Shown here piece by piece: positions 1-28,276 of a DNA stretch of 28,276 bases. This DNA comes from a virus. Positions within the stretch are counted from its first letter, which is position 1. Each line of letters begins with the position of its first letter. The stretch spans positions 1 to 28,276 of IMG/VR virus record IMGVR_UViG_3300037562_000021. One strand, given 5' to 3'. Both the position numbers and the translations under genes were made by a program. Under the pieces are notes generated by a model, which was not told where the DNA came from, searched no databases, and worked only from the letters and a program-made list of their open reading frames with translations.

Positions 1-380
1 TGCAACTTTTCCCACCTGTCCGTTGCCTTGGCTAGTTCAGCCTCTGCCTTCATCAATCGCACGTTTATCTTCTCGAATTCGGCCTCCTTGGCGGCGAGGC
101 CCTGGGCGTAGGCGATATTTAAAATTTCGTTCGTAAGTTCAAAACTGTCTATCCCTTTTGGGAACCCAGGGCCTTCAATCGTTTCTTCTTCCGTTCCTTC
201 TTCGGCGTTGTACCACGCACCCAAATGATATGGCCCCTCTCCCGCTACCTCTTTGGGTGGGTTAGTGGCATCTGGTCCAACATCACAGGCGTGAGTATTC
301 CATCTCTTTGCTATTACGTCTTTTCCGCACGATCCGCAAACGATTATTTCATTCTGATCTGGAAACATCTTCTCGCTCAT
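1..380 (-). CDS. Unknown phage protein, N-terminal zinc-ribbon half, C-terminal coiled coil (cut by window edge)
   Basis: The reading frame is open from an ATG at 380 to the left edge, so about 126 residues are visible and the C terminus is missing. A strong ribosome binding site (GGAGG, six bases before ATG) fixes the start. Residues 15-32 hold a CGSCGK motif followed by a His-Ala-Cys, which looks like a small zinc-binding knuckle. The middle is acidic (EEGTEEETIEGP), and the last 40 visible residues are Ala/Glu/Lys-rich and likely a coiled coil. It is the last visible gene of the leftward operon, 31 bases after the preceding gene. I do not recognise a family. The coding call is solid; the function is unknown. 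Confidence 0.75.
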   Translation of the reverse strand, partial: MSEKMFPDQNEIIVCGSCGKDVIAKRWNTHACDVGPDATNPPKEVAGEGPYHLGAWYNAEEGTEEETIEGPGFPKGIDSFELTNEILNIAYAQGLAAKEAEFEKINVRLMKAEAELAKATDRWEKL

Positions 381-411
381 CCCTCGCCTCCACTTGGCCT
401 AAAAGTGATTT

Positions 412-759
412 TCAGTTGTTTGGCAACCCCATGCCATTTTCAATCGCTACCCATTGTTTATCCCCTTGTCGTTGCCAAACGCCTGACCAAAGAGGGATGT
501 CTATCGAAAGTCTCCAATCATGTTCAGGGTCTTTTTTTGCAATGTTTTCCAGTTTTTGAAGCGTCCAAGGTTTGTTTTCGTATTTTCCTTCGCCTTGGCC
601 GAACGGCATATCCCAAATGCTTTTCTTGTCTTTCGTTAAAACGCACGACCCATAGAAAATCAAAATCCAATTCATAGGCAAAACTGACGGCTTTGACCCG
701 CAATTCAAACACCCTGACTCCGGTGGTTTTTCTAGTGGCTTAATCTTTTTCCAAACCAT
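412..759 (-). CDS. Hypothetical small phage protein (115 aa)
   Basis: Two in-frame ATGs lie close together. I chose the one at 759 because GGAGGG sits just upstream, whereas the ATG at 771 has no ribosome binding site. The protein begins MVWKKIKPLEKPPESG and has one Cys pair (CLNCGS, near residue 18), then a Trp-rich body containing WDMPFGQGEGKYENKPW and WRLSIDIPLWSGVWQRQ. It reads like a compact soluble beta protein, and a single CxxC pair could bind metal only as a dimer. It lies between the tRNA and the partial gene at the left edge. No family recognised. Confidence 0.65.
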   Translation of the reverse strand: MVWKKIKPLEKPPESGCLNCGSKPSVLPMNWILIFYGSCVLTKDKKSIWDMPFGQGEGKYENKPWTLQKLENIAKKDPEHDWRLSIDIPLWSGVWQRQGDKQWVAIENGMGLPNN

Positions 760-794
760 ATCGCCCTCCATTTGGCTTTAATAGGTCTTAAAGT

Positions 795-891
795 TGGTGT
801 CCCTTCGTGGAATCGAACCACGGGCCTCCTTGGTAGAAACAAGGCGCTCTAAGTCGGCTTTCGCCTCCCGTTCCAACTGAGCTAAAGGGAC
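795..891 (-). tRNA. tRNA-Arg (UCU) with an expanded D-loop
   Basis: On the minus strand the acceptor arms GTCCCTT (885-891) and AAGGGAC (799-805) pair, followed by discriminator A and an encoded CCA (795-797). The anticodon stem CCTTG/CAAGG encloses TTTCTAC, giving anticodon UCU (835-837), which reads AGA and AGG. The T-arm is CGTGG-TTCGATT-CCACG. The D-stem GCTC/GAGC is intact, but the D-loop (850-878) is 29 nt instead of the usual 7-11, because about 20 nt lie between the GG of the loop and the TAGAGC side. The insert contains GGC-GAAA-GCC. AGG/AGA codons are common in this phage's late genes, which fits a helper tRNA. Identity is clear; whether the enlarged D-loop permits function is open. 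Confidence 0.85.
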
Positions 892-924
892 TCCTTGGCA
901 TTTACTAAATTTGACTTTAGGCTG

Positions 925-1002
925 TTAGTGACTTAGATACTTCTCCCTGCGTTCTTTGGAAATCTCACGCCCGCAACAAGGGCAAGACTTTAGAGTCGGC
1001 AT
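925..1002 (-). CDS. Possible 25-aa zinc-ribbon micropeptide
   Basis: A short frame starts at ATG 1002, overlaps the end of the YEKV-repeat gene by 13 bases in another frame, and encodes MPTLKSCPCCGREISKERRE followed by KYLSH. The CPCCGREI motif is typical of half a zinc ribbon in small phage proteins, and the tail is basic. The ribosome binding site is weak (GCGGAA directly before ATG), so expression would depend on coupling to the upstream gene. Treat as tentative. Confidence 0.35.
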   Translation of the reverse strand: MPTLKSCPCCGREISKERREKYLSH

Positions 1003-1733
1003 TTCCGCAACGTCTTGGGACTTAGCCCACTAATATTTACCCCATTCCAAGTGCATCCCTTTGTTTTGCAAATTAGACTATGCGCCAAACCCGTGACCTT
1101 CTCGTATTCAACCAACGCCGGACCCTTGACCTTCTCGTATTCAACCAACGCCGAACCCGCGACCTTCTTGTATTCAGCCAACGCCGGACCCGCGACCTTC
1201 TCGTATTCAACCAACGCCGGACCCGCGACCTTCTCGTATTCAACCAACGCCGGACCCTTGACCTTCTTGTATTCAGCCAACGCCGAACCCTCGACCTTCT
1301 CGTATTCAACCAACGCCGAACCCGCGACCTTCTTGTATTCAGCCAACGCCGGACCCGCGACCTTCTTGTATTCAGCCCACGCCAAATCCGTGACCTTCTT
1401 GTATTCAGCCCACGCCGAACCCGCGACCTTCTCGTGTTCAGCCAACGCCGGACCCTCGACCTTCTCGTATTCAACCAACGCCGGACCCTTGACCTTCTTG
1501 TATTCAGCCAACGCCGAACCCTTGACAGGTCTAAATAGCCTTAATCTTAAAGCTTGTTCTCTTTTAGGCTTATTCGAAAGAATGTAGGAAATACGGTTTT
1601 CTGCAGGTTCTTCTAATGTTTCGTATTCTCGCGAATGATGGCAATGGACAACATTTGAACCGATTGCAATATTCTTAAACGCTTTCCAGCACGCATTGGC
1701 TTCCTCGGCTATGCTTTTTAGTTTCAGCTTCAA
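990..1733 (-). CDS. Repeat protein with 13 x 11-residue (A/V)EY(E/K)KV units
   Basis: I place the start at TTG 1733, directly after GGAAAGGAAAAGAAA, the same leader that precedes the ATGs of the next two genes upstream; this gives 247 residues. An in-frame upstream TTG at 1838 that overlaps the preceding stop would add 35 residues. Residues 1-70 are a basic, Cys/His-containing domain (ACWKAFKNIAIGSNVVHCHH). Residues 72-214 are thirteen 11-residue units alternating LVEYEKV and LAEYKKV with Gly-Pro-Ala or Gly-Ser-Ala linkers, probably an elongated helical rod. The C-terminal 33 residues contain CKTKGC. Both antisense and shifted frames are also open because the 33-bp period is a multiple of three. 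I know such YEKV repeats as phage proteins of unknown role. Confidence 0.7.
   Translation of the reverse strand: MKLKLKSIAEEANACWKAFKNIAIGSNVVHCHHSREYETLEEPAENRISYILSNKPKREQALRLRLFRPVKGSALAEYKKVKGPALVEYEKVEGPALAEHEKVAGSAWAEYKKVTDLAWAEYKKVAGPALAEYKKVAGSALVEYEKVEGSALAEYKKVKGPALVEYEKVAGPALVEYEKVAGPALAEYKKVAGSALVEYEKVKGPALVEYEKVTGLAHSLICKTKGCTWNGVNISGLSPKTLRKCRL
1092..1520. repeat. Thirteen tandem 33-bp repeats inside the YEKV gene
   Basis: The period is exactly 33 bp and fills 429 bp without gaps. Two unit types alternate irregularly: one reads CTCGTATTCAACCAACGCC and the other CTTGTATTCAGCCAACGCC on the plus strand. The three bases before GACC vary (CGC, CTT, CTC, CGT). The mosaic order suggests expansion and shuffling by recombination or slippage rather than one recent duplication. 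There are no unique spacers, so this is not a CRISPR array. Confidence 0.95.
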
Positions 1734-1824
1734 TTTCTTTTCCTTTCCTTTTTCGTGATAGGGGGCCCTCATTCGCCCATCTAAGGGCTGACCTGGAGGA
1801 TCATAAGGGCCAGGGTTTCTCCAG
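1731..1824 (-). repeat. 94-bp leader repeat, copy 1
   Basis: This segment directly precedes the YEKV gene and matches 2159-2252 with four mismatches in 94 bases and no gaps. On the minus strand it runs from CTGGAGAA to the start codon, containing GCCCTTAGATGGGC (a short hairpin), AGGGCCCCCT and the ribosome binding site GGAAAGGAAAAG. One mismatch changes the start codon itself, ATG in copy 2 to TTG here. The leader can also be read in frame with its gene, so an N-terminal extension shared by two proteins is an alternative. Confidence 0.85.
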
Positions 1825-1834
1825 AACTGCTTTG

Positions 1835-2161
1835 TCAATAAATGTTTTTAACTCTCCATTTGGCAACCTTGACACCATAAGCCGTGGCAATCGCTCCAAA
1901 GTAAGGCTGTTGCTCTGAGCCTTTAGGCGCTTGCATGGCCTTTGTTAGCGTTACAAGGCTGTTTTTAGGCTCTTTAATCCCGCTCCGGTCGTCCCACCCT
2001 AACCCCTTGCGTTGAAGCCCACGAAGCAAGCCAGAAACCCCGTAAGCGTAAAAATCAGCGCCACCTTTCGCCTGTAGGATCGCCAAAGCTTCCTCGGTGG
2101 TAATTTCTGGGTAACCCGAAACCTCATCAACTGCCTTTTTCAACTTAGTAGCTGTTTTCAT
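1835..2161 (-). CDS. Hypothetical phage protein (108 aa)
   Basis: The start at ATG 2161 follows GGAAAGGAAAAG at proper spacing; a further in-frame ATG at 2200 would add 13 residues but has no ribosome binding site. The protein begins MKTATKLKKAVDEVSGYPEI and appears helical in its first half (TTEEALAILQAKGGADFYAY), ending with a basic VKVAKWRVKNIY. No catalytic motif or membrane segment is visible. Its stop TGA overlaps the alternative upstream TTG of the next gene. No family recognised. Confidence 0.65.
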   Translation of the reverse strand: MKTATKLKKAVDEVSGYPEITTEEALAILQAKGGADFYAYGVSGLLRGLQRKGLGWDDRSGIKEPKNSLVTLTKAMQAPKGSEQQPYFGAIATAYGVKVAKWRVKNIY

Positions 2162-2252
2162 TTTCTTTTCCTTTCCTTTTTCGTGATAGGGGGCCCTCAT
2201 TTGCCCATCTAAGGGCTGACCTGGAGGATCATAAGGGCCAGCGCTTCTCCAG
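2159..2252 (-). repeat. 94-bp leader repeat, copy 2
   Basis: This is the partner of 1731-1824, lying between the 80-aa gene and the 108-aa gene. It carries the same hairpin-forming GCCCTTAGATGGGC and the same purine-rich ribosome binding site. The upstream gene ends with TAA, and a second in-frame TAA follows two codons later, so read-through into this leader from above is blocked. Likely a duplicated translation-initiation cassette. Confidence 0.85.
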
Positions 2253-2266
2253 TTGCTTTAGGATGT

Positions 2267-2509
2267 TTAGGCTTTCACCTCTTCAATTATTTCCTTCCAA
2301 TTACCAGATCCTTTGCGAATCGGCCGCCACGTTTCCCCCCATTGCGGCCGGGAGTCTTGTTTATTGATAAAATTTTCCATTGCTTCAACAGTCTTAAATT
2401 CCCAAAAGGTAATGTCAACGCCTAAGCCAGGGGCGTTTTTAAATACTGTTCTTTCGGGATGTTTTGGTTGAAAAGTGTAGGCTCTCCAGTCTGTTATTCT
2501 TGTTTTCAT
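2267..2509 (-). CDS. Hypothetical phage protein (80 aa)
   Basis: The start at ATG 2509 overlaps the stop of the 22-aa peptide gene (ATGA) and follows GGAAAGGAAAAG. The protein begins MKTRITDWRAYTFQPK and contains the stretch GLGVDITFWEFKTVEAMENF, suggesting a small alpha-beta fold, and ends WKEIIEEVKA. It has several Trp residues and no Cys. Part of the compact leftward operon. Function unknown. Confidence 0.65.
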   Translation of the reverse strand: MKTRITDWRAYTFQPKHPERTVFKNAPGLGVDITFWEFKTVEAMENFINKQDSRPQWGETWRPIRKGSGNWKEIIEEVKA

Positions 2510-2574
2510 TTTCTTTTCCTTTCCAATTGCTCGATTATGCGAACTGCGTTTTTCCAAGTCGTTTGAATGGTCAT
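2506..2574 (-). CDS. 22-aa micropeptide, coupled to the next gene
   Basis: A tiny frame from ATG 2574 encodes MTIQTTWKNAVRIIEQLERK followed by RK. GGGAGG lies eight to nine bases ahead of the ATG, inside the end of the preceding gene, giving a good ribosome binding site, and the stop overlaps the next start as ATGA. The peptide is amphipathic and basic at its end. It could be a functional peptide, or mainly a leader that delivers ribosomes to the 80-aa gene, whose ribosome binding site lies inside its last codons. Confidence 0.5.
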   Translation of the reverse strand: MTIQTTWKNAVRIIEQLERKRK

Positions 2575-2575
2575 G

Positions 2576-3043
2576 TTAGGCCTCCCAAACAATCGTTGTT
2601 TGATTGTCTTTCACGAAGCAACGGCCAACCCTTGCGCCGTGATTACGCCAGCCTTCCACCCATTCCTTTGTTGATACGCTATCCAATGCGCCAGCCCGTT
2701 CCTTGGTGAGTTGGCTAGATACGCCAGCCAGCAAAGCCGAACCAAAGCCAGAAAATGCCACAACGTGAAAGGGTTCAAGAGCAGGGCATTTATCTACTTC
2801 CCCGTCTTTTATATCGGGGTCTAACATTGGACCCTTGAAAACCCAAGCCCAGCCTTCTTTTGTGTCAACGGCAGAGCGCATATCAACTACTGGGACGCCA
2901 TCGGACGGCCAAACCTCATCCGAATGATTATCTCGATTGATAAATGATTCCGGGTCACAGTAACCGGAGCAAGTGCCGTGACCGCGGTAATAAATTGTGT
3001 GTCCACCCTGCCCGAATGATAAAACCCTGGCGGTATTTTTCAT
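2576..3043 (-). CDS. Hypothetical phage protein (155 aa)
   Basis: The start at ATG 3043 has GGGAGG eight bases upstream; an ATG 18 bases earlier lacks a site. The protein opens MKNTARVLSFGQGGHTIYYR and has a GHGTCSGYCDPESF stretch that could bind metal, then an acidic middle (DPDIKDGEVDKCPALEP) and a C-terminal helix-rich part with TKEWVEGWRNHGARVGR. There is no obvious signal peptide or membrane helix. It starts two bases after the stop of the 40-aa gene. I do not recognise the family. Confidence 0.7.
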   Translation of the reverse strand: MKNTARVLSFGQGGHTIYYRGHGTCSGYCDPESFINRDNHSDEVWPSDGVPVVDMRSAVDTKEGWAWVFKGPMLDPDIKDGEVDKCPALEPFHVVAFSGFGSALLAGVSSQLTKERAGALDSVSTKEWVEGWRNHGARVGRCFVKDNQTTIVWEA

Positions 3044-3045
3044 GA

Positions 3046-3168
3046 TTAAAGCCTCCCGCAAGAAACGTACTCATGCGCCTTGTCGATTGCCATTTCCTCG
3101 GCTCGTAAAGCTTCCCAGTCTTGAACCGGATCGGGATAGTGAACTAGGTTAAAAGTACCGTTTTTCAT
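3046..3168 (-). CDS. Hypothetical small protein (40 aa)
   Basis: A short gene with a strong ribosome binding site (TGGAGGGACAAA before ATG). It begins MKNGTFNLVHYPDPVQDWEA and continues as one predicted amphipathic helix (LRAEEMAIDKAHEYVSCGRL). It is the first gene behind the sigma70-like promoter at 3207-3235, with a predicted leader of about 30 bases, and it ends two bases before the next gene's ATG. The spacing, start signal and promoter make it very likely real. Confidence 0.65.
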   Translation of the reverse strand: MKNGTFNLVHYPDPVQDWEALRAEEMAIDKAHEYVSCGRL

Positions 3169-3206
3169 TTTGTCCCTCCAGGACGTTTGTTTCTGCCTAC
3201 AACTGA

Positions 3207-3235
3207 ATGATACGATACCGTTACATAATAGTCAA
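3207..3235 (-). promoter_or_regulatory. Sigma70-like promoter for the leftward operon, with operator word
   Basis: On the minus strand TTGACT (3230-3235) and TATCAT (3207-3212) are separated by exactly 17 bases, close to the sigma70 consensus. The -10 and spacer contain TAACGGTATCGTATCAT (3207-3223), which recurs at 15 of 17 positions, inverted, in the next promoter at 3389-3405. That suggests one DNA-binding regulator covers both. Confidence 0.7.
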
Positions 3236-3238
3236 GCA

Positions 3239-3361
3239 TTATTTAAAATTATTTTTGATTTTTTTTTCTTTTTTTCTGAATGATTTTACCCTGCAATTAT
3301 CAGTACAAAAACGCTGTTTTGGCTCAAAAAGTTTTCCACATTGCTGGCATTTGAGTTTCAT
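3239..3361 (-). CDS. Small zinc-finger protein (40 aa)
   Basis: The gene starts at ATG 3361 with GAGAGG six bases upstream and stops at 3239. The protein begins MKLKCQQCGKLFEPKQRFC and continues TDNCRVKSFRKKEKK, so it has C-x2-C (residues 5, 8) and C-x3-C (residues 19, 23) with a very basic tail. This is a four-Cys zinc-ribbon layout seen in small nucleic-acid-associated phage proteins. It sits behind the promoter at 3385-3413 and its stop precedes the second leftward promoter, so it could be expressed separately. DNA or RNA binding and a regulatory role are inference. Confidence 0.7.
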   Translation of the reverse strand: MKLKCQQCGKLFEPKQRFCTDNCRVKSFRKKEKKIKNNFK

Positions 3362-3384
3362 TTTTTACCTCTCTTTCATCGGTA

Positions 3385-3413
3385 ACTATAACGTAATCGT
3401 ATCATGTAAGCAA
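3385..3413 (-). promoter_or_regulatory. Sigma70-like promoter upstream of the 40-aa zinc-finger gene
   Basis: TTGCTT (3408-3413) and TATAGT (3385-3390) on the minus strand are spaced by 17 bases. The spacer holds the inverted copy of the 17-bp operator-like word (3389-3405). A ribosome binding site and ATG follow within 25 bases of the -10 box. Confidence 0.7.
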
Positions 3414-3605
3414 GAGAAAAAACAACGATTTAGTTACAAGGCCAAAGAATGCAAAAATAAGGCTATCAAGTCAGGATCTTATTAGCCTGTAACGATTCCG
3501 TTTTAATGTGTGCAATGACAAGGCGAGAAAAAAATAGGGGCCTTAAAACGCATCCTAGTGCAAAGAAAAATTATAAAAATAGACTCTCACGGCATATCAA
3601 TACGA

Positions 3606-3635
3606 TTGACGGCTTTTAGGGCATGGGTGTATAAG
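3606..3635 (+). promoter_or_regulatory. Sigma70-like promoter for the rightward early genes
   Basis: TTGACG (3606-3611) and TATAAG (3630-3635) are separated by 18 bases. The word ATACGAT, which is the core of the operator in both leftward promoters, abuts the -35 box at 3600-3606. The predicted transcript starts near 3642 and runs through the TAATGGGG boxes to the gene at 3738. Confidence 0.55.
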
Positions 3636-3645
3636 ACTCTTGGCC

Positions 3646-3733
3646 CTAATGGGGGTTACTGCTTACACGGCGCGCCTGGAGTAAGACCATTCTTTAATCC
3701 CCATTAGCAAGCCTATTACCTTAATGGGGGTTT
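3646..3733. repeat. Three TAATGGGG boxes in the early leader
   Basis: CTAATGGGGGTTA (3646-3658) and TTAATGGGGGTTT (3721-3733) are direct copies, and AATCCCCATTAG (3696-3707) is the inverted form. The third copy contains the ribosome binding site of the gene at 3738, so a protein bound there, or an RNA hairpin between box 1 and the inverted box, could control translation. The outer boxes are 75 bases apart, about seven helical turns. Confidence 0.65.
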
Positions 3734-3737
3734 AATC

Positions 3738-4118
3738 ATGGCAAAGCCTATTCAACAAATCATTCGAGAGATGGAAGCTCAAAACGTTTCATCAAACCTT
3801 ATCCAAGAATTGTTAGACGCCAAAGTTCAGGCAATGGGCGGATCTAAACACGACAAAGAACCAAGGTCAAACGGCCCTGCCTGGTCTAATTCAGGCCACG
3901 ATAAATCAATATGTGAAAATTTCTTTTCTACCGCTTATGAGCGAATGAAGCAAGAAATCTTATGCCCTGATTGTCTTGCCAAGGGTCGCATGAGATGGGA
4001 GAGAGAAACAGGGGATTTAATCAAGCAATCACTCAAAGAAATTGATTCAGTCTGTCAACGTTGTCATGATCGCCTTTGGATATCACCCATGCATGAATCA
4101 AGGGCGGTAAAATCATGA
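3738..4118 (+). CDS. Zinc-ribbon early protein upstream of the replication initiator (126 aa)
   Basis: The start follows GGGGG at seven bases. Residues 1-45 form a helical, Gln-rich segment (MAKPIQQIIREMEAQNVSSN). Near residues 76-79 there is CPDC, and near 106-109 CQRC followed by HDRLW, together a plausible four-Cys zinc ribbon with a long helical insert. Its TGA overlaps the next ATG as ATGA, so it is translationally coupled to the initiator-like gene. The position suggests a replication partner such as a loader or accessory DNA-binding protein, but that is inference; no family recognised. Confidence 0.65.
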   Translation: MAKPIQQIIREMEAQNVSSNLIQELLDAKVQAMGGSKHDKEPRSNGPAWSNSGHDKSICENFFSTAYERMKQEILCPDCLAKGRMRWERETGDLIKQSLKEIDSVCQRCHDRLWISPMHESRAVKS

Positions 4119-4732
4119 AATGGATTCAACATCAAAACAATAGCCGACATGATCCTAAACTAAGACGCTTAATCCGAAAACATGGGCCGACTGGCTTTGG
4201 CGTCTATTGGATGATCGTTGAAATCATAGCCGAAAAACTAAATGACAACCTTGATTGTATTCTTGAACACAACTTAGAAGATTTGTCGGATGAATTAACT
4301 ATCGACATAGTAACCCTTGAAACAATCTTAAACGATTGCGTAAAGTTTCAACTATTCACCATGATAAATAATCAATATCAATGCCTTAAAGTGTTGAAAT
4401 ATATGGATGAATGGACAAGAAAGAAGATTAAATCATCTGATAAACTCCCGAGTCACTCCGGAGTAACTCCCGAGCAACTCCCGAGTCACTCCGTGTTACT
4501 CCAACGTGAAGGGAAGGGAAGGGAAGGAAGAGAAGGGAAGGAAGAAAAGGAAGCCGACGCTCGTGTTGACGATCCTAAGGGAAAGCCAACTAGCGTATCT
4601 CAAGCGGATATCGACAAAGCGCAAGAGGAGTTTCTAGAAATTAAACGAAAAAAAACTCCATTCCAAGCCAAACCATTAACAAACGTTCTAAATTCATTGA
4701 AAAAAGACCCTGAATTTAAAATCAACTTCTAA
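4115..4732 (+). CDS. DUF4373 / Lin1244-type replication-initiator-like protein
   Basis: Residues 1-110 match what I know of the DUF4373 (Lin1244/Lin1753-like) winged-helix domain: MKWIQHQNNSRHDPKLRRLI, then KHGPTGFGVYWMIVEIIAEK, a typical start for phage DnaD/replication-initiation proteins. Residues 110-125 (LPSHSGVTPEQLPSHS) are encoded by 11-bp DNA repeats, followed by a Glu/Lys/Gly low-complexity linker (GKGREGREGKEEKEAD) and a C-terminal segment with FQAKPLTNVLNSLKKDPEF. This protein probably opens the phage origin and recruits the host helicase. As in lambda O, the origin may lie inside the gene. Confidence is good for the domain, lower for the role. Confidence 0.7.
   Translation: MKWIQHQNNSRHDPKLRRLIRKHGPTGFGVYWMIVEIIAEKLNDNLDCILEHNLEDLSDELTIDIVTLETILNDCVKFQLFTMINNQYQCLKVLKYMDEWTRKKIKSSDKLPSHSGVTPEQLPSHSVLLQREGKGREGREGKEEKEADARVDDPKGKPTSVSQADIDKAQEEFLEIKRKKTPFQAKPLTNVLNSLKKDPEFKINF
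4444..4498. repeat. Five tandem 11-bp iterons, candidate replication origin
   Basis: The units read ACTCCCGAGTC, ACTCCGGAGTA, ACTCCCGAGCA, ACTCCCGAGTC and ACTCCGTGTTA, head to tail. The core ACTCCGGAGT is a perfect 10-bp palindrome, so each unit could bind a dimer on the same helix face. A 50-base purine tract of GAAGGG/GGAAG repeats follows (about 4507-4554). The period of 11 is not a multiple of three, so the protein sequence is not repeated, which argues that the DNA is what is being selected. Confidence 0.55.
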
Positions 4733-4765
4733 CCTTTCGGCACCATCCACACACCTACTGTTAAA

Positions 4766-4861
4766 TTTCTTTACACTTTTTATTTGACTAACAATTTCAT
4801 TACCCTTATAACCCCTATCAACAGTCTCACCGATTATCCAAAGTGTAAGGTTTCTTTACAC
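4766..4861. promoter_or_regulatory. TTTCTTTACAC boxes flanking a promoter
   Basis: TTTCTTTACAC occurs exactly at 4766-4776 and 4851-4861, and an inverted relative (AAAGTGTAAG, 4840-4849) sits against the second copy to form GTGTAA-N7-TTACAC. One box lies upstream of the -35 of the promoter at 4784 and the palindrome lies just downstream of the start point. This is a typical layout for DNA-looping or roadblock repression. Confidence 0.55.
4784..4812 (+). promoter_or_regulatory. Sigma70-like rightward promoter
   Basis: TTGACT (4784-4789) and TATAAC (4807-4812) are separated by 17 bases. Transcription would start near 4819, pass the GTGTAA/TTACAC palindrome and enter the frame at 4878, and could continue into the late genes from 5267, for which I see no better promoter of their own. 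Confidence 0.65.
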
Positions 4862-4877
4862 ACAAGGATTTGTGATT

Positions 4878-5126
4878 ATGAGTGTTGTACTTTTTCCAGC
4901 CTATTTGCTCGCTAAATGTGAATCCTCAATGTTTTCAACGCTTTTAAAAATCCAAACAACCATAACCTTTGTTTCATCCATTTGCTTTGCTATGTCATCG
5001 CTCCGAATTATTACTGGTAAGCATTATTTTGCTTATTGTAGCTACCAATCGACCACCCTAAACCAAGCGCCAGGTACCTATCAAATACACAATGTCGGTA
5101 GGCAAGTTTCAGAAGTGTGTTTTTGA
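4878..5126 (+). CDS. Possible small hydrophobic protein (82 aa), uncertain
   Basis: The frame follows a good promoter and an AAGGA site eight to nine bases before ATG. That site lies in the hairpin CACAA-GGAT-TTGTG (4861-4874), which would hide it in the RNA. The protein begins MSVVLFPAYLLAKCESSMFS and has a second hydrophobic stretch ITFVSSICFAMSSLRII, so it could be a small membrane protein. Against it, its composition is unlike neighbouring genes and the end (GRQVSEVCF) carries no recognisable feature. The alternative is that the region makes a non-coding leader or regulatory RNA. Confidence 0.35.
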   Translation: MSVVLFPAYLLAKCESSMFSTLLKIQTTITFVSSICFAMSSLRIITGKHYFAYCSYQSTTLNQAPGTYQIHNVGRQVSEVCF

Positions 5127-5173
5127 GGTGGCCTAATGCTGGTGTTTATGGCATAGATTTTTGCGTGATGGGC

Positions 5174-5200
5174 GTTTTTTTAGAAGATGATGTAAAAAAC
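5174..5200. other. AT-rich hairpin before the late genes
   Basis: GTTTTTTTA and TAAAAAAC flank a 10-base loop (GAAGATGATG), with one T bulged. It lies in the 140-base gap between the uncertain 82-aa frame and the first late gene. It does not have the GC stem of a standard terminator; it may be a weak pause site or an easily melted element. Confidence 0.35.
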
Positions 5201-5266
5201 TAATGGATGGTAGTAAAAAAATAATCGTTCAAATTTGGGCGGTTTAAATGCAAAGGGGTAAAAGTC

Positions 5267-5917
5267 ATGGGAGAAAAGATCAAGAAGGATGTAAGGGAAT
5301 GGGATTTGAGTTCATATCCTGAGAAAGACCCGAGGGATGGGATGGCAGGGAGTCGGTGGTGGAGGTTTACGGTGTTGGAGAGTGATGGTAGAACGGCGCA
5401 TAAGCGGGTGGTTGAGACGGTGACGAATGATAAGGGTGAGCCGATGCGGGATGATGATGGGAAGGTTATGAAGCGGGAAAAGATTGGTGGGCCTAGGATG
5501 TGGGCGGTAACGGGGGGGATAGGAGCGGAAGGGTTTAAGAAGGGGTTACAGGGGCATCCGGCATCGAAGATTGCGGTGGTGGATATTTTGAGGGCGGAGA
5601 AGGAGATAGCGGGTAAGCCGAGTATTGTGCAGATGGGGTTGTTTTACGAGCCGGTGTTTGATGATGAGGGGAGGCAAGTGGATTGGAAGGAGCAGGACAG
5701 GAAGAAGGAGTTTGTGCCGAAGTATTGGCGGGATATGACGGTGCAGTATTACGATGAGGATAGGCCTAAGGCGTATAAGAATGCTGTAGATCCTTATGCC
5801 GGGCAGAAGAAACCAACGACTAGGATACAGGAGTTGACTGAGGAAAATGAGTTGATGAGAAAGAAGTTAGAGGCTGAAAATGAAGAACTTAGACGGCGAT
5901 TGGAGAAGAAAAAATAA
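5267..5917 (+). CDS. Hypothetical phage protein with C-terminal coiled coil (216 aa)
   Basis: The start follows AGGGG at eight bases. The protein is charged and rich in Trp/Asp/Lys (SRWWRFTVLESDGR, WRDMTVQYYDEDRPKAYKN), with no Cys, no membrane helix and no recognised catalytic motif. The last 35 residues (RIQELTEENELMRKKLEAEN and on) are a textbook heptad coiled coil. It is the first gene of the rightward packaging series. The coding strand is markedly G-rich, with many AGG, GGG and GTG codons. The stop overlaps the next ATG (TAATG). It could be a structural or DNA-packaging accessory protein, but that is a guess from position. Confidence 0.7.
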   Translation: MGEKIKKDVREWDLSSYPEKDPRDGMAGSRWWRFTVLESDGRTAHKRVVETVTNDKGEPMRDDDGKVMKREKIGGPRMWAVTGGIGAEGFKKGLQGHPASKIAVVDILRAEKEIAGKPSIVQMGLFYEPVFDDEGRQVDWKEQDRKKEFVPKYWRDMTVQYYDEDRPKAYKNAVDPYAGQKKPTTRIQELTEENELMRKKLEAENEELRRRLEKKK

Positions 5918-6114
5918 TGTTAGAACTTGAGTTGATAGGGTTTGGGATTTACTCAGTTGGTTTGGTTTATTTAGGGTGGTATGAAGGCCGAAAGAGTAAG
6001 TGGGCCGAGCAGTATGGAGTACCGCCTGTAAATTTACAACAACAATCAGAGGATGAAACGCCGGAGCCGTTTGAGGCTTCACGAAATCAACCACGTTCTT
6101 TAACAACAGATTGA
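5917..6114 (+). CDS. Small single-pass membrane protein (65 aa)
   Basis: The protein begins MLELELIGFGIYSVGLVYLG, a single hydrophobic helix, followed by a positively charged flank (WYEGRKSKWAEQ) and a hydrophilic tail ending EASRNQPRSLTTD. The topology is likely N-outside, C-inside by the positive-inside rule. The ATG shares its A with the TAA of the preceding gene, so translation is coupled. It could be a holin-like, spanin-like or accessory inner-membrane protein; no family recognised. Confidence 0.6.
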   Translation: MLELELIGFGIYSVGLVYLGWYEGRKSKWAEQYGVPPVNLQQQSEDETPEPFEASRNQPRSLTTD

Positions 6115-6122
6115 GGTGAGGG

Positions 6123-6452
6123 ATGGCAACGCCAGAAGAGATAGCGCAGATGAGGTATCAGCATTTTGTTGATCGGTTGTTGGAGGGGGAGTTGGATGAG
6201 TCGGAAGGTGATTTGTGGATGGAGGTTTATGAAAAGGTTTGTGAGATGCACCCGAGCTTTCCAGATAATTTGTTCCCTATTGGTTTAGGAAAGGATGTTC
6301 TCCAAAGAAGCCCAACGACATTGGTGATTAATGGGTGGGGGAGAACAGAGGCTCCAACGATTGAAGCTTTGATGAATAAGATTGTGAGGGCGTATGAAGA
6401 GTGCAAACGAGATCGATGGGGAAAATTTAAGCGAGCCGGAAAAGAAACGTAA
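6123..6452 (+). CDS. Hypothetical phage protein (109 aa)
   Basis: The start follows GAGGTGAGGG. The sequence is helical and acidic (MATPEEIAQMRYQHFVDRLL, then EGELDESEGDLWMEVYEKVC) and ends in a basic tail (KRDRWGKFKRAGKET). The last 59 bases overlap the TerS-like gene in a different frame. The position directly before the terminase genes suggests packaging or head assembly. No family recognised. Confidence 0.65.
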   Translation: MATPEEIAQMRYQHFVDRLLEGELDESEGDLWMEVYEKVCEMHPSFPDNLFPIGLGKDVLQRSPTTLVINGWGRTEAPTIEALMNKIVRAYEECKRDRWGKFKRAGKET

Positions 6453-7314
6453 GGGTCAACCTAAAGGTGGATGGCCTTCCGTCAAGGCGAGGAAAGCAAA
6501 GCGAGAAGCATTAAAAGAAAAAGGGATTTTTGGTTCAGAGGATGAGGAAAAAACGGGTACCTATTATTTAGGTGCCGATGAAAACATCCCACAAGGTCCG
6601 TACAAGACGCAAGCGGAAAGGTGGGACGCCTACCGCAAGGTTTTGGATTTGAATGCGGTTCGTGAAAAGAGGGGGAAGAAGAGACTCGCTGAGAAACTAA
6701 TTGAGAGATATGTCGGGGTTCCATACCAAGAGTTTGACCGGGAAATTTTTACAACCGGGTTCCAAAATTTCCGGTTGGCAAAAGCGTCAATGCACATAAC
6801 AGGAACGCTTGCCGATATTGCCCCGGCGTTGAGGTTGGCGTTGCTTGAGTTGGCGCAGGATATGGAAACGGATAAGGGGAAAGACCCGAAGAAGCAGAGG
6901 GAAATGATTTCGTTGGTTTCGACTGTGATGGAGAAATTCGGGATACAAAAGATCGATACTTCGTATGCTGATTCTTCGCAGGATATGGATACCGAGGAAG
7001 CGATTGAAGAGGGAATGAGAATTGTTCAGGAGATGAAGGGGCATGAAGAGTGCGAACAATGGTTTACAACTGTCGCCACTAACACCAGAAAGAGCCAGGG
7101 AAAACCTCTTTCGATTAAGTCAGATCGCGGAACATCTGAGAACGATAAAGATGGTGGACCCGGTAAAGATTTGGAGGCCGTTCCCATACGTCAAGAAACT
7201 TCTAACGAGCAAGTTGAAGTACCTAATGATGATCGGGTGCAATCGACTGAGCAAAACGGATTGGTTGACAACGGACTTCAGTCTAGCGGCAATGGGGAGA
7301 CACCCAACATTTAG
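6394..7314 (+). CDS. Putative small terminase subunit (TerS-like), 306 aa
   Basis: I infer TerS from its position directly upstream of the large terminase and from its layout. A basic N-terminal region (KKRKGQPKGGWPSVKARKAK) could contact DNA. A helical central part follows (residues 75-215, including YKTQAERWDAYRKVL and ALRLALLELAQDMETDKG), and then a disordered, Ser/Asn/Glu-rich C-terminal tail. The tail (residues 217-306) lies in another frame over the first 90 codons of the large terminase. The start has only a marginal site (GAGGG three bases upstream) and begins with the same MKSAN as the next gene. No diagnostic TerS motif is visible, so the function rests mainly on synteny. Confidence 0.55.
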   Translation: MKSANEIDGENLSEPEKKRKGQPKGGWPSVKARKAKREALKEKGIFGSEDEEKTGTYYLGADENIPQGPYKTQAERWDAYRKVLDLNAVREKRGKKRLAEKLIERYVGVPYQEFDREIFTTGFQNFRLAKASMHITGTLADIAPALRLALLELAQDMETDKGKDPKKQREMISLVSTVMEKFGIQKIDTSYADSSQDMDTEEAIEEGMRIVQEMKGHEECEQWFTTVATNTRKSQGKPLSIKSDRGTSENDKDGGPGKDLEAVPIRQETSNEQVEVPNDDRVQSTEQNGLVDNGLQSSGNGETPNI

Positions 7315-7939
7315 GACGCCTAAGAACTGTACGATGTGGATTTCGGTGGAGAAGAATGACAAGGTTGACCAAGTTTTAGAGCCAAAGTTTCGGGAGAAGT
7401 TGATGCCTGGGCATTGGGAATACAACAGCAATAAGCATATTTTCTATGTGAAGTGTGGGGCAAATAATTGGTCGGAAATCGTTATAAAATCGCAAGAATC
7501 AGGGAGGGCAAGCTATGAAGGTTCGAAGGTTTACAGGCTTGCATTCGATGAACAGCCGGATGAGCAAATATTTGATTCAGCACTTATTAGAACAGTCGAT
7601 ACCCGAGGTCAAGTTCTTGTGGCGGCAACGATGTGGGAGTTTGGGATTACCTGGCTTTACGACAGATTTATCGTTCCTTATCTCGAAGGTAAAAGGGGTG
7701 ATCTTGAATTAGTGGGAAAGGATCTTCCGATGGAGTCCAATCCCATGCTCGACCCGCAAGAGATTGCCGAGCAAAGAAGGCAGACGGCACTCAGGAGTCC
7801 CGAGGAAAGCGCGGTCCGGTTTGACGGGAAGTACATTCCAATCGGAGGATTGACGCCGTTTAATTTAGAGGCGTTGAAGCAGTATCGGGATAACCAGGGG
7901 AAAGCAGTAGAGGCAGAACTTTATTACGGAGGCAACTGA
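7043..7939 (+). CDS. Large terminase, ATPase domain as a separate protein (298 aa)
   Basis: This is the N-terminal motor half of a TerL DNA-packaging ATPase. The Walker A position is residues 65-72, GCNRLSKT, where most terminases have a Gly in place of the Ser before Lys-Thr. Walker B is RLAFDE (D169, E170), followed by the coupling segment VLVAATMWEFGITWLYDRF. The protein ends at residue 298 (EAELYYGGN), just where a normal TerL of 450-600 residues would cross into its nuclease domain. Its TGA overlaps the ATG of the GroES-like gene, and the nuclease half is a separate gene at 8550. The first 272 bases overlap the TerS-like gene. Packaging activity presumably requires assembly with the nuclease protein. 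Confidence 0.85.
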   Translation: MKSANNGLQLSPLTPERARENLFRLSQIAEHLRTIKMVDPVKIWRPFPYVKKLLTSKLKYLMMIGCNRLSKTDWLTTDFSLAAMGRHPTFRTPKNCTMWISVEKNDKVDQVLEPKFREKLMPGHWEYNSNKHIFYVKCGANNWSEIVIKSQESGRASYEGSKVYRLAFDEQPDEQIFDSALIRTVDTRGQVLVAATMWEFGITWLYDRFIVPYLEGKRGDLELVGKDLPMESNPMLDPQEIAEQRRQTALRSPEESAVRFDGKYIPIGGLTPFNLEALKQYRDNQGKAVEAELYYGGN

Positions 7940-8553
7940 TGATCGCTTTGAATGACCGAGTAATTGCCAAGGTGAGTAATATGCCTGAGAAAACTAAGGG
8001 TGGAATTATTTTGCCAACTCAAAACTTTCAAGAGGGACAGGCGAAGATAAATATTGGGAAAGTTCTTGCGGCTGGACCTGGATTAACTCTGCGAAACGGG
8101 GAAGTGATTAAAGTCCCCGTCAAGGCAGGTGACGTGATTGTTTGGGAACAGTACGGGGCGCTTAGGTTTGAAATTCTAGGCCCAAAGATTGTTTGTATCC
8201 GAGCCGAGGACATAGGAGCGATTCTTGACCCGTCTGAATATGACGAAGGGTGGTTTGAAGAGTTTGATGGTGGTCAGGACGCTATAAATGATGATGCCGT
8301 GTCAGCTTATGCCAAAGAACAGCGTGATAACCAAGGAAAGCTTCCCGACCTATGCGAATGCGAACTTCTTTGCCAGGAGTGCGGGGCAAAAGAGAATATC
8401 GCCTTACCGTGGAAGGATTCGATGGGAACCGTGGATGATGCCTTACTTGCCACCCAACTTTGTTACAAGTGCAATAAACCAGCCTACAAGGTTTCCAAGA
8501 AAATTCTTAATTCACAGATACACGTTGATGGCGGTACTCCGAGGTTCCATTGA
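7939..8553 (+). CDS. GroES-like co-chaperonin with C-terminal zinc ribbon (204 aa)
   Basis: Residues 1-95 are a GroES/Cpn10 domain: MIALNDRVIAKV, a mobile-loop region ending in GGIILP (residues 21-26, matching the GGIVL that binds GroEL), then GKVLAAGPG and VKAGDVIVWEQYG. Bacterial GroES is about 95-100 residues; here about 105 are added. The tail is acidic (EYDEGWFEEFDGGQD), then shows CECELLCQECG (139-149) and CYKC (175-178), a zinc ribbon. No GroEL is present, so it would work with host GroEL, as T4 gp31 does for the capsid protein. It overlaps both terminase halves (TGATG, then TTGA). The tail contains RDNQGK (129-134), also found at the end of the ATPase gene. Confidence 0.85.
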   Translation: MIALNDRVIAKVSNMPEKTKGGIILPTQNFQEGQAKINIGKVLAAGPGLTLRNGEVIKVPVKAGDVIVWEQYGALRFEILGPKIVCIRAEDIGAILDPSEYDEGWFEEFDGGQDAINDDAVSAYAKEQRDNQGKLPDLCECELLCQECGAKENIALPWKDSMGTVDDALLATQLCYKCNKPAYKVSKKILNSQIHVDGGTPRFH

Positions 8554-9278
8554 AACCGAACATAAAGGTCATTGCGGGTGGGATGTGGAAGTTTTATGAA
8601 GATCCCCGCCCGGAATACACTTATGTAATGGGCGTGGATACGGCTTCTGGAAAAGAGGGCGCTAATGAAACGGTTGCCCACATTCTTTGTGTCAATACAG
8701 GGAAACAGGTAATAACAAGCGGAGGCCAATACGCACCTGAAGATTTTTGTGGACAAATTGAAATGGCGGCTTATCTCTACAATGAAGCCTGTATAGGAGT
8801 TGAAAGGGAGTTTCATGGCGTCACGATCATTAACTATCTCAGGCAAAAGCTTTACCCAAATATTTACTTCCATCCTTCTCACCTCACGGCGTTCAACGGG
8901 GCACCAACGGAGTTTGGATGGGATGCGAGGCGATACCGGCAAATCGCGATTGATTGGCTTCAACAGGACATTGGGTATTCCGTTTCTAAGGTTCCGATGG
9001 AACAAGATAGGGCAATCTGGCTTAAAGACCCTGAGACAATTACCCAATTGGGGTATTTTTGGAGGAATAAAAAGACGGGCAAGTTTGAAGCGCCTCCGGG
9101 CAAGAGGGATGACAGGGTATCGGCTCTTTATATTGCCAACTACATACGCAGAGAGGTTTACCCGTTAATATTTGCGGTAGAAGCGCCGAAGGAGAAAGAG
9201 ATGACATTCTTGGAGAGAATCCAGCAAGGGGATAAGGCGGAGGACCGAAATATGGGGAGGCGTGATCTTGACTATTAA
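8550..9278 (+). CDS. Large terminase, nuclease domain as a separate protein (242 aa)
   Basis: This is the C-terminal RNase H-fold nuclease of TerL, which cuts concatemeric DNA at the start and end of packaging. The two-metal site is visible: D30 in YVMGVDTASGK, E85 in ACIGVEREFHG, and D187/D188 in GKRDDRVSALY. It contains no Walker A. The best start is TTG 8550, which overlaps the GroES stop (TTGA) and has CCGAGG seven bases upstream; an internal ATG (residue 12) lacks a usable site. The C-terminal tail after residue 205 is charged and may contact the portal. Together with the 298-aa ATPase it equals one complete TerL of about 540 residues. Confidence 0.85.
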   Translation: MKPNIKVIAGGMWKFYEDPRPEYTYVMGVDTASGKEGANETVAHILCVNTGKQVITSGGQYAPEDFCGQIEMAAYLYNEACIGVEREFHGVTIINYLRQKLYPNIYFHPSHLTAFNGAPTEFGWDARRYRQIAIDWLQQDIGYSVSKVPMEQDRAIWLKDPETITQLGYFWRNKKTGKFEAPPGKRDDRVSALYIANYIRREVYPLIFAVEAPKEKEMTFLERIQQGDKAEDRNMGRRDLDY

Positions 9279-9543
9279 ACTTGAAGCCTACCGATGTGAA
9301 AACGACAAATGTGGGTTCTTTCTTCATGCTAGGAAAAAGGGGACAAAGGGCGATAGGGCTAGGTGGATCATCCTTCGGGCGCATTTAGAGCCGGGTTCAT
9401 TCGTTTCTCGAACCTACTGCCCTCATTGCCATTGGGAGTTGAAGTTGGGACTGTTCAAAGAGCCGGAACACGAAAACATTGACGAAAAGCCATTGAGTGC
9501 GATAGATTTGATAAGGCGGATTTCTTTAAATGCAAAATCGTAG
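9268..9543 (+). CDS. Zinc-ribbon protein (91 aa)
   Basis: I choose TTG 9268 as the start because GGAGG lies seven bases ahead; the upstream GTG at 9262 is only one base from that site. Cys residues come as C-x4-C (YRCENDKCGFF) and C-x2-C (RTYCPHCHWELK), separated by about 40 residues, forming a zinc ribbon. It overlaps the nuclease gene by 11 bases. Its place between terminase and portal suggests a packaging accessory, but the partner is unknown. Confidence 0.65.
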   Translation: MTIKLEAYRCENDKCGFFLHARKKGTKGDRARWIILRAHLEPGSFVSRTYCPHCHWELKLGLFKEPEHENIDEKPLSAIDLIRRISLNAKS

Positions 9544-9823
9544 AGTCTGCTGGTACTGCCATTATCAAAGTTTGGCGACAGATGTAATCATCGGGACGCA
9601 TTCTCACAAGTGCCCACGATGCGGGATGGAGGCTTATCAATATCTTGTGAGCCAGATTGACCGGGCGTTAGGAACTCGATACTTCGTTCATTCGTTGGGC
9701 GAGGTAATGAGGGCGGGGCGGGAACGCCCCCATCTCCTTATTCATGGGCTGTCCAAGACAGACATGATGAGACACACGGTGGACAAACTGGATGCCTACG
9801 TTCCAAACGGATCAATTCACTAA
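9530..9823 (+). CDS. Zinc-ribbon protein (97 aa)
   Basis: The gene starts at ATG 9530, overlapping the previous gene by 14 bases. It begins MQNRRVCWYCHYQSL, and the second pair follows in HSHKCPRCGMEAYQY, a compact four-Cys zinc ribbon in the first 35 residues. The rest is helical with basic patches (LGEVMRAGRERPHLLIHGL). Its 3' end overlaps the portal start by 32 bases. With the preceding gene it makes two consecutive zinc-ribbon proteins; they are not obviously similar to each other outside the Cys pattern. Confidence 0.65.
   Translation: MQNRRVCWYCHYQSLATDVIIGTHSHKCPRCGMEAYQYLVSQIDRALGTRYFVHSLGEVMRAGRERPHLLIHGLSKTDMMRHTVDKLDAYVPNGSIH
9715..9730. other. GC-rich hairpin with GNRA loop upstream of portal start
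   Basis: GGGGCG-GGAA-CGCCCC forms a six-pair GC stem with a GGAA tetraloop, inside the zinc-ribbon gene and about 60 bases before the portal ATG. It encodes RAGRERP, so it may be coding chance, or an mRNA structure affecting portal translation. Confidence 0.4.
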
Positions 9824-11996
9824 CTCCCAATCGGTAAATGCCGATGTTCCGCAGGAAGATCCTAAAGTCGTTTATCGCTTTGTTACCGACTGTGTTACCG
9901 ACTCTGAAATTTACCGCAACCAATTCTCAGTTCTCTCCGATTCAAAATCCTGGGTAGCAGACGCAACTAAATACGAAGAACTCTATAACGGGAAACTTTA
10001 TTCCAAACGGGAAAAACTTCCTTACGAATGCAAGGAAGATATTTACCGGGACATGGTGGACTTCAACACAACCCTCTTGGTTCAGTTTGAAGTTAAGGAT
10101 TATGTTAAAAACATAAATGAAGAACCCTCATCTATTGACGCCGATACGATGAGCCGCATTCTTAATTACTGCATTGATGAGTTGAATGATGGGAAAGAAA
10201 AGGAAGAAGAGTTCGTAACCATCTCCGGCCAGATGGGAAACTCGATTTATAAATTCAACCCGATTGAAGTTGACGGGTATGTTTGGCCTGGGCACGAAGT
10301 TGTTGACCCGAGGCAATTCGGAATTTCCCCAAACGCTAGAGGGCCGAAAGACGCAGTATTTTGTTTTTGGAAACGGCCCGTCCCTACATATGAACTCAAA
10401 CAAAAATTCCCAGACCACAAAGATGCAATCAAACCAGACGTTGATGTTTCTGATTACGGTTCTGGAAAGGGTGGGGTTCCGAATGGATCTGATGGCGCAG
10501 TTCTGATAAACGGATTAGGGACTTCCGCTTATGTGGCTATGAATAAAATGGTTTCTCTTTTTACCGGAAAAGAGCAGTCACTTCAAACGGTTCTTACTGA
10601 GTTTTACTATCGTGATCCAGAAATGATTACGATAAAGGACGAGGAAGAGTTAGATAAATGGATTGAAAGCAATCCGGCTTTTGGCAGTGAGTTTTTCAAA
10701 CAGGACGCAAAGGGGACTTATTTAAAACGGTTACAAGATGAGCCGGAAGGATTGAAGGTAAAGAAATTTCCTTTCGGGCGGAAGATTATGACCATCAAAG
10801 ATATTGTCTTGATGGACGAAGCTAACCCGTACCCGTTTATTCCCTTCGTGGGAGGCAAATGCTTCGCAAGGCCAAAAACATTTTGGTCTAAGGGGATTGT
10901 CGAGGTTGTCCGTGAACCGGCTCAGAATATTCAGTTAATGACTTCGGGACTTGCGGCCAACACAGACTATCGGTTGCGACCCGCATTCTATTGCCAATCT
11001 AATCTCCCCGGAAAAGTTAAAAAAGTTCCAACCGAGCCAAACTCTCTTGAATACTTCCCAGGTCAAATTAACGCTGTCCCTGTCGGACAATTACTCCCGC
11101 AAGATGTACAAGCGGCAATTGCGTATCGCCAAAAGAAAATGGAAACCACGGCTGGATTGGATTCGATTTTGGCTGGAAATAACCCGCAAGGAAATTATTC
11201 GGGAATTCAAACCAATACTCTCATGGAGGGTGCATTAGGAAAGACGGCTCCCCGGCTTCGCTGGCTTAATCGTTCCAGAAAAGATTTAGGCGGGATGTAT
11301 CTTTGGTTTCTTCAAACGTGGTGTACCGATGAGAGGATGATTAACTTCCAGAGCCAAGATGAGAAGATGTTGAAGGTTCAGATGAATCAACTGGCGATGC
11401 AAGGCGGCAACCCGGTTGTTTCAAATGACGTGACTAAAGGGAAGTATCAATATTTCATTGATGTGAATGTTACCCAACCGGCATCCCCGTCTCAGGCGTT
11501 TGCTCAGGTTCAGCAAATTGCGAAAATATTTGCCCCATTTGCCCCGATAGAGGCCGCAAGGATACAACTAGAAAAGGCTCCTGTGACGGGCAAGTGGGAA
11601 TACATGAAACGGTTTGAAGCCGCGATCCAAAGCCAACAGGAACAATCTGCGGCTCAACAGCAAATGCAGGTTCAAATCCAGACCGCCAAGATGCAGATGG
11701 ATCAAATGAAAACTGAAAGGGAATTGGACATTAAGGAAGTCCAGGCCGGGGCGAAGGCTCAAGAATCTCTTGCGTGGGTTATTCAGGCGCTTACCAAGGC
11801 TGTTACGGATGCTCAGGCGGTGGGGGCTGTTATTCCTCCTGAACTAATGATGGAGTTGAGGACGTTGGCGGCTTCTACAACTCAGGAATCTACAGCGGCC
11901 ATCAACACGGCTAGGCCAAATCTGCCAACTCCGCCTCAAATGCCTCCGACTCCGATAGGACAGGCGTACTTCCCTGGAGGACAACCACATGGCTGA
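9792..11996 (+). CDS. Portal protein (734 aa)
   Basis: This is the dodecameric ring at the capsid vertex through which DNA enters and leaves. Its length is near that of podoviral portals (P22, about 725). Portal-like features include an N-terminal helical part (residues 30-130), the signature-like DPRQFGISPNARG (about 173-185) followed by a beta-rich crown, the segment VREPAQNIQLMTSGLAAN in the clip/wing region, and MAMQGG-type C-terminal helices. Residues 615-660 are a Gln-rich coiled coil (QSQQEQSAAQQQMQVQIQTA), and the tail is Pro-rich (PTPPQMPPTPIGQAYFPGG). The start ATG lies inside the previous gene with only a weak GGTGG nine bases ahead, so it relies on coupling. The assignment rests on these features plus its position after terminase. 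Confidence 0.8.
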   Translation: MPTFQTDQFTNSQSVNADVPQEDPKVVYRFVTDCVTDSEIYRNQFSVLSDSKSWVADATKYEELYNGKLYSKREKLPYECKEDIYRDMVDFNTTLLVQFEVKDYVKNINEEPSSIDADTMSRILNYCIDELNDGKEKEEEFVTISGQMGNSIYKFNPIEVDGYVWPGHEVVDPRQFGISPNARGPKDAVFCFWKRPVPTYELKQKFPDHKDAIKPDVDVSDYGSGKGGVPNGSDGAVLINGLGTSAYVAMNKMVSLFTGKEQSLQTVLTEFYYRDPEMITIKDEEELDKWIESNPAFGSEFFKQDAKGTYLKRLQDEPEGLKVKKFPFGRKIMTIKDIVLMDEANPYPFIPFVGGKCFARPKTFWSKGIVEVVREPAQNIQLMTSGLAANTDYRLRPAFYCQSNLPGKVKKVPTEPNSLEYFPGQINAVPVGQLLPQDVQAAIAYRQKKMETTAGLDSILAGNNPQGNYSGIQTNTLMEGALGKTAPRLRWLNRSRKDLGGMYLWFLQTWCTDERMINFQSQDEKMLKVQMNQLAMQGGNPVVSNDVTKGKYQYFIDVNVTQPASPSQAFAQVQQIAKIFAPFAPIEAARIQLEKAPVTGKWEYMKRFEAAIQSQQEQSAAQQQMQVQIQTAKMQMDQMKTERELDIKEVQAGAKAQESLAWVIQALTKAVTDAQAVGAVIPPELMMELRTLAASTTQESTAAINTARPNLPTPPQMPPTPIGQAYFPGGQPHG

Positions 11997-12249
11997 CCAA
12001 AATACTTATTTCGATCAGATGGCTCCAAGATTACAGAGTATGCCCCTTCAACCTTCTGACCTGGATACGGCGCAAATGAAGAACATGATTGACATGGGCG
12101 CTTTTAGTGACGCTATGAAACAGCGTGTACTACAGGCCGTTCAACAAGCTTATTTAAGGCAGGGAAATTTTGCCAACAGGCCCGAACAATACGGGCAAGG
12201 CACCGCAAGCGTTTTAGCGCAATATGCGGCAACGGACAAGGATTTCTAA
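11989..12249 (+). CDS. Small head-region protein (86 aa)
   Basis: The start has a strong GGAGG eight bases upstream and overlaps the portal stop by eight bases. The protein begins MADQNTYFDQMAPRLQSMPL, is helical and Gln/Met-rich, has no Cys, and ends QYAATDKDF. It lies between portal and scaffold, where many phages carry a small head-completion or scaffold-associated protein. Function unknown. Confidence 0.65.
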   Translation: MADQNTYFDQMAPRLQSMPLQPSDLDTAQMKNMIDMGAFSDAMKQRVLQAVQQAYLRQGNFANRPEQYGQGTASVLAQYAATDKDF

Positions 12250-12288
12250 AAACAGACTCAACATAAATAAAAAAACAGGAGAATTAAA

Positions 12289-13182
12289 ATGCCCGAATCA
12301 CAGGCACCAGTTGCACCGATTTCAGCGCCAAGCGCACCAGCCGCACCGAGTACGCCTTCTAGTGAAGGAGCAGGGACATCTTCGGGAAGAAGTTATACCG
12401 AGGCGGAATACAACGCTGTGCAATCGGAGTTGTCTGAGCATAAACGACAGCTTCAAAATGCCGCTACATGGATTGATTCTGACCCGGAAGTTAAAGGGCG
12501 CTTGGACATTTATGGACGGGCGATCAAGGAAAACAAGCCATATACGGATCTGGTAAAAGAATGGGAGGCGACCAAGACCTCCAAATCTGCGCCGAAGGAT
12601 ATTGAGAAAGCAGGGTTTACGGCTGAGCAAGCCGCAGAAATTGCTAGAAAGATTGCCCGAGAGGAATTTTCAACGGCATCAAAACCGTTCCTCGAAGGTC
12701 AAGCCAAGCAAATTCTGAACGAATCTCGGGAGAATATTCTCAAAGAGAATACTTGGGCTACTGAAAAAGATTGGGAAACTTTCAACGAGCGCTTCAACGA
12801 GAAGTGCCAAGGGAAAGCGGAACAAATCTATAAGTCCCAATATCCGAGGTTGAATCAACAGCAAGCTTGGGAGATGGCCGTGGGGTCATTTACCGAGGTT
12901 GACGATTCAATTCTTTGGGATTCGCTTATGAAACCCGAGCGAGAACAATCAATTTTGGGACAACGCAGAGTGGCTCCAAGGCTACCCGATGGCATGGTTG
13001 ATAGGATTTCAACAGGGAAAGACGCTGATGTTTTGGATAAAGCGAGGAAGGCTTATAAATCGGTTGAAGGCGATGGTGATAAAGTCGCCAAGATCGTAGC
13101 TGAATACGCTCCACAACTAGGGGTTGATCCGCAGGATAGGGCAGGTATCCAGAAGATTTGGAGCCTGATTTCAAAGGAATAA
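12289..13182 (+). CDS. Putative scaffolding protein (297 aa)
   Basis: The position between portal and major capsid protein and the composition support a scaffold. It has a disordered Pro/Ala N terminus (MPESQAPVAPISAPSAPAAP), then a long, highly charged helical body (GFTAEQAAEIARKIAREEFS, ENILKENTWATEKDWETFNE) and a basic, helical C-terminal end that would contact the capsid protein. There is no protease motif. AGGAG lies six to seven bases upstream of the ATG. Scaffolds diverge rapidly, so recognition is by features rather than motif. Confidence 0.7.
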   Translation: MPESQAPVAPISAPSAPAAPSTPSSEGAGTSSGRSYTEAEYNAVQSELSEHKRQLQNAATWIDSDPEVKGRLDIYGRAIKENKPYTDLVKEWEATKTSKSAPKDIEKAGFTAEQAAEIARKIAREEFSTASKPFLEGQAKQILNESRENILKENTWATEKDWETFNERFNEKCQGKAEQIYKSQYPRLNQQQAWEMAVGSFTEVDDSILWDSLMKPEREQSILGQRRVAPRLPDGMVDRISTGKDADVLDKARKAYKSVEGDGDKVAKIVAEYAPQLGVDPQDRAGIQKIWSLISKE

Positions 13183-13194
13183 AAGGAAAAAACA

Positions 13195-14169
13195 ATGGCT
13201 ACTGCACCGAACATTAACACTCAGGCTTGGGTTGATATTCCAAAAAAGTTTTGGGATAACGTCAATATTTTGCATCCTACGACCAAGCGTTTCTTGGACA
13301 AGGACGAAAAGCAAGATGGCGGGTTGAGTTACGCCCCTAACCGTGTTGCGTTGAAAGACGCTACCGGGGGTTACTTTGCGGCCACCAACACATCGGCGGT
13401 CGTGACGGCTTCTCAGTCGAATGAGTTGCTGAATGAAACCTACAACTGGGTCCATCTCATCAACGACATTTTGATTACCTATGATGAGCAGATCCGGGCG
13501 GGGGAATCTCCCTTTACTCGTGTGACGGCTCTTGAGAGGGCGAAGTATGCCGCCAAGATGCGTCACTTGGACCTGATCGCTTCGGGGTTCATCAATGGCG
13601 TCTATGGCATCAACAACCAGCCGGACGGCGTGAATCAGCTTTGTTTGCCGACCGGGACTTATGGCGGAGTTGTTCCTGCTACCGATTCGGATTGGACACC
13701 TCAATCCACTACGGCGGCTACGGTTCTTTCTGGACCGTCCATCGTGGAAACCATGATAGACAACACCGCTTGGTTAGGTGAACAGGCCAACTTGTTCCCA
13801 ACTACTCGGGCTTTGTATTCTCGTTGCAAAGCTATTTGGGGTCAGGGCTTGACCTATCAGGTTAACCAGGACAACAAAGAGGCTACTTACGGATTGGAAA
13901 AAATCCACATTCGCGGCGGTCTGAATGGAAAAGTCGGGGAAATCTATTGGGATGATGATGTGGTTTCGGCCACGATGTACGCTCTCTGTGAGAACGTCAT
14001 TCATCTCAAAAAGTCAACCCTGCATTTCATGGACACGAAAGATCCGACCATGCCCGAGAGTGGCTTGTCGGTCATCGTTGCGGAAGTTGGTTACATCCTC
14101 TCTTCATACATCACCGGATCGGAAATTCGCCGGGTGCATGGTGGCTGGTTGGGTGGACTGACGGCTTAA
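13195..14169 (+). CDS. Major capsid protein, probably HK97 fold (324 aa)
   Basis: The length and order (scaffold, then this, then decoration-like genes) fit a major capsid protein. The N-terminal region has KFWDNVNILHPTTKRFLDKD, the middle ALERAKYAAKMRHLDLIASG resembles the long spine helix, and the C-terminal part (SGLSVIVAEVGYILSSYITG) is strand-rich. Codon choice is more GC-rich and biased than in neighbouring genes (GGG, GCC, CTC), as expected for a highly expressed protein. AAGGA lies six to seven bases before ATG. A hairpin follows the stop. I do not see the delta-domain cleavage site of HK97 itself. Confidence 0.75.
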   Translation: MATAPNINTQAWVDIPKKFWDNVNILHPTTKRFLDKDEKQDGGLSYAPNRVALKDATGGYFAATNTSAVVTASQSNELLNETYNWVHLINDILITYDEQIRAGESPFTRVTALERAKYAAKMRHLDLIASGFINGVYGINNQPDGVNQLCLPTGTYGGVVPATDSDWTPQSTTAATVLSGPSIVETMIDNTAWLGEQANLFPTTRALYSRCKAIWGQGLTYQVNQDNKEATYGLEKIHIRGGLNGKVGEIYWDDDVVSATMYALCENVIHLKKSTLHFMDTKDPTMPESGLSVIVAEVGYILSSYITGSEIRRVHGGWLGGLTA

Positions 14170-14182
14170 GCAAATCGGGCAA

Positions 14183-14206
14183 GGGGGCGGATTAAACTCC
14201 GCCTCC
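14183..14206 (+). other. Strong hairpin between capsid and decoration genes
   Basis: GGGGGCGGA and TCCGCCTCC pair over nine positions (one G-U) around the loop TTAAAC, 14 bases after the capsid stop. There is no U-run behind it (AATCCC follows), so it is not a full intrinsic terminator. It could stabilise the 3' end of the capsid message or weaken transcription downstream. The next gene's ribosome binding site is 12 bases beyond. Confidence 0.5.
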
Positions 14207-14228
14207 AATCCCATCAAAGGAGAATTTC

Positions 14229-14543
14229 ATGGCTATTACAAACGTTTCTGTTCGGCAATCTGGTCTGCCGAATCAAAGTGGAAAAGGTACAGTCACGATT
14301 ATTGACTTTACTTATCCGGCTACCACCGCTAACGCAACTCTGAACGTTGGAAATATTAGTTCTTATGATTTGGTGGATGTTTACCCCGTTCAGGCTGTTA
14401 CTGGTTCGATTGGCATTATTGAAATTAAGGCTTCTCGAACTGCGTCAAACCAGGGACAAGGTTCAATCGTTGTTGGCTATCCTGATGGAGCAACTGGGCC
14501 AGCCGCTACAATGAATTGCGAAGCGGTTATTTACCGAAACTAA
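14229..14543 (+). CDS. Putative capsid decoration protein A (104 aa)
   Basis: A small beta-rich protein with AGGAG six bases ahead of ATG. It contains SSYDLVDVYPVQAVTGSIGI and ends in a Cys-containing strand (MNCEAVIYRN). The next gene carries a clearly related core, GADIVRIYPTSAVSGTVGML, so the two are tandem paralogs. Position directly behind the capsid gene, small size and all-beta look suggest a decoration or head-fibre base protein. That function is inference. Confidence 0.65.
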   Translation: MAITNVSVRQSGLPNQSGKGTVTIIDFTYPATTANATLNVGNISSYDLVDVYPVQAVTGSIGIIEIKASRTASNQGQGSIVVGYPDGATGPAATMNCEAVIYRN

Positions 14544-14553
14544 GGAGGGACTT

Positions 14554-14856
14554 ATGCTTAGTATTTCGACAGTCCCGAAAAGTTTTCGGGGAGGGCATAT
14601 TGGGCAACCGGGAGCCTATGGAAGTGCCATTGTTTATAATGGCGGGGCAAACGCTATTGTAAATTGTGGCGACCTAGAAGGTGCTGATATTGTTCGTATC
14701 TACCCAACGAGTGCTGTATCTGGCACCGTAGGCATGTTGATTGAACAAAAGTCGGTTAGGGTTCCTGGCATTAACGGAAACTTTTCGGTTTCTACGCCTG
14801 ACGGTTCAACGGTTGGTGCTGATACTCCTTTTGATTGGATGGTTACTAAGTTCTAA
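14554..14856 (+). CDS. Putative capsid decoration protein B, paralog of the preceding gene (100 aa)
   Basis: GGAGG lies five bases before ATG. The core motif ADIVRIYPTSAVSGTVGM aligns with YDLVDVYPVQAVTGSIGI of the preceding protein, and both continue to a V.G.PDG/V.TPDG turn. It starts MLSISTVPKSFRGGHIGQPG and ends FDWMVTKF. The stop codon shares its last A with the next gene's ATG. Two diverged copies may occupy different sites (for example capsomer centre versus local three-fold). Confidence 0.65.
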   Translation: MLSISTVPKSFRGGHIGQPGAYGSAIVYNGGANAIVNCGDLEGADIVRIYPTSAVSGTVGMLIEQKSVRVPGINGNFSVSTPDGSTVGADTPFDWMVTKF

Positions 14857-15851
14857 TGCAACTTCAAGATATTCAAAACGAAGTCATACAGTTGACCAAG
14901 GAATACACCCCTGGTAATCCAACTTTTGCGACTTTGGCGAATGTCACGACCTATGCGAATGAGGGTCAAAAGAAAATTGCACGAAGAACAAGGAATCGAA
15001 TCAAATCGAACTTTCCGTATTGGGCGGGAGGGCAATGGAATCAAAATCAGTATCAACAGATTACTTTTAGCACGATTCCAACAGCCGGAACGTTCACGCT
15101 TACTTTTAATGGGCAGACCACGGCGACTTTACCGAACACGACTAATTCGGCAACGCTCCAAACGGCGTTGCAGGGATTGAGTACAATTGGAGCCGGAAAC
15201 TGTTGGGTGTTTGGCTCTTTTACGGTTGGGTTTACTGTTCTGTTCATTAATGGATTTATTGGGCAAAACAATATTCCAATGATGACATCCGTAAGTTCGT
15301 TGACCGACATAATGGCGATTGCGGTAGCGGTAACTCTTACAGGTGTAACGTCAGGGAATCAGGATGCGGCGCTTTACACGATTCCAAATCAAAGGCTTTA
15401 CGATCTGCCTACGGATTGGCTTCAAATGATTCGTGTGAGCGTTAATAATATTCCGCTAAAACCATCGAGGTTTGCTGACTTTTCTGGAAATATTATGTGG
15501 CATAGACAGCCTGGGTTTCCTCTGGAATATTATTTTGAGAAAGATTCGTTTTCACAGGCTTATAAACTCGGTTTGTTTTTAAGACCGACAACGGCATGGC
15601 CTCTTGGATTGACATACATTCCGATCCCGACTTCTATGGTGGGCGCAACGGATACGCCGGATATTGAAGATTTTCTCCAACCGGCGCTAACTCACTATGT
15701 TTGTTGGAGGATTTTTGAGTACCGAAGGGAATACGCCAAAGCTCAGTATTGGAAAAACCAATACGATTTGGACTTGCAGGATTATGAATCATCGGGGGAA
15801 GATACGGATGAAGCTATTCCGTTTTTGCAAAGCCCTCGACCAACTGACTAA
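14856..15851 (+). CDS. Head-tail connector/adaptor-like protein with inserted beta module (331 aa)
   Basis: The N terminus (MQLQDIQNEVIQLTKEYTPG, then VTTYANEGQKKIARRTRNRI) and the C-terminal helices (LQPALTHYVCWRIFEYRREY, KAQYWKNQYDLDLQDYE) look like a helical gatekeeper/adaptor that extends the portal. Between them, residues 70-165, sits a beta module beginning GTFTLTFNGQTTATLP that also occurs in the 909-aa tail protein, with 35 of 41 bases identical at 15085-15125 and 18418-18458. Removing it would leave an adaptor of ordinary size. TAATG coupling to the preceding gene. Confidence 0.6.
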   Translation: MQLQDIQNEVIQLTKEYTPGNPTFATLANVTTYANEGQKKIARRTRNRIKSNFPYWAGGQWNQNQYQQITFSTIPTAGTFTLTFNGQTTATLPNTTNSATLQTALQGLSTIGAGNCWVFGSFTVGFTVLFINGFIGQNNIPMMTSVSSLTDIMAIAVAVTLTGVTSGNQDAALYTIPNQRLYDLPTDWLQMIRVSVNNIPLKPSRFADFSGNIMWHRQPGFPLEYYFEKDSFSQAYKLGLFLRPTTAWPLGLTYIPIPTSMVGATDTPDIEDFLQPALTHYVCWRIFEYRREYAKAQYWKNQYDLDLQDYESSGEDTDEAIPFLQSPRPTD

Positions 15852-15862
15852 GGAGAAAAAAC

Positions 15863-17095
15863 ATGAATGGTTACGGATCTGTAAGTTTTGAGAAAGACAT
15901 AAACCTCACGACTACTGGCACAGTTCAAATCATTGACCAAGAAAACAGGTGGGATACGGACTATCTCAAGGTGCATTTGGACAATATTGATTCGGGTGCT
16001 TCTCTGGTTATTGGATATGGTCCAAATGCCAACAATCCAGAAATCGCTCGTTATTTGTCTGTGACTGATTCAGACATTAATCTTAAAAAACATGGAGTGG
16101 ATAATCCGAATCAACTTCCATTGAATGCTGTTTTTACTGGTTCTGGATTGCATATTACCGGGTCGATATTCGCTCAGGCGCATATTGTTAAACAAGAAAT
16201 TCCAAAATGGATTCAATTGACGGCGGCGGCGGCTTTTCCTGCAAGGGAAGAGTTCGCTCTGCAAGTTTTGAGTATCGCTGGTGTCCAAACGATGTTTCTC
16301 ATGGGTGGCTTAGGGGCTGGTGCCGCAGACCTTCAAGATGTTTGGAGTTCAACGGATGGAATTACATGGGCACCTCAAGGAGTATTCCCGTTTTCTGCCA
16401 GGGCGGGGTTAAAGGCAACGGTTCTAAATAATAAGATCATCGTTGCGGGTGGGTTTGACGGATCTTATAAAAACGATGTTTACTCGTTTGATGGGACCAC
16501 CTGGACGACATTAACGGCGAATGCTGGCTGGGCCATTCGCGGTTACTTTGGAATGAGCGTTCTCAACAACATTGTCTATGTTTACGGTGGTAAAAATACA
16601 GGCGGGTACTTGGATGACGTGTGGAAGTCCGTTGATGGGATTACTTGGACTCAGGTAATTGCTCATTCGGGTTTCGGACTTCGTAGCGATTTTGGTTATA
16701 ACGATTACCAAGGAAGGCTTTGGGTCGCAGGTGGCCTCAAGGCTGGTGTACTCTCTAACGAAGTTTGGTCGTCCTCGGACGGCTACACTTGGGTACAGGC
16801 TTCTCCAACTCTTGCGTTCCCTGTACGGCAAAGTTTCCCATTAAAAGCTTTCAACAAAAACAAAATGCCTGTCTTGATTGCGATTGGAGGGGTTGGAACG
16901 TCAGTGCAGTTTTCGGATGTTTATACTTCCTCGGACGGTCAAGCGTGGCAACCATATACTACCCCGTCTATTGACTTCTCAATCAGAAACGGTCATCAAG
17001 CGATTTGGATGAATAATTCTATTTACATGATGGGCGGGATTAACGGATCTACACTTCAAAATGATGTGTGGCGCATGTCTGTACCCATAGTTTAA
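15863..17095 (+). CDS. Six-blade Kelch beta-propeller virion protein (410 aa)
   Basis: AGGAG lies seven bases before ATG. Residues 1-115 are a beta domain (MNGYGSVSFEKDINLTTTGT) that may anchor it to the particle. Residues 118-410 hold six Kelch blades, each with a Gly-Gly pair and a DVW/DVY...DG..W motif: GGLGAGAADLQDVW (148), GGFDGSYKNDVY (197), GGKNTGGYLDDVW (242), GGLKAGVLSNEVW (290), GGVGTSVQFSDVY (342), GGINGSTLQNDVW (391). Propellers of this type bind proteins or glycans. In the head/connector gene block it may be a head fibre or receptor-binding protein. The fold is clear; the role is inference. Confidence 0.8.
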   Translation: MNGYGSVSFEKDINLTTTGTVQIIDQENRWDTDYLKVHLDNIDSGASLVIGYGPNANNPEIARYLSVTDSDINLKKHGVDNPNQLPLNAVFTGSGLHITGSIFAQAHIVKQEIPKWIQLTAAAAFPAREEFALQVLSIAGVQTMFLMGGLGAGAADLQDVWSSTDGITWAPQGVFPFSARAGLKATVLNNKIIVAGGFDGSYKNDVYSFDGTTWTTLTANAGWAIRGYFGMSVLNNIVYVYGGKNTGGYLDDVWKSVDGITWTQVIAHSGFGLRSDFGYNDYQGRLWVAGGLKAGVLSNEVWSSSDGYTWVQASPTLAFPVRQSFPLKAFNKNKMPVLIAIGGVGTSVQFSDVYTSSDGQAWQPYTTPSIDFSIRNGHQAIWMNNSIYMMGGINGSTLQNDVWRMSVPIV

Positions 17096-17113
17096 CAAAG
17101 GAGGATTAAAATT

Positions 17114-17314
17114 ATGAACGGAAATAAGATGATGGCTCTTGGTGGGGGCGGTCGCTTTCAGGCGCTCCAACAGAAGGTTGAGGGTGAAGGAAAATCTCCC
17201 GAGGCGGCGAAGGCTATAGCGGCTTCGGCGGGGATGCACAAATACGGGGCTGGAAAGATGAATGCAATGGCCCATCGTGCGAAACTCAAAGCCGGAAAAC
17301 ACTTAGGACGATAA
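17114..17314 (+). CDS. Small basic phage protein (66 aa)
   Basis: GGAGG lies nine bases before ATG. The protein is short and basic, with GGGGRFQALQQKVEGEGK, an AAKAIAASAGMHKYGAGKMN stretch and a Lys/Arg-rich end (HRAKLKAGKHLGR). I recognise the general pattern (GGRF..L..K....G..N..A.AA..G..KYG..KF..MA..G) as a family of small proteins found next to structural genes in many phages, function unknown. It may bind DNA or be packaged. Confidence 0.7.
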   Translation: MNGNKMMALGGGGRFQALQQKVEGEGKSPEAAKAIAASAGMHKYGAGKMNAMAHRAKLKAGKHLGR

Positions 17315-17324
17315 GAGGTGAAGC

Positions 17325-20054
17325 GTGGGTTCTACCCAAATCACCCCTCAGCCGGATTTGGGTGGTGGTCTAAATCTATCTAATGACATTTTAAAGACGA
17401 ACCCTAATGAATGGGTGAACGTCATAAATTGCATTGTGAGTAGGCCTGGAGGAAGTGCAAGTGGAACGGGAACAAAGAAGGGTGCGGCAATCAGTATGCC
17501 GCCTATCTCAATTCCAGCAACTAACGTTCCTGCGTGTGGATATTCCGTAACCATTCCAAAAAGACTTCCGATTTGTCGAATAGACAATTTGACTTACCCC
17601 AAAGAGATTTGGACTTTATCCCAAAATGGGAATGGGTGGGATATTCCAATTTCGCAGGGTAATTCATCCCTCAGTTTCGTTGTTTCAACAAGTCCAACAA
17701 CCCAAACGGCGACACTCAATTTTTCTAGTCCATTAAATATATCAACGGCTTATTTGCAAACGAATTGGGCGCTTTACGCTGATGCAAACATTTCGATTCA
17801 TAGCAACTTCTCTGTAACTATTACGTTTGGCTCGTCCGGTGGAACGGCCATATATACAAACGGAACGATGTTTCCATCTTTGCAGGTCTTACCATTCACT
17901 TATACGTCAACTTCTGGAACGTTTGACCCGACAAGTGTTACTTATGTAACAATAACATTTTCTTTTTCTGGTATCTCTCAGCATCAAGTAATCGTTTTGA
18001 GTGATCTTAGATTTGAGAATTCATCTATCAATTCGTTTGTTACGAATTCAATGGCTTTCTTGCAAGGAGCAAATGGTACGGCTCCCGATACAACCTCGCT
18101 TAATAATGGAATGAATACCAGCGTCATCGTTGGCTGTCAGGATATGTACCTAATCGGGGTTTATCCTTTTCAGCAATGGCATAAGCTCATTACCTGCCTT
18201 CAAGAGACTCCAATTCTTTCTTCACCGATTGGAAAAAACTTTTACTTCACTCAGATTCCAGACCCGACTAACACGGCCCGAAACCTAGCGATCATGGCAA
18301 ATGGGATTGACCCTATACAGCAATTCAGCCCATGCCAAAGTGCCAGAAATCAGTTTGGACTCGTTTTAGATCCGAGTGGAGAAATTCAACAAATTTCTTT
18401 TGGTTCTACGCCGAAAACCGGAACGTTCACGCTAACATTCAACGGGCAGACTACGGCAAACATAAATTACAACGATACTGCGATTACGGTTCAAAACAAA
18501 TTACAGGCGATAAGTTCAGTTGGCTTGGGAAATGTTTTGGTTACTGGAACGATAGATAACGTGACCGGGCTAACTGTTACCTTCCAAGGAACATTGAGCA
18601 ATACTCCGCTTCCTCTGATTACCGCAACCTCATCACTGACTTACGTTGGCGCTGATGGCGTTAATGTTGTTGGAAATCCAGGCGGGTCTAATTGGACACT
18701 TACAATCCCATCTCTCGCCACTGGTGGTGTTTTTACATTTGGAGTAGGAAATTCTAGCAATGGTGGGTTTGCGATTTCGTCCGTACTTCAATACAACTCA
18801 TCTACCAATACGATCAAGTCGGCACTCCAAAATATGTTTATCGGTGGATATGGACAACTCAATGTTGCAAGCGTAACCGGCGATTTCTTTTCAACCGGGA
18901 TTGTGAACGTTACCTTTGGAGGTTCTTCCCCTTACGGAAGCAATGTGCTGAATGTTTCAAATTCTTCATTAACTTTTTCATCTCCAATAAATATAACTGT
19001 AGCGGAAACGCAAAAAGGATTCTCAGGCCCTCCATTCAATTACGTTTGGTTTTACAAGAATATGTTGATGTGTGCCGGATACCCCGTCGAACCTTTCTCA
19101 GTTCAACCTTCCGATATTCTAGGGATCAATGGAACAACTGCCCTCACTTTTGATAATGAAAACATCTTCATTGTCAAATCCCCGCAATCCACGAAGGTAA
19201 CGGGTGGATGGGATATGGACGACTACTCCCTCATCTCAACCGATACAGGATTATTCCAGCTTTGGGGATCAAACCCCGATTCAACCACTGGTGATTTTGA
19301 TTTAAAAGAAACAAGGAGCATTGTCGGAGTAATTGAGATGGGAGCAGGGGTCAGGATAGGACAAGGGTTCTATTTCTACTCGGGAGAAGATATATATGTG
19401 TTTACGGGGCAAGAATCTGTTTCGATAACAAATGATCGCATTCAGTTTTACATCGATAACATCCCATTAGCTTTACGCAGGGCGGTTAAACTAGACTACG
19501 CATCTGAAAGAAATCTTCTTACGGTTTGTATACCTATAACGGCGTCAACTTTTCAAACGCTTACTTACCATCTTCAAACCCATGCGTGGGGATTAATTAA
19601 CGTCGCAAATCATTACAACGCCGCTTGTGGGGTATCACTTTACAATGATGGAACTCAGCAACGGCCTGTGTTTATGCAGTTTGGCGATTCAGTCCAAGAA
19701 TGGGACCCGGCAACATCGAATGGTGGCGCTTTTAATTTTGAATGTCAGACGGCCTTTAACCACATGGGAAGCCCTGAAATTGAAAAGGATTTCATGCGGG
19801 TTAGCTTAAAAATTAGGACAGTAGCGAGTCCAAATCTTCCGACTGTGGTCAATCTTACTTTTTTTACGAATGGGGATTCGACAAACGCAAGACAAACAAT
19901 AAACGGCGTTACTCCGATTAACGGGCAGATAGACGTTCTTTTGAACGGAGTGGTCGGGGATAATCTTTCAATCCAAGTTTACGTTCCAAATAGCACAAAC
20001 CAAACCATATTTTCTGGTTATACTGCCTATTGGCAAGCATTGGAGGATTTATGA
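17325..20054 (+). CDS. Large tail hub/nozzle-like protein with Ig-like modules (909 aa)
   Basis: It starts at GTG with AGAGGT five bases ahead. The N terminus (DLGGGLNLSNDILKTNPNEW, VNVINCIVSRPGG) and the C-terminal half (FYFYSGEDIYVFTG, then RRAVKLDYASERNLLTVCIP) resemble beta-propeller-like tail nozzle or hub proteins of podoviruses (T7 gp12 or P22 gp10 class), a tentative match. About residues 358-440 are an Ig-like module starting GTFTLTFNGQTTANINYN, and residues 455-562 a second, diverged one. The first is close in DNA to the module in the connector gene. Overlap with the next gene is ATGA. Likely the tube through which DNA leaves; the modules may be surface decorations. Confidence 0.6.
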   Translation: MGSTQITPQPDLGGGLNLSNDILKTNPNEWVNVINCIVSRPGGSASGTGTKKGAAISMPPISIPATNVPACGYSVTIPKRLPICRIDNLTYPKEIWTLSQNGNGWDIPISQGNSSLSFVVSTSPTTQTATLNFSSPLNISTAYLQTNWALYADANISIHSNFSVTITFGSSGGTAIYTNGTMFPSLQVLPFTYTSTSGTFDPTSVTYVTITFSFSGISQHQVIVLSDLRFENSSINSFVTNSMAFLQGANGTAPDTTSLNNGMNTSVIVGCQDMYLIGVYPFQQWHKLITCLQETPILSSPIGKNFYFTQIPDPTNTARNLAIMANGIDPIQQFSPCQSARNQFGLVLDPSGEIQQISFGSTPKTGTFTLTFNGQTTANINYNDTAITVQNKLQAISSVGLGNVLVTGTIDNVTGLTVTFQGTLSNTPLPLITATSSLTYVGADGVNVVGNPGGSNWTLTIPSLATGGVFTFGVGNSSNGGFAISSVLQYNSSTNTIKSALQNMFIGGYGQLNVASVTGDFFSTGIVNVTFGGSSPYGSNVLNVSNSSLTFSSPINITVAETQKGFSGPPFNYVWFYKNMLMCAGYPVEPFSVQPSDILGINGTTALTFDNENIFIVKSPQSTKVTGGWDMDDYSLISTDTGLFQLWGSNPDSTTGDFDLKETRSIVGVIEMGAGVRIGQGFYFYSGEDIYVFTGQESVSITNDRIQFYIDNIPLALRRAVKLDYASERNLLTVCIPITASTFQTLTYHLQTHAWGLINVANHYNAACGVSLYNDGTQQRPVFMQFGDSVQEWDPATSNGGAFNFECQTAFNHMGSPEIEKDFMRVSLKIRTVASPNLPTVVNLTFFTNGDSTNARQTINGVTPINGQIDVLLNGVVGDNLSIQVYVPNSTNQTIFSGYTAYWQALEDL

Positions 20055-20578
20055 TTTCAGGATCGCAGTTACCGCAGGGAATGACGCTTCAACAGCTTCA
20101 AGCCCAATTGCAGGGGTTAAATGGAACTCCGTTTCAGGGTCAAGGGCAAGGGGCATTGGCAACCGATTTCAACTCCTATAACCAGGCATTCCAGCAAATT
20201 GCGCCCGAAGAACAGGCGGCGCTTGGGCAGTTCAATGTCCAATCGGGAGATATGGCAAATCAGGCCGTGGGAAGTCTTAATTCAAGAGGGTTAGGAAATT
20301 CTCTTTTGGGAACGAACATTAACGGCCAACAGACTTCGGGTTACGGTTCGGGAGCGCTTCAACAGCTTGCTCAACAGAGATTGATGGGACAAAATCAACT
20401 GCAACAGGGATATACTAATGAAGCAAACCAATTAAATAATTCCATGATGGGTGACGCAAATGGTATTGGGAATTATTATCAGCAATTAGGAATGCAACAA
20501 CAGAAGATGAATGCTCAACAACAGTCTCAAGAGTTTAATCCGATGAGTGCCGCTTCTTTGGCACTCTCTATTTTTTGA
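20051..20578 (+). CDS. Gln-rich putative ejection protein 1 (175 aa)
   Basis: The start is ATG 20051, overlapping the previous TGA, with GGAGG four bases ahead. The protein is strikingly rich in Gln, Asn and Gly (MTLQQLQAQLQGLNGTPFQG; NYYQQLGMQQQKMNAQQQSQ), low in charge and without Cys. Such composition, followed by two similar genes and a very large protein, matches podoviral DNA-ejection proteins stored in the capsid. No sequence family recognised. Confidence 0.6.
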   Translation: MISGSQLPQGMTLQQLQAQLQGLNGTPFQGQGQGALATDFNSYNQAFQQIAPEEQAALGQFNVQSGDMANQAVGSLNSRGLGNSLLGTNINGQQTSGYGSGALQQLAQQRLMGQNQLQQGYTNEANQLNNSMMGDANGIGNYYQQLGMQQQKMNAQQQSQEFNPMSAASLALSIF

Positions 20579-20587
20579 GGTGATAAA

Positions 20588-20959
20588 ATGACACCTTCTT
20601 TTCAGAACACGGCAAATCTATTCAATGTTGGAGGGGCTACAGGTATTTCTTCGGGGGCTATGAATTACGCCTCCCCGATGATTAACTCATCAAATAATAT
20701 GCAAAACGCCCTTCAACAATTGGCTATGTCTAGGGCATCCACACAACAGGGAATGCAACAGGCGGGACTTGGATTACAAAATCAGGCCACGCAGGACTAC
20801 TTGCAGAGCCTTCAACCTAATCTGCTAAATTGGGCAGGATTAGGCGTTTCCGGTTACGGAGCGTTAATGGGAAGACAGGCGAACCAAAACGTTCAAAATG
20901 GAGGCTACACCCCAAACCCGAATTTACCAGTTCCGCAACCGAATGAAGGAGGAAACTAA
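20588..20959 (+). CDS. Gln/Asn-rich putative ejection protein 2 (123 aa)
   Basis: GAGGTGAT precedes ATG. The sequence resembles the preceding protein in composition: NNMQNALQQLAMSRASTQQG, then MQQAGLGLQNQATQDYLQSL, with a small hydrophobic stretch LNWAGLGVSGYGALMG and a Pro/Asn-rich end. The central hydrophobic part may insert in a membrane. The stop and next start overlap (TAATG). Confidence 0.6.
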   Translation: MTPSFQNTANLFNVGGATGISSGAMNYASPMINSSNNMQNALQQLAMSRASTQQGMQQAGLGLQNQATQDYLQSLQPNLLNWAGLGVSGYGALMGRQANQNVQNGGYTPNPNLPVPQPNEGGN

Positions 20960-21777
20960 TGGCTTACTTTTTACCAGCGCTAGAAAATCTTGAGGGGCAG
21001 TTAAACCGCTACGGCGACACTCAAAGACAGCAAGGCCAACAGTCTATTCAAAATGCCATGCAGTTAAATGCCCAAAACAGGGCTAATGCTCAGTTCGATT
21101 TCCAGAAACATCAGGCAAATGAATCACAGGCTATTGCGGCTTTCGGGAACGCCTTGAAGATGGGGGCGAATGATCCTAATGGACAACTAGGACAATTAAT
21201 GTCAACCCTTTCGGGCGGTGATACAAAGGGCGCAATTTCATTAGCAACCGGGATAACTCCTACTTTAATGACACAGGCTAGACAGATTTATCAGAACCTT
21301 CAAAAACAAGGATTAACCGATAACCTTCCTCCCGAGTATAGAGGCTTATTCGGGAGTACTTCTTTAGATCCGAATGCGATTAGTGATGCAATTAATCAAC
21401 AGGAAATTCAGGATTACAAGCAAAAAGAGACGCAAGGGACTTCCCAATTCAGCCGGGACTTAGGAGATTTTGGGAATGCGGTTAGACATCCTCTTGATTG
21501 GGCAGGTAACGCTTTGGGCCAAGTTGGGATTGGAAGCCCGGATCAGGGATCAACATTCGGACAATACTTTCAAAATCAAACTCCGCAAAACCCTGACCAA
21601 AACGGGATAAACCCTTTAGCGGTTCAACGTGGGCAACAAGCATTGCAGGAATTAATCAAACAGCGTCAAAACATGATTTTGCCTGGAGCAAGTACAAACT
21701 TCTCTTGGGACAACCCGCAATTAGCTCCAATGCCTCAACTTGGAATTACGCCGTTTGGGACTTTACCGCCTCAATGA
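20959..21777 (+). CDS. Gln-rich putative ejection protein 3 (272 aa)
   Basis: GGAGG lies six bases before ATG. The N-terminal 60 residues are a Gln/Ala helix (RQQGQQSIQNAMQLNAQNRA), followed by a helical region, a short DWAGNALGQVGIG segment and a Pro/Gln-rich C terminus (LAPMPQLGITPFGTLPPQ). The third of three consecutive Gln-rich genes between tail hub and giant internal protein. Role in genome ejection inferred from composition and synteny. Confidence 0.6.
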   Translation: MAYFLPALENLEGQLNRYGDTQRQQGQQSIQNAMQLNAQNRANAQFDFQKHQANESQAIAAFGNALKMGANDPNGQLGQLMSTLSGGDTKGAISLATGITPTLMTQARQIYQNLQKQGLTDNLPPEYRGLFGSTSLDPNAISDAINQQEIQDYKQKETQGTSQFSRDLGDFGNAVRHPLDWAGNALGQVGIGSPDQGSTFGQYFQNQTPQNPDQNGINPLAVQRGQQALQELIKQRQNMILPGASTNFSWDNPQLAPMPQLGITPFGTLPPQ

Positions 21778-21785
21778 GGAAATGA

Positions 21786-24761
21786 ATGGCCGACCCATTT
21801 GATTTTTTAAATCAACCCTCAGCCTCTAACGCATTAGCCCAAATCCCAAAGATTCCGGGTGCTAATGGAATTGCGCCTAATGCTCCCGCTTTACAGACCG
21901 AACCTTCGGGACTTGAGAAATTCTTTGATGTGATAAACAAACCGGGAGCCGCCGAAGATCAAGTAGCGATCAACCTGATTAACAACCTACCCGCGACTCA
22001 AGGAGTAGGCGATATTCTAGGGTACAATCCGAATCAAGGCGTTTTTAGCAATCTGAATAACATGGTTTCGGCTAATCCAACTTATCAGCCTACAGGCGGT
22101 GATGTAATTCAGGCTTTAAGGGGTGGCGCAGATCCAGAAACGACAATGGGTAAGATCGCTCAAGGTGTCGGGGGTTTTCTATTAAATGTACTTAATCCTG
22201 CCGACCCGTTGAACTGGGCAGGGATTGGCGAATTAACCGACACTGGCAGAGCATTAGAAAAAGCAGGGACGGATGTTCCTTTTATCAAGGGACTCATGGA
22301 AGGCAATAGGTCCATTCTTTCAGCAACCTCGCCAATACTTCCTTCTCTATTGGGAGGCGGTGAAGATTTCGCTCATGTTCCATCATCGGTGAGTAAGTTT
22401 GCGGGTCAGGGGCTTCAAACTGCGGGAGACGTGATTTCAAAGATACCTGGGGTTGAACAAACCAAGACTCTGTTTACCCCTATGTTTGACAAGCTTAAAG
22501 ACTACACGAACATCGCTACTTCGGGTGCGAGGAATTTATTTAATGGGTTGGGCGGGGATACAGGGGCCAAGATACTTTCAAATACTTTAAAGGACGCTTC
22601 TATCGAAATAGGGGACGGCCTTCTCGAAAGAACCAATCCTCAAATGGCGTCGTACTACAAGCAACAAGGCTACACGCCCGTTCAACAAGCCTCTAGGGAA
22701 GTAAAACGAGTTATTGAACAGCCGTTAGTTGGGTTACAAAATAAATCAGTTAAAGACCCGCATCTTAAGAGCTTGCTTTCTAAAATACCAACGGAAGGGC
22801 CTACAACACCTAAACTTCAAAATATTGCCGATTCAATGACGGCTGGATTAAAAGAAACATCTAAGATGAGGAAATCCGTAGGGCTTTCAACATTACAAGA
22901 TGGGTACTTCCCACGGCAACTCTCCGAAGCCCGAAAGAAGATTTTCGCCCAATCTGGAATTGACGTACAACATGGCGAACGGGTAATGAAAGAGTTTACT
23001 ACCGAGCAACTTGAGAACATGAAGCAGAACCCACAGGCTCGGGCAAAGCTTTATAACGAATACTTTTCTTCGGGTGGAAAACAAGCCGTTAATCCTCATG
23101 TGCTAGATACGCTTAAATCCGCAGACCCGCAAGGTGCTTCATTCTATGAGGATGACGCTCTCCAATCTTACGGAAGGCATTTGCAGAGTACGGCTACCGA
23201 AGTATCGACCAATGACGCACTTCAATCCATTTTAAAGAATCCTGATTTGGTTCGGTTGAAGCCTAACGATTGGGATGGCACGGGAAAGGCGGTTCAAGAA
23301 GTTGATATTCCAAACCAATTCGCTTCTGCGATTAAAAAATCATTCCCCGATGAAGAACAAGTAACAAGAGAGAACATCGGGAAGTTTCCAACTAAGGTTT
23401 GGGTTCCACAAGATACCGCGCATGAGTTTAGAAACTTTATGGGTATGATGACTCGCGCCGATGAGATGAATAAATCCTTCGGGGCATTGGGCGCTGGATG
23501 GAGAACCCTTACCGGGATATACAAGAAACTCACTCTCTTAACACCGTTAGGCGGCCTTCATACCGCCCTTCGTGACCACATGGGGAATCATTTCCAATCC
23601 TATATGGCTAAGGCGTGGAGTCCAGAAGGCAACGCAATAGCCTCTAAGCTTGCGATTGCGCTTCACAAGGCGGGGGACGATCCTAAAAAGTTTATTGAGA
23701 TTGCAGAAAAACTAGGAATTGAACACGGCTTAAATTTGGGTGATGAACTTAAACTAATGAAGGCCGGGAACATGTTTGAGGAAGGGTTCACCAAGGCAAT
23801 GTTCGGCGGGGAACATTTTAACCCGGTTGAAAAAGCTATGGGGATGGGGGCGGTTTCAAAGCTTCGTCAAACAAGTGAGAACTTTTCACGCATCCAACAT
23901 TACATTACTAGACGGCTTCAAGGATACAACGCTACCGGGGCGCTCCATGATGTGCGAAAAGTTCTTTACGATTATGTCGGTGGCCTTTCAGGATTTGAGA
24001 AAAAGCTTCAAAACATCTTCCCTTGGTACTCTTGGAGCCGATTCAATATTCCGGCTATGGTTATGGCAACACTAAAGAAGCCGGGGCGAGCGGCTCAATG
24101 GTACAGGGCCAAGCAAGAGATTGAAGGTCATAACGGACCAGATGAAAGGGCCTTGGATGAGTATGTTAAAGGAAATCCACACATAAGGCTTTACCAAGAC
24201 CCTAAAACCGGAAAGTGGACTTATCTCAGGGTTAAGGGATTTTTGCCTATTGGCGATTTGGAAGATGTTACTTCCTTAACCAAGTTCGGACAATTTTTGG
24301 AGGGTTCGCTTTCGCCTTACATAAAGGCTCCACTCGAAAACTCCACCAACCAAAGTACGTTCTTTAAAACGGCTGGAGGACAACCGGCTCAAATCGAACA
24401 GTACCCTGGACAAACTGGGTCTTTTTTAGGTATGGATATAGGAAGGAAGGCTATCAATTTACTTCGTAATGTTCGTCCCTTAAACGAGGTTAATCGGCTG
24501 TTAGGGAGCGATGGGAAGCCTACATTGAGTCCATTCAATTACGGGTTAAGCCAAACGGGGTTAAATATGGTGCCCGTAGATCTGAATAGGTCAAAGCAAC
24601 AGGCTCAATTTGCTTTTCAGAAACAACTTTCTACTCTGAAACTTGGCGCAAAGAGGCAGACTCAGATGGGGAAGCCGACAACGGATATTCAAAATATGAT
24701 GGATAATTTAAAACAACAGGCTTATAACCCGCAAGGAGGGCCTCTTGCCTTTCCAAAGTAA
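21786..24761 (+). CDS. Very large internal virion / DNA-ejection protein (991 aa)
   Basis: The longest gene in the window. The N-terminal 110 residues are disordered and Pro/Ala/Asn-rich, then come hydrophobic Gly/Ala segments (KIAQGVGGFLLNVLNPADPL) that could pass a membrane during ejection. The C-terminal third contains aromatic, conserved-looking patches (FPWYSWSRFNIPAMVMATLK; YVKGNPHIRLYQDPKTGKWT; VKGFLPIGDLEDVTSLTKFG). I see no lytic transglycosylase motif. Size and position after the Gln-rich genes suit the large ejection protein of a podovirus (T7 gp16 / P22 gp16 class by role, not by sequence). Confidence 0.6.
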   Translation: MADPFDFLNQPSASNALAQIPKIPGANGIAPNAPALQTEPSGLEKFFDVINKPGAAEDQVAINLINNLPATQGVGDILGYNPNQGVFSNLNNMVSANPTYQPTGGDVIQALRGGADPETTMGKIAQGVGGFLLNVLNPADPLNWAGIGELTDTGRALEKAGTDVPFIKGLMEGNRSILSATSPILPSLLGGGEDFAHVPSSVSKFAGQGLQTAGDVISKIPGVEQTKTLFTPMFDKLKDYTNIATSGARNLFNGLGGDTGAKILSNTLKDASIEIGDGLLERTNPQMASYYKQQGYTPVQQASREVKRVIEQPLVGLQNKSVKDPHLKSLLSKIPTEGPTTPKLQNIADSMTAGLKETSKMRKSVGLSTLQDGYFPRQLSEARKKIFAQSGIDVQHGERVMKEFTTEQLENMKQNPQARAKLYNEYFSSGGKQAVNPHVLDTLKSADPQGASFYEDDALQSYGRHLQSTATEVSTNDALQSILKNPDLVRLKPNDWDGTGKAVQEVDIPNQFASAIKKSFPDEEQVTRENIGKFPTKVWVPQDTAHEFRNFMGMMTRADEMNKSFGALGAGWRTLTGIYKKLTLLTPLGGLHTALRDHMGNHFQSYMAKAWSPEGNAIASKLAIALHKAGDDPKKFIEIAEKLGIEHGLNLGDELKLMKAGNMFEEGFTKAMFGGEHFNPVEKAMGMGAVSKLRQTSENFSRIQHYITRRLQGYNATGALHDVRKVLYDYVGGLSGFEKKLQNIFPWYSWSRFNIPAMVMATLKKPGRAAQWYRAKQEIEGHNGPDERALDEYVKGNPHIRLYQDPKTGKWTYLRVKGFLPIGDLEDVTSLTKFGQFLEGSLSPYIKAPLENSTNQSTFFKTAGGQPAQIEQYPGQTGSFLGMDIGRKAINLLRNVRPLNEVNRLLGSDGKPTLSPFNYGLSQTGLNMVPVDLNRSKQQAQFAFQKQLSTLKLGAKRQTQMGKPTTDIQNMMDNLKQQAYNPQGGPLAFPK

Positions 24762-24927
24762 GTCTCAAAGAGCGTACCTTTTCGCTAACAATCCTAAGGT
24801 CGCCAAGGAATTTGCAACACATACTCCTAATGAAAAAGCGTTGCCTGAACACAAACATAAGGCAATGGAGCATCTTCAAGCTATGCGGTTTAAGAAGAAA
24901 AACAAGGGGAGGCACATGTTCGCATGA
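24745..24927 (+). CDS. Small basic phage protein, 'SKSQ..YLFA' type (60 aa)
   Basis: It starts at TTG with AAGGAGGG four bases ahead and overlaps the 991-aa gene by 17 bases. It begins MPFQSKSQRAYLFANNPKVA and continues KEFATHTPNEKALPEHKHK. I recognise the pattern SK(A/S)Q...(F/L)FA..P..AK.(F/W)A..TP as a widespread small phage protein of unknown function. It ends in a Lys/Arg-rich tail (RFKKKNKGRHMFA). Overlaps the next gene as ATGA. Confidence 0.7.
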   Translation: MPFQSKSQRAYLFANNPKVAKEFATHTPNEKALPEHKHKAMEHLQAMRFKKKNKGRHMFA

Positions 24928-25283
24928 GTACGATCAATGGCGTTTCGACAACCACATCCCCCATCATTTATAACGAATTAATTAATACGATTCTCCAAGA
25001 ACCGTTGGACATAACGATGTTCAATAAGTTTAGGCAAGGCGTTTACTCAACACTCAATTCGTTGTCGATTTTAACCGGGATTGCAACACTATCTAGCGGG
25101 AAAGCCTTAATTAATAACGCAATAACAAAGAAGTACTGTTCAGCCACATCGAAGGTGTTTTTAACACCACAAGACGGCAACACTTCGGGTATCATATATC
25201 CGACTTGCTCTAGTGGCAGTTTTACGATTACTTCAAAAAATGGCAGTGATTTTGGCGTAATAGCTTGGCTGTTAATTCCGTAA
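24924..25283 (+). CDS. Short fibre-tip-like protein (119 aa)
   Basis: The N-terminal 55 residues are helical or linker-like (MSTINGVSTTTSPIIYNELI), and the rest is a phage fibre-tip type beta module: GKALINNAITKKYCSATSKV, then FLTPQDGNTSGIIYP, FTITSKNGSDFGVIAWLL. The same module, with PQDxNTSG and DxGVxAW, ends the 260-aa protein encoded downstream (26193-26975). The start overlaps the preceding stop; the nearest good site (GGGAGG) is 11 bases ahead. Probably part of a trimeric fibre or head appendage; no signal peptide here. Confidence 0.6.
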   Translation: MSTINGVSTTTSPIIYNELINTILQEPLDITMFNKFRQGVYSTLNSLSILTGIATLSSGKALINNAITKKYCSATSKVFLTPQDGNTSGIIYPTCSSGSFTITSKNGSDFGVIAWLLIP

Positions 25284-25297
25284 ATGAGAGGTTTGTG

Positions 25298-26179
25298 ATG
25301 AAAAAGATTATCTTAACTCTGATGGGTTTACTTCTTTCGGGAACGGCTTTTGCCCAAAGCTATACCTCAACACCGTCTTATACGCTAACTCCATCCTACA
25401 CGGCAACTAACACTTATACAAACACGGCAACTTACACCTATACAGCCTCGCCTACGCCTACAGGGAGTAATACGCCTACTTATACTGCAACTCCGACCTA
25501 CACCGGGTCGTGGGCGGCTACTGCTACGGTGGCTCTTTGGACGGCTACATTTACGCCGACTCCAACGGGTTCTTGGACACCATCCTATACTTGGACCGCT
25601 ACTTATACCTTTACCCCTCGGTACACCTGGACCCCAACTTACACCTTCACTTCAAGTTATACGCCAACTTCAACCTATACGTTTACGCCGACCAAAACAT
25701 CGGTGTTTACAAATACTATTACCAACACGTTCACGCCAACCAATACTTCGACTTCTACCCCAACATTTACTTTTACCCCTACAAAGTCTTATACCCCTAC
25801 CATTACAAATACCTACACGGTAACGAATACTTGGACGCCTACGGCAACAGCGACTAACACGCCTCCAATTCCAGCACTTCAATCGGCTTCGTTTTCAATC
25901 GCAAATTCAACTCCGGTGGTTATTGTGCCAACAGTGGTTGGTAAAACAATTTATGTTTATCAGTACATAACGAATGCTTCAACGACAGTCACAACGTCTT
26001 ATTCGTTCTCAAGCGCAACGACTCCTGTATATGGCCCTTATGGATTTTCTACTACGGGGACAGATAGCAAATCGTTTAGTGCTATTCCTTGGGTGACGGG
26101 AACCTCGGGAGGCAACCTAGCCATAACGCAAACAGGAACGAATGCGCTTAATGGAACCGTTTGGTTTAAACAACAGTAA
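25298..26179 (+). CDS. Signal-peptide protein with long Thr/Tyr/Pro linker and distal beta domain (293 aa)
   Basis: ATG 25298 has GAGAGG six bases ahead. The first 19 residues, MKKIILTLMGLLLSGTAFA, are a classic Sec signal peptide with an AFA cleavage site. Residues 20-190 are a low-complexity Thr/Ser/Tyr/Pro run (YTxTxTYT, TPTFTFTPT) that would form an extended, possibly glycosylated stalk. The C-terminal 100 residues contain VVIVPTVVGKTIYVYQYITN, similar to the (V)VAAVSGKKIRVL-type domain common in phage appendage proteins. A Sec-exported protein with a phage-type tip is unusual. It could be a surface decoy, superinfection-exclusion factor or fibre. Confidence 0.65.
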   Translation: MKKIILTLMGLLLSGTAFAQSYTSTPSYTLTPSYTATNTYTNTATYTYTASPTPTGSNTPTYTATPTYTGSWAATATVALWTATFTPTPTGSWTPSYTWTATYTFTPRYTWTPTYTFTSSYTPTSTYTFTPTKTSVFTNTITNTFTPTNTSTSTPTFTFTPTKSYTPTITNTYTVTNTWTPTATATNTPPIPALQSASFSIANSTPVVIVPTVVGKTIYVYQYITNASTTVTTSYSFSSATTPVYGPYGFSTTGTDSKSFSAIPWVTGTSGGNLAITQTGTNALNGTVWFKQQ

Positions 26180-26192
26180 CCAAGGAGAGAAG

Positions 26193-26975
26193 ATGAAGCT
26201 AACATTCTTTGCCTTAATCTTCATCTTTTCTTTCGGCATTGTCGAGGCTCAGACCGTAACGGTTTCTCAGGGCTATGACCAATACGCAACGTTGATTCTT
26301 TTGAATACGGGAATGGGAGCGTCTTTCACTTCTTTTCCCGTATTGGAGAATTGGTACAATTCAACGGATTATGGTGCCCCTGTTAGTGACCCGAATTGGG
26401 AACAAATATGGATAACCGGGAATTCATCGGATTATCTTTTAATTACTCGGGCTGGAAACGGAACAACGGCTAAAACGCATAACATTGGTGGAAAGACTTA
26501 CCTTCTGACCTCCGCTTCTGCCGGAACTCCTACACCTACCTTCACTCCTACCCCAACCGGACTAACACCTACTCCCGTCCCTCTTATTGCTATCCAAAAC
26601 GGACCTAATGGGCCATTAACGGTAATTCAGATAAACGGCGCTTCGGTGACGATGATAAATAATATCGCGGTAGCAACCACGCCAACTCCTTCCAATGGAC
26701 AGATTCTAAGTTATAAAGCTACGCCAAACGTAATTACCTGGATCAATCTTCCAAATGGATATATCGCTTCGGGAATCGTGACGTTAAGTAATGGATTGGC
26801 AACCGTGACGACTTCATCTGCCTATTCTGGAATGAAAGCGGTAGTCATACCTCAAGACACGAATACTAGCGGATCTGTTTGTTACGATTCTTCAACACTT
26901 GTGGCCGGGGTGAGTTTCGGAGTTTCGAGTACAGGAATCTTTGATAACGGGGTGGTGGCATGGTTCGTTTACTAA
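26193..26975 (+). CDS. Signal-peptide protein with short TPT linker and fibre-tip module (260 aa)
   Basis: ATG 26193 follows AAGGAGAGAAG. The signal peptide is MKLTFFALIFIFSFGIVEA, cleaved before QTVTVSQG. A first beta domain (residues 20-115, NWYNSTDYGAPVSDPNWEQI) is followed by a short linker TPTPTFTPTPTGLTPTPVP, a middle segment, and a C-terminal tip: GLATVTTSSAYSGMKAVVIP, QDTNTSGSVCYDSS, FDNGVVAWFVY. The tip is homologous to the end of the 119-aa protein. The gene overlaps the next by 16 bases. Same class as its two neighbours. Confidence 0.65.
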   Translation: MKLTFFALIFIFSFGIVEAQTVTVSQGYDQYATLILLNTGMGASFTSFPVLENWYNSTDYGAPVSDPNWEQIWITGNSSDYLLITRAGNGTTAKTHNIGGKTYLLTSASAGTPTPTFTPTPTGLTPTPVPLIAIQNGPNGPLTVIQINGASVTMINNIAVATTPTPSNGQILSYKATPNVITWINLPNGYIASGIVTLSNGLATVTTSSAYSGMKAVVIPQDTNTSGSVCYDSSTLVAGVSFGVSSTGIFDNGVVAWFVY

Positions 26976-28144
26976 TAATTCTATTGCTGGCTGGTAAGGC
27001 GTTTGCGGGATACCCAAACCCGATTGGCTATGTTCCGGGGTATATGAATTTAACCACGACACCTACATTCGTTCCGTTTTACCCGAATGGACAGCCGGTG
27101 CAGAACCCCCAACCGTCCCAAACGATCACGCCTATTTATTCGATGCCGTTGCCTGTTTTGACAGGAAGTGTTTCGCTGGCGAGTGGCAATAATGTGACGA
27201 TTGGTATTCCGAACGGATATTACACATTTTTTACTCAAAATATGTCGGGCCAAGCTTATGTTTATCCGATGGCATATGATGAGGGAATTCCTTCTTATTC
27301 ATTGGCGAACGGACTAAGCGGGACAATGGTTTGGCAGAACAATAGTTTATTTAATCCAATAACTACTGATTTTTTAGTCCCGATTGATGGAACTAATGGG
27401 ATTATTATTCACACTACGGCGACAACAACCTTCACTTATTTTATAACATCTTCTAAATTTAGTGGGCAAGGGCAAAGCGCATACGATGATATATCTGATT
27501 GGTTATCAACTGGGTCGCCTTCTGTTGGCGTAAATAATTTTCCAGCAAGCCAACTTGTCTATACTATCCCGACTAAAACGCCGACTTTTACCCCTACTGG
27601 ATCTGCCACGCCTACACCAACTTCAACCGGAGTTATAGTTGCTAACTTTCCGGCATTCCCGACACTACCTCCAACTCCACAATATCCGGTTTCGGTTGTT
27701 GCTCCTGTTTCTATTTCTGGAATCGCTAACCCTGTTCCGCTTCTTTGGCCGACAGCAACCTATACATTTACGAGTACCTACACCTTCACCCCTACTCCTA
27801 CCGGAAGTGCGACACCGACACCTACGGTTATTGCTACGGTTGGGATTTTCACGGTTTCAGGTTCGGGTTCGACTACATTGATTGCCGGGGTGGGAGGACA
27901 AACAATTCGAGTTATCCAGGCAAATGTAAACAATCCGCTCACCAATACCATCGGAACAGACGTTACCTTTACCAGCCAATTAACTCCAATTACGGCTAAT
28001 GTTCCGATTGTTCCAGGAAACGGAGTAGTAGTAACTAATCACTACCCTGAGTTTTTTGTAGGGAATGTGGGAGGGGATTGTTCGGTAACTTTAGATCGGG
28101 CTGTTACATTGAGCATAAAACTTTGGTGGACAAAAGGAATTTAA
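26960..28144 (+). CDS. Signal-peptide protein with two TPT linkers and distal beta domain (394 aa)
   Basis: The signal peptide is MVRLLIILLLAGKAFA, cleaved before GYPNPIGY. Residues 70-180 form a beta domain (VLTGSVSLASGNNVTIGIPN, YYTFFTQNMSGQAYVYPMAY). Two linkers follow, KTPTFTPTGSATPTPTSTG and a YTFTSTYTFTPTPTGSATPT run, separated by a Pro-rich segment. The last 100 residues (SGSGSTTLIAGVGGQTIRVI) match the distal domain type of the 293-aa protein. The start lies inside the preceding gene with GGGGTGGTGG close ahead. Likely exported and stalked; target unknown. Confidence 0.65.
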   Translation: MVRLLIILLLAGKAFAGYPNPIGYVPGYMNLTTTPTFVPFYPNGQPVQNPQPSQTITPIYSMPLPVLTGSVSLASGNNVTIGIPNGYYTFFTQNMSGQAYVYPMAYDEGIPSYSLANGLSGTMVWQNNSLFNPITTDFLVPIDGTNGIIIHTTATTTFTYFITSSKFSGQGQSAYDDISDWLSTGSPSVGVNNFPASQLVYTIPTKTPTFTPTGSATPTPTSTGVIVANFPAFPTLPPTPQYPVSVVAPVSISGIANPVPLLWPTATYTFTSTYTFTPTPTGSATPTPTVIATVGIFTVSGSGSTTLIAGVGGQTIRVIQANVNNPLTNTIGTDVTFTSQLTPITANVPIVPGNGVVVTNHYPEFFVGNVGGDCSVTLDRAVTLSIKLWWTKGI

Positions 28145-28154
28145 GGAAAGGGCC

Positions 28155-28276
28155 ATGAACGATCAAACCGTTTCTGCATCTGGCCCGGTTAAGGGCCGAC
28201 TGACCGCGAAAAACCCATTGCGTCTTTTTAGTTGCATGGGGGCCTTTGCCCTATTGATTTTAATTTCGCCGGTGAC
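28155..28276 (+). CDS. Membrane protein start (cut by window edge)
   Basis: ATG 28155 follows AAGGAAAGGGCC, ten bases after the preceding stop. The 40 visible residues are MNDQTVSASGPVKGRLTAKN, then PLRLFSCMGAFALLILISPV, i.e. a cytoplasmic N terminus of about 20 residues and one transmembrane helix. The location after the fibre genes would suit a holin or lysis-module protein, or another surface protein. Too little is visible to decide. Confidence 0.55.
   Translation, partial: MNDQTVSASGPVKGRLTAKNPLRLFSCMGAFALLILISPV

Follow-up and report, generated by a model that had tools for sequence, protein, structure and literature searches.

A split, probably mosaic large terminase with a GroES-like co-chaperonin gene between its halves in a clade of metagenomic phages

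In the virus record IMGVR_UViG_3300037562_000021, of which positions 1 to 28,276 (28,276 nucleotides) constitute the window analysed here, the large terminase (TerL) is encoded by two separate genes, one for the ATPase and one for the nuclease, with a gene for a GroES-like co-chaperonin lying between them. This two-piece motor with GroES between its parts is real and conserved, and each of its halves has its affinities with a different lineage of TerL. The explanation that we consider probable is that of a mosaic large terminase made of two polypeptides and produced by coupled translation, in which the intervening GroES-like protein most likely caps the GroEL of the host. Split TerLs are already known, and domain transfer has been proposed for a single-chain TerL, but a split, mosaic terminase with a co-chaperonin fixed between its halves appears to be new. 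No description of GroES between terminase halves, or of the marine-type split TerL reported below, was found in the open-access papers searched, although such absence is not proof.

Organization and conservation of the terminase locus

The three genes are ordered ATPase, GroES, nuclease, with a TerS-like gene upstream and a portal gene of P22 type downstream. The features of the locus are as follows.

6394..7314, plus strand: putative small terminase (TerS-like), from position and conservation in all relatives
7043..7939, plus strand: ATPase half of TerL, 298 aa, from the ORF call and hhalign against Jasmine-type TerL
7235..7258, plus strand: Walker A-like motif GCNRLSKT; N67, R68 and K71 invariant in six relatives
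7538..7552, plus strand: Walker B motif LAFDE; L166, F168, D169 and E170 invariant in six relatives
7628..7630, plus strand: coupling-motif threonine T196, invariant in A4 and A6
7928..7941, plus strand: ATPase-GroES junction, GGAGG and TGATG stop/start overlap, from the sequence
7939..8553, plus strand: GroES-like co-chaperonin with a C-terminal cysteine-rich extension, 204 aa (Pfam Cpn10, 1e-16)
7999..8013, plus strand: mobile-loop motif GGIIL; hydrophobic tripeptide conserved in six relatives
8371..8472, plus strand: zinc-ribbon-like CxxC...CxxC (C145, C148, C175, C178) in the tail of the GroES-like protein; all four cysteines invariant across six relatives
8541..8553, plus strand: GroES-nuclease junction, GAGG and TTGA start/stop overlap, from the sequence
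8550..9278, plus strand: nuclease half of TerL, RNase H fold, 242 aa, TTG start, from profile and AlphaFold matches
9792..11996, plus strand: portal protein, P22-like (PF16510, 4e-22; phrog_156, 9e-27)

The open reading frames, their coordinates and their family matches agree with a first-pass annotation of this DNA, which had described TerL as two genes with a GroES-like gene between them. It had also noted that both junctions overlap and had proposed coupled translation. The ATPase and GroES genes share 1 nt and the GroES and nuclease genes 4 nt, and each downstream start is preceded by a Shine-Dalgarno-like sequence, placed 6 nt upstream of the GroES ATG and 5 nt upstream of the nuclease TTG. 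Overlaps combined with Shine-Dalgarno-like sequences are typical of genes in which termination and re-initiation are coupled, and ATPase, GroES and nuclease would be translated in coupled series from one message. Between 6300 and 9900, promoter and terminator sites did not exceed the level expected from shuffled sequence. The reading frames of the three genes are 2, 1 and 0, three separate frames, so an in-frame intein between the TerL halves is impossible, and the 612 bp that separate ATPase and nuclease are coding throughout, leaving no space for an intron. A TerL split by an intein or an intron is thus ruled out, as the halves are separated by a GroES gene that is coding over its full length and lies in a different frame.

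The locus is not peculiar to one contig. Contig 3300037199_000011, which was assembled independently, matches the window at 99.95% identity over both junctions, and another such contig, 3300036883_000021, is 100% identical over the downstream (GroES/nuclease) junction, which settles the question of continuity raised by the first reading. Five diverged relatives (L008, L009, L010, L011 and L020), found via portal and ATPase and with portals 40-74% identical, all carry the order ATPase-GroES-nuclease (6/6 lineages with the window included), and in 0/5 is an intact TerL accompanied by a GroES gene elsewhere. Members of this clade are all metagenomic contigs, with no isolate among them. In all six lineages both junctions are overlapping or near-abutting, the start codons varying between ATG, TTG and GTG, and in L010 an additional 65-aa ORF lies between ATPase and GroES.

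No family match was found for the TerS-like protein, and its identity is drawn from its position and conservation. The tail of its gene runs 272 nt into the ATPase gene in a different frame, and this overlap holds the Walker A codons. It is retained in six lineages at lengths of 83-404 nt (window 7043-7314; L008 4159-4442; L009 4270-4571; L010 4067-4470; L011 4258-4535; L020 1468-1550). In each of the five long-overlap lineages the overlap frame is open by chance in 0.0002-0.002 of synonymous shuffles, and it is very unlikely that the long overlap arose by chance. In most comparisons the protein tail specified by the overlap shows lower conservation than the remainder of the TerS-like protein.

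Several further features of the window were recorded. Two small cysteine-rich proteins (9262-9543 and 9530-9823) occupy the interval between nuclease and portal and are conserved in all relatives, without assignment to a protein family. An array of 33-nt repeats (1073-1530), comprising about a dozen near-identical copies, lies within a minus-strand ORF; it yields periodic ORFs in several frames, and its copies re-align with L003 at multiples of 33 nt. Possible surface or fibre proteins are encoded at 25265-26179 and 26960-28144; both contain long repeats rich in Thr, Pro and Tyr (TYTPTPT-like).

Two halves from different terminase lineages

The product of 7043-7939 carries the Walker A, Walker B and coupling motifs of a P-loop packaging ATPase, much as the first-pass annotation had read them, and their key residues are invariant in relatives. 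The Walker A sequence of the window is off-consensus, its counterparts being NRMGKS in L010 and NRLGKS in L020. Alignment of the window ATPase with Jasmine-type TerL by hhalign (99.5%, E 2.5e-23) covers the whole ATPase domain; the ATPase of one relative matches phrog_2 TerL (1.8e-10), and that of another matches Terminase_6N weakly, below the cut-off. The window protein is too diverged to give a match in Pfam, a PDB profile search with the ATPase likewise returned no match, and no ATPase relatives were found in scans of genome contigs. As the AlphaFold model is not usable (pLDDT 45), the identity of the ATPase rests on sequence profiles.

The product of 8550-9278 is an RNase H-type nuclease with an acidic triad. 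Its profile matches the nuclease domains of RB49 (1.5e-12) and T4 gp17 (8e-9), and T4 gp17 is also the top structural match (E 3e-10) of its AlphaFold model (pLDDT 78.5). The catalytic residues picked out earlier from the sequence, D30 (8637), E85 (8802) and D187/D188 (9108-9113), proved invariant among 17 sequences. Since the ATPase and nuclease domains lie on separate ORFs within a locus of three frames rather than on a single polypeptide, the pair represents a split variant and not a standard TerL. Judging from its motifs and its position between the TerS-like and portal genes, the predicted two-gene TerL would translocate and cleave DNA at the portal, where the two subunits would assemble non-covalently, the ATPase subunit pumping DNA and the nuclease subunit cutting it. 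No second terminase was detected with PF03237 and phrog_2 in three relatives of 39-42 kb, models that in most contigs fail to pick up even the ATPase of the clade itself, so that a highly diverged second terminase would escape them too. Because none was detected in these relatives, the ATPase and nuclease proteins are most likely the packaging motor.

The two halves are of different descent. The ATPase profile scores E 2.5e-23 against Jasmine-type and 0.01 against T4/Vibrio-type TerL, whereas the nuclease profile scores 0.37 and 4.3e-26, respectively. Among 16 intact TerLs, the ATPase profile matches eight, the nuclease profile seven and both profiles 0, and a tblastn comparison of the window proteins with 50,697 phage records listed no organism for both halves. 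Fused mosaic TerLs were absent from the panels of intact TerLs, each gathered by searching with one of the two halves, so that a fused mosaic ancestor outside the collection would be missed. The ATPase half is thus of Jasmine/phiEco32 type and the nuclease half of T4/Vibrio type. As the halves match different TerL lineages, the motor may be a hybrid put together from two origins, and not the product of an insertion into a single gene. The original description of a TerL split by a gene is therefore sound as regards two separate genes, but the single-gene history that it implies may be wrong.

Split terminases also occur without GroES. The nuclease profile retrieved 74 further contigs with a free-standing nuclease ORF of 222-249 aa, most of these contigs being apparently marine as judged by T4-like marine-type gene content, and not from sample records. 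In 72 of the 74 a separate ATPase ORF, of T4-like type, lies directly upstream of the nuclease, usually with a 4-nt overlap, and the other two end before the ATPase; none has a fused TerL (0) or a GroES gene (0). These splits lie among L024-L097 (e.g. L090:5114-6669 and L035:4093-5660). The offset between the ATPase and nuclease frames takes one value in 61 contigs and another in 11, which argues against a single programmed frameshift. The six GroES-flanked sequences fall together as a single clade in the nuclease tree (100/100), and the marine nucleases group with the intact TerL of ct52p938, on long, deep and poorly resolved branches. This placement of an intact TerL with the marine clade is consistent with a marine split that arose separately from the GroES-flanked one. 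The 72 GroES-free splits suggest that two-piece motors are viable. The splitting of TerL is independent of the presence of GroES, which is not necessarily its cause, and the link first drawn between the split and the co-chaperonin is not supported; the separate lineages of the halves are the more informative finding. Two more distant relatives of the nuclease lie in interrupted TerL genes (L116:470-2772, from a Vicinamibacteria MAG, and L115:4954-6609, from a Bacillota MAG), in which ATPase and nuclease, or the ATPase itself, are in separate ORFs; these could be real splits or frameshift errors.

The co-chaperonin and its place between the halves

The GroES-like protein scores 61.2 bits against the Pfam Cpn10 cut-off of 21.1 and matches the PHROG GroES family at 1e-16, and there is exactly one Cpn10 in each of the seven clade contigs (7/7). 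It retains the GGIIL mobile loop, which we take to be the GroEL-binding element, and its Cys4 tail is a candidate metal-binding site. No phage-encoded GroEL was detected in the clade contigs, and this, together with the retained loop, makes host GroEL the most likely partner. T4 gp31 is a co-chaperonin serving the folding of the T4 capsid protein, and it and other phage GroES proteins are expected to partner host GroEL, as is expected for the window protein. To our knowledge, none of them is encoded inside a terminase pair or carries a Cys4 tail.

Under the preferred explanation, subunits descended from different single-chain TerL lineages would make up a mosaic motor, and the GroES-like protein would cap host GroEL in the folding of phage structural or packaging proteins, its position between the halves keeping it co-expressed with the late genes. 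By analogy with T4 gp31, its clients could equally be capsid or portal. The constant place of GroES fits either a dedicated role or a hitch-hiker long kept at a recombination border, the latter being favoured by the marine splits that lack GroES and by the additional ORF of L010. That GroES came along, or was inserted, at a module border when ATPase and nuclease modules recombined, and acts like T4 gp31 in the folding of capsid or portal, is about as likely as not. The mosaic lineages of the halves and the extra ORF at the same spot speak for it. The absence of insertion scars, flanking repeats or any composition jump around GroES agrees with it if the event was not recent, and a recent insertion is rejected on these grounds; strict retention of the position in all six lineages, however, suggests some selection on gene order. 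An RDNQGK repeat at the C-termini of ATPase and GroES was considered as a trace of insertion and discarded, as relatives are without it.

It is doubtful that GroES is instead a dedicated assembly factor, which folds or joins the TerL halves or forms part of the motor through its cysteine-rich tail. Its fixed position between the halves (6/6 lineages), the coupled junctions and the conserved, lineage-specific Cys4 tail would all suit such a factor, but 72 marine terminases are split without GroES, the 65-aa ORF of L010 indicates that the spot tolerates unrelated genes, and retention of the GroEL-binding loop points to an ordinary partnership with GroEL. The stronger proposal, that the mosaic motor depends on a dedicated, co-translated, Cys-tailed GroES that serves the terminase specifically, as an assembly chaperone or as a component of the motor, appears unlikely. 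Union of the halves in one TerL chain by programmed frameshifting or RNA splicing is highly improbable and its frameshift form is rejected: both window junctions shift by -1 frame, but a whole gene separates the halves, no X_XXY_YYZ slippery heptamer lies near the ends of the window genes, and L020 and L010 depart from this frame relation, which also varies among the marine splits. An assembly chimera or frameshift artefact, a concern with a metagenomic contig, is rejected as barely credible, as independent assemblies span both junctions and five diverged relatives share the gene order.

Relation to known terminases and significance

Discordant domains have been described in the TerL of Xanthomonas phage PBR31, whose ATPase and nuclease domains are of different affinities and for which domain transfer was proposed; in contrast to the window, that TerL is a single chain (PMC10975493). 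The TerL gene of cyanophage Mic1 is, as in the window, interrupted, in that case by two inteins, of which one contains a homing endonuclease domain, whereas the window has no in-frame insert (PMC7156551). T4-type TerLs (T4 gp17, Vibrio 252E42.2 and ct52p938) share the nuclease fold and catalytic residues of the window nuclease, but are single chains with an ATPase of another lineage and no GroES between. Conversely, TerLs of the Jasmine, Shocker and phiEco32 type share the ATPase half, but are also single chains, their nuclease being of another subtype to which the profile of the window nuclease gives no match. The marine splits resemble the window in having ATPase and nuclease on separate overlapping ORFs, and differ in their T4-like ATPase and in the lack of GroES. 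SEA-PHAGES annotation likewise recognizes two-gene TerLs in isolates, giving the ATPase domain and the nuclease domain of TerL labels of their own, and we know of none with GroES between the halves.

How ATPase and nuclease communicate in the packaging motor is a long-standing question that has mostly been studied within a single chain. With a natural two-chain mosaic motor, in which each activity has its own gene, the need for a covalent link could be tested directly. Such a motor also suggests that lineages can exchange terminase domains, which bears on the widespread practice of using TerL as the sole phylogenetic marker of phages.
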